Part shown: positions 1-54,692 of the stretch, in pieces
How positions within the stretch are numbered: position 1 is the stretch's first letter
Layout of the letters: each line of letters starts with the position of its first letter
Assembly: GCA_947259285.1 (NCBI GenBank)
Contig: CAMYMR010000024.1
Span: 2,935-57,626 of the forward strand
Origin: an uncultured Woeseiaceae bacterium
GTDB taxonomy: Bacteria > Pseudomonadota > Gammaproteobacteria > Steroidobacterales > Woeseiaceae
Length of the DNA stretch: 54,692 bases
Direction: 5' to 3'
Position numbers and translations under genes: made by a program
The notes under the pieces: model-generated
Database searches by the model: none
Seen by the model: only the letters and a program-made list of their open reading frames with translations
What the model was told of the DNA's origin: nothing

Positions 1-1
1 C

Positions 2-733
2 GGCATTTCCAACTACTGGCCGGCGCAGCGTGCCGACCACGTTATCGCCGGCATCAAGTACCTCACCGGCAACGATACATCCATCAGGCTCGAGGCGTTT
101 CAGAAGTCGATTCGGGATGTGCGGCCGCGTTTCGAGAATCTCTACGATCCGCTTGGACTGATGCCCGAACTTCAGGCGGATCGCGTACGGCTGGATCCGT
201 CGAAAGCCACGGCGAAAGGGCTGGAGCTATCCGCGGATCGCACAACTGGTGCCTGGAACTGGTGGGCATCATATACCTGGTCCAAGGTCACCGATCGTAT
301 CGACGATCGCGACGTGCCGCGAAGCTGGGATCAGCGCCATGCCGCGCAGGGCGGCTTCGCCTGGCATAACGAGGTCTGGAACTTCTCCGTGGCGGCGAGC
401 GTGCACACGGGATGGCCGAAAACCAGCTTATCGCTGGTCGAGGCCGGACTTGATTCCGATGGGGAGCCTGTTTTCGACGCGGTACCGGGGCCACGGAACC
501 AGTCGCGGCACCCGACGTTTTCCAGCGTGGATGCGCGCCTGAGCCGCAGATTCAAAGTACCTCGGGGTTCGCTGCTCGCGTTCATTGAGATATCCAACCT
601 CTTCAATCGCAAGAACGTCTGCTGTCTCGACTGGGACCTGGAGGAGGACGCCGCCGGCAACGAGACGCTGGAATTCAGCGAGGACTACTGGCTGCCGCTG
701 CTTCCGGCTATCGGCGTGCTGTGGGAGTTCTAG
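2..733 (+). CDS. TonB-dependent receptor, C-terminal part (5' truncated by window edge)
   Basis: The frame is open from base 2 and ends at 731-733, so only the last ~243 residues are present. The sequence alternates short polar turns with amphipathic strands (for example WNWWASYTWSKVTD and GSLLAFIEISNLFNRKNVCC), the pattern of the last strands of a TonB-dependent outer-membrane beta-barrel. The SNLFNRKN stretch and the terminal aromatic residue (...GVLWEF) are typical of these barrels and of BAM-recognised C-termini. Expected role: active uptake of a siderophore, cofactor or glycan fragment across the outer membrane. The substrate cannot be told because plug and TonB box lie outside the window. 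An in-frame ATG at 119 is internal, not the start. Confidence 0.85.
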   Translation, partial: GISNYWPAQRADHVIAGIKYLTGNDTSIRLEAFQKSIRDVRPRFENLYDPLGLMPELQADRVRLDPSKATAKGLELSADRTTGAWNWWASYTWSKVTDRIDDRDVPRSWDQRHAAQGGFAWHNEVWNFSVAASVHTGWPKTSLSLVEAGLDSDGEPVFDAVPGPRNQSRHPTFSSVDARLSRRFKVPRGSLLAFIEISNLFNRKNVCCLDWDLEEDAAGNETLEFSEDYWLPLLPAIGVLWEF

Positions 734-738
734 AGCCA

Positions 739-1320
739 CTACGACGAGGCCACAGTGCGCCAGTTGTCGATCGCGTGCCTGTAAATTCGCAGGTGTCTTG
801 CCGCGTCAGCATCACCTTGATAAATGAAGCCCGCCGCCCGCCGATAAACGGACTTGGCGAGCGGTCCATTAGCCGACGCGCCGCCATCATGCGTCAGTAC
901 AAACGGTATGGAACGGGTCAGCGTTAGTAGCAGGCCCGCCTGGCCGTCCAGCGCGTCGTGAATGTGAACGATGTCGACGACGGGCATCAGGCACGATGCA
1001 GTGATGGCTGAACGGACGACGGGCCCCACCGCGACGTTTTCGACGAGATCGAGTCGCTTCGCGAGTTCGACGTTTCTGACGAGCACATGCTGTTGTACGC
1101 CGATTTCCTGCAAGGCCTCGATCAGTTTGACGAAATACTCACCAGCGCCATTAAAAGATTTTGCGAGGTTGATGTGCCCAATGTACATGCGATTTGAAAA
1201 CGGCACACTTTTTGCGGCGTCGCCCGTATCTCCTGCCCATAACAGTCCTACCAGTCTTTCAGACGGTATTGCCCGGGCAAATCGGTCGATCGGGAAAAAT
1301 CGGCTCGTCATGTTTGCCAT
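739..1320 (-). CDS. Short glycosyltransferase-like protein (GT4 N-terminal domain only)
   Basis: 193 codons from ATG at 1320. Family similarity begins at the internal Met at 1188 (residue 45): MYIGHINLAKSFNGAGEYF resembles the N-terminal Rossmann strand and glycine loop of GT-B, GT4-family glycosyltransferases that act on lipid-linked sugars or LPS. A second strand reading VVDIVHIHDALDGQAG fits the same half-domain. A full GT4 enzyme has ~350 residues; here the nucleotide-sugar-binding C-terminal half is missing and the frame stops after RHAIDNWRTVASS. It is either a decayed gene or a stand-alone half domain. No clear ribosome site precedes either candidate start. It converges on the receptor gene with 5 bases between stops. 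Confidence 0.55.
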   Translation of the reverse strand: MANMTSRFFPIDRFARAIPSERLVGLLWAGDTGDAAKSVPFSNRMYIGHINLAKSFNGAGEYFVKLIEALQEIGVQQHVLVRNVELAKRLDLVENVAVGPVVRSAITASCLMPVVDIVHIHDALDGQAGLLLTLTRSIPFVLTHDGGASANGPLAKSVYRRAAGFIYQGDADAARHLRIYRHAIDNWRTVASS

Positions 1321-1386
1321 TAATCTGACGCTGGCAAATCACGACATCAATGATCTATGAATCAGCCGACGTCTAGCGGACCCGCA

Positions 1387-1914
1387 TTATCGGGCTCTGG
1401 ACTTTTTAAGGAATATCCACGTCAGCTGCAGCTCCGACGCGATCACGACAATCAGAACGCCGTGCACGAACCAGGGCACGTCGCCCCAGATGATCAGCAC
1501 CGGTAGCAGAGCGAAGAACAACGCCATAGCGGTGCGCCCGAACAGCAGGTGTGGAACGCCGAAACGCTGGTGCCGCAGTCGGACGTAGTTCACGTAAGCC
1601 TCGAGCAACACAATAATCGGGACGTACGGCAGCCAGTATTTCTGCAACAGGCCGGGGATCAACAGCCAGATCCAGAGTATTGTGAAAATTGTAAGGATCC
1701 GGTCTGCGACGCCATCCAGATCGAAATCCGTCTTCGGTGGCGCCGCGCGGCGCGCGAACATTCCGTCGAGCAAATCCGTAAGTGCCGCGGCAATGTAAAG
1801 GCCGAATACCCACCACTTCAGGTCGTAGAGCGCCAGCGCGGTAATGGGCACAACGCTGAACATACGCGTCCAGGTAAGCGCATCGGCAATCGTCCTGGCG
1901 GTATTCTTGTTCAT
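1387..1914 (-). CDS. CDP-alcohol phosphatidyltransferase family membrane protein
   Basis: 175 residues from ATG at 1914, chosen over a longer frame because hydrophobic and family-like sequence begins here. The CDP-alcohol phosphotransferase signature D-x2-D-G-x2-A-R ... D-x3-D is present as D47, D50, G51, A54, R55, then D67 and D71. The glycine normally four residues before the third Asp is Asp63, a departure from consensus. About five hydrophobic helices follow the family plan. Such enzymes displace CMP from CDP-diacylglycerol with an alcohol to make phospholipids (PgsA, PssA, Crd types); the acceptor is not evident. It is the last gene of the long minus-strand block, 64 bases after the GFA gene. 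Confidence 0.8.
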   Translation of the reverse strand: MNKNTARTIADALTWTRMFSVVPITALALYDLKWWVFGLYIAAALTDLLDGMFARRAAPPKTDFDLDGVADRILTIFTILWIWLLIPGLLQKYWLPYVPIIVLLEAYVNYVRLRHQRFGVPHLLFGRTAMALFFALLPVLIIWGDVPWFVHGVLIVVIASELQLTWIFLKKSRAR

Positions 1915-1978
1915 CGTAGGCCCTTGATGAGCTTGCCGTTTTCGTGGCGCGATACGCAGCGTCGCCGGTCGTGGAATG

Positions 1979-2383
1979 CTAGCCGATGTTTTTCTCGTAG
2001 ACGGGCAGGTCATCCGCGATACGAAGCCACGGCTGCTTGTCTTCGGTCCATATATGGGCGCGTGGCGCCGGCGCGGAGGGCTCGTCGAAGGTGTTCAACG
2101 TGATATCGATGTCATTGGGACGTTTCTCGTTCTCGTAGGTAATCGATGAACCACAGTTACTGCATAGGCCACGGGTAACGCCAGGAGAGGAGCGATAGTA
2201 ATGGACTTCGCCCTGCGTTACGGAAAATGTGTCGCGCTCGTAGGTTGCCCACGCTACCAGCGGCGCGCCCGCGGCACGTTGGCAGCTCTCGCAGTAGCAA
2301 AAGCAGGCGAATTTTTCGGGACCGCGCACGACAAAGCTGATGCGCCCGCAGAAGCATCGGCCCGTTATTGCGGATTCACTCAT
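1979..2383 (-). CDS. GFA/CENP-V domain protein
   Basis: 134 residues from ATG at 2383. The zinc-binding cysteine pattern of the GFA family (named after glutathione-dependent formaldehyde-activating enzyme) is clear: GRCFCGRISF near the start, then CFCYCESCQRAAGAP, then LCSNCGSSITYE. Length is typical of the family. Despite the family name, most members have no proven formaldehyde role, so substrate is unknown. It starts 22 bases after the carbonic anhydrase stop codon and is probably co-transcribed with it. Confidence 0.85.
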   Translation of the reverse strand: MSESAITGRCFCGRISFVVRGPEKFACFCYCESCQRAAGAPLVAWATYERDTFSVTQGEVHYYRSSPGVTRGLCSNCGSSITYENEKRPNDIDITLNTFDEPSAPAPRAHIWTEDKQPWLRIADDLPVYEKNIG

Positions 2384-2405
2384 GCGTTGCTCCCGGAAGG
2401 CGTCA

Positions 2406-3020
2406 CTAAGCGTCTAAGAATTCTACGCGGCCCGTCTCGATCGAGTACTCCGCGCCGATGATCGTCAGACTGCCCTCGTCAATCAGTTTTTCGAGTATGC
2501 GCGAGCCGTCGGCCAGTTTCTCGACGGACGCCCGTATATTGGCGCGCACTGCGGCGGCCGTGAGCGTCTCTTCGTCGCTGTCGCGATGCAGGTCGAGAAT
2601 TGGTTCAACAGACGGCCTTACCCGGTCGACGATCGCACGCAGGTTTGGCGACCGCACCGTCTGCTCGAGTGCAAGTTCCTTGAGGGCGGCCGTGACGGCG
2701 CCGCAGTTGGAGTGGCCAAGAACGACGACGAGCTGTGTTCCAAATTGACTGGCAGCAAACTCGATGCTGCCGATCTGCGACGGGGCGACGACGTTGCCGG
2801 CGACGCGAATCACGAAAAGATCGCCGAAGCCCTGATCAAAAACCAGTTCGACCGGAACCCGTGAATCGGAACAGGCGAGGATTATGGCGATAGGGCTCTG
2901 TCCGCCGGACATGCCGACCTGGTGGACTCGTCGCGCCAACGATTCGGCGCCAATCTCGCCGGCGGCAAAGCGACGGTTGCCTTCACGCAGTCGTTGTAGG
3001 GCGTCTGTAGCCGAAGTCAT
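2406..3020 (-). CDS. Beta-class carbonic anhydrase
   Basis: 204 residues from ATG at 3020, the usual length. It interconverts CO2 and bicarbonate at a zinc site. Ligands are visible: C50 and D52 in CSDSR (residues 50-54, with the Asp/Arg catalytic dyad), then H103 and C106 in GHSNCGAV. The VAGNVV segment after the first motif is also typical. Bicarbonate is a substrate of acetyl-CoA carboxylase and of purine synthesis, both encoded upstream in the same block, so co-location makes metabolic sense; that link is inference. Confidence 0.93.
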   Translation of the reverse strand: MTSATDALQRLREGNRRFAAGEIGAESLARRVHQVGMSGGQSPIAIILACSDSRVPVELVFDQGFGDLFVIRVAGNVVAPSQIGSIEFAASQFGTQLVVVLGHSNCGAVTAALKELALEQTVRSPNLRAIVDRVRPSVEPILDLHRDSDEETLTAAAVRANIRASVEKLADGSRILEKLIDEGSLTIIGAEYSIETGRVEFLDA

Positions 3021-3071
3021 GGTTGCAGAGTATCTGGCAGGTACCCGCCCGCTGCAAGACTATTCATTCGA

Positions 3072-4268
3072 TCACCAGCGATGCAGGAATACCGGCGTGC
3101 CAGCCGAAAAGAAACTTTGCTCCTTGGCAAGCTCGACGTAGCCGTCTGTCGCCGACAAGGCAGTGAAGTCGCCCGAGGTATTGGTCTTGACCGGAATCGC
3201 GAGAACCTGTCCCGCGGCGTTGGACAGCACGCGCACCGGTTGAAAGCAGGTAAGGTCAGGTTCGAAGCGTACGTCTGCGCCAAGCGATGCAAACTCGGGT
3301 AGGGGCATCGTCAGTCCGGATGCCGCATCGAGCGCTGGAATCACATAGTGGCGACAGCAAACCAGCGCCGATACAGGGTTGCCTGGCAGTGCGAAAACAG
3401 CCTGGCCTTGCGGGCCGGTGCCGAACCAGAGCGGTTTACCAGGTCGCTGGCTGACTTTGTGGAACACGACGTTTACACCGAGTTCGGCGAGCACGGCGGG
3501 TACATAGTCGGCTTTGCCCATCGAAACGCCGCCGCTCAGTATCACGACGTCAGCGGCGTCGAGATGCCTGCCGATACGTTCACGCAATACCTCGAGATCG
3601 TCGACGAGATGTTCGTGGTCGCCGTCCGCGTAACCGTGCGCATCAAGCATGGCCTGAATGGCCGGTCCGTTCGAAAGGCGGATCTGATGAGGCGCGATCG
3701 ATCGGCCCGCCGGCACGAGTTCGTTACCGGTCGAGATGACCCGAATCACCGGCTTCCGCGTTGTCTCGATCTCCGTGAGTCCGGCGGAGGCAATGATCGC
3801 GATGTCCAGCGGCGTAATACGTTCGCCTGGCGTCAGAAGTTCACTACCGATCGCGTGGTCGGACGCCCGGGCGTGAATAAACTGGCCAGATTCGGCAGAG
3901 TAGTCCTCGTCGATCACGGCGAGGCCATCCTCAACAGAAATCCGTTCGACGGGAACGATGCAGTCCGAATTCCGCGGCAGGGAGGCGCCGGTCATGATTT
4001 CGATGCACTCGCCGGATTGCAGTGTGAGCGCCTCATCGCCGGCAGCCTGCATCGCCTGGATCGGAAATCGTCGAACACCTTTTTCGAAGTCCGCGAAGCG
4101 GAGCGCGATGCCGTCCATCATCACGCGGTCAAAGGGCGGCTGGTCTCTTTCTGCGCGAACGGTCTGCCGCAGAATTCGACCGTTGGCCGCGGCGACCGGC
4201 GTCTTCTCGGGCGCAAACGTCTGCATTGACGACAGGACTGACTCGCGCGCCTCGGCCGTTGTCAGCAC
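3072..4268 (-). CDS. moeA: Molybdopterin molybdotransferase MoeA
   Basis: 398 residues from GTG at 4268, with GAGG upstream overlapping the purD end. MoeA inserts molybdate into adenylylated molybdopterin to give active molybdenum cofactor. The order fits MoeA: N-terminal domain with PPFDRVMMDGIA (MDG motif), beta-barrel segment, MoCF-like domain with STGNEL and SGGVSMGKADYV, then the PGNPVSALV motif and a C-terminal barrel ending in PVFLHRW. Length matches the family (~400). It lies 6 bases after purD. A likely client, the molybdoenzyme MsrP, is encoded at 22295-23254 in this window. Confidence 0.93.
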   Translation of the reverse strand: MLTTAEARESVLSSMQTFAPEKTPVAAANGRILRQTVRAERDQPPFDRVMMDGIALRFADFEKGVRRFPIQAMQAAGDEALTLQSGECIEIMTGASLPRNSDCIVPVERISVEDGLAVIDEDYSAESGQFIHARASDHAIGSELLTPGERITPLDIAIIASAGLTEIETTRKPVIRVISTGNELVPAGRSIAPHQIRLSNGPAIQAMLDAHGYADGDHEHLVDDLEVLRERIGRHLDAADVVILSGGVSMGKADYVPAVLAELGVNVVFHKVSQRPGKPLWFGTGPQGQAVFALPGNPVSALVCCRHYVIPALDAASGLTMPLPEFASLGADVRFEPDLTCFQPVRVLSNAAGQVLAIPVKTNTSGDFTALSATDGYVELAKEQSFFSAGTPVFLHRW

Positions 4269-4274
4269 CTGCTG

Positions 4275-5558
4275 CTATTCCTCTCGCGCAATGGCGCGAT
4301 GACCGATGTCGCGCCGACAGTACATGCCGTCCCAATCGATCTTGCCGACCGCATCGTAGGCAGCGTCTGCCGCATCTCGCACCGTCTCGCCCAGTCCGAC
4401 CACGCAAAGTACGCGGCCACCGCTCGTAATTACGGTGTCGCCCTCGAACGTCGTGCCCGCATGAAAGACTTTTTGCGTGTCGCTGTCGGCACGCTCGAGG
4501 CCCGAGATCGCCGCGCCTTTTGCGTAGCTGGCGGGGTATCCGCCGGCCGCCAGCACCACGCCAAGGGCAGCGCGAGGGTCCCAGTCGGCACGTTGCGCGC
4601 TGAGCGATCCTGTCAGCGTTGCCGAACAGATCTCTACAAGATCGGATTGAAGCCTCGCCAATATCGGTTGTGTTTCAGGATCGCCGAGGCGGCAGTTGAA
4701 TTCAATGACCTTGGGCGTGCCGTCCGGCATGATCATCAGTCCGGCATACAGGAAACCCAGGTACGGACTGCCGTCCGCCCTCATTCCGTCGAGCGTGGGT
4801 CGCACGACCTGATCCAGGATTTGTTGCTCGATCTCGGGCGTGACAACCGGTGCCGGTGAATAGGCGCCCATGCCACCCGTGTTCGGCCCAACGTCGCCCT
4901 CGTCACGCGCCTTGTGGTCCTGTGAGGTCGCGAGCGGCAGGATGCTGTCGCCGTCCGTGATGATGATGAAACTCGCTTCTTCGCCATCCAGGTATTCCTC
5001 GACGACGATACGCGCCCCGGCGTCGCCGAAGCTGCCGCCCGACAGCATGTCCGTTGCAGCCTGTTCCGCCTCGTTCAGATCCATGGCGACGATCACGCCT
5101 TTGCCGGCCGCCAGGCCGTCGGCTTTGATGACGATCGGCGCGCCCTGCTCGCGAATATAGTCGAGCGCGGGTTCGAGTTCCGTGAAATTCTGATAGGACG
5201 CTGTCGGAATGTTATGGCGCTTAAGGAAGTCCTTGGTAAACGCTTTCGAGCCTTCCAGTCGTGCTGCCGCGGCCGTGGGGCCGAAGCACGGTAATCCGAG
5301 CGCCCGGAAACGGTCGACAATACCCGCAACCAACGGTGCTTCGGGGCCGACGATGGTCAGGCCAATGTCTTCTTCTGCCGCAAGTTGAGCCAGCCCCTCG
5401 ATGTCATCAGACGAAATCCCGACATTGCGGACCGACTTTTCCCGAGCCGTGCCGGCGTTGCCCGGCGCGACCAACACGTCCGACACCGCGGGCGACTGTG
5501 CACATTTCCAGGCCAGCGCATGCTCGCGTCCGCCAGAACCGATAACGAGGACTTTCAT
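4275..5558 (-). CDS. purD: Phosphoribosylamine--glycine ligase PurD
   Basis: 427 residues, standard for PurD, which joins phosphoribosylamine and glycine using ATP in the second step of purine synthesis. The start [17 protein letters not shown] carries the conserved GxGGREHAL signature. ATP-grasp features follow: KADGLAAGKGV, EEYLDGEEASF, then EFNCRLGDPETQ, which binds metal and substrate. Its ATG overlaps the purH stop by one base (TAATG), so the two are translationally coupled. purH-purD adjacency is standard in Gammaproteobacteria. Confidence 0.97.
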   Translation of the reverse strand: MKVLVIGSGGREHALAWKCAQSPAVSDVLVAPGNAGTAREKSVRNVGISSDDIEGLAQLAAEEDIGLTIVGPEAPLVAGIVDRFRALGLPCFGPTAAAARLEGSKAFTKDFLKRHNIPTASYQNFTELEPALDYIREQGAPIVIKADGLAAGKGVIVAMDLNEAEQAATDMLSGGSFGDAGARIVVEEYLDGEEASFIIITDGDSILPLATSQDHKARDEGDVGPNTGGMGAYSPAPVVTPEIEQQILDQVVRPTLDGMRADGSPYLGFLYAGLMIMPDGTPKVIEFNCRLGDPETQPILARLQSDLVEICSATLTGSLSAQRADWDPRAALGVVLAAGGYPASYAKGAAISGLERADSDTQKVFHAGTTFEGDTVITSGGRVLCVVGLGETVRDAADAAYDAVGKIDWDGMYCRRDIGHRAIAREE

Positions 5559-7108
5559 TAGTGACGGAAATGACGCATGCCGGTGAAGACCATGGCGAGG
5601 TCGTGCTCGTTCGCGGCCTGGATGACCTCGTCGTCGCGCATCGAGCCCCCTGGCTGGATGATGGCGGAAATACCGTATTCAGCGGCGGCATCAATGCCGT
5701 CACGGAACGGGAAGAACGCGTCCGATGCCATGACCGACCCCTTGACCTCGAGGTTTTCGTCGCTGGCCTTGATCGCGGCAATCCGGGTGCTATAGACGCG
5801 ACTCATCTGGCCGGCACCCACGCCAATGGTCATGTTGTCCCTGCAAAAAATAATCGCGTTTGACTTGACGTACTTGACCACGGTCCAGGCGAATAACATG
5901 TCCTTTATCTGCTCAGCGGTGGGCGCCCTGTCGGTAACGACCTTGAGATCGTCCGCCGTAATCCTGCCAATGTCGCTGTTCTGCACCAGCAGTCCACCGG
6001 AGACTTTCTTGAAATCGAATCCAGCGCTCGTCGACTCGGCCCCATCACCGGTTTCGAGCAGTCGTACGTTCTTCTTGTGCCCAATAATCGCCAGCGCCTC
6101 CGCGGCGAAAGAGGGTGCGACGATCACTTCGACAAACTGACGATCGACAATCGCCCCTGCCGTTTTGGCGTCGAGCGGGCGGTTGAAGGCGATAATACCG
6201 CCGAACGCAGATGTCGGGTCCGTCTTGAAGGCCTTGTCGTAGGCGTCGAGGATGTCGTCGGCGACGGCAACGCCGCAGGGGTTCGCGTGTTTGACAATCA
6301 CGCAGGCCGGATCGTGAAACTGTTTGACACAGTCAAGCGCCGCGTCGCTATCCGCGATGTTGTTGTAAGACAGTGCCTTCCCCTGCAACTGCTTCGCGGT
6401 GGCGAGGGAACCAGCCGGTGCCCGCTGATCGATGTAGAAAGCCGCATCCTGGTGCGGATTCTCGCCGTAGCGCAGCCGTTCCGACAGGCCGCCCGAATAC
6501 AGGAAACGTTCACCGAGCACATCATCGTCCAGGGACTGCGACAGGTACCGGGTGATGGCGGCGTCATAGCTTGCGGTATGCGCATACGCCTTGGCCGCGA
6601 GGCGCCGCCGCCGTTCCAGCGAGAGTTCGTCGTTCTTGAGATCGGCCAGCACGGCATCGTAGTCGTCCGGGCTTATGATAACCGCGACTCCATCGTGGTT
6701 CTTCGATGCGGCGCGGATCATTGCGGGTCCGCCGATGTCGATATTCTCGATAGCCTCTTCGATCGTCGCATCGTCACGCGCGATAGTCTGCTCGAATGGA
6801 TACAGATTGACGACCAGCAGGTCGATCGGCTCGATGCCATGTGTGTCCATCACGGCTTCGTCCTGCCCACGGCGACCCAGTAATCCGCCATGAATGACGG
6901 GGTGCAGCGTTTTCACCCGTCCGCCCATGATTTCCGGAAAGCCCGTCTTTTCCGATACTTCGATAATATTGAGACCCGCCTCTCTTAGCTGGCGGCAGGT
7001 GCCACCGGTCGACAGTACTTCGACGCCGAGTTCGGCGAGGCCCGTCACAAAAGGAATCAATCCGCGCTTGTCAGAGACACTGACGAGCGCGCGTCTTACG
7101 TTGAACAT
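5558..7108 (-). CDS. purH: Bifunctional AICAR formyltransferase / IMP cyclohydrolase PurH
   Basis: 516 residues from ATG at 7108. The N-terminal ~195 residues are the MGS-like IMP cyclohydrolase domain ([40 protein letters not shown]). The rest is the AICAR transformylase domain with its K-H pair ([12 protein letters not shown]), the segment [10 protein letters not shown] and a C-terminal FTGMRHFRH. Together these perform the last two steps of IMP synthesis. It lies 39 bases after fis and overlaps purD by one base. Confidence 0.97.
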
Positions 7109-7147
7109 GGATACACCTGGTCGAATTGGGAGGTGCCGAATCAGCGC

Positions 7148-7426
7148 CTATTTAATAAGCAAATACGTCTTGAGTTTCTTTCGCAAGGTACCTCGGTTGA
7201 TGCCGAGAATGCCGGCAGCCTGGCTCTGGTTGCCTCGCGTGTAATCCATGACGGCCTTGAACAGGGGCCGTTCGACCTCGCCGATAACAAGATCGTACAG
7301 CTCGCCCGGCCGATCGCCGTTCAGTGTCCTGAAATACTGATCGAGCGCGTCTTCGGTATGTTTGCAGAGCGGTTTCTTGCTTTTCTTGGACGTAAGTTCC
7401 GTCTTCTCTTTCTTGTGTTGCGCCAC
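7148..7426 (-). CDS. fis: DNA-binding protein Fis
   Basis: 92 residues from GTG at 7426, preceded by AGGA at a good distance. Fis is a homodimeric nucleoid protein that bends DNA and activates growth-related promoters. The C-terminal helix-turn-helix is clear: GNQSQAAGILGINRGTLRKKLK. The N-terminal third is lysine-rich. It sits 5 bases after dusB, the conserved dusB-fis pair of Gammaproteobacteria, and upstream of purHD, so it is probably read from a long transcript starting upstream of dusB. Confidence 0.95.
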   Translation of the reverse strand: MAQHKKEKTELTSKKSKKPLCKHTEDALDQYFRTLNGDRPGELYDLVIGEVERPLFKAVMDYTRGNQSQAAGILGINRGTLRKKLKTYLLIK

Positions 7427-7431
7427 GTTGC

Positions 7432-8400
7432 TTAGTTCCTGAAGAATTCCTTCGTCAATCTGATTTGTTCCGAAGCACGTTCGACACGCACAACCCGATG
7501 ACGAAATTCGTCGGCGTTATCCAGGCTATTGCAGTACCAGGTCAAATGCTTGCGGGCCACTCGGACGCCAGTCAAATCCCCATAAAACTGGTGAAGATCA
7601 TTCAAGTGGCCGATCATGATATCACGCAATTCATTTTTTTCTAGTTGCGTATTTTCCGAAGCCGCGTTCGTTATCTGAGAGAGTTCGCGAAAGATCCAGG
7701 GGCGTCCTTGCGCGCCTCGTCCGATCATCAATCCGTCTGCCCCAGTTACGCGCAATACTTCAAGCGACTTCTCTGAAGTGCTGATATCTCCATTTGCTAT
7801 AACCGGTATCGAGACGGCCTGCTTGACGGCGGCGATCGTTTCGTACTCGGCCTCGCCCTGGTAGCGGCATGCGCGCGTTCGTCCGTGAATGGCGAGAGCC
7901 TGGACCCCCGAGGCTTCGGCAATGCGGGCGATGTTGACGGCGTTGCGGTGCTCCTTGTCCCAGCCGGTGCGGTACTTCAGGGTAACAGGAACCTCCACCG
8001 CCCCAACGACGGCGTCAAGTATCGCAGCGACCCGTCTTTCGTCCTTTAGCAGCGCCGAACCGGCGAGTTTCTTCAATACCTTCTTTGCCGGACAGCCCAT
8101 GTTGATGTCAATAATCTGCGCCCCGCGTTCCACGCAGGCGACGGCCGCGAGCGCGAGTTGCTCAGGCTCGGAGCCAGCTATTTGCACGGCAACGGGCTCC
8201 GCGTCGAGGTCAAGGTCCAGTCGATGGCGCGACTTGGGCGTCTTCCAGAGGCTTATGTCGGCCGTTGTCATCTCGGAGGTCGTCATGCCCGCACCGAACC
8301 GCCGGCAAAGACGCCGAAAAGGCGCGTCGGTCACGCCGGCCATGGGCGCCAGCACGAACGGGCTGGGAAGCTCGTAAGGACCAATTGTCAATGGATTCAT
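7432..8400 (-). CDS. dusB: tRNA-dihydrouridine synthase DusB
   Basis: 322 residues when started at ATG 8400, which overlaps the preceding stop as ATGA; this gives the usual DusB length, whereas the 17-residue upstream extension does not look like family sequence. DusB reduces uridine in the tRNA D-loop with FMN and NADPH. Visible features: LAPMAGVTDAPFRRL at the barrel start, INMGCPAKKVLKKLAGSALL with the catalytic Cys, KYRTGWD, IHGRTR, and the FMN phosphate segment IGRGAQGRPW. It is co-transcribed with fis. Confidence 0.96.
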   Translation of the reverse strand: MNPLTIGPYELPSPFVLAPMAGVTDAPFRRLCRRFGAGMTTSEMTTADISLWKTPKSRHRLDLDLDAEPVAVQIAGSEPEQLALAAVACVERGAQIIDINMGCPAKKVLKKLAGSALLKDERRVAAILDAVVGAVEVPVTLKYRTGWDKEHRNAVNIARIAEASGVQALAIHGRTRACRYQGEAEYETIAAVKQAVSIPVIANGDISTSEKSLEVLRVTGADGLMIGRGAQGRPWIFRELSQITNAASENTQLEKNELRDIMIGHLNDLHQFYGDLTGVRVARKHLTWYCNSLDNADEFRHRVVRVERASEQIRLTKEFFRN

Positions 8401-10817
8401 TTGAAGTCGGGAATATGGCAGCGCAAGTATGCGTCCGGCAGCCGATAGCATGCCTGCAGTTTGTATCCGGTCGCCGCCTCGGACGGCCCCTCGATCGACA
8501 TGACGGCGGTGAAGTTGTTGCCGGGCAATACCAGCGTGCGAGAGTCAAGATCATCGCTCAGATACTCGCCGGGATCGAGCGTCTTGTTGCCAATGGTTTC
8601 TTCGAAGCGGTCAGTCAGCGTGACGTTGATCAAGGGGTAGGGCAGCGGCTTGCCGGACGTATTGCCAATTCGCGAAATAATGGTCAAGCGATTGGCGGCG
8701 TCGTCGAACGCGTCGCGTCTTGCTTCGAAGCGCCAGCCGGTTACGTCCCACGTCGGGGACAGGGGCTTGCCGATCGCTCGATAGACCGGTCCGATGACGT
8801 CATTGAACGCCGGGATGGTAGCAAGCGCTTCGCGAGACTGATGTACGCCCTGGACAAGAAGCATCGCGGCGAGCGCGACAGCTGCCGCTATCATGCGGCG
8901 GTTTCTGCGGCTCCCGGATGTCGGCTTTTTGTCATCACTGACTGCTTTCGCCTGCTCGGCGAGCGCCCGGGCCTCCGCGATGTCGGCTTCGCGCTTCTCC
9001 TGATCCAGGGCCGAGCGAACGAACTCTCCCTCCATCACTATGGACTCGAAGCCTGCGGATTCGTCTTCGGCTATCGCGGGCTTAATCTTTTCCGACACCG
9101 CCGCGCTCTCGACGCGCTCCCCCGGAATGACCATGGTCGAGGAGAATCCGTCTTCATCTTCGACAGCGACACTCAAGAGTTCCTGGTCGATCAGCAGATT
9201 GAGCGTTTGTTCTTCCTCCGATTGCGGTAGCACGATATGGTCAGCGTCGGCGCTGGCGGAGAGCTTGTCTTCGGCGTCATCGTCAAGCGGGCCTTCGATT
9301 TCAGCCGCCTCAATGGCGGCTTCTCCGAAGAAATCCTTGTCGAACACGTCGGACTGTTCCCCGAGTTCCGCCATGGCATTTTCGACGGCACCGAATTCCA
9401 GCGGCGCATGCTCGTCGTCGTCATCACTCGCGTCCGCATCGTCGTCGTCGAGGTCACGAATAACGGTATCGGCGTCCTCATCCGGCGCCGCGTCTTCATC
9501 ATCCGCCTCGCTCGGGGCATCCAGCGGCACTGCCTCACCGTTTTCGCCTCCGAACTCAAGTTCGGGCCTCTCGCCGGTCTGGTCCTCATCGTCCAGGTCG
9601 GCCGCCTCGGTCTCGGCCTCAAGCGCCTCGTCCGTTTCGTCGTCGAGATGCAGATGCGGTGCCGCGCCGGTCGGGTCTTCAACGTCGAGGTCGCCCGCCT
9701 CTGCTTCGGCCTCAAGCGCCTCACCGGTTTCGTCGTCGAGTTGCAGATGCGGTGCCGCGCCGGTCGGGTCCTCATCGTCGAGGTCGGCCGCCTCGGCTTC
9801 GGCCTCAAGCGCCTCACCGGTTTCGTCGTCGAGTTGCAGATGCGGTGCCGCGCCGGTCTGGTCTTCATCGTCGAGGTCGGCCGCCTCTGCTTCGGCCTCA
9901 AGCGCCTCACCGGTTTCGTCGTCGAGTTGCAGATGCGGTGCCGCGCCGGTCTGGTCTTCATCGTCCAGGCCGGCCACCAGGCTCGCCGCCGGTTCGCCGT
10001 CGACGGTCTCTCCGGATTCGGTTTCCTCAATAGCAGCCAGCTCGGCATCGAGAGGTGGCACGTAGGGTTCCAGCGGTTCCGCGAACTCGTCGAGAATATC
10101 GGCCCACTCGTCGGGTTCGCCCAGCGCGACATCAACCGGCCTCTCATCCGTGTCTGAGGCCAATTCGTCTGCAGAGTCGTTCTCGTCCGTCGCGGCATCG
10201 TCGGATTCGCCGGGTTCCGGCGACTCCGGCAGGTACGAAGCTGCGTCATCAAGGTTGAATTCATCCGGCAGCGGCGTGTTGTCGTCGAAGCGCAGCTCGT
10301 CGACTGGCGTTTGTGCAGGAGCATTCGCGGACTCTTCGAAGATCTCGCTCGCGTCTATGTCGTTTGGCGTTTTTGTCAGGAACTGATCGACCGGCGTCGG
10401 CGACTCGTCGAGCAGCTCGTCGACGACATAGTCGTTTTCGCCGGCGCCAGGACCCTCCGAATCGTCGCCTGACTCTGTCGCTTCGTCGATATCCAGCACG
10501 CGCCACTCGACGCCGGTATCCTCGATGCGAATATCCGAGCCCGCGAGGTCATCGAGCGTCTTGAGAAGTGCCGCGCTCTGTTCGGCAGAAATGGACTGCG
10601 GCACGCTCTCGTCCGATTCCACCGGTTCAGGCGTGAGTTCCGGAACCGGCACCTCGGATTCCTTGCTGGCGGGCGTTTCGGGCATTGCCTCGGAGAGATA
10701 CTCGAGCGCATTGAATGCACAGCCGCAGCCGCCACAACGTACTTTGCCGGCGGCCTGTTTCAGGACCCCCGCGGTTACCCGAAACGCCGTACTGCAGTCA
10801 GGGCATTGCGTGTACAT
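8397..10817 (-). CDS. MJ0042-type zinc-ribbon / DUF3426 membrane protein with acidic repeats
   Basis: 806 residues from ATG at 10817. The N-terminus is a zinc-ribbon of MJ0042 type (CPDCSTAF ... VRCGGCGCAF, residues 5-39). The C-terminus has basic residues, one membrane helix (IAAAVALAAMLLVQGV) and a DUF3426 domain ending in CYRLPDAYLRCHIPDFK. Homologues in this position between prmA and dusB are usually 200-450 residues; the excess here is a very acidic Asp/Glu/Ala-rich middle of ~550 residues, including tandem 31-residue units at 9568-9995. The layout suggests a cytoplasmic ribbon and acidic linker with a periplasmic DUF3426 domain. Function is unknown. It overlaps dusB by 4 bases. Confidence 0.88.
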   Translation of the reverse strand: MYTQCPDCSTAFRVTAGVLKQAAGKVRCGGCGCAFNALEYLSEAMPETPASKESEVPVPELTPEPVESDESVPQSISAEQSAALLKTLDDLAGSDIRIEDTGVEWRVLDIDEATESGDDSEGPGAGENDYVVDELLDESPTPVDQFLTKTPNDIDASEIFEESANAPAQTPVDELRFDDNTPLPDEFNLDDAASYLPESPEPGESDDAATDENDSADELASDTDERPVDVALGEPDEWADILDEFAEPLEPYVPPLDAELAAIEETESGETVDGEPAASLVAGLDDEDQTGAAPHLQLDDETGEALEAEAEAADLDDEDQTGAAPHLQLDDETGEALEAEAEAADLDDEDPTGAAPHLQLDDETGEALEAEAEAGDLDVEDPTGAAPHLHLDDETDEALEAETEAADLDDEDQTGERPELEFGGENGEAVPLDAPSEADDEDAAPDEDADTVIRDLDDDDADASDDDDEHAPLEFGAVENAMAELGEQSDVFDKDFFGEAAIEAAEIEGPLDDDAEDKLSASADADHIVLPQSEEEQTLNLLIDQELLSVAVEDEDGFSSTMVIPGERVESAAVSEKIKPAIAEDESAGFESIVMEGEFVRSALDQEKREADIAEARALAEQAKAVSDDKKPTSGSRRNRRMIAAAVALAAMLLVQGVHQSREALATIPAFNDVIGPVYRAIGKPLSPTWDVTGWRFEARRDAFDDAANRLTIISRIGNTSGKPLPYPLINVTLTDRFEETIGNKTLDPGEYLSDDLDSRTLVLPGNNFTAVMSIEGPSEAATGYKLQACYRLPDAYLRCHIPDFK
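9568..9998 (-). repeat. Coding tandem repeat, 93-bp unit
   Basis: The landmark GCCGCGCCGGTC recurs at 9661, 9754, 9847 and 9940, exactly 93 bases apart, and a diverged copy begins near 9568. Each unit codes 31 residues of the pattern LDDEDxTGAAPHLQLDDETGEALEAEAEAAD on the minus strand. The period is a multiple of three, so copy number can change without a frameshift. Neighbouring units are almost identical, which points to recent expansion or gene conversion. Confidence 0.95.
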
Positions 10818-10826
10818 TGCTAGAAC

Positions 10827-11951
10827 CTATCCCAGCATTCCCCGTGAGCCGCATTTCGCGTCCACGGGGCCGTCGGCGAGGCGAGAGCCGCGCCGCATGT
10901 CGGTGATCATTCGCAAGGCGAGCAACGACGTCCGACGGTGCCGTGGGGCTAAGCGAGCGCTTGCGCGACCAACGAGGCGTAGCCGAGAGGGCCGAAGGCC
11001 CGCTAAACCGTTACCGGCAGCGCCGTTGCGGGCGGTCTGCTGCGTTTCTCGTCGTTCAGGTGGAATAACCACATTTCTCTCCTCGTGCCTTGCATCCCAT
11101 TCCTGCTCTCGAAACGCCGGTTCGTCGAACGCGATCCAAGCCTCGTAAGCTTCCATGACAGCGGCTGCCTGTTCACATAATACGCCGGATAAAGCAAGCA
11201 TACCGCCGCCTGCAACGGTTGATGTGATGGACTCGGCATACTGAACAAGTGGTCCGGCGAGGATATTGGCCACTACGACGTCGAACACTCCCGAAATTTG
11301 GTCCGCGCTATCGACCACGCACAGGTGCTCCCGGACACCATTCGTAATCGCGTTCTGCCGAGTCGCCAGGACCGCCTGGGGATCGATGTCCATCGCCATC
11401 GCGTTGCGGCATCCAAGTCTGAGCGCCGCGATAGCGAGCACCCCGGATCCGCACCCATAATCCAGCAGCGTCTTGTCCGACAATGCCAGCGAGTCCAGCC
11501 ATTCCAGGCAAAGCGCGGTCGTCGCATGGGTACCGGTACCGAACGCCAGCCCAGGATCCATCTGAACAATCACAGCGTCGTCGGCCGCGACCTCGCCGTG
11601 GCTCGGACTTATCCACAGGCGCTCGCCGAAACGCATTGGCCCGAAGTCTTTCAGCCATTCTCTCTCCCAGGCGCGATCAGCAAGCCGTTGCCGCCGGTGA
11701 GGGGGCAGCCGGGTGAGCGTGAGCGTGGTGATCAAATCCAGTTCGAGTTCATCCAGGTTCGCGTCGGCCGAGAAAAGGCCGGTTATCCGCGTGTCGGCCC
11801 AGAGCGGTGTCTCTCCAGGGTCCGGTTCCAGCACCGGGTTGTCACCGGCGTCGCTTAGCGTTACTGACCAGGCACCGTGGCGATTGAAGATAGATTCTAC
11901 GGCAGCCGGATTCAGCGTGCCCAGGTTCATGACGAATTGCTGCCAATCCAC
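10827..11951 (-). CDS. prmA: Ribosomal protein L11 methyltransferase PrmA with unusual C-terminal tail
   Basis: 374 residues from GTG at 11951 (V-D-W-Q-Q-F, matching the family start, with GGGGG upstream). An alternative TTG at 11972 overlaps the accC stop. PrmA trimethylates L11 using SAM. The core is intact: PLWADTRITGLF, FGTGTHATTALCLEWL, LDYGCGSGVLAIAAL and the NPPY-like motif VVANILAGPLV. The family core should end near EWDARHEERN; ~80 further Arg/Ala/Gly-rich residues follow (NGAAGNGLAGLRPSRLRLVG onward), making it much longer than the usual ~295. The tail DNA at 10830-11040 is hairpin-rich and may be an inserted intergenic repeat. Order accC-prmA-DUF3426-dusB-fis is conserved. Confidence 0.92.
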   Translation of the reverse strand: MDWQQFVMNLGTLNPAAVESIFNRHGAWSVTLSDAGDNPVLEPDPGETPLWADTRITGLFSADANLDELELDLITTLTLTRLPPHRRQRLADRAWEREWLKDFGPMRFGERLWISPSHGEVAADDAVIVQMDPGLAFGTGTHATTALCLEWLDSLALSDKTLLDYGCGSGVLAIAALRLGCRNAMAMDIDPQAVLATRQNAITNGVREHLCVVDSADQISGVFDVVVANILAGPLVQYAESITSTVAGGGMLALSGVLCEQAAAVMEAYEAWIAFDEPAFREQEWDARHEERNVVIPPERRETQQTARNGAAGNGLAGLRPSRLRLVGRASARLAPRHRRTSLLALRMITDMRRGSRLADGPVDAKCGSRGMLG

Positions 11952-11968
11952 CGCAGTGTTGCCCCCGG

Positions 11969-13312
11969 TCAAACGAGGCCGAGACGCTTCTCGAGATAAT
12001 GAATGTCCGTGCCGCCTTTCTGGAAGGCGGCGTGTTGGAAAATCTCCTGGTGCAATGGAATGTTGGTCTTGATGCCTTCAATGACAATCTCATTCAGCGC
12101 GCTTCGCATACGGGCAAACGCTGCGTCACGACTCGCACCGTGGGCGATGAGCTTGCCGATCATAGAGTCATAGTAAGGCGGTACCTTGTAGCCACTGTAA
12201 ATATGGCTCTCTACGCGCACCCCGGGACCACCCGGTGAGTGCCACAAGGTGACCAGGCCTGGTGACGGCATGAAGTTTTTCGGATCCTCGGCGTTGATTC
12301 GGCACTCGATCGCATGTCCCTGGATCCGGATATCATCCTGTTCGAACTGCAGCGGTTCGCCGTTGGCGATTCGAAGCTGTTCGCGAACAATATCGACACC
12401 GGTAATCATCTCGGTAACCGGATGTTCGACCTGCAGTCGGGTGTTCATTTCGATGAAGTAGAACTCGTTGTTTTCATATAGAAACTCGAAGGTACCTGCG
12501 CTGCGGTAGCCTATTTCCCTGCAGGCATTGACGCAGCGCTCGCCGATTCTATTTCGCTGTTCTTCGGTGATGCCAGGGGCCGGCGCTTCCTCGATGACCT
12601 TCTGATGGCGCCGCTGCATGGAGCAATCGCGTTCACCGAGGTGTATCGCGTTGCCGTGCGTATCCGCGATAACCTGGAACTCGACGTGCCTTGGGGCCTC
12701 GAGGAACTTTTCCATGTACACCACGTCGTTACTGAATGCGGCACGTGCTTCGGCTTTGGTAACCGTTATTGCGGCCGTCAGCGATGCCTCGGAATGCACA
12801 ACGCGCATGCCGCGCCCACCGCCGCCGCCCGACGCCTTAATAATAATCGGGTATCCGATGTCCCGCGCCAGTCGTATATTCTCATCGGGATCGTCGCCGA
12901 GCGGGCCGTCCGAGCCGGGCACGCAGGGCACGCCAGCCGCTTTCATGGCTTTGATCGCGGAAACCTTGTCGCCCATCAGCCGAATCGAATCAGCTTTAGG
13001 CCCGACGAACGTAAAGCCGCTCGACTCAACGCGTTCCGCGAAATCCGCGTTCTCGGATAGAAACCCGTACCCCGGATGTATGCCGGTTGCGTCGGTGACC
13101 TCCGCCGCGCTGATGATCGCCGGCATGTTGAGGTAACTCTCAGTTGACGCAGCCGGTCCGATACAGACCGTCTCGTCGGCGAGCAACACGTGCTTCAGGT
13201 TGGTATCCGCAGTCGAGTACACGGCAACCGTCTTGATGTCCATCTCACGACAAGCCCTGAGTATGCGCAACGCTATCTCGCCGCGATTGGCAATGACAAT
13301 TTTATCCAGCAT
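11969..13312 (-). CDS. accC: Biotin carboxylase subunit of acetyl-CoA carboxylase
   Basis: 447 residues, the standard AccC length. It carboxylates biotin on AccB using ATP and bicarbonate, the first step in fatty acid synthesis. Visible: the N-terminal [21 protein letters not shown]159 and the glycine-rich ATP loop ([10 protein letters not shown], 161-170), the metal-binding [16 protein letters not shown], and [10 protein letters not shown]. It starts 14 bases after accB stops. Confidence 0.98.
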
Positions 13313-13326
13313 GTCCGCGTAGCCTG

Positions 13327-13812
13327 CTAGTCGCCGTGGCGCTGATCGATAACGAACAGCGTCTGGCCGAACTCGACCGGCTCACCGTTCTGAACCCGAA
13401 TCGACTTGATGACGCCCGACACATCGGTTTCGATCTGGTTCATCATCTTCATCGCCTCGATGATACAAAGCGTATCGCCTTCACTGACACGGTCACCGAC
13501 CTGGACGTATGGCGCCGCACCCGGCGACGACGCTGCGTAGTACGTTCCGACCATTGGAGACGTCACCTCGTAGCCGTCCTCCTCGGCTTCAGCAGGCGCC
13601 GCGGCTTGAGCCGGTGTTGTGGCCGGCGGTGGCGATGATGCGGCCGGCGCAGTCATTACCGCGGCCTGTGGGGCAGGGGCCGGGGCTGGAGCAGGGGCGT
13701 GTTGCGAGTAACGACTGATTCTCACCGACTCCTCTCCCTCGGTAATCTCTATCTCGGCGATACCGGATTCGTCCAGAAGCTCGATTAGTTTTTTTACTTT
13801 TCTGATATCCAT
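13327..13812 (-). CDS. accB: Biotin carboxyl carrier protein of acetyl-CoA carboxylase
   Basis: 161 residues from ATG at 13812. The biotin-accepting lysine is K122 in EAMKMMN. Domain order is typical: a short N-terminal AccC-binding segment ([18 protein letters not shown]), a flexible Pro/Ala linker at about 39-78, and the C-terminal biotinyl beta-barrel with the [10 protein letters not shown] start and the protruding-thumb segment [13 protein letters not shown]. It is separated from aroQ by 3 bases. Confidence 0.97.
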
Positions 13813-13815
13813 TCT

Positions 13816-14265
13816 TTAATCTCCGGCATTGGCAACGTGATGGCTGGCTGCCCGCAAAGCCAGTTCGTAACCGTAAGCCCCAAACCCAAAGAGACAGCTA
13901 TTCGCGATGTCGCTGAAGTAGCTGTTTTGCCGAAACTCCTCCCGAGCAAACGTATTGCTGAGGTGAATTTCAATAAACGGAATCCGAACCGCAAGCAAGG
14001 CGTCGCGCAGCGCAACGCTCGTGTGTGTGAAGCCACCGGGGTTCAGAATGATGAAGTCCACGCCATCGAGGGCTGCTTGCTGCACCCGGTCAATCAGTTC
14101 GTGCTCAGCATTGCTCTGAAAGCAATGGAGTTCGTGTCCCAGGTCACGGGCGAGCCTGACCGATTGCGCTTCGATGTCGGAAAGACGCGTCGCCCCGTAG
14201 ACGTCCGGCTCGCGCGTACCCAGGAGATTCAGATTGGGACCATTGATGAGCAAAAAGACAGACAT
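13816..14265 (-). CDS. aroQ: Type II 3-dehydroquinate dehydratase
   Basis: 149 residues from ATG at 14265. It dehydrates 3-dehydroquinate in the shikimate pathway. Family marks: [18 protein letters not shown] with catalytic Tyr23, the lid arginine R18, [17 protein letters not shown], and FIEIHLSN carrying the catalytic His. The aroQ-accB-accC order is conserved in Gammaproteobacteria. It is probably the first gene of the block; a possible promoter lies at about 14299-14330. Confidence 0.96.
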
Positions 14266-14298
14266 TGCGCGAATTTCTCAGCGAGATAGCCGAAGATG

Positions 14299-14330
14299 GC
14301 CGCAATTCTAACCTTTTTTTCAGATATTAG
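14299..14330 (-). promoter_or_regulatory. Possible sigma70 promoter for the aroQ-accBC block
   Basis: On the minus strand TTGCAC is followed 19 bases later by TAGAAT, separated by an A-tract, about 35 bases before the aroQ start. The spacing is longer than ideal, so this is a weak prediction. Confidence 0.3.
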
Positions 14331-14378
14331 TGCAACTTTCGTTGCGTCGAACCTTCCAGGCGGCGGCCCGGGCCTGGC

Positions 14379-15005
14379 CTACAGCGCATTCAACTCGCTT
14401 CGGGCCATATCCTTGTCGATTTCGGCGCGGTCAAGCCGGGTCATCACGTCGACAACCGCATCGAGATGTTCCTGATGCAATTCGCCGATGTAGGCGCTGA
14501 GGTATTCGCCGTCGGAGGCAACAAACATCGTAAACGGCATACCGATGAACTCGATTCCGGAGGACTCTGCTACCGCCATCGCGTCCTGCTCGCCGACCAG
14601 CACCGGGTAGTTGAACTCTGCCGACTCGGCGTATTCGGCAACTGCCTCCGGAAAGTCGACGGCAATGCCGATCACCTCGAAGCCGTTGCCGGAATGCTCG
14701 GCCTGGAAGGTCTTGAGCAGGGGAATCTCGCGTCGGCATGGCGCGCACCAGGTGGCCCAGAAATTGACGAGCCGGTTCCTGCCCTGCCATTCCGAGAAGC
14801 TGCGTTGTCGCCCCGAGATATCCGGGAGCGTGAACTCGGGATAGGTCACGGTGTCGAGGACCCTCGGTGCGCTGGCTTCCGCCAAAACTGACGACTCGGG
14901 CGGTGACGCTGTCTCAACGGCAACCGGAAAGCGGGCCGCATAGAACAATGCGCCGCAAAGCAAGGCAACCAGGCCGGTTGCAAATATCAACATCACTCGG
15001 GACAC
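14379..15005 (-). CDS. TlpA-like membrane-anchored periplasmic thioredoxin
   Basis: 208 residues from GTG at 15005, chosen because AAGG lies six bases upstream; the longer frame would begin with TTG at 15059 inside dsbD. One N-terminal membrane helix (VMLIFATGLVALLCGALFYAA) anchors it. The redoxin domain starts at PEFTLPDISGRQRSFSEW and has the active site WATWCAPCRREIP and the cis-Pro loop GMPFTMF. Role: reduction of periplasmic disulfides, fed by DsbD or a similar donor. It begins 14 bases after dsbD ends, which supports a shared reductive pathway. Confidence 0.88.
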   Translation of the reverse strand: MSRVMLIFATGLVALLCGALFYAARFPVAVETASPPESSVLAEASAPRVLDTVTYPEFTLPDISGRQRSFSEWQGRNRLVNFWATWCAPCRREIPLLKTFQAEHSGNGFEVIGIAVDFPEAVAEYAESAEFNYPVLVGEQDAMAVAESSGIEFIGMPFTMFVASDGEYLSAYIGELHQEHLDAVVDVMTRLDRAEIDKDMARSELNAL

Positions 15006-15018
15006 GAATCGCCTTCGC

Positions 15019-17268
15019 TTAAGGTTGTATCTGCGCGCTGATGGAGGTCGATCCGCCAAGCGCGTCCTGCAGGTGCTCTACAAATTCATCGGCCGGCATG
15101 TATCCGACGACTTCGTAACCGTACCGCTGCTCGCCGTCAACACCGAAGAAGATAATGGTTGGCGGTCCAAACACGCCAAAGCGGGCAAGTAACGCCTGAT
15201 CCGCCTCGTCGTTATCCGTCACGTCGGCCTGGAGCCAAACCGTGTTGGACAATGCGGCTTGTACGGCATCGTCGGTAAACGTATAGGCCTCCATTTCTTT
15301 GCAGGATACACACCAGTCTGCGTAGAAATCCAGGAAGGCGGATTTACCGTCGTCTCTGGCGGCCGCCAGCTCGCGATCCAGGTCGGCTACCGTCTTGACT
15401 CGTTGGAACGGCAGCGCATGCGCTTCTTCGACGACCAGGGATCCACCACCGAAACTGATGCTGGCGAGCGGCTTTAACGGATTGCTGCCCCCTGTCAGTC
15501 CGCCCAGTAAGAGTATGATGCCGTAAAGCGTGGCGAGAAAGCCGAAGCCCTTGCCCAGCTTCTGCGCGACAGCAGAATCGCTGTTCAAGGTAGTAAGGCC
15601 GCCCATGAAGACGCCCGCCATGAAAATCAAAATCGCCCAGAGCAGCATCGTCACATTGCCGGGCAGGATCCTCGACAACATCCAGATCGCGAGTCCCAGC
15701 ATCATGAAGCCGAACGCGTTCTTCACTGCCACCATCCAGGGACCCGCTTTCGGCAGCAGTTTGCCCTGAGCGGCGCCAACCAGCAGCAGCGGTGCGCCCA
15801 TGCCAAGGCTCATCGCGAACAATGCGCTGCCGCTGCGCAGCATATCGCCGGTCTGCGCCATAACCGTTAGCGCCGCGATTAATGCGGGCGCAACGCAGGC
15901 CGTGACAATCAGCGACGACAGTGCGCCCATCACGAAGGCGCCGATCATGGTGCCGCTTTTCTGGTTTCCGCTGGCGCCGGCCAGCTTGGCCTGGATACTG
16001 CTCGGCATCTGCAGGTCGTAGGCGCCGAACATGCCCAGTGCCAGCGCGACGAACAGCGCTGAAAACAGAATCAGTATCCACGGTTGATTGAAGGTGGCCT
16101 GCAACTGCATGCCGGCTGCAGCCGCTGCGATGCCGGCAGCCGTATAGACCAGCGCCATTCCCAACACGTAGCTAAGGGCGAGCGTAAAACCACGCATGGG
16201 TGTGACATCATCGCCCTCGCCAGCGATGATGCCCGAGAGAATCGGGACCATCGGTAACACACAGGGGGTAAACGCCAGTCCGAGCCCGGCCAGGAAGAAA
16301 AGGCCCGCGGCTACCCAGAGACTGGAGCCCGTTATTACACCCGCAAGCCGTGCTTGTTCGCTCACGGGTGCGGCGGCCGCGATGACTGTGGAAATGTCGG
16401 ATACGGTCGCGGCCTCAGGCAGGCTGACCGAGATCACCCGGGTTTGAGGCATGTAACAGAGCCCACCTTCGGCACAGCCCTGGTACTTCAGCTCCAGCTC
16501 GAGGTCCATGGCTTCCGGCGTCGCGCGAGCGATGGGCAAGGGCGCCAGCAGGTCTTGCAGGTAGACTTCCATTTCACCGAAGTACTCGTCAACTTTCATC
16601 TTGCCTGTTGGCAAGTCAAGGCGACCCGCTCTGGCGCGATCGCTTAACGACCGCACCGAAATCTTGTCTTTATAGAGATAGAAGCCGGGAACGACGCGTA
16701 TACCGACCTCCACCTTGTTGCCGTCGACAGCGAATACCTCTGGAATAAAGACCTCGTCCACCGGCGGGAACTCACCGTTGTTATCCGAGCTTGCGCCAAG
16801 CGAACCGAGTTTTAGTTTCGGCGTCGTGTCAGCGATCGCCCTGAGCTTGACCTCTTCCGTCCAGGTTTGCGGCGGATAGCACAGGCCCATGTCGGCACAG
16901 CCCTGGCTTTTGATGATCAGCGGGGCAGTCTCGGGACGATCGCCGCTAACGGTATACGGAATCGTGACGAAGAATCGATCACGGTATACCTGTTGCTTGC
17001 CGAAAAATTCATCTTCGTGCGGCAGCCCTTCCGGCAGTTCCGGCTCTCCCAGAACAATCGCGTTATTACCAGCGACAAAACCCAGGCGCTTGCGATACAG
17101 GTAGTAGCCATCGGCGATCGCCCAGTCCACTTCGAATGCGTCGCCGGTGTCGGAGACGGCATATTGAAATGCTTCCGTGACCGGCAGCGGTTCCTCGTCG
17201 GCAATAGCCGCAACGGCAAGGCAGACGGCGATCAGGGTGGCTGCAAAGAGGTTTCGAGTGCTTGTCAT
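15019..17268 (-). CDS. dsbD: Thiol:disulfide interchange protein DsbD with two N-terminal alpha domains
   Basis: 749 residues from ATG at 17268, with a signal peptide ending near AIADEE. DsbD carries electrons from cytoplasmic thioredoxin to periplasmic partners. The membrane core has FTPCVLPMVPILSG and ACVAPALIAAL, the two cysteines of the beta domain. The C-terminal gamma thioredoxin domain has YADWCVSCKEME. Unusually there are two alpha-type domains: C124/C130 in QGCADMGLCYPPQ and C265/C271 in QGCAEGGLCYMPQ, each preceded by a matching YYLYRK or FYLYKD segment. E. coli DsbD has one, and ~570 residues. Start codon lies upstream of the divergent groES promoter region. Confidence 0.95.
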   Translation of the reverse strand: MTSTRNLFAATLIAVCLAVAAIADEEPLPVTEAFQYAVSDTGDAFEVDWAIADGYYLYRKRLGFVAGNNAIVLGEPELPEGLPHEDEFFGKQQVYRDRFFVTIPYTVSGDRPETAPLIIKSQGCADMGLCYPPQTWTEEVKLRAIADTTPKLKLGSLGASSDNNGEFPPVDEVFIPEVFAVDGNKVEVGIRVVPGFYLYKDKISVRSLSDRARAGRLDLPTGKMKVDEYFGEMEVYLQDLLAPLPIARATPEAMDLELELKYQGCAEGGLCYMPQTRVISVSLPEAATVSDISTVIAAAAPVSEQARLAGVITGSSLWVAAGLFFLAGLGLAFTPCVLPMVPILSGIIAGEGDDVTPMRGFTLALSYVLGMALVYTAAGIAAAAAGMQLQATFNQPWILILFSALFVALALGMFGAYDLQMPSSIQAKLAGASGNQKSGTMIGAFVMGALSSLIVTACVAPALIAALTVMAQTGDMLRSGSALFAMSLGMGAPLLLVGAAQGKLLPKAGPWMVAVKNAFGFMMLGLAIWMLSRILPGNVTMLLWAILIFMAGVFMGGLTTLNSDSAVAQKLGKGFGFLATLYGIILLLGGLTGGSNPLKPLASISFGGGSLVVEEAHALPFQRVKTVADLDRELAAARDDGKSAFLDFYADWCVSCKEMEAYTFTDDAVQAALSNTVWLQADVTDNDEADQALLARFGVFGPPTIIFFGVDGEQRYGYEVVGYMPADEFVEHLQDALGGSTSISAQIQP

Positions 17269-17399
17269 ACGTATCGCTAAAGGGTTTCCGGGGCGCTCTC
17301 AATAGTCTAGGACCTGTCGGGCGTGGCGAATGTTACTCCAAACCGTGCTCCTGTCCTCGATATAGGTCCGATTTTTCGACGAAATGTCGGCCCGAAGAG

Positions 17400-17427
17400 C
17401 TTGTATTTTGGTGCCGCGGCCCTATCA
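17400..17427 (+). promoter_or_regulatory. Sigma32-like heat-shock promoter of groESL
   Basis: CTTGTAT (17400-17406) and CCCTATCA (17420-17427) separated by 13 bases resemble the sigma32 consensus CTTGAAA / CCCCATNT. The element lies directly before the CIRCE operator and ~95 bases before groES. Confidence 0.65.
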
Positions 17428-17454
17428 TTAGCACTCCTCATGACCGAGTGCTAA
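17428..17454 (+). promoter_or_regulatory. CIRCE operator (HrcA binding site)
   Basis: TTAGCACTC, nine bases, GAGTGCTAA: a perfect match to the CIRCE inverted repeat bound by the heat-shock repressor HrcA. Placed at the expected transcription start of the sigma32-like promoter, it implies double control of groESL: activation by sigma32 and repression by HrcA. hrcA itself is not in the window. Confidence 0.96.
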
Positions 17455-17519
17455 CAGCGCTCGGCCGCAAGATCACTAAAAATTGTTTTAAATTTAACAA
17501 CTTATAGGAGTTATGCACC

Positions 17520-17810
17520 ATGAAGATGCGTCCGCTGCATGATCGGGTCATCGTTAAGCGCATGGAAGAAGAGCGCACATCACCCGGCGGAATCGTCATT
17601 CCCGACGCTGCGGCTGAAAAGCCCATCAAGGGTGAAGTCATCGCGGCCGGCATTGGCAAGATTCTCGATAATGGCGATGTTCGCGCGCTGGATGTGAAGG
17701 TTGGCGACAAGGTGCTGTTTGGCAAATACGCCGGCACCGAAGTCAAGGTCGAGGGTGAAGAACTGCTCGTGATGAAAGAAGACGACATCATGGCAGTTAT
17801 CGAAGGCTAG
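17520..17810 (+). CDS. groS: Co-chaperonin GroES
   Basis: 96 residues from ATG at 17520, preceded by AGGAG. Marks: [18 protein letters not shown], the mobile loop region [18 protein letters not shown] that docks on GroEL, and the C-terminal [10 protein letters not shown]. GroES caps the GroEL ring to enclose folding substrates. It is followed after 72 bases by groEL. Confidence 0.99.
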
Positions 17811-17819
17811 GCCTCCTAA

Positions 17820-19526
<1,707 letters not shown>

Positions 19527-19565
19527 CAGCGGCTTTAGCCGCGAAGACACCCTTCGCAAGAAAAG

Positions 19566-19598
19566 AGAGCCCGGCGAGTAATCGCCGGGCTCTTTTTG
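19566..19598 (+). terminator. Rho-independent terminator of groESL
   Basis: A 12-bp stem AGAGCCCGGCGA / TCGCCGGGCTCT with a GTAA loop, followed by a T-run (TTTTG), 40 bases after groEL. Confidence 0.95.
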
Positions 19599-19660
19599 TT
19601 GCGGGAAGTCCGACCAGTCCCAGTAGGAGCGGCCCGGTCTTGTATTCTTGACGTTGCCTG

Positions 19661-20836
19661 CTAGGGGTTAATCTTCCGCGCCCAGTTATCAGCGACTGCT
19701 TTAGCCGCGTCCCGGCCGCCCAGACCAAATGCGAGCGCCGTTGCCACTGCGACACTACCCAGCGTCAGGCTGAACGCCATCATGACGATGTTGTCGGCGA
19801 GGCCCATGGCCTTCAGGCCCATCGCCAGCACCAGTCCCAGTATGGCGACTCGAGCGATATTCGCTACGCTATTGTTCCCGTGGCTTGACAGTTTGTCGTG
19901 AGCGATCGTACCCAGAAAGTTACCAACGATCAGGATTGCGCCGCCAACCAGCAGTCCGCCACCGAATTCCAGCACCCTGGCAAACACGTCGGAAATGACC
20001 TCAATTCCCAGGACGTTCACGGCCGCAGTAGCGGCGGCAACCATCGAGAAGAACATGATGGCGCCGCCGATCAGCCGCGTCGGTGTAAACGACTCGGTGA
20101 ACAGCCCCTGGATGCCCATCTTTTGTGGCAAGGCGTTGATATTCGCCCCTTCCAGCAGTCCGTTAAGCATAAAGATGACAAATTTGGCGACGAAATAAAC
20201 CACCAGCAAGATGATGCCGGCACCGACGACATTGGGTATCGCCGCCATCAGCTTCTGGATCATCGAGGATGCCGGGTCCGAGATCGCCGGAATGTTCAAA
20301 ACTCCAAGCGCAGAAACCGCGATCGGCAGCAAAATGGCGGCGAAGATCAGCGCCGCGCCAAAATTGGCAATCGTGATGTCCTTGTTCCCCGTGCGTTCGG
20401 CAAGCTGCTCGTCCACCTTGGCGAGTCCGATACCCGCGAGCTGCGAGACGATCTTCGCAATAACCCAGCCGGCGTAGGCAATAACTCCAGCGCCGATGAT
20501 ATTCGGTACCGCCGCGGTAAACTTGGTCACCATGTCCTTCAGCGGGTCCAGCACGTCGGTCAGTCCGAAATGCTGCAGCACGGCCATGAGCACGAAAATG
20601 GTGAGCACGGCCTTGATAAGAGACGCTATTGGCGAAGCCATATCCACAACGCTACCGTCAGGCTGCGTTCGGTGCAGCGCCGAGACTTTCATCAGCATTC
20701 GCTTGAAGATGCCGACGATCAGTTTAACGACGAACAGACCTACTACGAGAATTACGAGACCGACCAGGGCATGGCCGAGCGCGCTGGAACCCGCAGGCCC
20801 CAGGAAACCGGTTAATCGACTAATCATGTCATTCAT
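19661..20836 (-). CDS. CmpX-like mechanosensitive channel family membrane protein
   Basis: 391 residues from ATG at 20836. Repeated Gly/Ala-rich transmembrane segments (about eight to ten) alternate with motifs such as PNIIGAGVIAYAGWVIAK and PNVVGAGIILLVVYFVAK, an internal repeat of the conserved TM helix family (PF05552 type) seen in CmpX. The C-terminal GLGGRDAAKAVADNW is the usual end of this family, which lacks the large MscS cytoplasmic cage. Probable role in membrane tension or envelope stress; ion selectivity is unknown. It converges with groEL beyond the terminator. Confidence 0.85.
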   Translation of the reverse strand: MNDMISRLTGFLGPAGSSALGHALVGLVILVVGLFVVKLIVGIFKRMLMKVSALHRTQPDGSVVDMASPIASLIKAVLTIFVLMAVLQHFGLTDVLDPLKDMVTKFTAAVPNIIGAGVIAYAGWVIAKIVSQLAGIGLAKVDEQLAERTGNKDITIANFGAALIFAAILLPIAVSALGVLNIPAISDPASSMIQKLMAAIPNVVGAGIILLVVYFVAKFVIFMLNGLLEGANINALPQKMGIQGLFTESFTPTRLIGGAIMFFSMVAAATAAVNVLGIEVISDVFARVLEFGGGLLVGGAILIVGNFLGTIAHDKLSSHGNNSVANIARVAILGLVLAMGLKAMGLADNIVMMAFSLTLGSVAVATALAFGLGGRDAAKAVADNWARKINP

Positions 20837-21009
20837 TTTTTGACACCCCTTGATTTTTCGTTGCGTTAACGATGATCAAAGTATTGCTGATATTGCCGGC
20901 TGACGTAACGCATCAATTGTGAAGAATTGTGTCGTCGCACCCGTCAACCGGCCCGGTTTGAGCCAACCTGTCTCTTCAAAACGGCAATCCAGTGACGGTG
21001 CAGCGCCGC

Positions 21010-21055
21010 GGGATTTTCGATACAACCAGAATTTTCTGTCAATCCGAAAAATCCC
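21010..21055. repeat. Nested inverted repeat between the CmpX-like gene and hsp20
   Basis: GGGATTTTCG (21010-21019) is mirrored by CGAAAAATCCC (21045-21055), with one bulged base. Inside lies the palindrome CAGAATTTTCTG (21027-21038). The 302-base gap 20837-21138 otherwise shows only an isolated CTTGAAA (21066-21072), which equals a sigma32 -35 box but has no convincing -10. The repeat could be an operator or RNA hairpin for hsp20. Confidence 0.35.
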
Positions 21056-21138
21056 GAATTGTTTTCTTGAAAAAGGGGCGTAAAAAAGATCTGCTGGCGT
21101 ATTAATGTCAGCGCTGCAAAGGGAAGGAGGTGTGTTGC

Positions 21139-21627
21139 ATGTCAATCCTGCATAAGATCGAGCCCCGCAAACGGGCGGTTGATATAAGACGGACGGCGCC
21201 TCTCACCCACAGCATGGCGGAGTTCTTCGAGGACTTCCCACCACGCCGCTGGATGGAGACGTTTGAACCCTTTGGCTGGAAGTGGCCGATGGACGTCGAT
21301 ATGGAGCGGAATTTCCGCCTCGATGTCATTGACCGCGACAAAGAGTTCCTGGTCCGTGGTGAGCTCCCCGGCGTCGAAAAAGACGATATCGAAGTCACGA
21401 TCGCAGGCGATCGCCTGATGATTGAAGCTGAGAGGGAGTTTGAGGAAGTTGATGAGAAGGAAGAGTTCTATCGGCACGAACTCGGCTACGGCAAGTTCTC
21501 CAGAACGATTGCTTTGCCGGAAGAAGTGGATTTTGAAAACATCCACGCCGAGCTCAAGGACGGAATCCTGAACATCACGCTTCCGAAAATCCGCGCGGCG
21601 GAAAGACACACGATAAAAGTCGCCTGA
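21139..21627 (+). CDS. Small heat-shock protein, Hsp20/alpha-crystallin family
   Basis: 162 residues from ATG at 21139, with AAGGAGG eight bases upstream (an in-frame GTG at 21130 lies too close to that site). An N-terminal aromatic-rich segment (FEDFPPRRWMETFEPFGWKWP) precedes the alpha-crystallin domain, with ELPGVEKDDIEVTI and the conserved GKFSRTIALPEEVDFE / LKDGILNITLPK strands. It holds unfolding proteins for refolding by other chaperones. The C-terminal I-x-I motif appears only as HTIKVA, a weak version. Confidence 0.94.
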   Translation: MSILHKIEPRKRAVDIRRTAPLTHSMAEFFEDFPPRRWMETFEPFGWKWPMDVDMERNFRLDVIDRDKEFLVRGELPGVEKDDIEVTIAGDRLMIEAEREFEEVDEKEEFYRHELGYGKFSRTIALPEEVDFENIHAELKDGILNITLPKIRAAERHTIKVA

Positions 21628-21647
21628 CGACTACGTTGTGTCATATT

Positions 21648-21677
21648 GCCGGGACGGCGAGAGCCGCCCCGGCTTTT
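21648..21677 (+). terminator. Terminator after hsp20
   Basis: GCCGGGACGGC, loop GAGA, GCCGCCCCGGC: an 11-bp stem with one mismatch, followed by TTTT. Its last bases reach the msrQ stop codon on the other strand. Confidence 0.8.
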
Positions 21678-22287
21678 ATCTGCGCTGCCGACGGCGCGTC
21701 CATCGCCACCATACGCGGGTGCCGAGAAGAACGGTCAGTATCGCGGCGTAGATGAGCGGCTCGGCAATGTCCTTTTTTACCTGCCACCAGTAGTGCCAGA
21801 CACCGAGGATGGCGATCAGGTAGGTCGCGTTATGCAGCGTCTGCCAGCGACGACCGAGACGCCGGCGCATGCCGTTCGTGGATGTCACCGCAAGGGCCGT
21901 GAGCAGTACGAGTGCGGCGAATCCGATGGTGATGAAAGGCCGCTCAACGAGATCCTCGAGGATCGCCGACAGCAAGACGCCTTGGTCGAGTATCAGCCAT
22001 GTCAGAAAGTGCATGAGCACGTAGAAAAACGTGAACAGGCCGAACATCCGTCTGAAACGGGTGAGCCAGTTCCAACCGGTGAGTCGCCGTAGCGGCGTCA
22101 CGGCGAGCGTGATCATGATGAAGCGCAGCGCCCAGTTGCCGAAACGGTCGAGAATCTCCTCCACCGGGTTCGCACCGAGGCGCCCGGTCAGTTCCGTGGC
22201 ATCAGTCACGACCAGGATCATGGGGACCAGGCAGATCAAGAAGACAACGGGTTTCCAGATCCGCCGAACCTGTTCGAGCGTATTCAA
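21676..22287 (-). CDS. msrQ: MsrQ, haem-binding membrane subunit of periplasmic methionine sulfoxide reductase
   Basis: 203 residues if started at TTG 22287 (MNTLEQVRRIWKPVVF), eight bases after the msrP stop; no ATG is available and the longer frame runs back through msrP. About six membrane helices carry conserved His residues (FFYVLMHFLTWL, LHNATYLIAILGVWHYWW) for b-type haem, the ferric reductase-like layout. MsrQ takes electrons from the quinone pool or flavin reductase and passes them to MsrP. Confidence 0.9.
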   Translation of the reverse strand: MNTLEQVRRIWKPVVFLICLVPMILVVTDATELTGRLGANPVEEILDRFGNWALRFIMITLAVTPLRRLTGWNWLTRFRRMFGLFTFFYVLMHFLTWLILDQGVLLSAILEDLVERPFITIGFAALVLLTALAVTSTNGMRRRLGRRWQTLHNATYLIAILGVWHYWWQVKKDIAEPLIYAAILTVLLGTRVWWRWTRRRQRR

Positions 22288-22294
22288 TGCGGGA

Positions 22295-23254
22295 TCAGTA
22301 ATTGCGCCGAAGATCGAGGCCTTTATAAAGGTGGGCCACCTTTTCGCCGTATCCGTTAAACATGAGTGTCGGCTGCTTGCTGGCGAAGATGCCGGAACCG
22401 ATACGCCGTTCTCGCGCCTGGCTCCAGCGCGGGTGATCAACCTCCGGGTTTACGTTGGCGTAGAAACCGTATTCGCGAGGCTGCGACATGTTCCAACTGG
22501 TCTTGGGTCGTCGTTCCGTAAACCGCATACGAACGATGCCCTTGATGCCCTTGAAGCCATATTTCCATGGGACAACCAGGCGAATCGGCGCGCCGTTCTG
22601 ATTCGGCAGCACCTCCCCGTAGAGCCCGACGGCCAGGATCGACAGCGGATTTGTAGCCTCCTCGATGGTCAACCCCTCCCGGTACGGCCAGTCCAGTGTG
22701 CGCCTGCGGATACCCGGCATCCGAGAGGCGTCGTTGAGTGTCTCGAACGCCACGTACCTGGCTTTCGACGTCGGCTGCAGGTATTTGACCACCTCGGCCA
22801 GCGAGATCCCGACCCACGGGATGACCATGGACCAGGCCTCGACGCAGCGCATCCGATAGATGCGCTCTTCGAGATCAAAGGGTTTGACAAAGTCCTCGAA
22901 ATCGAAAATGCCGGTCTTTTCGCATTCACCCTCTACGGTGATCGACCAGGGCCTCGGCTCGAAGTCCTGTGCATTTTTGAACGGGTCGGCCTTTCCGGTC
23001 CCGAACTCGTAGTAGTTGTTGTAGGTGGTGATGTCCTCGTAGCTGTTCGGCGTCTCATCTGTGCTAAATGCGCCAGGTTCGACGTTCGCCAATTTCGCGC
23101 CACGCGCTTCCGGCACGATCGCGCTAAAGGCGGAGGAGCCGAGTAACGAGCCGCCAACTACTGCCCCGGCGCGCATGAACTCGCGGCGATTTAGGTAGTT
23201 GTGCTCGCTCGTAATCTCGGATGGACGAATATCGGATGGTTTCTTGATCAACAC
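22295..23254 (-). CDS. msrP: MsrP, molybdopterin-dependent periplasmic methionine sulfoxide reductase
   Basis: 319 residues from GTG at 23254, with GGAG seven bases upstream; a GTG at 23260 is possible. The N-terminus has a Tat signal (NRREFMRAGAVVGGSLLGSSA), as expected for a folded molybdoenzyme exported with cofactor. The molybdenum ligand is the Cys in YRMRCVEAWSMVIPW. Other sulfite-oxidase-fold marks include PWKYGFKGIKGIVRM. It repairs oxidised methionine in envelope proteins and is followed by msrQ as one operon. MoeA at 3072-4268 would help make its cofactor. Confidence 0.95.
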   Translation of the reverse strand: MLIKKPSDIRPSEITSEHNYLNRREFMRAGAVVGGSLLGSSAFSAIVPEARGAKLANVEPGAFSTDETPNSYEDITTYNNYYEFGTGKADPFKNAQDFEPRPWSITVEGECEKTGIFDFEDFVKPFDLEERIYRMRCVEAWSMVIPWVGISLAEVVKYLQPTSKARYVAFETLNDASRMPGIRRRTLDWPYREGLTIEEATNPLSILAVGLYGEVLPNQNGAPIRLVVPWKYGFKGIKGIVRMRFTERRPKTSWNMSQPREYGFYANVNPEVDHPRWSQARERRIGSGIFASKQPTLMFNGYGEKVAHLYKGLDLRRNY

Positions 23255-23337
23255 GCGCACTCTCCCGGGGATCGACTGACTTACTAAGACCGGCCATGCG
23301 CCTCAAATATTGCACAATTTCACCGCCGGAGTGATGC

Positions 23338-23781
23338 TTGCTACAAATTGTTACCGAGGCCCCCGCCGTTACTGCATTGACGAAAACGAACCCTAACCGG
23401 ATCCTGGTCCTCTACTACGGGGCGACCGCGATCTTCCTGCTGCTTGATTACGCCATCGGGTTCAACATCCGCATCGCGTTTCTGGAGCCTTACCCAGAGG
23501 CGCGGCTGGCCTACTACGGCGTCTGCTTTGCCTGCCTGGGGCTTATGCTCTGGCGTCCGTCCTGGACGGTGCTGATCAGCGCATTTGAATCGATCGTGAC
23601 GTTGTCGGCCCTGATAATCGCTATGGGCATGAGAACGCTGCTGGTCACAGATCGCGTTCTCGACACCGGATCGGGCCTGATCACCATGCCGGAGATCTAC
23701 AATTTCCTGATCGCCGGCAGCATTGCCTATGTGGCGTGGGTAAAGGGCATTAATCGCCTGAAAGCCGGGAACGGCAGATAA
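23338..23781 (+). CDS. Small four-helix membrane protein, unknown function
   Basis: 147 residues from TTG at 23338, preceded by GGAG at six bases; there is no in-frame ATG near. Four hydrophobic segments are visible (ILVLYYGATAIFLLLDYAI; LAYYGVCFACLGLMLW; VLISAFESIVTLSALIIAMG; IYNFLIAGSIAYVAWV). I do not recognise a family. It is divergent from msrP, sharing its upstream region. Confidence 0.65.
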   Translation: MLQIVTEAPAVTALTKTNPNRILVLYYGATAIFLLLDYAIGFNIRIAFLEPYPEARLAYYGVCFACLGLMLWRPSWTVLISAFESIVTLSALIIAMGMRTLLVTDRVLDTGSGLITMPEIYNFLIAGSIAYVAWVKGINRLKAGNGR

Positions 23782-24230
23782 AAGCGCCGAACCTCTCCTA
23801 AAGTCATTGAAAATAACAAGAATTTGAGTGACGCAAGAGACTGATGGTGTTGCGAAGCCTGGGTTAGGTTCTGATCTGCGTTCCTGGCCCTGTAAATGTG
23901 CCGAAATTTGACCAAATCCGACTAAATATCAATTAAAAGCCGTAAAAATCCTCTAAAGTGCGTAAATAACTAACCTGGTTTTCAATTTATTCCACTGCTC
24001 CTGACCTGGCCCATAGTATTTCATTAGCAGATTTTTGGAACAATTAACGTCAATTTTTCAAAAGATAACGAATTTTCGGATTGTTTCGGCGTAAATCGGG
24101 CCAAACTTTCTCATGATTTCCTCGTCTAAACAATAAGTGGCTGTATTCATCGTGGGTTCAACCCCTGGCCACTAGGCTTGAGATTAGCTCCAATGACCCA
24201 ATTTCATCGGCTGGTTAGGAGGTCTGACCC
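23782..24230. other. 449-base AT-rich intergenic region
   Basis: No convincing gene. The stretch 23900-24130 is clearly richer in A/T than its neighbours and has long A- and T-runs, suiting promoters or bent DNA for the downstream DsbA-like gene. I see no terminator-grade hairpin, tRNA or mobile element end. A GGGTTCAACCCC at about 24151-24162 resembles a tRNA T-arm, but no acceptor stem can be formed. Confidence 0.5.
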
Positions 24231-24953
24231 GTGAGCGAAACATATTCCAACTTGGCCCGAAGCGACAGCCCGGTAGCCACAGCCGCGTCCCTTCACGTTG
24301 AAGTGATCGCGGATTTCGTGTGCCCGTTTTGCTTTATAGGGAAGCGCCGATTCGACGAAGCGCTCAAAGCAGTGCGGGGGCCCTTTGAGGTTAACTGGTA
24401 TCCATTTCAGCTCAATCCCGAGATTCCGGCCGAAGGACTCCCTTTCGACGTTTACCTGACTCGACGATTTGGCAACCCGGCCAACGTTGACCCCGTTTTG
24501 CAGCATCTCACCGCCGAGGGGAAAGCGGTCGGCATCGATTTTCGCTTTGACAAGCTTCGGCACGTTCCGAATACCGTCGCGGCGCATCAGCTGATGTACC
24601 TCGCCGAATCGTTAGGCGCGGATCAGTCGTCGCTCGCGGAAGACCTGATGTCGGCCTTTTTCGAACAAGGTCGAAATATTGGTGATCGCGACGAGCTGAT
24701 CAAAATCGCAAAAGCGCGCCGGATATCCGCGGATGAGCTTAACGATGCGGTTGAAGCCGAACGGATCAAGCAGCTTGTACTCACGCGCGAACGGCAGGTG
24801 CGCGGCAGTGGTATTGCCGGCGTCCCCGGGTTTCTTGTCAACAGGCGGCTGCTGGTCGTCGGCGCCCAGACCGTTGAAACGATTGTTAATGCGTTTGACC
24901 AGGCGATGTTCGGCGAGGGAACTGACTCGCTAAATTCACCCGCGCTACACTAA
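24231..24953 (+). CDS. DsbA-family oxidoreductase, FrnE-like
   Basis: 240 residues from GTG at 24231, with AGGAGG eight bases upstream. The thioredoxin-fold start EVIADFVCPFCFIGKRRF carries the CPFC active site. The helical insertion and the C-terminal GSGIAGVPGFLVNRRLLVVGAQ (cis-Pro loop VPGF) are typical of the FrnE branch. There is no signal peptide, so it is probably cytoplasmic. FrnE proteins act as disulfide isomerases or in oxidative stress; the substrate is unknown. Confidence 0.9.
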   Translation: MSETYSNLARSDSPVATAASLHVEVIADFVCPFCFIGKRRFDEALKAVRGPFEVNWYPFQLNPEIPAEGLPFDVYLTRRFGNPANVDPVLQHLTAEGKAVGIDFRFDKLRHVPNTVAAHQLMYLAESLGADQSSLAEDLMSAFFEQGRNIGDRDELIKIAKARRISADELNDAVEAERIKQLVLTRERQVRGSGIAGVPGFLVNRRLLVVGAQTVETIVNAFDQAMFGEGTDSLNSPALH

Positions 24954-25052
24954 CCACTCCAGGATCAACTGGTTCACGTCGTCGGTTTTCTTGCTGACTC
25001 CAGTGACCGCGCCGCTCCGGCGTGCAAATCTTATGAGGCCCGGTCGTTATCC

Positions 25053-25397
25053 ATGATAGATGAAATGATTATTCGAGAACGCTTGCTGAAACTCCGTGAG
25101 GACTTGGCAGCTGCTGCCGAGACTGCCGACGGATCCGCGGCCATTGTCGAACTCGATCAGTCGAAAGTCGGTCGGCTCTCTCGAATGGATGCGATGCAGG
25201 CGCAGGCGATGGCGCAGGCGTCCGGGCATCGACGCGATTCGGCCTTGCGCCGCATCGCCGCTGCATTGCAGCGCCTCGATGACGGTAGCTACGGAATTTG
25301 CCTGGAATGTGACGAGCCAATCAATCCCAAGCGCCTCGAATTCGATCCGGCGACACCGCTCTGTATCGCCTGTGCGTCTGACAAGGAAGATCGTTAG
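25053..25397 (+). CDS. DksA/TraR-family C4 zinc-finger protein
   Basis: 114 residues from ATG at 25053. A coiled-coil N-terminal half (IRERLLKLREDLAAAAETAD ... HRRDSALRRIAAALQRLDDG) is followed by the zinc finger YGICLECDEPINPKRLEF ... LCIACA with four Cys. DksA-like proteins reach into the RNA polymerase secondary channel. The family is longer (~150) for true DksA, and the acidic DxxDA coiled-coil tip is not evident, so this is a short paralogue with an uncertain role. Confidence 0.88.
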   Translation: MIDEMIIRERLLKLREDLAAAAETADGSAAIVELDQSKVGRLSRMDAMQAQAMAQASGHRRDSALRRIAAALQRLDDGSYGICLECDEPINPKRLEFDPATPLCIACASDKEDR

Positions 25398-25444
25398 GAC
25401 AAAGGTGGTTTACCTGAGTCAGGTGACGACAGTCGCGAGCCGGT

Positions 25445-26533
25445 TTACCGGCGTTTCTTGCCCAGGCAATTGGCGATGATTTTTTTCTGCCGTTTCTTCG
25501 GGTCGTTGACGATGTCGTAGAAACCGCGCAAATACTTTAGAGCCGATTTGTTCTGGCCCCCGCCGTCCGGCCCGCTCTTGAAGAGGGCTTCGATCCCTGC
25601 GCGATTCTCGTTGAATAGCGAAATGGTCGCGTCGAGGTGATCGTTGTTGAAACAGTATCCTCGGTACAGCCGCTGACGCACGGACTTGATTGGCAGTACA
25701 TCACTGGGTGCCGAATACTTCGTGTTGATCAGGCCTGCCTGGTCGAAATCGTAGGGCAGTACGACCCAGCCGCCGTCAGAATCGGCGGGCCCGATGAGCT
25801 TGCCGTTGTGACAGCAGCCTTCCTCATCCGGACCTTTGCGCACCGAGAAGTCGGTATTACCGATCATGAACTGAAACAGCGCGAGGATGCTCAATGATTG
25901 CGGCTGGAGCTGCGACAGCTTCACGGTGTCGGCGTCAATAGTCTGCATTTGCAGACGCTTGGCTGCTCCCTTATCGGACTCGATAAAGAATGCGGTTTGC
26001 ACCTTGTCCTGCCGTCGTCCATTCGAGTCGCGATAGCTTACTTCCAGCATCCGTACCCTGAAAGAATGGTCCGATAACAGGTTGTAAACTCTGTAGATTG
26101 CGTATTCCTGGATCAGGTACCGGTGATACACGGACTTGTTGCTGCACTGCGTTACCAACTTCAGTTTGTTCTGCTTGGCAAAAATCGTCGACTTGACCTG
26201 TTGTCGCTTCAGATTGACGCTGAGTGGCGGAAATGAACACTGTTCCAGCCGGGATTTGCCGCGCGTCGATATATCAATATCGAGCGCTACGTCAGTGCCG
26301 TCATCCTGCTGAAATCGCAACTTGCCCGAGACGGTCGGTTTCTTGCTCGCGTGACGCAACAGGTCGGTGAACGGAGCCTCGAGCACGATCGAGAGTGTCT
26401 CGTCCGACTCGAACAGGGGCTGCGCTACAGCAACGGTGCCGTACAGCCAGCCCGAAACCAGCACCAGCACGAGACTGGCGGCGCTGTGAGAATTGCTTCG
26501 GGTGCCGTGTCGATCGCTCGCGCCTGGTCGCAT
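25445..26533 (-). CDS. Conserved secreted protein of unknown function with kinase-like GNTD/HN/DFD motifs
   Basis: 362 residues from ATG at 26533 (a TTG lies upstream at 26560). A signal peptide (SLVLVLVSGWLYGTVAVAQP) implies export. After a beta-rich part with a basic TRGKSRLEQCSFPPL segment come FQFMIGNTDFSV, then CCHNGKLI, then VVLPYDFDQAGLINTKYS and RQRLYRGYCF. The spacing N-D ... H-N ... D-F-D recalls catalytic loops of CotH- or HipA-like kinase folds, but I cannot confirm homology. Similar proteins exist in Bacteroidetes and Proteobacteria as hypotheticals (recollection). It lies 4 bases after the DUF2165 gene. Confidence 0.7.
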   Translation of the reverse strand: MRPGASDRHGTRSNSHSAASLVLVLVSGWLYGTVAVAQPLFESDETLSIVLEAPFTDLLRHASKKPTVSGKLRFQQDDGTDVALDIDISTRGKSRLEQCSFPPLSVNLKRQQVKSTIFAKQNKLKLVTQCSNKSVYHRYLIQEYAIYRVYNLLSDHSFRVRMLEVSYRDSNGRRQDKVQTAFFIESDKGAAKRLQMQTIDADTVKLSQLQPQSLSILALFQFMIGNTDFSVRKGPDEEGCCHNGKLIGPADSDGGWVVLPYDFDQAGLINTKYSAPSDVLPIKSVRQRLYRGYCFNNDHLDATISLFNENRAGIEALFKSGPDGGGQNKSALKYLRGFYDIVNDPKKRQKKIIANCLGKKRR

Positions 26534-26537
26534 GCGA

Positions 26538-27026
26538 CTAGTTGTCCGCCGTGTTGACAATCAGGAAAACAAATGCACACGCGGCAAAGAACTGAAACGC
26601 ATCCTCGAGGGAGCCGGCGCCGATATCGGTCTGCCACATCTGGAACAAGGCGCCGCCAAAGACGGCGAACAGGCCGAGCCAGACCACGATTCCCGTTCCG
26701 CAGCCCAGAAGTGCATACGTTTTAGCAGCATTAAATGTCTCGGCCGAGCCACTTCGAGCAGACCATAGATCCCACGCACCTTTGGCCGCAAGCAGCCCGG
26801 CCAGAAACTCCAGCGACACGACTAGTGTCAGCGCGAGCCAGATCACGGCACCATTCTGAACCGCAGGAACGATAGAGTCCGGATAGATCTGATGATCGGC
26901 TCTGCTGAGTACGTAGGCAAACGCCTGGTAACAGGCGTCCAGGTTTGCGACGTTCTGTCCTGCATAGAACAGGCAAAGCAACGCAATGAATACCATGAAG
27001 AGAATCTTGAGATAGCGTACTGGCAC
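26538..27026 (-). CDS. DUF2165-like small membrane protein
   Basis: 162 residues from GTG at 27026, which begins just before the first helix (YLKILFMVFIALLCLFYAGQNV); the longer frame to 27197 would put a charged, non-conserved stretch ahead of it. Four hydrophobic helices alternate with loops, with GAWDLWSAR after the third. This is the DUF2165 pattern; function unknown. Stop and next start are 4 bases apart, so it forms a pair with the secreted protein. Transcribed divergently from ileS. Confidence 0.75.
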   Translation of the reverse strand: MPVRYLKILFMVFIALLCLFYAGQNVANLDACYQAFAYVLSRADHQIYPDSIVPAVQNGAVIWLALTLVVSLEFLAGLLAAKGAWDLWSARSGSAETFNAAKTYALLGCGTGIVVWLGLFAVFGGALFQMWQTDIGAGSLEDAFQFFAACAFVFLIVNTADN

Positions 27027-27242
27027 AGGTGTTCTTCTTATATTGTTTTGGTGGGAAACACATCCGGCCGACACAGTCGCTCGGAGTCTCTCGACACGAG
27101 GCGGCCAAATCGCTCGCTTGCTATTCGACAAGTATAGGTCAAGCCGCATACTTCGTCTTTGCGCCACGGATACGGCTGGCGCGCCCGAGACCAGCATAGC
27201 CGCTCGATTTCCAGGAGGACCGCAGGTTTTTGCGCGTTTTTC

Positions 27243-27271
27243 TTGTTTTTTGCGGTATTGGCAAGTAATTT
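27243..27271 (+). promoter_or_regulatory. Predicted sigma70 promoter for the ileS T-box leader
   Basis: TTGTTT (27243-27248), 17 bases, then TAATTT (27266-27271). The expected start of transcription, ~27278, falls just before the first base of T-box Stem I (27281), which supports the call. Confidence 0.55.
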
Positions 27272-27277
27272 CCTCCG

Positions 27278-27567
27278 CAAGACGCTGAAGGGGACAAAAA
27301 GGCAGCCCGCTTGAGCCACAGCGACCGGAGGATGGTGAGAGCTCCGGGTTCGAGTCTGCCCAATATCACCCTGGAGTCGCCACCCGAAAAGCGATGCTGA
27401 GTAAGCGTGGCCGAATGGCTCGCGAGAAGAGCGACGGACGTTTCGCCGGATCGGCGATAGTCCAGGAGGCGGCCCTATGGAATTGAAAGGCCGCGAAACC
27501 GGGTGGTACCGCGACGACGATCGATCGCCCCGGGCGCAAGTAATGCGTCCGGGGCATTTTTGGTTTT
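27278..27567 (+). ncRNA. T-box riboswitch, isoleucine-specific, transcription-attenuating leader of ileS
   Basis: All main parts can be drawn. Stem I, 27281-27378: base GAC/GTC, K-turn-like TGA/GGA, AGGG/CCCT (27289-27292 with 27369-27372), specifier loop with ATC at 27365-27367 followed by A, GGCAG/CTGCC (27301-27305 with 27356-27360), CTTGAG/TTCGAG, then CCGGAG/CTCCGG (27325-27330 with 27342-27347) closing a loop with GGTGAGAG; the AGCGACC just 5' matches the distal T-loop element. Stem II-like hairpins occupy 27391-27463. Stem III is GCGGCC/GGCCGC (27469-27474 with 27489-27494). The core GGGTGGTACCGCG (27501-27513) fits the T-box consensus at every base. TGGT (27504-27507) can pair with the ACCA end of tRNA-Ile. 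Antiterminator: CCGGG and GCGA with TCGC and CCCGG, 27499-27533. Uncharged tRNA-Ile should let transcription pass into ileS. Confidence 0.95.
27527..27567 (+). terminator. Regulated terminator of the T-box
   Basis: GCCCCGGGCGC (27527-27537), 7-base loop, GCGTCCGGGGC (27545-27555), then ATTTTTGG: an 11-bp stem with U-tract. Its 5' arm shares CCCGG (27529-27533) with the antiterminator, so the two folds exclude each other. The U-tract ends at the ileS ribosome site GAGG (27568-27571). Confidence 0.92.
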
Positions 27568-27579
27568 GAGGATGAACAA

Positions 27580-30500
27580 TTGACAAAGAAAGCCACATTC
27601 AAAGAGGTTAGCGGCCGCTACAACGGACCGGGACTCGAAAAAGAAGTGCTGGCGTTCTGGCGTGAGCACGACGTCTTCGCGAAGACATTGGCGGCAACCA
27701 AAGATGGCCCGCAATTCAGCTTCAATGAGGGCCCGCCCACGGCGAACGGCAAGCCTGGTATTCACCACGTATTGGCGCGGAGCTTCAAAGATATCTTTCC
27801 GCGCTACAAAACCATGCGGGGCTACCACGTGCCTCGGAAAGCAGGCTGGGATACTCACGGCCTCCCGGTAGAACATGAAGTTGAAAAAGAACTCGGTATT
27901 TTCGACAAACAGGAAATCGAGGAAAAAGTGGGCATCGCGGAGTTCACGAAGCGCTGTCGCGAATCGGTCATGCGCTATATCGGCGACTGGGAGAAGATGA
28001 CCGAGCGTATGGGCTTTTGGGTCAACCTGGATGAAGCCTACTACACGCTCGACAACAGCTATATCGAGTCCGTATGGAACCTGCTGCAGAAGATCTGGGA
28101 CAAGGATCTGATTTACCGAGGGTACAAGGTGGTGCCCTACGACCCGCGTATCGGTGCCACCCTGTCATCACACGAACTGGCACTGGGCTACAGGGAAGTT
28201 GAGGACCCGTCGATCACGGTGCGTTTTAAAGTCGAAGGCCAGGACAACACCTATTTTCTTGTCTGGACGACAACGCCGTGGACATTGCCGTCAAATCTTG
28301 CGCTCGCGGTTGGTGTGGACATTGACTACAGCTACTGTGACTCCGACGGGCAAACGCTTATCGTTGCGGAGGCGCTGCGCGCAGCCGTATTCCGTGATAT
28401 CGAACACTCGGTCGTAAAGACCGTGAAAGGTTCTGCGCTAGTCGGCATGCGCTATGAGCAGCTTTTCAGCTATCTGAAGGTCGATGCGCCAAACGCTTTT
28501 ACGGTAATGGCGGCCGACTTTGTCAGCACCGAAGATGGCACAGGCATTGTGCATACTGCGCCCGCCTATGGCGTTGACGATCTTCTGCTCGGACAGGCGA
28601 ACGACCTTCCCGTCGTACATGGCGTAGGGCTCGACGGCCATTTCGTCGATGAGGTCGAACCTGTTGCTGGCCTCTTTTTCAAGGACGCCGACAAACCGCT
28701 GATTCGCATTCTTAAAGAGCGCGGTGTCATGTTTCGCTCGGAGCGCTACAAGCACAATTACCCGTTCGGATGGCGCACGGGTGATCCGATTCTTTATTAC
28801 GCAAAAAATGCCTGGTACATCCGAACGTCGAAGTTTCGGGATCGCATGGCCGAGCTCAATCAGACCATCAACTGGGTACCCGAGCATATCCGGGACGGTC
28901 GATTCGGCAAATGGCTTGAGAATAATATTGATTGGGCACTATCGCGTGAGCGATTCTGGGGCACGCCACTGCCCGTCTGGTCGGATGGCGAGGGCGACTA
29001 TCTTTGCATCGGCTCGGTCGCCGAGCTCGAGGGACTGACCGGGCGCGATCTTTCGGGTCTGGACCTGCATCGGCCCGCCGTCGATGAAATCTCGTTCGAG
29101 AAAGACGGCAAGACCTGGCAACGCGTGCCCGAGGTCATCGACTGCTGGTTCGACTCTGGTGCTATGTCTTACGCGCAGTGGCATTACCCGTTCGAAAACC
29201 AGGACAAGTTCGAGAAGCACTTTCCAGCCGACTACATATGCGAAGCGATCGACCAAACCCGCGGCTGGTTTTATACACTGCATGCGATTGCCACGCTGGT
29301 ATCCGACGACGTAGCGTTCAGGAACTGTATTTGCCTGAACCTGATTGTCGACAAAGACGGCAAAAAAATGTCCAAGTCGATCGGCAATATTATCGATCCG
29401 TACGACGTATTTGATAGCGTCGGCGCCGATGCGCTGCGCTGGTATTTCCTGGCGCGCCTGTCACCGGACGTTCCGAAGCGCATCTCCGTTGAGATCGTTG
29501 CCGATGTTGCCAGCTCTTTCATCAACACCTTCTGGAACACCTATGGCTTTTTCGTGCTCTATGCAAGGCTCGACGAAGTTGACCTCAGCCGTGACATTGC
29601 GCTTGCCCAACGGCCCGAAATCGACCGTTGGGCACTCGCGTTATTGCATAAGACAATCACGACGGTTACCGATGCGCTGGACAACTTTGACGCCAAGACC
29701 GCCGGCGAAGCGATAGAAACGTTCGTCGACCAGCTGAGTAACTGGTACGTGCGTCGCAATCGACGCCGCTTCTGGAAATCCACCGATCCGGAGGATACCC
29801 AGGCAGCCTACCTGACACTGTACGAATGCCTGAAGGGTGTACACGAGCTGATGGCACCATTCGTGCCGTTCCTCGCGGAGCATGTCTATCAGAACCTGGT
29901 CCGTACCGTTGACAGCAATGCGCCGGTATCGGTGCACATGGGCAATTGGCCCGAAGCCGATGCATCCTGGCAAAACGATGAGCTGTTGTTCGACGTTGGC
30001 GTCGTGCAAAAAGTCGTGGGTTTAGCGCGTGCCGCGCGCGGCCAGTCCGGTGTGCGGACGCGGCAGCCGCTGTCGCGACTGCTGGTTCGCGCGCCGAACG
30101 ATGCGTCGCTGAAAGCGCTCGATGATCATCAGGATCAGATTCTCGAGGAACTCAACGTGAAATCAATCGAGTTCATCGCGCGGGACGCGGGGCTTGTCAG
30201 CTACCGAATCAAGCCCAACCTTCCGCGCATCGGCAAGCGTTATGGAAAACTCGTCCCGCTCATTCGCAAGGCGCTCGAAGAGGCAGATGGCGCCGCTATC
30301 GCCGCCGCCACCGCTCGGGGTGAGTCCTTTGATATCCAGGCGGGTGGTGAGGCGATCACCCTCGAAGGCGAGGATGTGCTCATCGAAACCAGCTCGGCAG
30401 AGGGCTACGCCTGTGGCGAAGACGCCGGATTCCTGACGGCAATTGACACCACGTTGACCGACGAGCTGATCGGCGAAGGTATCGCCCGGGAAATCGTCCG

Positions 30501-30723
30501 GTCTATCCAGGATGCCCGTAAACAAGCGGGTCTTGAGGTTTCGGATCGCATAACGCTGGGTGTTTCCGGCTCTGAAGCCGTCGAAAACGCCCTCCTGGCG
30601 CACAAGGAATATGTAATGAACGAGACTCTGGCGACCGCATGGGAGGTGGCGCAGTCAAAACCGCTCTATTCGGGCGACAGGGATCTCGGCGACGAGCATT
30701 GGACGATCGAATTTCGCAAATAA
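27580..30723 (+). CDS. ileS: Isoleucyl-tRNA synthetase, type 2 (eukaryote-like) with GIHH signature motif
   Basis: 1047 residues from TTG at 27580, eight bases after GAGG. It charges tRNA-Ile. The order is that of class Ia IleRS: Rossmann domain, CP1 editing domain (WTTTPWTLPSNLALAVG, GTGIVHTAPAYG), KMSKS loop (596-600 in GKKMSKSIGN), and helical anticodon-binding domain with a long C-terminal part. Sequence such as GWDTHGLPVEHEVEK and KMTERMGFWVN belongs to the type 2 branch, longer and more eukaryote-like than the ~940-residue IleRS1 of most Gammaproteobacteria. The HIGH motif is replaced by GIHH (60-63, after GPPTANGKP), with first and third residues exchanged, as reported for mupirocin hyper-resistant IleRS2. 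It stands alone, not in the ribF-ileS-lspA operon usual in this class. Confidence 0.96.
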   Translation: MTKKATFKEVSGRYNGPGLEKEVLAFWREHDVFAKTLAATKDGPQFSFNEGPPTANGKPGIHHVLARSFKDIFPRYKTMRGYHVPRKAGWDTHGLPVEHEVEKELGIFDKQEIEEKVGIAEFTKRCRESVMRYIGDWEKMTERMGFWVNLDEAYYTLDNSYIESVWNLLQKIWDKDLIYRGYKVVPYDPRIGATLSSHELALGYREVEDPSITVRFKVEGQDNTYFLVWTTTPWTLPSNLALAVGVDIDYSYCDSDGQTLIVAEALRAAVFRDIEHSVVKTVKGSALVGMRYEQLFSYLKVDAPNAFTVMAADFVSTEDGTGIVHTAPAYGVDDLLLGQANDLPVVHGVGLDGHFVDEVEPVAGLFFKDADKPLIRILKERGVMFRSERYKHNYPFGWRTGDPILYYAKNAWYIRTSKFRDRMAELNQTINWVPEHIRDGRFGKWLENNIDWALSRERFWGTPLPVWSDGEGDYLCIGSVAELEGLTGRDLSGLDLHRPAVDEISFEKDGKTWQRVPEVIDCWFDSGAMSYAQWHYPFENQDKFEKHFPADYICEAIDQTRGWFYTLHAIATLVSDDVAFRNCICLNLIVDKDGKKMSKSIGNIIDPYDVFDSVGADALRWYFLARLSPDVPKRISVEIVADVASSFINTFWNTYGFFVLYARLDEVDLSRDIALAQRPEIDRWALALLHKTITTVTDALDNFDAKTAGEAIETFVDQLSNWYVRRNRRRFWKSTDPEDTQAAYLTLYECLKGVHELMAPFVPFLAEHVYQNLVRTVDSNAPVSVHMGNWPEADASWQNDELLFDVGVVQKVVGLARAARGQSGVRTRQPLSRLLVRAPNDASLKALDDHQDQILEELNVKSIEFIARDAGLVSYRIKPNLPRIGKRYGKLVPLIRKALEEADGAAIAAATARGESFDIQAGGEAITLEGEDVLIETSSAEGYACGEDAGFLTAIDTTLTDELIGEGIAREIVRSIQDARKQAGLEVSDRITLGVSGSEAVENALLAHKEYVMNETLATAWEVAQSKPLYSGDRDLGDEHWTIEFRK

Positions 30724-30808
30724 CAGCTTGCGCTGACCGACACTTGCGCGCGCTTCTATAACTCTGCTATAAGAAAGCTGCGCAACGTTCTGAAAGATCA
30801 GGGGCCAG

Positions 30809-30916
30809 ATGGATTTGCCGGGCTTTGCAGGAAGCCCCGAGCACTACAGGCAGTACCGGCCCCAGGAATACGAAAAGCGTGAACAGGCCACCGAGAGGAA
30901 AGGTGCCAAACAATAA
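30809..30916 (+). CDS. Possible small protein, 35 residues
   Basis: ATG at 30809 with AGGGG upstream, stop TAA at 30914. It reads MDLPGFAGSPEHYRQYRPQE and then a charged tail ending KGAKQ. It has no membrane segment and no family I know. It lies between ileS and the next gene, 18 bases before it, on the same strand. Codon choice resembles that of neighbours, but a frame this short can arise by chance. Confidence 0.35.
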   Translation: MDLPGFAGSPEHYRQYRPQEYEKREQATERKGAKQ

Positions 30917-30934
30917 CAAAACGCTGGAGTCGCA

Positions 30935-31306
30935 ATGACAAACCACGTAGATCGCTTTCACGCGGCACTCACAGTACTGGCCGGCCATGGCCATATAAAA
31001 CAAAGGCTTATCACGGCCTACGAAGACCATTTGAACGACATAAACGAGGACGAGCTACCCATCGCGACCCAAGAGGCATTTGCCGACCTCAGGCGCTCGG
31101 TGCACTGCGTCTCACCGCTGAACGGCGAAAGCGCCGTTTGCGCCTCGGTGCGCAAGATGTCGCCGGAAGACGCCAGCGAGTGCGCATCTCAGGTTGTCTC
31201 TCTGTTCGCCGAACTGTCGCGCATGCGCGATACCAGTTCGGTCAGGGTGCCCATTGATGAGGCGGAGACGCCGCGGGTGCCGCCGTTCCTTATCAAGTCG
31301 GTTTGA
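30935..31306 (+). CDS. Conserved hypothetical protein, 123 residues
   Basis: ATG at 30935, reading MTNHVDRFHAALTVLAGHGH. Mostly helical and acidic, with two Cys (VHCVSP, CASVRK) and a third in SECASQ, no signal peptide and no membrane helix. I think similar proteins occur as hypotheticals in Gammaproteobacteria, but assign no function. The stop lies 13 bases past the end of the convergent SRPBCC gene. Confidence 0.65.
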   Translation: MTNHVDRFHAALTVLAGHGHIKQRLITAYEDHLNDINEDELPIATQEAFADLRRSVHCVSPLNGESAVCASVRKMSPEDASECASQVVSLFAELSRMRDTSSVRVPIDEAETPRVPPFLIKSV

Positions 31307-32306
31307 TTGGATAGTACACGTAGGTCATCAGGTCTTTTTCGGGCACATTGCTCGGATCGCTGATGTAAGACTCCCAAGCGGCGCCGTCGCGCTCGATCCC
31401 ATATGCGGCGAGGTAAGCCGAGATCTTGCGATGGGTTTTCGCCAGGGTTCGATAGGGCCCAACATGCTTGACGCGAATAACCGCTCCCTCGAAGGTATGA
31501 CCGAGCTTGATGGTGGCATCGTCGCGCGACGTGGACTCCGTAACGCCGTGTACCGGGATCGCCGCGTCAAAGACCAGCTCGGCACCGCTGTATCTACGAA
31601 GAATCGAAAGCGGCGGCCCGGCCACCTCCAGTCCCTCCGCGTCGATGAAACTCAAGATTCGGAAATAGGCAGTGCCCATCGCCTCGGAAATCGCGCCTGG
31701 CTCAGGAAGGGCTTTAGTCGATACAAAGGCGATCTCGGATGCGTCGACCACGAGATGTTCGATCTCGATGTCGCTGAAATCCGCCGCCGGAAGGCTTTCT
31801 GCCAACTCTTTGAGGTTTGCGAGGCCACCTGCAAAGTCGCGCGCCACGACCCGGCCCAGTATTGGAGCAAAGTACCGGCCGATAAGATTAATGCCATAGT
31901 CTCTGTCAAAGCCCCAGGTAACGATAGTGGTGCCTGCTCCGGGAACGATGTCGAACCGGGACCGCGCCTCGCCGGGTTCGCCGGCGTTTATGAGGATGCT
32001 GATCTGCTCGTAGGGCGTACTTGCAACGATAGTCTGGGTGCCGCTGCCGACGATCGTTCCATCCCAGCTCATCGTGGCGCCCACGCCTCTTCTGTTACCG
32101 GAGTAACGGACGCGAACGTTGGGATCAGTCTCGAGCAGCGGAGACCAGAGCCCGTAGCGACGAAAATCATTGAGCAGGGCGAATACCGTTGCAGGATGTG
32201 CATCGATCTCCGCTGCGACCTCGACGTGATGCGTGCGCGGCAGCGCCAGGCCGATAATTATCAGCAACAGTAGCGCGGCGATGACGCCGTACAGCAGTTT
32301 CTGCAC
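31293..32306 (-). CDS. SRPBCC domain fused to GyrI-like effector-binding domain
   Basis: 337 residues from GTG at 32306. An N-terminal helix (LLYGVIAALLLLIIIGLAL) anchors or exports it. Residues ~25-165 form an SRPBCC (START-like) domain, with the polyketide cyclase-type start AAEIDAHPATVFALLNDFRRYGLWSP. Residues ~180-337 fit a GyrI/AraC-effector domain, ending in a typical KHVGPYRTLAKTHRKISAYL ... YISDP ... YYPIKP. Both domains bind small hydrophobic molecules; the ligand is unknown. Overlaps the convergent 123-residue gene by 14 bases. Confidence 0.85.
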   Translation of the reverse strand: MQKLLYGVIAALLLLIIIGLALPRTHHVEVAAEIDAHPATVFALLNDFRRYGLWSPLLETDPNVRVRYSGNRRGVGATMSWDGTIVGSGTQTIVASTPYEQISILINAGEPGEARSRFDIVPGAGTTIVTWGFDRDYGINLIGRYFAPILGRVVARDFAGGLANLKELAESLPAADFSDIEIEHLVVDASEIAFVSTKALPEPGAISEAMGTAYFRILSFIDAEGLEVAGPPLSILRRYSGAELVFDAAIPVHGVTESTSRDDATIKLGHTFEGAVIRVKHVGPYRTLAKTHRKISAYLAAYGIERDGAAWESYISDPSNVPEKDLMTYVYYPIKPT

Positions 32307-32374
32307 CTTTGTTGGATTCCGTCAGCGGCAATATTCGGACAGGATTATTCCACAGTTGGCCATCCTTCGGCACA

Positions 32375-33211
32375 ATGACCCTGATGCGCGATTCAATCGA
32401 TAACAATTTGCCCGTCGGGATTTTCGACTCCGGCGTGGGTGGGTTAACCGTGCTCAATGCGATTCGTGCCGAGTTGCCGCACGAGAACCTTGTCTACCTG
32501 GGCGATACGGCGCGCTTGCCCTACGGCACCAAGAGTCCGGCATCGATTGCCCGATACGCAACGCAGGCGACCGCAAAGCTGAAGGATCAAGGTATCAAGC
32601 TGCTTGTCGTCGCCTGCAACACGGCGTCCGCCGTCGCCCTGGAGGCGCTGCGCAATCAGATGAGTCCGCTGACAGTGATCGGTGTTGTAAAACCCGGTGC
32701 CAGCGCCGCGGTGGCAGCCTGTCCGGGTGGTTCGCACCTCGTACTTGCGACCGAGGCTACGGTGGGGCTGGGCGCATATCGCGACGCTATTAGCGCGCTG
32801 GATCCGGCAGCAATTGTCAAGGAAGAAGCCTGCGAGATGCTCGTCGCACTGGCTGAAGAAGGCTGGACAGATGGCGACATCGCGGCGTCGATAATAAGGC
32901 GCTATCTCACGGAGGCGGACGACGGCGACTTTCGTCCGGACAGCATTATCCTGGGCTGCACTCATTTTCCGTTACTAAAAGAGGCGATACGCGCAGAGGC
33001 CGACCCTGGTGTTCAAATCGTCGACTCGGCCAGCACAACGGCATCCGTTGTGTCGCAATCACTGCAATCCGCTGGGATTCGCCGTCAAAGCCGCGAGGCC
33101 GGCACACTTCGACTACTTGCGACCGACGGCGCAACGCGCTTTGCGCGGGTTGGTGGCCTGTTCCTTGGCGAACCCCTGTCGTACAGCGACGTTGAGATCG
33201 TGGACCTGTGA
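32375..33211 (+). CDS. murI: Glutamate racemase
   Basis: 278 residues from ATG at 32375 (ATG at 32384 equally possible; neither has a strong ribosome site; a longer frame to 32309 lacks similarity). MurI makes D-glutamate for peptidoglycan. Marks: PVGIFDSGVGGLTVL, YLGDTARLPYGTKS, catalytic Cys in VVACNTASA and second Cys in LGCTHFPLL. Length is standard. Confidence 0.95.
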   Translation: MTLMRDSIDNNLPVGIFDSGVGGLTVLNAIRAELPHENLVYLGDTARLPYGTKSPASIARYATQATAKLKDQGIKLLVVACNTASAVALEALRNQMSPLTVIGVVKPGASAAVAACPGGSHLVLATEATVGLGAYRDAISALDPAAIVKEEACEMLVALAEEGWTDGDIAASIIRRYLTEADDGDFRPDSIILGCTHFPLLKEAIRAEADPGVQIVDSASTTASVVSQSLQSAGIRRQSREAGTLRLLATDGATRFARVGGLFLGEPLSYSDVEIVDL

Positions 33212-33278
33212 GGATCCATAGGCACTTATGTCCGGTCGTCTGTGCGATACTTCCGGCGGGTCAAATCCGGGGGGAACC

Positions 33279-34937
33279 GTGAATCTTCGAATCCTTTTAC
33301 GCGAGACGGGTGTTCTACTAGCGTGTCTTTTTGCCGCATCATGCAGTACGGAGGCGCCACCTGAGACGACAACCGAGCAGCTCGTTACGGTCGAGCCCAG
33401 ACCCGAGATCTATGCAGACTTTACGCTAAGCGCTGACCTCAGCGGACTTAGCAACAGCCAGCGACAAATGATCAGGATTCTGATTGAAGCCTCTCAAATA
33501 ATGGACGATTTGTTCTGGCGGCAGAGTTACGGTGACGACTACAAAGCGTGGTTGAACTCGATCGGCAATGCCAAAGCGCGTCGATTTGCCGAACTCAACT
33601 ACGGTCCGTGGGATCGACTCGACGACGAAAAACCGTTTGTCAGCGGGATGGGCGCCAAGCCGCTGGGCGCGCGATTCTATCCGGAGGACATGAGTAAGCC
33701 GGAGTTCGAGGAAGCCTATCTGCCGGGCAAGAAAGGACATTATTCGCTCGTACGCCGCAACACGAAGGGAGAGCTTGTGCTCGTTCCGTATCACGTCGCT
33801 TATCGCGAGGAGCTTGGCAGAGTCGCGGGCCTGCTAAGGCAAGCGGCAAAACTGGCTGAAAGCTCGGATTTCGCAACCTACCTGAAGCTGCGTGCTGCGG
33901 CCCTTATCAGCGATGAATTTCAGATCAGCGATCGTTTCTGGCTGGATGTCAACGACAATCAGATCGACCTCGTGATCGGTCCCATTGAGACCTACGAAGA
34001 TCGCCTTTTCGGCTTTCGTACCGCCTATGAATCCATTGTGCTGATAAAGGATCTCGATTGGAGTGACCGCCTCAGCCGTTTCGCCGCTTTTCTGCCCGAC
34101 CTGCAAAAAGGGTTGCCCGTAGCCGATGAGTACAAGTGGGAAATGCCCGGGACCGACTCGGACCTCGGTGCGTACGACGTCGTCTATTATGCCGGTTACA
34201 GTAATGCCGGGTCGAAGTCTATCGCGATCAATCTGCCGAACGACGAAGAGGTGCAGCTCGACAAAGGCACGCGTCGGCTGCAGTTGAAGAATGCAATGCG
34301 GGCCAAGTTCGAGAAAATACTCGAGCCGATCGCGGCTGAGTTGATCGACGAATCGCAGCGCAAACACATTACGTTCGACGCTTTTTTCGCAAACGCGATG
34401 TTTCACGAGGTTGCGCATGGCCTTGGCGTCAAGAACACCATCGACGGTCAGAGCACGGTTCGTGAGGCGATGCTGGACCTCGCCACGACAATGGAAGAGG
34501 GCAAGGCCGATATCCTGGGCCTTTACATGATCACGGAGCTGCACAAAGCCGGCGAACTGGGCGACGTCGACCTTCGCGATTACTACACTACGTTCATGGC
34601 CGGCATTTTTCGATCCATTCGTTTCGGCGCAAGTAGCGCACACGGCAAAGCAAATATGGTGCGATTCAATTACTTCATGGACGAGGGCGCTTTTGTGCGT
34701 GATGACGCGACCGGAACGTACCGGGTCGATTTCGAAAAGATGGAAGCCGCGATGGCCGCCATGTCGCGGCTGCTGCTGACGCTGCAGGGTGACGGCGATT
34801 ACGATGGTGCTGCCAAACTTATAAATAGCAAAGGCATAATCACGGCCAAGCTGCAGGCAGATCTCGATCGGCTGACCAATGCCCGAATTCCCGTCGACAT
34901 CACTTTTCAGCAGGGAGTCGCCGAACTGGGCCTTTGA
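33279..34937 (+). CDS. M49-like (dipeptidyl-peptidase III-like) metallopeptidase lipoprotein
   Basis: 552 residues from GTG at 33279, with a GGGGGG ribosome site. A lipoprotein signal with lipobox LFAASC precedes a short linker. The zinc site is HEVAHG (H376-E377 and H380) plus the second-helix EEGKAD (E406-E407), matching M49 helix motifs (HExxxH / EExxAE) except that the first is a five-residue HExxH. M49 enzymes remove dipeptides; a pentapeptide motif has been described in a few bacterial members. The upstream part (LFWRQSYGDDYKAWL, NYGPWDRLDDEKPF) is typical of bacterial M49-like proteins. It would act at the envelope on short peptides. Confidence 0.85.
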   Translation: MNLRILLRETGVLLACLFAASCSTEAPPETTTEQLVTVEPRPEIYADFTLSADLSGLSNSQRQMIRILIEASQIMDDLFWRQSYGDDYKAWLNSIGNAKARRFAELNYGPWDRLDDEKPFVSGMGAKPLGARFYPEDMSKPEFEEAYLPGKKGHYSLVRRNTKGELVLVPYHVAYREELGRVAGLLRQAAKLAESSDFATYLKLRAAALISDEFQISDRFWLDVNDNQIDLVIGPIETYEDRLFGFRTAYESIVLIKDLDWSDRLSRFAAFLPDLQKGLPVADEYKWEMPGTDSDLGAYDVVYYAGYSNAGSKSIAINLPNDEEVQLDKGTRRLQLKNAMRAKFEKILEPIAAELIDESQRKHITFDAFFANAMFHEVAHGLGVKNTIDGQSTVREAMLDLATTMEEGKADILGLYMITELHKAGELGDVDLRDYYTTFMAGIFRSIRFGASSAHGKANMVRFNYFMDEGAFVRDDATGTYRVDFEKMEAAMAAMSRLLLTLQGDGDYDGAAKLINSKGIITAKLQADLDRLTNARIPVDITFQQGVAELGL

Positions 34938-34972
34938 TCGTCGTTTCCGCGTTGGCCGGCAGTCTCTGGGAA

Positions 34973-34983
34973 GCCGCTCCTAC
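34973..34983 (-). repeat. REP-like half element
   Basis: GCCGCTCCTAC, the complement of GTAGGAGCGGC, in the gap between the M49-like gene and the convergent propeller gene. The same core is seen at 19623-19633 and, in variants, at 46881-47034. Confidence 0.5.
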
Positions 34984-35010
34984 GACTGGATATCGGAACT
35001 GTTCGAGTTC

Positions 35011-36165
35011 TTACACAACCTCGTCTAGAGGTCCCGTTTGTCCAGGCGCGGTAGTTGATTGCCGAACAACGTGGTCAGGTACAGGGAGGTCCCGTTTGTC
35101 CAGGCGCGGTAGTTGATTGCCGAACAACGTGGTCAGGTACAGGGAGCGATTGGTTTCGACAACGCCTGTCAGCGTCGGAAAACGAGCCATTGGATCGTGC
35201 AGGTTCATCAAAACCTGGCCATCGCCGTTAAAGGCCACGACATGCGAAGAGGCGACCGCTTTAGGACGCGCGAAAGCGGGCAGACGCTGAACGATCTTAC
35301 GAACCATCGGCTTATCCGAAAGTTTGTCGAGCAACGCATTCCTCGGTGCCGCTAGTCCCAACCAGAAGCGGCCCTGCAGGCCGCTATTCAGATTGTCAGG
35401 AAAGCCGGGCAGGTTTTCGAGGAGCACTTCGGTCGTCCCCTGCTGCTCGCCGCTTAGCCAGTGCTTCAGGATTCGATAGTGCCCCGTCTCAGTGATCAGC
35501 AGGTATCGACCATCGTCGCTAACGGCCACCCCGTTTGCGAAATTGAGTGAGTCCAGGAGCGTGTCTACGTTGCCGTTTGACGGGTTGAAGCCGAATACGC
35601 GCCCATGCCCACCATGCTCCATGATGTCGAGAAGGCTACTTTCGTACGTGCCGCCGGACGACTCGGCGCCAAACTTGCTACTTGCTTCGCTGAAATAGAT
35701 CGTTCCGTCCGGACCGATGGCAAGGTTATTTGCGTAAATCAGCGGCTGTCCGTCGACCTCCCCCAGCAGCGTTGTGACGTTGCCGTCGCGATCGATACGC
35801 TGCAGTCCCAGGTACGCATTCGCGACGACCAGCGAGCCGTCGGAGTCCGCTTCGATGCCTAACGGTCTGCCGCCCGGAAACGAGAACTCGAAGACCCTAC
35901 CGTTGTGGATGGCAATAACGTAGCCGCTTGATGTTGTTACATAAATGCGCCCGTCCAGCCCAATCGTGGCATCTTCCGGTCCCTCGTATTCACCCAGCGT
36001 GATGCCGATGGCGTTGGCCAACAAGTCGTTCGATTCGAATGGGTCAACGAGGCCGCGGTCCAGCGGTGCATTCCAGCTGACAGGCTCCACCGGGACAGGC
36101 CATGCGAGCAGATACGCGATCAGGATCGCCAGCAACAGACCGATCGCCGCAGTGACTTTCTTCAT
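35011..36165 (-). CDS. Strictosidine synthase-like / SMP-30-type beta-propeller, membrane-anchored
   Basis: 384 residues from ATG at 36165. One N-terminal helix (AAIGLLLAILIAYLLAWPVPV) anchors a six-bladed propeller: GPEDATIGLDGRIYVTTSSG, ADSDGSLVVANAYLGL, ANNLAIGPDGTIYFSEAS, FANGVAVSDDGRYLLITETG and DNLNSGLQGRFWLGL are blade repeats of the strictosidine synthase/APMAP family, which are often lactonases or arylesterases. A 58-bp tandem duplication at 35028-35143 has changed the C-terminus: the old frame would end at LPRLDKRDL, now 24 extra residues follow. Propeller closure may be affected. Confidence 0.85.
   Translation of the reverse strand: MKKVTAAIGLLLAILIAYLLAWPVPVEPVSWNAPLDRGLVDPFESNDLLANAIGITLGEYEGPEDATIGLDGRIYVTTSSGYVIAIHNGRVFEFSFPGGRPLGIEADSDGSLVVANAYLGLQRIDRDGNVTTLLGEVDGQPLIYANNLAIGPDGTIYFSEASSKFGAESSGGTYESSLLDIMEHGGHGRVFGFNPSNGNVDTLLDSLNFANGVAVSDDGRYLLITETGHYRILKHWLSGEQQGTTEVLLENLPGFPDNLNSGLQGRFWLGLAAPRNALLDKLSDKPMVRKIVQRLPAFARPKAVASSHVVAFNGDGQVLMNLHDPMARFPTLTGVVETNRSLYLTTLFGNQLPRLDKRDLPVPDHVVRQSTTAPGQTGPLDEVV
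35028..35143. repeat. Perfect 58-bp tandem duplication
   Basis: The unit starting GAGGTCCCGTTTGTCC at 35028 recurs identically at 35086 and ends at ACAGGG (35085 and 35143). 58 is not a multiple of three, so the second copy is read in another frame. Identity over the full unit means a very recent event. Confidence 0.97.
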
Positions 36166-36180
36166 GGTTGCGGGCTGAAG

Positions 36181-36786
36181 TTAGCGTTTCGGGTCGATCA
36201 TGCGCAGGAATTCCATGCGCGTGCGAGCGTCTTTACGAAAGCTGCCAACCATCTGGCTGGTTACCATCGAGACGTCCGACTTGTGGACACCGCGTGTTGT
36301 CATGCACTGGTGCACCGCCTCGATAACGACCCCGACGCCTTTGGGTTGCAGGACGTCCTGTATGCAATTGGCGATCTGAGCCGTCATTTTTTCCTGTACC
36401 TGGAAGCGTCGCGCAAAGGCCTCGACCACTCGCGCGAGTTTGCTGATTCCCACGACCTTGTTTCTTGGCAGGTAACCCACGTGCGCCTTGCCGATAATCG
36501 GTGCCATGTGATGTTCGCAGTGGGATTCGAATTCAATGTCCCTTAGCACAATCATTTCGTCGTAACCCTCAACCTCTTCAAACGTGCGTTTGAGGTAGTC
36601 GACCGGGTTGCTCTTGTAACCACTGAACCAGTCTTCATAAGCACTTGCGACGCGCTTTGGCGTGTCGAGCAGGCCTTCGCGACGAGTGTCTTCGCCGGCC
36701 CAGAGAAGCAACGTCTTGACGGCTTCTTCTGCTTGTCTTCTGCTTGGCTTACGCGGTTTTGATTGCTTGGTTTTCTTGGCCGCCAA
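36181..36786 (-). CDS. folE: GTP cyclohydrolase I
   Basis: 201 residues from TTG at 36786 (AGGGA upstream); the longer frame enters msrA. FolE opens GTP to dihydroneopterin triphosphate for folate and other pterins. Zinc ligands are seen in [11 protein letters not shown] and in [31 protein letters not shown] is the core helix. N-terminal lysine-rich tail [15 protein letters not shown] is extra. It lies 32 bases after msrA. Confidence 0.95.
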
Positions 36787-36818
36787 TTGTTCGTCCCTGT
36801 GGAGTATTTGATGCCATG

Positions 36819-37469
36819 CTACGCGGACATCTTGTCGCGGTCGAGGCCGACCGGACAACTCACTCCGGTTCCGCCCAATCCGCAATAACCGCCAGGATTC
36901 TTGGCAAGGTACTGCTGATGGTAGTCCTCGGCAAAGTAGTATGTATCCAGCGGCAAGATTTCAGTAGTGATCGTGCCGTGACCCGCGTTGCTTAATTCGA
37001 CCTGGTACGCGGCAAGCGAGCGACGCGCCTCGGCCTGCTGGGCATCGTCCAGGGTGAAGATAGCCGATCGGTACTGCGTGCCAATGTCGTTACCCTGTCG
37101 CATGCCCTGGGTCGGGTCATGATTCTCCCAGAACGCCTTCAACAGTTGGTCGTAGCCAATAATTGCCGGGTCGAAGACCACCTGGACGACCTCCGTATGC
37201 CCTGTATCGCCAGAGCAGACTTCCTGGTATGTCGGGTTGGGGGTTATGCCGCCCGCATACCCGACAGACGTTACGAACACACCGTCGAGCTGCCAAAAGA
37301 TACGCTCCGCCCCCCAGAAACAACCCAGCGCAAACACAGCCGTCTTCAGATGGTCTTCAAAGGGTCCCGTGAGCGATGCACCGCTCACGAAATGGTGCAG
37401 AGGTACGTGCATCGGAATGTCTCGGCCAGGCAGCGCCTCTTCGGCAGTTGGCAATGTCAGTTTCTTCAT
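36819..37469 (-). CDS. msrA: Peptide-methionine (S)-S-oxide reductase MsrA
   Basis: 216 residues from ATG at 37469. The catalytic Cys is in [42 protein letters not shown] and TTEI segments follow, and recycling cysteines are in [15 protein letters not shown]. It repairs methionine-S-sulfoxide in the cytoplasm. The start overlaps the preceding gene's stop (ATGA). Confidence 0.97.
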
Positions 37470-38962
37470 CGTTGTTTGTCTGTTCCGTCATCCTGCGGTT
37501 CATCGGACGAGCGCTGCGCTGGTTCTCCGGTTTCCTTCCTGAGCGCGTCGAGATCCAATTGCCTGTAGAAGAAGTCGTGCTCGAACAGGAGGCTATCAGA
37601 CTCGAGCGGTCCGTCGTCCGTTATTTTCGGCCGGTATACTCGCCGACGAATCTCGCGGTGCACCATGCGCTGCATGTCCGTGAATTCTGGCGGAATGGCT
37701 TCAGTCCGAATATTCCTCACCCGGCCGCGCGTGGAAACGGTGTAATCAACGCGAATCGTACCGGTCAGCAAATCGTCTGTCGGCGTATTGGCATCGGCCC
37801 CACTGAACGCGTACCGGGGAAGATTGTCGGCAAATAAAGGAACCGGTTGCTCCAGGGTCTCCGCGCGGAACGCCAGGCGCTCTTCATCCGCAGACAGGAA
37901 CGTCCAAAGTTCGTTGTAGAGTCGGCGCGCTCGGTTTTGGGACTGAACGTAAATGTAGTTGTCCGCGAGGGCCAGTTTCGCGTTAGCCACTTCTTGCCAA
38001 TCCAGATCGGGCGCCTCTTCCGCGATCCTCAATGCGCGCTTGAAGTAGATCTCGCCGCTGGTGACCATCTGTCGTTGCGCTGTCTCCGACTGTGTCAGAT
38101 CCAGGTAGTAAAACGAACGGCCCAGCATTTGCAGGGGCAAAATCAGCTGCGGGTCGGTTTTACCGAGATTGTCTTCAATGATGCGGATCGCACGACGATA
38201 AGTCGCCCGTTCATCGTTGTAGTAACGCGCCGCGTGCTGCCAACTGGCACGACGCATCAGAGAAGGGATCAGCGCAAGCTTATCGTTATCGAAATGGCGA
38301 ACATTGAGGGCGTGGATCCGGTCCAGGATTGAACGAGCGCCCTTGGTGTCGCCCATCATCATTGAGGCCTGCGCGAGCGCCTCAAGAATCTCGACTTGCT
38401 GGATGTTGTGCGGCCCCTCGTTTACATGTGTTATATGCGTTGCGCGATCGAATGTTCGGGTTGCCAGATCCGGGCGTCCGTTACTGAGCTGTGCGGCGCC
38501 GAGCCCTCGCAGGGGGTTGACCAGTTTTTCGTTTAGCCGGTCTTCGACATCTTCGATTATCTCTACGGCCGATTCGAAGTTTTGAACGGCAGCGTCGTAT
38601 TGGCCGTTACGACTCTGCACCAGAGCAAGATTGTTCAATGCCTTGGATGTTTCGAGCGAACGAGGACCGTGAATCTTGATGACCATCTCAACGATCCGCT
38701 TGGCGGATACGTCGGCCTCATCAAATGCGTCTTCTCCAATCAGTCGCCGATAACGCTCAAACTCCGCGGCCAGCTGTTCTTCCAGGGTCCGGCTGTCTTC
38801 GATGGCATCGGCTGGCCCGGGCGCCTCGGCCGGTTCGTCTGCAACGGGTACCACCTGGTCGAGGGGGCTAGCTTCAAAATCGTCCTCATCCTCTTGTGCG
38901 TGACTCGCATAATTTGCCGATATTGCGACCAATAATGCAATATATTTCAATAGCTTAGTCAT
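37466..38962 (-). CDS. Periplasmic TPR protein with C-terminal TonB-like domain
   Basis: 498 residues from ATG at 38962. A signal peptide ([20 protein letters not shown]) is followed by an acidic linker, then TPR-type helical repeats (about 70-350, e.g. [31 protein letters not shown]) and a TonB C-terminal-like domain ([27 protein letters not shown] ... RRRVYRPKI). Such proteins bridge envelope parts or tether receptors, but the partner is unknown. Overlaps msrA by 4 bases (co-translated). Confidence 0.85.
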
Positions 38963-39111
38963 GCTTTTCTAATGAGTTCGGAATCCTGGCTTGTTGGAAA
39001 GACGTTCGTTTTTGAGACCCGATCGTGCCGGAATAGTTCGCGGCGCCGCGCCGCTGGCGACAGGTCCCACTATACCGTCTGGCATGCTATCGCGGTAGCC
39101 GCCAGAGAATC

Positions 39112-40176
39112 TCAGAGACCAAGGCCAAGCTGTTGGACGCCGGGCGGAGAAAACAGGCTGCAATCAAGTTCGCGTTGACTGGAATCAGAGCCGAGTCCGT
39201 ATCGTCGACTGGCCGCATTGAATCGCGCTGCGAGCATCTGGGCGTAAGGGCCACGTCCTGATTGTCTGATGCCGAAGCGGTTGTCATAGTCCCGGCCGCC
39301 ACTCGCCTGTCGTATCAGGCTCATCACCCGTTCGCTGCGATCGGGAAAATGTGTGACGAGCCACTCTTTGAACAAGGCTTTGAGCTCGTGCGGAAGACGC
39401 AGGAAAATGTAGTGCGCCTGACCCGCCCCGGCGGATGCGGATGATTCAAGGATCCTTTCGATCTCGGCATCGTTGATCGCCGGGATTATGGGCGCTAAGA
39501 GAACGCTGGTGGGAATGCCCGCCATGTTCAGTTCTTCCAGGGCTTTGAGCCGTGCTGGTGCCGACGGCACCCTGGGTTCCATGATTCGTTTCAGTTCAGG
39601 GTCCAGCGTGGGCAGGCTTATGGCAACAGAACATAGCCTTGCTGCCGCCAGCTCCGACAAAATGTCGATGTCGCGGCAAACCAGAACGCCTTTGGTGATG
39701 ATATTCACGGGATGCCGATGCTTGAGGAATAAAGCCAGCAATTCCCGTGTTAGTAGCAGCGTTCTGTCGGCTGGCTGATAGGGATCCGTGTTTGCGCCGA
39801 TGGTAATGGGCCTGCATTCATAGGCGGGTTTCTCCCAGGTCTCGAGCAGCCTGGCTGCCGCGTTTGGTTTGTAAAAGATCTGCGTTTCAAAATCGAGCCC
39901 GGGTGACAGGTCGAGGTAGCTGTGACTCGGCCGTGCGTAGCAATAGACGCAGCCGTGTTCGCAGCCCTGGTAGGGGTTAATCGAGCGATCAAACGGAACG
40001 TCCGGCGAGGTGTTGGTGCTGATAATGCGCCCTGCGGGCATCGCTCGAAGGCTGGTCTCCGGCGCCTCCGCGGCGCGCGCGCAGGCTTCTTCATCATCGA
40101 ACTCAACGGGCCTGACACTGAAGCGTCCCTCCGGCGCCGAAATCGCGCCCCGGCCTTTGTGGCCTCTCTTTCGCAT
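39112..40176 (-). CDS. PA0069-family radical SAM protein, SOS-controlled
   Basis: 354 residues from ATG at 40176. The iron-sulfur cluster Cys are C72, C76 and C79 in GCEHGCVYCYARP (CxxxCxxC); the SPL-like core continues with ETQIFYKPNAAARLL, ITIGANTDPYQPAD and VNIITKGVLVCRD. The family (PA0069 in Pseudomonas) is related to spore photoproduct lyase SplB. A perfect LexA box sits 10-35 bases before the start. In P. aeruginosa PA0069 is also in the LexA regulon (recollection), so a DNA-repair task is likely though the lesion is not known. Confidence 0.9.
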   Translation of the reverse strand: MRKRGHKGRGAISAPEGRFSVRPVEFDDEEACARAAEAPETSLRAMPAGRIISTNTSPDVPFDRSINPYQGCEHGCVYCYARPSHSYLDLSPGLDFETQIFYKPNAAARLLETWEKPAYECRPITIGANTDPYQPADRTLLLTRELLALFLKHRHPVNIITKGVLVCRDIDILSELAAARLCSVAISLPTLDPELKRIMEPRVPSAPARLKALEELNMAGIPTSVLLAPIIPAINDAEIERILESSASAGAGQAHYIFLRLPHELKALFKEWLVTHFPDRSERVMSLIRQASGGRDYDNRFGIRQSGRGPYAQMLAARFNAASRRYGLGSDSSQRELDCSLFSPPGVQQLGLGL

Positions 40177-40185
40177 AGCGAACCT

Positions 40186-40211
40186 CAGTACTGTATAAAA
40201 ATACAGTACTG
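40186..40211 (-). promoter_or_regulatory. LexA (SOS) box
   Basis: TACTGTATAAAAATACAGTA at 40189-40208 fits CTGT-N8-ACAG, within a perfect 11-bp-arm palindrome (CAGTACTGTAT, AAAA, ATACAGTACTG). It lies just ahead of the radical SAM start. Confidence 0.9.
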
Positions 40212-40241
40212 ATCCAATGTCCTGTCGTCAAGCCAGGAAAT

Positions 40242-40598
40242 TCAGTTGAGCACGCGATAACCGCGTCCGCGAAGACAGCGCTTGAATACCTTTTGTTTTT
40301 CGCGATCGGCGTCAAGACCGGAGCGCGTTCCGCCGTACAGTGCGCCGCCGGCTGCACCTTTGCCGGTATCGCCGTCGATGGCACCGCCGAGGGCCCCCAC
40401 AACGGCCCCGGTTGCGCCGCCTTTCACGATGCCCTGACTGATGAGGATTTCCTGGGTATACGATTCGCACTCCTCCCAGTCCTTGGCAAGCGCGTTGGGA
40501 TCGACGCCCTTCATATCGATGATCGGGTCCGGATGAGCGGCGCAGCCCGCGATCGCCACTGCGCCAAGCGTCCAGAGAATGATGTTCCTGATGGTCAT
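40242..40598 (-). CDS. Glycine-zipper lipoprotein
   Basis: 118 residues from ATG at 40598. Lipoprotein signal with lipobox VAIAGC. A glycine-zipper helix pair (VKGGATGAVVGALGGAIDGD, GKGAAGGALYGGTRSG) is followed by a basic C-terminus with Cys (KRCLRGRGYRVLN). Similar to small outer-membrane lipoproteins of the glycine-zipper type; function unknown. It is transcribed toward the radical SAM gene and the LexA box lies beyond its stop. Confidence 0.8.
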   Translation of the reverse strand: MTIRNIILWTLGAVAIAGCAAHPDPIIDMKGVDPNALAKDWEECESYTQEILISQGIVKGGATGAVVGALGGAIDGDTGKGAAGGALYGGTRSGLDADREKQKVFKRCLRGRGYRVLN

Positions 40599-40714
40599 TG
40601 CCAAATCTCGTCCAGGTTATTGAAGAAGCCGTGGCGATTCGAAGCATACCCCGTCCCGCTCTCGGCACTGAGCATGGCATGATGTCTATAACGCGCCCAC
40701 GGGGATTCGGTTGA

Positions 40715-40940
40715 CACGGCTGTGCATGCCTGGGGCTTCACGCGGATCAGCGCTTCGCGCGATACTCGATCACGATTCAGTTCGGACCCGATCCGATGCT
40801 TGCCGCCAAGGTAAAGATGGACTTCGGCCTAAATGTCGGCGACGCGCGCGAGCGAGAGCTCAAAGCGCGGGTGCCGAAGCCGAAATGGTGTTTCGCCGAG
40901 CCGGACGTAGCCAACCAGCGCATCAACCTGCCGGCGCGTT
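40715..40940 (+). pseudogene. Possible gene remnant
   Basis: An open frame with no proper start reads ADQRFARYSITIQFGPDPML and KVKMDFGLNVGDARERELKA, then PKPKWCFAEPDVANQRINLP, which looks like real protein (mixed composition, hydrophobic patches) rather than a shadow frame. It runs into the antisense of the MscS gene end. I do not recognise the family. It may be the 3' end of a decayed gene. The rest of the 40605-40922 gap shows nothing else. Confidence 0.3.
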
Positions 40941-41792
40941 GTAGAGATGCACGTCCTGCTGCGGGAACGGGATTGAGATGCCGTCCTTATCGAAGCGTTT
41001 TTTGATCGCCTCGGTCAGGTCGAACTTGACGCCCCAGTAATCCGATGTTTTGACCCAGGGACGTACGACGAAATTGACGCTGCTGTCGGCGAGCTCCAAA
41101 ACGGCGATAACGCATTCGGGTTCGGCGAGAATACGTTCGTCTGTGGCGACCAGTTCCTGGATGATTTTCCTGACCTTGTCGAGATCGTCGTTGTAACTGA
41201 CGCCGACTACCATGTCCACTCTCCGCGTGTCGTTTGCCGAGTAGTTCGTAATGACGCTGTCCATGATCTGGCTGTTTGGCACGATGACCGCTTTGTTGTC
41301 GGGAGTCTTCAGGAGGGTGGTCAGAATCTGGACCTGCTCAACCGTCCCGCTGATACCGGCGCCTTCGATGTAGTCGCCGACTTTGTAGGGACGAAACAGA
41401 ACGATCAGGACGCCGGCCGCGAAATTGGACAGCGAACCCTGCAAAGCGAGGCCGACCGCGAGGCCAGCCGCACCGAAGATTGCGATGAACGAGGTTGTCT
41501 GGATGCCCAGAGCACCAATCGCGGCGATAATGACGACCACCAGCAGCGCCATGCGCACGAGGTTGCAGACAAAGGTCTCGAGTGTCTTGTCGACCTCCTG
41601 CCTCTGCATGACCTTGCGCAGTCCGCGAACGACAAGGCCTATGACCATGCGGCCCACGTAGAAGATGAGTAGCGCGATGACCAGGTTCTTCGCGAAACCA
41701 ACGACGGTGCTGGAGTCTATGCCGTTGTTCTTCAGGAATTCGAGAATACCGTTCCAGTCGAAGCTGGCTGCAGCCGTTGTAATTTCGTCCAT
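40923..41792 (-). CDS. MscS-family mechanosensitive channel
   Basis: 289 residues from ATG at 41792, the size of E. coli MscS. Three TM helices; the pore helix is FGAAGLAVGLALQGSLSNFAAGVLIVLFRPYKVGDYI with its conserved Ala/Gly packing. The beta domain (VQILTTLLKTPDNKAVIVPNS) and C-terminal alpha/beta part, ending GISIPFPQQDVHLYN, are complete. It releases solutes under hypo-osmotic shock. Confidence 0.95.
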   Translation of the reverse strand: MDEITTAAASFDWNGILEFLKNNGIDSSTVVGFAKNLVIALLIFYVGRMVIGLVVRGLRKVMQRQEVDKTLETFVCNLVRMALLVVVIIAAIGALGIQTTSFIAIFGAAGLAVGLALQGSLSNFAAGVLIVLFRPYKVGDYIEGAGISGTVEQVQILTTLLKTPDNKAVIVPNSQIMDSVITNYSANDTRRVDMVVGVSYNDDLDKVRKIIQELVATDERILAEPECVIAVLELADSSVNFVVRPWVKTSDYWGVKFDLTEAIKKRFDKDGISIPFPQQDVHLYNAPAG

Positions 41793-41810
41793 TAAGAGAG
41801 TCCTTTGGTT

Positions 41811-42929
41811 TTATTGTCCGGGAACACCTTCGAAGCCAGGCCGGAATCGAAAGATTTTGTAAGGCCCAGCCGCTTTGATGTGCTCGCGGTTTTGCAGAAT
41901 AAGTTCGGGCAACGCGCTGTCGGCCAGGTAAAGGTATGCGTCGGGTCCGAATGATAGCGCATCAGGCCAGCGAAGCGACGTCGATCTGATCAGGGTTGCG
42001 AGCGGCTGATCGTTTCCCACGATGCAAATCGCGCCGTGCTCGACGTCTGTAATGTAAATGTTGCCCGCGCTGTCGGCGCTAAGCCCGTCACTCAGGGGTT
42101 TGTCGCTGTATCGTTGTACGCGGCTGGCAAGCTCATCGCCGGATAGCCTCTCGTCGCGCAAATCGCTTAGCCGTACCCGGTACAGGCCAGAGCCGCTTAG
42201 CGCCGCGTAGTAGAGCCAGTCAGGCGTGAGAGCGATGCCATCAACACCACCGCGCAGTGCGACAGTGCCGCCCATGAATGTTAACTCGCGGTCGTGGTTT
42301 CGAATGACGTAGTGCTCTGCGGCGACACTTGTGTGAGACTCCAGGACGCGTCTTGCCTCGCCGGAAATAACGTCATAGACAATAATTGCCGGCGTCTTAC
42401 GCCAGAAGCTTGCGTCCGCGATGATGACGGTGCGACCGTCGGCACTTACCTGCAGGTCCTGCAGGAATGACCCCAGCGGCGCGAGCGCCTTCGCGAACGT
42501 CCGATCGAGCACGACCTCGCCGGTATCGAGGTCAATGGCGATAATGCGCGGGGTTGCAAAGCCGTGACGGCCGTGGTCGATCGTCCACAGGCGGTTGAAT
42601 CGATCGACAGACAGGCCGAGTACCGTATCGAACAGCTCCGCCTGTGCTGCCCCCGAAGGATAGGGCACCGCGGCGCCGGCGACGTATTCAAGCAGCTTGT
42701 TGCCGGGTGGCCTCGACTCCGGGTGTACCGTGAAAAATACGCGCCCGTCACGATTAACGGCAACGTTACCGATAGGTTCGGCGTAACTGAGGACTTCCTC
42801 GAGTTCAGATGCCGCCAGCAGTGGCGTCGTTGAAAGATCCGTATAGGGGTCACCGCCGCCGTATCGGACCCATACGAGCGTCGTGATGATCACTATCAAT
42901 ACGAGAATGGACAGCAGAAGTTTTTTCAT
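41811..42929 (-). CDS. MRJP/yellow-family beta-propeller protein
   Basis: 372 residues from ATG at 42929, with an N-terminal signal/anchor (KLLLSILVLIVIITTLVWV). Blade motifs GLSVDRFNRLWTIDHG, DGIALTPDWLYYAALSGSGLYRV and SDGLSADSAGNIYITDVEHGAI belong to the major royal jelly / yellow protein family (PF03022 type). Bacterial members are uncharacterised extracytoplasmic proteins. It lies 18 bases upstream of the MscS gene, likely co-transcribed. Confidence 0.85.
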   Translation of the reverse strand: MKKLLLSILVLIVIITTLVWVRYGGGDPYTDLSTTPLLAASELEEVLSYAEPIGNVAVNRDGRVFFTVHPESRPPGNKLLEYVAGAAVPYPSGAAQAELFDTVLGLSVDRFNRLWTIDHGRHGFATPRIIAIDLDTGEVVLDRTFAKALAPLGSFLQDLQVSADGRTVIIADASFWRKTPAIIVYDVISGEARRVLESHTSVAAEHYVIRNHDRELTFMGGTVALRGGVDGIALTPDWLYYAALSGSGLYRVRLSDLRDERLSGDELASRVQRYSDKPLSDGLSADSAGNIYITDVEHGAICIVGNDQPLATLIRSTSLRWPDALSFGPDAYLYLADSALPELILQNREHIKAAGPYKIFRFRPGFEGVPGQ

Positions 42930-42992
42930 TGCTGGCTTCTGAAGCCTTGCAGCACTCCCCGGCGCCGAATGTTACATCATTGCGGAGCGATA

Positions 42993-43871
42993 TCAGATCC
43001 GCAGCGCGACCAGCCAGCTTGTCACCACCAGGAATGCTGCGAGTACTCCTGCAATCATCTGTGCGCGCCGGTCGGTTGGCACCGGTCCCAGCGCAATCAG
43101 CAACATGCCCGCGAGAAAGCCGCAAACGAAACCGAGAAGGTGTGCTCCGATGTCGGTGTTCTCACCGCCCGTTCCCGTGAACATTAGCAGTGCAAGGCCA
43201 CCCACGATCGGGCCGTAGCGGTAGGACCAGCGGTCCTGGGCCATCAGCTGACCGCGCCAAACGTATCCTGCGACGAGACCAAGGGCTGCGAACACCGCTG
43301 TCGATGCTCCGATCGACCGGTGCGCCGACTCGAGGAGCAGCGTATTGGCCGCGTTACCCGTTGCGGCCGCGGCAACGATTGCGAGCCACGCGACGCCGGA
43401 ACCCATCAAACGACCGGCGAAAAAACCAAAGAAAACCCCGAACACGAGGTTGCCGACAATATGCCTGGCACCTGAGTGAAGAGTCAGCGCGGTTATCGTT
43501 CGCCACCACTCGCCGCCTCGAATCAGGACTCCGTCAACACGGCCGGCTTCGAACCAGTCGCGTCCGAAAGCCGAGTATCCGGCCAGCCAAGCAATCGCAC
43601 TGACCACCAGCACGTAGCCCACAACGCCCGGGACGGCATCCTGGTAGCTGATCTTCTTCCTCGACTTGGGGCGTGCCGGGGGATTCTCGTCGTCGTAAAG
43701 GCGCAGTTCTTCGACGGCCTGCACCGAATATTCGGCCGGCACGATAAGAGCCGCGCTGACGCCATCATCGATCACCTGATGTGGAATCTTTACAGCGGCA
43801 AGAACGAGCGCTCGGTCAGCACAGCTCTGCCGATTGCGGCTTTCGAATACGACGCGCAGGTCTTCTTGCAT
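42993..43871 (-). CDS. Rhomboid-family intramembrane serine protease with N-terminal DUF2007-like domain
   Basis: 292 residues from ATG at 43871. Residues 1-70 resemble the DUF2007 ferredoxin-like fold (LRVVFESRNRQSCADRALVL). From ~80 follow six or seven TM helices of a rhomboid: HSGARHIVGNLVFG with the conserved His and Asn, catalytic Ser in RSIGASTAVFAALG (normally GASG; the last Gly is Thr), and catalytic His in IGAHLLGFVCGFLAG. Substrates are unknown. Confidence 0.87.
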   Translation of the reverse strand: MQEDLRVVFESRNRQSCADRALVLAAVKIPHQVIDDGVSAALIVPAEYSVQAVEELRLYDDENPPARPKSRKKISYQDAVPGVVGYVLVVSAIAWLAGYSAFGRDWFEAGRVDGVLIRGGEWWRTITALTLHSGARHIVGNLVFGVFFGFFAGRLMGSGVAWLAIVAAAATGNAANTLLLESAHRSIGASTAVFAALGLVAGYVWRGQLMAQDRWSYRYGPIVGGLALLMFTGTGGENTDIGAHLLGFVCGFLAGMLLIALGPVPTDRRAQMIAGVLAAFLVVTSWLVALRI

Positions 43872-43908
43872 GCTTTCTGGAACCTGATACCTGGTCAGAA
43901 AATATTTT

Positions 43909-43930
43909 ACTTACAGTAAGTTACAGTCAA
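43909..43930. promoter_or_regulatory. Possible operator palindrome upstream of the rhomboid gene
   Basis: ACTTACAGTAAGT (43909-43921) is a perfect palindrome about a central A, and TTACAGT is directly repeated ten bases on. It sits 38 bases before the rhomboid start. The regulator, if any, is not known. Confidence 0.35.
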
Positions 43931-44013
43931 ATAGGCCGCTTCAGCTTTTGTTCATGCAGCGCGTTCGACAATACCGTTACGCAGTGATGTTGTCACTTCA
44001 GTCGAGCGATTCA

Positions 44014-44088
44014 ATGACATTCTGGAAAAAACTTTACTTCGGCGTCGCCATCGTCAGTGCCGTCTACCTCGCTATTGCCCTGTTCTGA
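44014..44088 (+). CDS. Possible 24-residue single-helix membrane peptide
   Basis: ATG at 44014 to TGA at 44086: MTFWKKLYFGVAIVSAVYLA then IALF. An in-frame ATG at 43987 would add nine residues. A positively charged start and one TM helix are typical of real small membrane proteins. There is no strong ribosome site and no other evidence. Confidence 0.35.
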   Translation: MTFWKKLYFGVAIVSAVYLAIALF

Positions 44089-44159
44089 GTCCTCGTCAGC
44101 TTTGCGGTAAGCTAGACGAACTGCGCTGATGAAGAACCATTTCCCGACGGGAGTTGAAT

Positions 44160-44723
44160 TTGAGAATTGCGGCCATACGCGCGCTGCTCGTGCCCGCGAG
44201 CTTTTCTGTTATGGGGATAGGATCTGCCGTTGCGGAAGTCGCTGACGCGGAGGCGGGCGGCTTTACGACGATCAACGAAACTATCATTGACGCACCACGC
44301 GACGTTGTGTGGCGATCCGCAATCGGAGAGATAGGTCGCTGGTGGAGTTCTGCGCACACGGTATCTGGAGAAGCGAGTCGCCTCTCCATCGACGCTCGTC
44401 CGCAGGGCTGCTTCTGCGAATATCTTGGCGAGGGTGCCGGCGTCGTGCACCTCGCCGTGACGATGGTGAATCCCATGGTCGTGCTGCGCTTGACGGGCGG
44501 TCTCGGCCCCCTCGGGCTTCTGGGCGTTGATGGCAACATGACCTGGGAATTCTCCGATGCTGATGGTGCGACCGCGGTCAAGTTCACCTATGCGGTGGGC
44601 GGCTATCGCCCGGGCGGCCTGGATGGCATTGCAGGACCTGTCGATGGCGTCATCGGCGAAGCGCTGCGCCGCCTGAAAGCACACGTCGAGACCGGTAATG
44701 CGGAGCTGTCGGACCTTGAGTGA
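44160..44723 (+). CDS. Secreted SRPBCC-family protein
   Basis: 187 residues from TTG at 44160, six bases after GGGAG (a TTG at 44154 touches the site). Signal peptide IRALLVPASFSVMGIGSAVA. The START/SRPBCC fold is seen in TINETIIDAPRDVVWRSAI, IGRWWSSAHTVSG and WEFSDADGATAVKFTYAVGGY. Binds a hydrophobic small molecule or acts as AHSA1-like; ligand unknown. Overlaps the NUDIX gene start. Confidence 0.82.
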   Translation: MRIAAIRALLVPASFSVMGIGSAVAEVADAEAGGFTTINETIIDAPRDVVWRSAIGEIGRWWSSAHTVSGEASRLSIDARPQGCFCEYLGEGAGVVHLAVTMVNPMVVLRLTGGLGPLGLLGVDGNMTWEFSDADGATAVKFTYAVGGYRPGGLDGIAGPVDGVIGEALRRLKAHVETGNAELSDLE

Positions 44724-45486
44724 TATCGCACCGGCGAGACCGTCATCAACGGTTGTGGTCGTGCGCAGAGGCACGGTCGAGCCGGAGTTGTTCATGGTAC
44801 AAAGGCACGCGAAATCCTCGTTCGGCGCCGCGTACGCATTTCCAGGCGGGGTCATCGACGATGACGACGCCGCGGTCCATGAATTCTGTTCGGGCCTGAG
44901 TACGATCCAGGCGAACAAGCGCCTCGGCGTCAAGAAGGGCGGTCTCGACTATTTCAGCGCGGCTATTCGCGAGCTGTTCGAGGAAAGCGGAGTGCTGCTG
45001 GCGAACGTGAGTGACCTTGATGAGGACCTCTGCGCCGTGCGCGATTCGCTGAACGATGGTTCTGAACGCTGGTCTGATTTTGTTACGCGCAATCGCCTGA
45101 AACTCCACTGTGATCAGCTGCACTACTTTAGTCACTGGGTCACGCCGCCGTCACAGCCCAAGCGCTATTCGACGCGGTTTTTTCTGGCCGAGCTGCCGAA
45201 AGGACAGGTAGCAGAGCACTGCGGCGGGGAGTTGACCGACTCCTGCTGGATCACGGCGCATGACATGCTCGAGGCGGGGCGCGCAGGTACCGTCGAACTA
45301 CACTTTCCGACGATAAAGACGCTCGAGAGTATTGCGCGACACAAGACCCTCGATGCGCTGGTTGAGTGGGCACGGTCCTCGGTCGAATGGGGCGTTACCA
45401 GCATGGTGCCGGCAATCATCATGCGCGACGGCAAGCCCGAAATCGTTCTGCCGGGCGAGAAGGGCTATCCCGGGCTGAGAACGTGA
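44698..45486 (+). CDS. NUDIX hydrolase, NUDT19-like
   Basis: 262 residues from ATG at 44698 (TTG at 44716 would give MSDIAPARPS). The NUDIX box is split by an insertion as in NUDT19-type enzymes: FGAAYAFPGGVIDDDD, then ~30 residues, then AAIRELFEESGVLL with the metal-binding REXXEE. NUDT19 hydrolyses CoA and acyl-CoA diphosphate bonds; the same substrate is possible here. The stop overlaps the next GTG start (GTGA). Confidence 0.88.
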   Translation: MRSCRTLSDIAPARPSSTVVVVRRGTVEPELFMVQRHAKSSFGAAYAFPGGVIDDDDAAVHEFCSGLSTIQANKRLGVKKGGLDYFSAAIRELFEESGVLLANVSDLDEDLCAVRDSLNDGSERWSDFVTRNRLKLHCDQLHYFSHWVTPPSQPKRYSTRFFLAELPKGQVAEHCGGELTDSCWITAHDMLEAGRAGTVELHFPTIKTLESIARHKTLDALVEWARSSVEWGVTSMVPAIIMRDGKPEIVLPGEKGYPGLRT

Positions 45487-46325
45487 GCCAATTTGGACCA
45501 AGCATGCCTGCATACAGCGAGCTGGCGCCTGGCATCCGCCGGCTTGTCGCGCCGAATCCGTCGATGATGACGGGCCCGGGCACCAACACCTATTTGCTTG
45601 GCAGCAAAGCTTTGGCCGTGCTCGATCCGGGCCCCGTGATTGATCGTCATATAGATACGATTCAGGCGAAAGCGGCTGCACCGATTCGCTGGATACTGGT
45701 CACGCATACCCATCCCGATCATTCGCCGGCGGCAAAGCTGCTGGCGAAGGCTACGGGAGCGTCATTGCTCGGTATGCGGGCGCCGCGCGGCGCCCACCAG
45801 GACACCACCTTCGCGGCAGACCGGCTTCTTGCAGACGGTGATACGCTCGAGACCGACGAATTCCTTATCGAGGCCGTGCATACGCCGGGGCATGCATCGA
45901 ATCACCTTTGTTATCTCCATCGTGGTATGAACTGGCTATTTACGGGCGATCACGTCATCGACGGCTCGACCGTCGTGATCGATCCGCCCGACGGCGACAT
46001 GAAGCATTACCTGCAGTCACTGCGGCGCGTCAAGGAGCTGCGTTGCGACGCTATTGCGCCCGGCCACGGTGAGATCATTCATGACCCGGACCGACTTATC
46101 GACTGGATTATCGATCATCGCCTGAAAAGAGAGGGCAAAGTCGAGGCGGCGGTAGCGGCAAACCCCGGGCTTACAGCGAGAGAACTCGTGCCGCACGTCT
46201 ATATCGATGTCGACAAGAAATTGTACGGGTGGGCGGAGCGCTCGCTGCTCGCGCATCTGATTAAGCTGCGGGACGACGGCATCGCCTATTGCGCCGCGGA
46301 GCGATGGAAGCTGGCCAGAGGATGA
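45483..46325 (+). CDS. MBL-fold metallo-hydrolase, LACTB2-like
   Basis: 280 residues from GTG at 45483, coupled to the NUDIX stop (ATG at 45504 is an alternative). The metal site THTHPDH is complete; further ligands are in HTPGHASNH, FTGDHVIDG and APGHGEII. A C-terminal winged-helix-like extension (LKREGKVEAAVAANPGLTARELVP) matches the LACTB2 group, endoribonuclease-like enzymes. Real substrate not known. Confidence 0.88.
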   Translation: MSQFGPSMPAYSELAPGIRRLVAPNPSMMTGPGTNTYLLGSKALAVLDPGPVIDRHIDTIQAKAAAPIRWILVTHTHPDHSPAAKLLAKATGASLLGMRAPRGAHQDTTFAADRLLADGDTLETDEFLIEAVHTPGHASNHLCYLHRGMNWLFTGDHVIDGSTVVIDPPDGDMKHYLQSLRRVKELRCDAIAPGHGEIIHDPDRLIDWIIDHRLKREGKVEAAVAANPGLTARELVPHVYIDVDKKLYGWAERSLLAHLIKLRDDGIAYCAAERWKLARG

Positions 46326-46523
46326 CCCGGCCTCGACGAAGCTCAAAGAAGCCAAGTTTGAGCGCGGCAAGGTTGCCACGGTGGACAGATACGCCGCGCG
46401 TACAGCCCCTCGGAGCCGGAGATTAGCGCTGTCAAGATCACAGCCGGCATGCACGCCGTCTGCGGCTTGATTAGCGGCCTGACTTCGCATAGTTTACCCC
46501 GTCCGGAATGAGAGGTATCCAGA
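46326..46523. other. Intergenic region upstream of fdxA
   Basis: 198 bases without a gene. It contains no strong hairpin; the last 40 bases hold TTGATTAG and CATAGTTTA segments that could be a promoter for fdxA, not certain. Confidence 0.3.
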
Positions 46524-46847
46524 ATGACATTCGTGGTCACCGAAGCCTGTATCAAGTGCAAACTCACTGATTGCGTGGAGGTTTGCCCCGTGGACTGCTT
46601 TCACGAAGGCCCGAACTTTCTCGTCATCGACCCGGACGAGTGCATCGACTGCACTCTGTGTGAGCCGGAATGTCCCGTCGAGGCGATTTACTCCGAAGAC
46701 GAAATCCCGGCGGGCCAGGAGCAATTCCTGGAAATCAATGCGGATTTGTCGAGAGAGTGGCCGGTGATCACCGAGATGAAGGACCCGCCGGCAGACGCCG
46801 ACGAGTGGCGAGAAGTAAAAGACAAGCTGCAGTACCTGGAAAGGTAA
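46524..46847 (+). CDS. fdxA: Seven-iron ferredoxin FdxA
   Basis: 107 residues from ATG at 46524, RBS GAGG. The [3Fe-4S] and [4Fe-4S] Cys pattern is intact: C9, C12, C17, C21 and C25, then C40, C43, C46 and C50. A C-terminal tail with [20 protein letters not shown] is typical of FdxA. It is a low-potential electron carrier. Confidence 0.97.
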
Positions 46848-46880
46848 TCGGGGAGCACCCGCTTCGCTTTACGCGCCGCG

Positions 46881-47034
46881 GGAGCGGCATCTTGCCGCGA
46901 TCATGGGCTTGCGCCGGCAACGGAACGACACCCTGTAGGAGAGCGCCCCAGCGCGCCACGTGCCCTTGGGGTGCGAAGCAAAGCGGCGGCCGTGAGGCCG
47001 CGTCAAGACGTCGGCCGCCGGGGCGGCCTCCTAC
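46881..47034. repeat. REP-like cluster between fdxA and the dehalogenase gene
   Basis: GGAGCGGCATCTTGCCGCGA (46881-46900) is an imperfect hairpin of the GTAGGAGCGGC...GCCGCGA type; TGTAGGAGAGCGC begins at 46934; GCGGCCGTGAGGCCGC and GGCCGCCGGGGCGGCC hairpins follow; and GGCGGCCTCCTACG closes near 47034 in opposite orientation. The last copy supplies the stop codon (TAG) of the gene at 47031-47921. Confidence 0.65.
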
Positions 47035-47921
47035 GTCTCCTTGATAAACTCCGTCAGCACCGCAGCTAACTCCGGCCCCTTGTCTTCCTGCAGAAAGTGG
47101 CCCGCGTTCCTGATTTTCACGTGCCCGCGGTTCTTCGCCCCGGGCACCTTTTCCTGCCACGGCACTTCAAGGCCGCGTGTGACGGGATCGCGGTTGCTGA
47201 ACGTCGTCAGAAACGGCTTCTGCCATCTGCTGAAAACCTCCCATGCGGCGCGATTGGCGTCGCTCGCCGGGTCGTCGGGCGATATCGGTACAAGCATCGG
47301 AAACGCACGCGCACCCGCTTTGTACTTCGACGACGGAAAGGGCGCGTCGTAGGCCGCAACGACGTCGTCGGGCAGCTCGGTAATCGTCGCCTTCTGGATG
47401 ATCTTTCCGATCGGGAACACGGGGCTGAATCGGGCGAAGGCCCTCCATGTCTTGAACGCGCGCGGCATCTCCTGGTCGCCGGTCGGCAGGCCGCCGTTGC
47501 CCAGGGCGATCCGGGCAAATCGCCGCTCGTCCTCAGCTGCGACGCGCAGGCCGATTAATGATCCCCAATCCTGGCAAAAAAGGGTGATATTGCCGAGGTC
47601 CAGTGTCTCAATGAACTGCTTCATCCAGGCCACGTGGCGCGCATAGCTGTAATCGCTCTTACGAGTCGGCTTGTCGGACTTGCCGAAGCCGATCAGGTCG
47701 GGCGCAATCACGCGCATCCCGGCATCACGGAGCGGCGGAATCATGAAGCGATACAGGTAGGACCAGCTGGGTTCGCCGTGCAGCAAGAGCACCACTGCGC
47801 CGTCAGTGGGTCCCTCGTCGACGTAGTGCATGCGCAAGCCGTTGACGTCAATGTAGTTCTCTTTGAAGTCGTAGTCGGGCAGGTTCTCGAAACGGGCATC
47901 CGGCGTTCGCAAGGCCTTCAT
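47031..47921 (-). CDS. Haloalkane dehalogenase-like alpha/beta hydrolase
   Basis: 296 residues from ATG at 47921. Members break C-halogen bonds by an Asp nucleophile. Marks: HGEPSWSYLYR (oxyanion and halide Trp), nucleophile in LFCQDWGSLIGL with the following Trp, SNRDPVT carrying the acid, and NAGHFLQED with catalytic His. Similarity is to the HLD-I (DhmA) type. Activity on a real halide cannot be proved. Confidence 0.87.
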   Translation of the reverse strand: MKALRTPDARFENLPDYDFKENYIDVNGLRMHYVDEGPTDGAVVLLLHGEPSWSYLYRFMIPPLRDAGMRVIAPDLIGFGKSDKPTRKSDYSYARHVAWMKQFIETLDLGNITLFCQDWGSLIGLRVAAEDERRFARIALGNGGLPTGDQEMPRAFKTWRAFARFSPVFPIGKIIQKATITELPDDVVAAYDAPFPSSKYKAGARAFPMLVPISPDDPASDANRAAWEVFSRWQKPFLTTFSNRDPVTRGLEVPWQEKVPGAKNRGHVKIRNAGHFLQEDKGPELAAVLTEFIKET

Positions 47922-47984
47922 TGCTGTATTCCCCTTCGCTGATTCCGCCTATGATAGCGGTTTGTTGCTCGTGGAGGATCAAAC

Positions 47985-48920
47985 TTGAAGATCAGCTGGC
48001 GCGCGCGAGTGGTCCGTCGCATAACCTCTCGATTCGTAAAGGGCATCGACACCTCAACGGTCGACCTGGCGCACGTGGCCGATATGCGAGCGCGCCTGGA
48101 CAAGATCGCTCGGTTTTTGAAACGCGCGTTCGGCGTTGCGGTCGAGGCAACGACCGTAAACGGCCTTTATGCGGAGTGGCTGCGTCCGAAAGCCGCGCGC
48201 GCCGACAAAGTGCTGCTGTATCTGCACGGTGGTGCATACCTCGTGGGGAGCTGTCGCACGCACCGGCAGATGGTCAGTCACATCGCGCGAGCCGGAGGGG
48301 TCCAGGCGCTGGTTCCCGAGTATCGACTGGCGCCCGAGCACCCGTTTCCAGCAGCTATAGAGGATGCTGTCGGTGTCTACCGATGGCTGCTGGCGAATGG
48401 GTTCAGCGCGGACAACATCTTCATCGCCGGTGACTCGGCGGGCGGTGGACTGACGGTAGCTACGCTGCTTGAACTGCGGCATGGCGGTTTTCCGATGCCT
48501 GCCGCGGTGGTGCTGCTCTCGCCCTTTCTCGACGTCACGGCGAGCGGCGAATCGGCAACAACGCGCGCCGACCAGGATCCCTGGTTTGACGCAAAGGACA
48601 TGGCTGTCGTTACCGATAATTACTGTCCACCGGGAACCGACTTGAAGAACCCGCTGGTGTCCCCGGTATTCGCCAATGTTGCCGGACTGCCGCCGACCTA
48701 CATCCAGGTCGGCGACGACGAAATCCTGCTGAGCGACTCGACGCGCTTCGCCGACAAGATGAAGGAGGCGGGGCTGGACGCGGAGATCGAGGTCTGGCCT
48801 GAAATGTGGCACGTATTCCAGCTGTTTATCGGCAAGATGCCGGAGAGCCGACGGGCGATCAAGCGTATCGGCGCTTACCTTGCAAGGCGTATGCAAACGG
48901 TTCCGCCATCAGAATCCTGA
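47985..48920 (+). CDS. HSL-family alpha/beta hydrolase (esterase/lipase)
   Basis: 311 residues from TTG at 47985, with GGAGG upstream. Family IV hormone-sensitive-lipase-like marks: LHGGAYLVGS (oxyanion hole), EYRLAPEHPFPAA, GDSAGGGL with Ser nucleophile, GDDEILLSD with Asp, and EMWHVFQLF with His. Esterase for short acyl chains or a drug/ester; substrate unknown. Its end overlaps the convergent methyltransferase by 12 bases. Confidence 0.92.
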   Translation: MKISWRARVVRRITSRFVKGIDTSTVDLAHVADMRARLDKIARFLKRAFGVAVEATTVNGLYAEWLRPKAARADKVLLYLHGGAYLVGSCRTHRQMVSHIARAGGVQALVPEYRLAPEHPFPAAIEDAVGVYRWLLANGFSADNIFIAGDSAGGGLTVATLLELRHGGFPMPAAVVLLSPFLDVTASGESATTRADQDPWFDAKDMAVVTDNYCPPGTDLKNPLVSPVFANVAGLPPTYIQVGDDEILLSDSTRFADKMKEAGLDAEIEVWPEMWHVFQLFIGKMPESRRAIKRIGAYLARRMQTVPPSES

Positions 48921-50276
48921 CTCTTTCTGCGAGTCGTCGTACATCTTGGTCAGGAATGAGCGAATCGCGGGCACCGCTTCGTCCTTGCTCATGAGTTTTT
49001 GTTTCTGCAGCACGGCGGCCATGTCCTGAATGGATCGTTTGCCGTCGATCAGGCTCATGATGAAGGAGTAGATCTGGGTTGTCATCGCCTGCGTTCTGAA
49101 TGATGGCGACAGCGGTACGGGGTCTTTTCCAGTCACGATCCAGTCCGGCAAGGCCTTGTAGCGCTGCGGCTTTTTCGCGTCGCGTTCCTTGTACGCTGAG
49201 AATGTAAATACCTTCTCGCGTCTGCCGTTGCGGCTGGCTGGAGAACACATGTACGGAATCGTTTTCTGCGAAACATAGGGGTCGGAGAATCCGTTCTCCG
49301 CGACGATCGCTTTGGTTTCTTCAGGGCTGTAGCGGCGCGAACGTTGCGGACTCGTAAACGCCAGCGAACCGAAGTTAATCCAGCGACCGTTCTCGACGAG
49401 CAGCGTGTTGACGCGTGCGGCGAATACAGGCAAGTCTTCTGAAATAATGTCAATTAGCCATGGCGTGACGACGGTGTCGAAACTCTGCTCCGAAAACGGT
49501 GCCCGCAAGGCGTCGCCCAGTACCAGGTGAAATCGGTCATCGACGACCTCGGGTGCCGTGAGTGATCGCAGAACGGCATCGTCCTCAAGCGACAGCGGCG
49601 CAAGAGGAAACTCGTAAAGCTTCAGCTTTTCACCCCGTGTAACGGCCCGGGCGACCAGCATAAGCAAAGGATTGAAGTCCATCGCAACGGTCAGGTTGCA
49701 GTCGAGATTGCGATGGATGTCATAGGCGAGTCGCCCCGCGCCGGCGCCAAGCACGAGTACGTTGCCGAGCTCGGCATGATCATGGAGTACTGACTGAATC
49801 TGCTTGAGCGAGGCGACATTCTCTTCGTCACCCCAGGCCCAGTCGCGGTGAATATTGGCGTAATAGGTATTCAGTCCCTGGTCGGCAGGCAGCCGCGTCC
49901 TTAGCGCGAGATAGGTCTCGTAGTTAGCGTGTGCTGCCTGCATGTCGACCGGACGCAACAGCTTTGCCAGCGCGCGTTGATGGTACTCAACCGCCTTCTT
50001 GTATCGCTCGACCCGACGCCTGGACAGCGAGTGCAGGTCGTCTTTCTTTAGCTCGTTTTCGAGCCCCGCCGCCTCATGGCCTAATTGCTGCAGCGCAAAC
50101 TGCAGGCGGCCGCGCCATTCCCCCAGGGTCGCCTGCGGCTCGGCGAACATCCAGGGAATGCCGTTGATCGACGGGAAATCGACGTCGCAGGCTTTGCAAT
50201 GCAGGTCGGTGTCCTTGCGCTCCAGCGGCGAATGGTCGCAGCGCGGACAGGCGAAAAGGGTCGCGAGGTCGGTCAT
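48909..50276 (-). CDS. SAM methyltransferase with N-terminal zinc-ribbon and C-terminal PqqD-like part
   Basis: 455 residues from ATG at 50276 (21 residues of the longer frame are unlike the family). N-terminus: Trm112-like zinc-ribbon CPRCDHSPLERK ... HCKACDVDFP. Middle: a class I SAM fold with NVLVLGAGAGRLAYDIH and LTVAMDFNPLLMLVARA, similar to N2227/CARNMT methyltransferases. C-terminus: IYSFIMSLIDGKRSIQDMAA, a small PqqD-like domain that usually binds a peptide. Combined, a peptide- or protein-methylating role is possible but unknown. Confidence 0.8.
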   Translation of the reverse strand: MTDLATLFACPRCDHSPLERKDTDLHCKACDVDFPSINGIPWMFAEPQATLGEWRGRLQFALQQLGHEAAGLENELKKDDLHSLSRRRVERYKKAVEYHQRALAKLLRPVDMQAAHANYETYLALRTRLPADQGLNTYYANIHRDWAWGDEENVASLKQIQSVLHDHAELGNVLVLGAGAGRLAYDIHRNLDCNLTVAMDFNPLLMLVARAVTRGEKLKLYEFPLAPLSLEDDAVLRSLTAPEVVDDRFHLVLGDALRAPFSEQSFDTVVTPWLIDIISEDLPVFAARVNTLLVENGRWINFGSLAFTSPQRSRRYSPEETKAIVAENGFSDPYVSQKTIPYMCSPASRNGRREKVFTFSAYKERDAKKPQRYKALPDWIVTGKDPVPLSPSFRTQAMTTQIYSFIMSLIDGKRSIQDMAAVLQKQKLMSKDEAVPAIRSFLTKMYDDSQKESGF

Positions 50277-50375
50277 GGCGAGATTATGCACCAAAAAAAC
50301 AGCCGGTCGGGGGGACGCGACCGGCTGCAGTAGTGCCACACTGTCCAGAGGAGACGTGGCGGATTAGCAAACAAT

Positions 50376-51980
50376 TTACATGGGGCTGGTGATAATGCCG
50401 TTCACGATCGGCGTGAATGCGGTAAATGTGTCCAGGCCGGAACCAAGGCCGTGCCAGCCCGGCCCATAGAGCGAGTCGAATGCTCCCGTTTCGTTGTGCA
50501 GCGCCATGTAGTTGAGAATGACGCTGTTGACGAGCAGGTTTACGTTGTTGGCCATCGGCGTTGCTCCGCGCATCACGGAACCCCCGGCATCCATTGCGCC
50601 GATCTGCTGATGGCGTGCCTGTTCGTCAGCGTTGCCACCGATGAGCGTCGGTCGTCGCGTCGGGTTGTATACGAGGAAGAACGAACCAGCCGTCGAGGAA
50701 TCGTCGCTTGACCATTCGCCTTTCCCGCGCCCCTCCGGCGAACCGTCGATGCTACCGTTCGACGACAGTGAGCCGTCGCTGAAGACATACATCATCAGCG
50801 GCTTGCCGAGGCGTGCCGCGTATTCGAGACAGGCGCCCATGCAGCGCCCGGCGCGGAAGTCTTTGATTTCCCCTTCTGCACGTCGACCACCGTGATAGTC
50901 GTAGCCGCCCATCTCGACCGTGCCGGCGCCGGCGAAGCCATTCATCACCAGCTTCATGATGGATGCGGTTTTCTTGAATTCGCGCGCGTCGCGGTTGTTG
51001 CCTTGGATTTCGGCAGACGTGAAGATTCCCGTGCCGTCGTCGGCTACGATCATCGGATCCAGCACCGGGTCAATAGGCGTGCCGCCGAAGCGATCCGCGA
51101 TATCGGCTGCTTTGAGATAGCCGCATCGCACCGCCTGCTTGATCGCGGCGTCGGCTGCGACCTGCGTGTCGACATTTGCGACCTTGGCATCGCTGAGACG
51201 ATAGATGGATTCCATCACCGCGGTGGCGTCATCCTTGGTCAAAATACCAACGAGGTCGCCCGTGTCGACGAGGTTCACGACGTCGCTGGGACGATCCACT
51301 TTGGTCGGGCGTAGCTCCGGGTCATACAGCATCGCCGGTAGCATCGAGTTGCCGCCCGAATCCGTATTCTCCGAACCGGCAAGCGTCAGGATGTTTCCCT
51401 TCGCACCCGCGCGCGCAATGCCGTACATCGGGTTATGCGGGTTATTGCCGGTGTCGTTGTCCGAGCGCGCCGGAATGACCGCACCATTGGTAAAGGCGGC
51501 GGTGGCCGGGCTGACGACAGACATGATGCCGCGGCGAAAGGCGCTGTCGAGGTGAAAGCCCAGTCCGAGATCGAAATTGGCGTACGATTCGCCCGATACG
51601 GGATCGTTCAGGCTCGGGATCATGTCACCGGGCAGGCCCATCTTTTCGTAACCCTGGGTGCTGACAAAGTCCTGCTGGCCCCCTTCCTTGCCGATGAGCA
51701 CGTTCGAGCCCGCGATGTTGGCACCACCGGCGAGGTCGAAACAGATAAAGGGGATCTTGCCCGCGCCATCGGTAATGTTGCAGGGGGTGGCGCGCAGTGC
51801 ATCCAGGTCGCCCGAGAGGCCGAACGCCGGCGCGCCAAACAGACCCGCCGCGCCACCGACCGTGTAGGCAGCGCCGGTCATGAAACCCTGCGCAACAAAC
51901 TGGCGCCGCGTAACAGGACGTGGATGATCGCCATGAAGCTGCGGCGCATCCCAATGCCGCTTGTTTCGTCTCTTAGTCAT
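50376..51980 (-). CDS. Tat-exported DUF1501-like protein
   Basis: 534 residues from ATG at 51980. Tat signal TRRQFVAQGFMTGAAYTVGG. The body is rich in Gly/Asp with motifs PFICFDLAGGANIAGSNVLIG, SDNDTGNNPHNPMYGIARAG, MGGYDYHGGRRAEGEIKDF and MYVFSDGSLSSNG, like DUF1501-type proteins, related to sulfatase-like folds and often encoded beside cytochrome/LamG proteins. It lies 27 bases after the LamG gene, same strand; probably one operon. Confidence 0.78.
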   Translation of the reverse strand: MTKRRNKRHWDAPQLHGDHPRPVTRRQFVAQGFMTGAAYTVGGAAGLFGAPAFGLSGDLDALRATPCNITDGAGKIPFICFDLAGGANIAGSNVLIGKEGGQQDFVSTQGYEKMGLPGDMIPSLNDPVSGESYANFDLGLGFHLDSAFRRGIMSVVSPATAAFTNGAVIPARSDNDTGNNPHNPMYGIARAGAKGNILTLAGSENTDSGGNSMLPAMLYDPELRPTKVDRPSDVVNLVDTGDLVGILTKDDATAVMESIYRLSDAKVANVDTQVAADAAIKQAVRCGYLKAADIADRFGGTPIDPVLDPMIVADDGTGIFTSAEIQGNNRDAREFKKTASIMKLVMNGFAGAGTVEMGGYDYHGGRRAEGEIKDFRAGRCMGACLEYAARLGKPLMMYVFSDGSLSSNGSIDGSPEGRGKGEWSSDDSSTAGSFFLVYNPTRRPTLIGGNADEQARHQQIGAMDAGGSVMRGATPMANNVNLLVNSVILNYMALHNETGAFDSLYGPGWHGLGSGLDTFTAFTPIVNGIITSPM

Positions 51981-52007
51981 CTCAATGGTTCCTCAATAAT
52001 CCTGTTG

Positions 52008-54626
52008 TTACTGAACCAGCGTGGCCGCGCTGCCCAGCGTGGCGGCACAAACACCCTTGGCAATGGCTCGCGTATCGCTGGAGCCGGCCAGCAATCGGTC
52101 GATCAGATTGTCCGGACGATTGCCAATGGCGGTGAAAGACGCCAGTTCGTCATAGACGACGCCATAGCTTGGCTGAGTTGCGATCTGTGGCCCGGCTGGT
52201 CCGTTGCCCACGGCGCGGGCGATCAGCGGGTCAACGAAGTTGCTGCGGTTGGCCACGCTGAAGGCCTGGCTCGCGGCGAGGTTGAAGTCAAAGCCTGGCC
52301 AAACGGTGGCGGCAGCCGGATTCGGGTTCGCATTCGTTCCGATCAGCGCGTCGCAGTACTGAATCGCGAGCTGGGCGATCGCCACCTGATGCGATGACAG
52401 GAACGTATTCACGTCCTCGACCGCCGGCAATGACTGGCGCAGCTCCTGGTAGGTGTCGTCAACCGGGAACGTCCCGGATGGCCGTTCGTAGTCGGTCCGG
52501 CTTACACCCGTGATGGCCGCGAACGTTGCGTCTATCTCGTCGAACGTGCGCACCCCGATCTGCGAAGCCGGGTCAAGGTCCGTTGGCGTGATGATCAGCA
52601 TCGGGTCTTCGGGACGGTTGTACGAGAATCCGGCCAATCGATCGAAGGTCAGGAAGAACTCGTCATCCTGAGGTCCTTTTGCCAGCGGGATGACGGCACC
52701 AAGTTCCGACAGTGGCTGACCGAGTTCTTCGAACAGCGATGCGCTCAGCGTTTCATTCAGCGTCGCATAGGTCTGACCGTGATCGGCTTCCTGACCGTTC
52801 ATCGCGATGCGAATACCCTCGATAGGAATGCCTTCGGGTGTTGACCCGTCAAGCGTGATGAAGTGCGGTTTGTCGAACAGATACGCATACGAGTCGAACT
52901 GCTGGGCCTCGTAAAGGATGTACGAGGACTGAGGCGCGGCTTGCAGCCGTTCGGAGATATCGAACAGCAGGTAGAATCGCTCGCCGACGCCGGCATCGAA
53001 GTTCTGCTGGATCTGCTGCTGTGTTATCGCACGTCGATGTATCGCCGCGAGCCGGATGGTGCCCTCCCAGAGACCATCGCCCGAGGCTTCGTTGCCAAGA
53101 ACCAATGCGAAGGTGTTCTGCCAGTCCACAAACGTGCCACCGGGAACCGGATCCGCATTACTGACCAGTTCGCCGTTGACGTAAATGCGACGTCCGTCGA
53201 TCGGGCTGTAAGTCGCGACCACGTGCTGCAAGGTTGCTTGCAAGACCTCGTCTGCGTTCGGTGTCGACAGTGCCGGATCACCGTTGAGGTTAACTATCGG
53301 GTCACCGTTCGCGTCCTGCGCGTTGGTGCGCAGCAGGAAGTCGTAGTTATAGAGCGTCTGTTGCAGCGCAAAATTACGCGTGTTGGCCCCCGCCGAGTAG
53401 CTGACGATCTTCGACATTTCCTGATTGACATTCGCCGGTATCACCCAGGCTTCTATGGAGAACTCGCCCGATTCCTGCAAGATATCAGCGAGCTTGGCAC
53501 TGGCCGTCGTCGAGCCCTGTGCTTTACCCGGGCCTTGGGCCGCATTGTTACCGATCGTAATACCCCAGCCGCCAAACCAGCCGACATCGCCAAAGAAATT
53601 GAGATCGATTGCCGGGTCGACGCCGCTGGTGTCGTAGGCAATCAGGCCATTGCCGGTCTTGAACTCCCAGAGGGCAATCTGCGCGTCTTCGTAACGGTTG
53701 CCGCCGGAGGCCAGCGTGCCATCAACAAGGCGCACGGCCTTACTGTAGACCAGGGCCGGATCGACCGTCGTTGCCGTAATGCCGTTAGCGAATGCCGTAA
53801 TCGCGGCCAGCATCTCGTCTGACGATGACGCGCAATCACCGTTCCAACAGTTATGTGACTCGCCGAGTGGAACCGGGCTTACCTTCTCGACGAATCGAGA
53901 GTCCACCGGTGTGTCCAGATTGATCTTCGACTTTGCCGCCTCATAGGCGCTGGCCACGTCCGGATCGGCAAAATACGGCTGCTGCGCGTTCGGCGACTGT
54001 GAACTGTGACAGTCCGAGCAGTAGCGCTCGAGAATCGGCGTGTGGATGAGCTGCTGAAACGCGGCGGTATCGTCAGGGAAATTCTTGCTGGAACTCGGGT
54101 CGCTGGAAATGGGTGGCGTCAGCACGATTTCTCGACCGCCACCGGCCGCGGCGCCCACCCAGTTCTCGATCCAGGTCGTCATGATCGTGCCGCATACACC
54201 AGGATCGGCGACCCAGCAGTTATGCCCGATTGGCGCTTCGCTGACTTTCTGTACAACGCGAGATGCCGCGGGCTCCTGCGTGTCCGTGACGGTGAGCGCC
54301 TCGTCGTACGCCATGTTGACATCATCATTGCGAACGAACATCGGTACCTGTCCAACGGTTTCGTTGTGACACGAACCACAGCGATCCGTGCCCTTGGCGT
54401 TTGACCAGAACTCCTGCTGGAACTTGAGAACATCGCCGTCCCGGGCTACCGGGCCCGTATAGACGGCGTTATTGCTCGTCCCCGGGTTCTGCGACAGCGG
54501 GTTTTCCGTTGTCTGGGCACCGCCGCCACACGCTGCGAGAACCATACTTGAGAGCAAGGCCAGCGCCGCTGCGCGGAGGGGGCGAAGACTCAGGGCTTGA
54601 GTCGCAATGTCGATTGCGTAAGTCAT
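52008..54626 (-). CDS. LamG-domain lipoprotein with c-type haem motifs
   Basis: 872 residues from ATG at 54626 (GGGAG nine bases upstream; an ATG at 54635 touches it). Lipobox VLAAC. Two CxxCH sites, CGSCH (~83-87) and CSDCH (~204), and paired NCW...C segments (GHNCWVADPGVC, SHNCWNGDC) suggest a di-haem cytochrome c domain. A LamG/concanavalin-like domain follows (FSIEAWVIPANVNQEMSKIV, RRIYVNGELVSNADPVPGG, LWEGTIRLAAIHRRAI), then a helical part. Likely an outer-membrane electron carrier with a sugar- or surface-binding module. Confidence 0.85.
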   Translation of the reverse strand: MTYAIDIATQALSLRPLRAAALALLSSMVLAACGGGAQTTENPLSQNPGTSNNAVYTGPVARDGDVLKFQQEFWSNAKGTDRCGSCHNETVGQVPMFVRNDDVNMAYDEALTVTDTQEPAASRVVQKVSEAPIGHNCWVADPGVCGTIMTTWIENWVGAAAGGGREIVLTPPISSDPSSSKNFPDDTAAFQQLIHTPILERYCSDCHSSQSPNAQQPYFADPDVASAYEAAKSKINLDTPVDSRFVEKVSPVPLGESHNCWNGDCASSSDEMLAAITAFANGITATTVDPALVYSKAVRLVDGTLASGGNRYEDAQIALWEFKTGNGLIAYDTSGVDPAIDLNFFGDVGWFGGWGITIGNNAAQGPGKAQGSTTASAKLADILQESGEFSIEAWVIPANVNQEMSKIVSYSAGANTRNFALQQTLYNYDFLLRTNAQDANGDPIVNLNGDPALSTPNADEVLQATLQHVVATYSPIDGRRIYVNGELVSNADPVPGGTFVDWQNTFALVLGNEASGDGLWEGTIRLAAIHRRAITQQQIQQNFDAGVGERFYLLFDISERLQAAPQSSYILYEAQQFDSYAYLFDKPHFITLDGSTPEGIPIEGIRIAMNGQEADHGQTYATLNETLSASLFEELGQPLSELGAVIPLAKGPQDDEFFLTFDRLAGFSYNRPEDPMLIITPTDLDPASQIGVRTFDEIDATFAAITGVSRTDYERPSGTFPVDDTYQELRQSLPAVEDVNTFLSSHQVAIAQLAIQYCDALIGTNANPNPAAATVWPGFDFNLAASQAFSVANRSNFVDPLIARAVGNGPAGPQIATQPSYGVVYDELASFTAIGNRPDNLIDRLLAGSSDTRAIAKGVCAATLGSAATLVQ

Positions 54627-54639
54627 TTTCGTCATCTCC

Positions 54640-54692
54640 CTACTGACCCATGCAGTGCACGGCGGCGTCGGCGAATACCTGCTTCATCCTGT
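54640..54692 (-). CDS. C-terminus of a further gene of the same cluster (partial)
   Basis: Minus-strand frame reading RMKQVFADAAVHCMGQ and ending at TAG (54640-54642), 13 bases before the start of the LamG gene. Only 16-17 residues are visible, so the family is unknown; position and tight spacing suggest the first genes of the operon lie beyond the window. Confidence 0.5.
   Translation of the reverse strand, partial: RMKQVFADAAVHCMGQ

Follow-up and report, generated by a model that had tools for sequence, protein, structure and literature searches.

In the established T-box mechanism, an uncharged tRNA held at the specifier and at the UGGU sequence of a leader RNA favours the antiterminator, whereas a charged tRNA leads to termination. 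Gammaproteobacteria are the textbook case of leader-peptide attenuation in the control of amino-acid genes, with T-boxes as the textbook Gram-positive alternative. The same contrast is stated in the accessible part of PMC3766115, which limits T-boxes to Firmicutes, Actinobacteria, Chloroflexi, Thermus/Deinococcus and Geobacter. The accessible part of PMC2494555 counts two T-box-bearing genomes, those of Geobacter and Pelobacter, among 125 from Proteobacteria, in both cases with the T-box upstream of leuA, and places T-boxes of isoleucyl-tRNA ligase genes in Deinococcus, Dehalococcoides and Actinobacteria. As far as these portions of the two surveys go, they agree with the rarity of proteobacterial T-boxes on which the original prediction for the present locus had remarked; among the titles and abstract openings listed by our searches of open PMC papers, none reports a gammaproteobacterial T-box. 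The Geobacter and Pelobacter leaders resemble the one described here in that their hosts were then filed as Proteobacteria (PMC2494555, accessible part), but they differ from it in bacterial class, gene and amino acid. The T-boxes of Bacillota ileS, exemplified by Staphylococcus aureus ileS in a reference title of the same survey, share its gene, specificity and mechanism class. The RNA that we describe is canonical; its host range is new.

The DNA analysed (the window, 54,692 nucleotides) comes from an uncultured member of the Woeseiaceae. These are marine sediment bacteria that NCBI places in the Gammaproteobacteria, so the host is of the class originally named. The original prediction, made from the letters of the sequence, was of a complete isoleucine T-box at 27278–27567, between a minus-strand DUF2165 frame (listed 5′ end 27197) and the ileS start at 27580. 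A permissive cmscan of 27200–27620 aligned the Rfam class I T-box model RF00230 over model positions 1–219 to 27276–27535 (69.7 bits, E 3.1e-15), a significant full-length match, although one below the Rfam gathering score. The predicted limits fit this alignment together with the terminator positions, and the alignment and the sequence allowed every hallmark claimed (Stem I and its motifs, specifier, Stem III, core, antiterminator and terminator) to be placed. The features of the locus are as follows.

27243–27248, plus strand: −35-like hexamer TTGTTT, a pattern conserved in the leaders of the order
27266–27271, plus strand: −10-like hexamer TAATTT after a spacer of 17 nt, likewise conserved in the leaders of the order
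27282–27377, plus strand: Stem I, including the AG bulge and distal loop (RF00230 alignment; covariation)
27320–27326, plus strand: AG bulge, AGCGACC (sequence)
27334–27341, plus strand: distal loop, GGTGAGAG (sequence)
27365–27367, plus strand: specifier codon ATC (Ile), followed by A27368 (sequence)
27380–27410, plus strand: Stem II with a GAA/AGUA internal motif (RF00230 alignment; two of seven pairs non-standard)
27412–27422, plus strand: short helix 3′ of Stem II, in the Stem IIA/B region of the Rfam model (RF00230 alignment; weak)
27469–27494, plus strand: Stem III hairpin, GCGGCC/GGCCGC (RF00230 alignment)
27496–27513, plus strand: T-box core, AAACCGGGTGGTACCGCG, with the UGGU bulge at 27504–27507 (sequence and RF00230 alignment)
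27500–27532, plus strand: antiterminator, pairing 27500–27503 with 27529–27532 and 27511–27514 with 27525–27528 (RF00230 alignment)
27527–27567, plus strand: intrinsic terminator of 12 bp (27527–27555) with the T-rich tail ATTTTTGGTTTT (hairpin in sequence)
27580–30723, plus strand: ileS, type 2 isoleucyl-tRNA synthetase of 1047 aa with a TTG start and a GIHH signature (TIGR00392, PF00133, PF08264, PF19302)

Stem I, the specifier loop, Stem II, Stem III, the UGGU core and the antiterminator all align to RF00230; the leader departs from that family in being GC-rich, in scoring 69.7 bits against a cut-off of 93 and in its gammaproteobacterial host. Because the score lies below the gathering score, a default Rfam scan misses the leader, and a scan of the window at default cut-offs reported nothing. 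The gathering score is a curated cut-off rather than a biological feature: homologous leaders from the same genus (G011, G004 and G015) exceed it, and 16 of the 90 T-box-positive genomes of the order reach it. At its curated cut-off, the standard model thus hides GC-rich T-boxes, and the gammaproteobacterial T-box was probably overlooked in part through such a score. In the host genome searched (3.2 Mb in 166 contigs, 84.8% complete), the leader is the sole RF00230 match (E 5.6e-15 in the whole-genome scan). Rfam matches to ncS037, H19_2, sX11, NsiR1, Scr1601 and ClpQY_promoter at 27437–27565 were weak, all lay over the terminator hairpin and were rejected.

The ileS product scores 939.1 bits against TIGR00392 (cut-off 621.4) and is the only isoleucyl-tRNA synthetase (IleRS) of the host genome above that cut-off. 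PF19302, which we take to be a mark of type 2 IleRS, matches residues 851–1046, and GIHH replaces the HXGH signature; by its sequence, the synthetase is of type 2 (IleRS2). In the accessible part of PMC10485003, the GXHH form is found in IleRS2 and absent from all IleRS1 of the set studied, and it is tied to strong mupirocin resistance; here it serves as an evolutionary marker only. The predicted agreement between specifier and gene holds, the codon at 27365–27367 being ATC and the gene ileS by TIGR00392. A frame of four codons (ATG AAC AAT TGA, 27573–27584) overlaps the TTG start at 27580. In a crude scan of 63 loci, the first ileS start codon was TTG in 38, ATG in 15 and GTG in 10.

To judge from the genomes searched, the leader is no peculiarity of one assembly. 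Close relatives carry it, with the T-box core again upstream of ileS: a 60-genome sample held a T-box in the window's genome, in 31 of the 36 other genomes of the genus and in none of the 23 from the order's other families. Across 396 genomes of the order, 90 were positive, comprising 89 of the 107 sampled Woeseiaceae (a total taken from a row count in a kinship-ordered listing), with all 12 sampled genera represented, and 1 of the 289 from the other families (G138). That single T-box outside the family (L166) precedes the gene of an IleRS2 that shares 70% identity with the window's, and is possibly a lateral transfer within the order. In a second order, that of G070, the genome to which record L041 belongs, 43 of 109 genomes had one T-box each, and ileS lay downstream in all 20 loci fetched (16 different places); its named records are labelled Arenicellales (L041), Gammaproteobacteria (L035) and Proteobacteria (L036). 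Another 40 genomes were reached through relatives of the synthetase, and 31 of them had T-boxes; among the 15 reached through loci labelled gammaproteobacterial or Proteobacteria, 11 had one T-box each and 4 had none (L038, L039, L040 and L061). The T-box is a family-wide trait that is present in a second gammaproteobacterial group too. A class-wide sample (2 of 369 positive, both in the window's genus) and a phylum-wide sample (2 of 398, the window's genome and G1096) missed known T-boxes of the G070 order, so they under-sample and give no true class-wide frequency. The G1096 match (26.1 bits, E 2.9e-4) was taken for a chance hit over 398 genomes. Scans of more than 40 genomes used stricter filters, at which weak matches are lost, and their counts are lower bounds.

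Conservation of the leader was examined in 72 sequences, 58 from the window's order (L001–L030, L111–L134, L165–L167 and L169) and 14 from the second order. Left out were L163 (Stem I only), L159 (a remnant), L219 (no match to the specifier pattern), L237 (contains N) and repeats of the same places (L164, L170 and L230–L233); L219 and L237 both have an ATC specifier and both match RF00230. Stem I was aligned in 69 rows with MAFFT, without fitting to the structure and excluding L218, L221 and L236, which have a longer Stem I. When the Rfam structure was laid over this alignment, 92.6% of cells were paired, both sides had changed in 19 of 21 pairs and 207 cells were doubly changed. None of 500 shuffles equalled these values on any measure, slid controls reached at most 53.7% paired cells, and RNAalifold drew 19 pairs in a nearly identical fold from the same alignment. 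The specifier is ATC in all 72 leaders, a count biased towards ATC by the pattern used to find leaders, which allowed three mismatches. Loose patterns of the AG bulge and the distal loop occur in all 72, and a simple pattern of the Stem II motif in 44; the Stem III count (at least 5 bp in 72 of 72) is too permissive for use.

Within the genus, the switch has also been lost. Two genomes (G008 and G013, loci L162 and L161) keep the synthetase with the T-box gone, and retention of ileS in such relatives indicates that some lineages can do without the switch. Two further misses are of another kind: in G035 the contig stops 32 bases short of the synthetase match, and in G017 even the best IleRS match is not a strong one (E 1.4e-30). 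In G031 (L159), an apparent remnant was recognized by eye, consisting of the leader start and a core with terminator (GGGTGGTATCGCG) and lacking most of the stretch from Stem I to Stem III; it had no Rfam match at E 0.1. Such decay, together with the Stem I that stands alone in G027 and the bare loci of G008 and G013, would accord with the leader of the window being a relic too, its sequence kept by recent descent, its switching lost and ileS expressed constitutively or controlled otherwise. Against that stand helix pairs maintained through the doubly changed cells of the 69 rows, a T-box in every sampled genus of the family, and a specifier, antiterminator and terminator (the last in 66 of 72 leaders) that are kept in leaders from 8 of the 12 genera and from the second order. 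As pairing, specifier and hairpins persist across genera, we rejected a relic as very improbable.

The G027 leader (L163, about 838–998) has an intact-looking Stem I with an AUC specifier, and the remainder is replaced by a mobile-looking palindrome; a long hairpin followed by TTTTTT uses the 3′ strand of Stem I as its 5′ arm. This leader is either dead or a rewired switch. Inside the terminator hairpins of L163 and five other leaders sits a palindromic repeat with a core like TAAGGTGACAGTGACCTTA, or one resembling it; the leaders are L004, L008, L025, L030, L129 and L163. Such insertions seem to have happened several separate times. With up to one mismatch, the core occurs at 41 places in G002 and 44 in G027, at 2, 2 and 1 in G015, G018 and G341, and at none in the window's genome or in G033. 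Because natural losses and one rewired leader occur side by side in one genus, comparison of its members could show what the switch costs and what it brings.

A promoter-like pattern lies directly 5′ of Stem I. TTGnnn and TAnnnT separated by 16–18 bases were found within 14 nt of Stem I in 55 of the 58 leaders from the window's order, in every case with a spacer of 17 bases and an end 6 or 7 nt upstream of Stem I. The pattern recurs in 10 of the 14 leaders of the second order, and in control windows further upstream it was found in 3 of 490. Conservation of the pattern at this place predicts that transcription starts at the T-box itself, and in the window the RNA probably begins near 27278, about 7 nt past the −10-like element at 27266–27271.

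At the other end of the leader, positions 27527–27532 belong both to the 3′ arm of the antiterminator and to the 5′ arm of the terminator, so that either hairpin can form but never both at once. In computed folding, the full stretch with the terminator reached −33.2 kcal/mol, against −22.0 kcal/mol with the antiterminator imposed; when the 3′ arm of the terminator was left out, the antiterminator was the best fold (−14.8 kcal/mol). Permissive scans found antiterminator pairing possible in all 72 leaders, and, in 66, a terminator hairpin of 8 bp or more whose tail has four or more T in nine. The terminator scan takes the best hairpin of each leader; L002, L017, L021, L166, L214 and L234 fell below its threshold, and an unusual hairpin was picked in L012, L125 and L212.

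T-boxes of ileS in Actinobacteria are of the translational kind, in which the tRNA acts not on termination but on whether ribosomes can reach their binding site, and the shared gene might suggest the same here. The accessible part of the TBDB description (PMC7778990) treats this class II of Actinobacteria separately. In the window, however, the 12-bp hairpin lies 24 nt before the ileS start and overlaps the antiterminator, its T-rich tail ends before the ribosome-binding region, and Stem I is full length. In place of the sequestrator of the ribosome-binding site that is the hallmark of class II, the leader has a terminator with a T-rich tail, as judged from hairpin features. We regard translational control as extremely improbable.

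The covariance-model match, the covariation, the conservation and the mutually exclusive hairpins support the class I transcriptional isoleucine T-box originally proposed upstream of ileS. We are highly confident in reading the leader as a class I T-box, with control of ileS by transcription attenuation and a probable joint acquisition of switch and type 2 synthetase. The known T-box family then allows the following predictions of how the promoter is used, how the tRNA is bound and its charging sensed, and how transcription ends. RNA polymerase would start just 5′ of Stem I, the AUC specifier in Stem I would read the GAU anticodon of tRNA-Ile, and the distal loops would pack onto the tRNA elbow. 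If the tRNA-Ile is uncharged, its 3′ ACCA end would pair with UGGU in the antiterminator bulge, and the antiterminator would keep the 5′ arm of the terminator, allowing polymerase to read into ileS. If the tRNA is charged with isoleucine, its end would be blocked and the more stable terminator would form, stopping transcription before ileS.

The discriminator base of tRNA-Ile is A73, and pairing of UGGU with such an end is putative here. No Ile-GAU tRNA gene was found among the 24 tRNA matches in the window's genome or among the 42 in a one-contig relative (G139), and a strict scan of the collected loci gave no candidate for tRNA-Ile. A pattern for the anticodon arm occurred at nine places in 5 of 12 genomes, and none of the four places inspected resembled a tRNA gene. 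Genes for tRNA-Ile usually lie within rRNA operons, and these operons, hence tRNA-Ile, are probably absent from the sequences searched.

The origin of the gene was approached with a tree of 88 type 2-like synthetases (FastTree only, midpoint rooting). The 21 gammaproteobacterial rows, two of them identical, form one clade (support 100) nested in a Chloroflexota-rich clade (support 99); two other sequences, L061 from Oceanococcus and L238 from the window's order, the latter on a long branch, fall outside the gammaproteobacterial clade and have no T-box core upstream. The GXHH form occurs in all 21 gammaproteobacterial rows and in Chloroflexota rows. For all their likeness in gene and specificity, the Bacillota systems differ at this point: the gammaproteobacterial synthetases lie outside the Bacillota clade, and no Bacillota row has GXHH. 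A likeness is also seen to the ileS T-boxes of Chloroflexota, and of Anaerolineae among them, where the core stands upstream of a related type 2 ileS that encodes a GXHH synthetase, although the 12 Anaerolineae genomes searched hold four to eight T-boxes each and the window's genome holds one. A T-box core (up to two mismatches, within 220 nt) precedes ileS in 16 of 21 Chloroflexota loci. Nesting of the gammaproteobacterial clade in a group with so many T-box cores makes a joint arrival of gene and switch probable. Mapped over the 88-row tree, the T-box label needs 17 changes, so gains and losses have been frequent. In most of the order's other families (family f8 excepted), the IleRS match begins at profile position 1–2 and open frames are mostly of 890–1000 aa, which suggests that those synthetases are of type 1.

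That the T-box contig reached a metagenome bin from Firmicutes or Chloroflexota, as a genome assembly in 166 contigs and Anaerolineae as the gene's nearest relatives outside the gammaproteobacterial clade might hint, has next to no probability and is refuted as far as present data reach: 89 of the 107 sampled family genomes are positive, one of them a single contig of 4,059,891 bases (G139), the window's synthetase is 62–85% identical to copies in the gammaproteobacterial clade against 48–51% to Anaerolineae, some relatives share the dksA/traR-like, dsbA-like, murI and M49 neighbours, and GC content is fairly even across the window (0.55–0.63).

The synthetase tree and the leaders make it probable that a Chloroflexota-like donor supplied gene and switch together to an ancestor of these Gammaproteobacteria, in whose descendants they were kept with occasional loss. 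Within the limits of midpoint rooting and one fast method, the simplest reading is a single acquisition, after which the pair was inherited or exchanged in these Gammaproteobacteria, with losses in L038, L039, G008 and G013. On balance, we lean towards a fuller account, in which the isoleucine T-box and the GXHH IleRS2 would have arrived from that donor as one unit, replaced the native type 1 enzyme and become the single T-box of the family and of much of the second order. The unit would still be evolving in G027, where the 3′ half has given way to the mobile-looking palindrome, the terminator is drawn from the 3′ strand of Stem I and the leader could sense tRNA binding alone. A T-box spread across a gammaproteobacterial family shows that such a mechanism can enter a lineage along with its gene and be retained there.

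Two further genes deserve mention. Directly past murI, at 33228–34937, the window has a weak match to peptidase family M49 (PF03571, 51.1 bits), with homologues in L033 and L034. In the Arenicellales-labelled L041 (4049–4995), the T-box is separated from ileS by a glutathione S-transferase-like gene, an arrangement that looks as if both genes were under isoleucine control.
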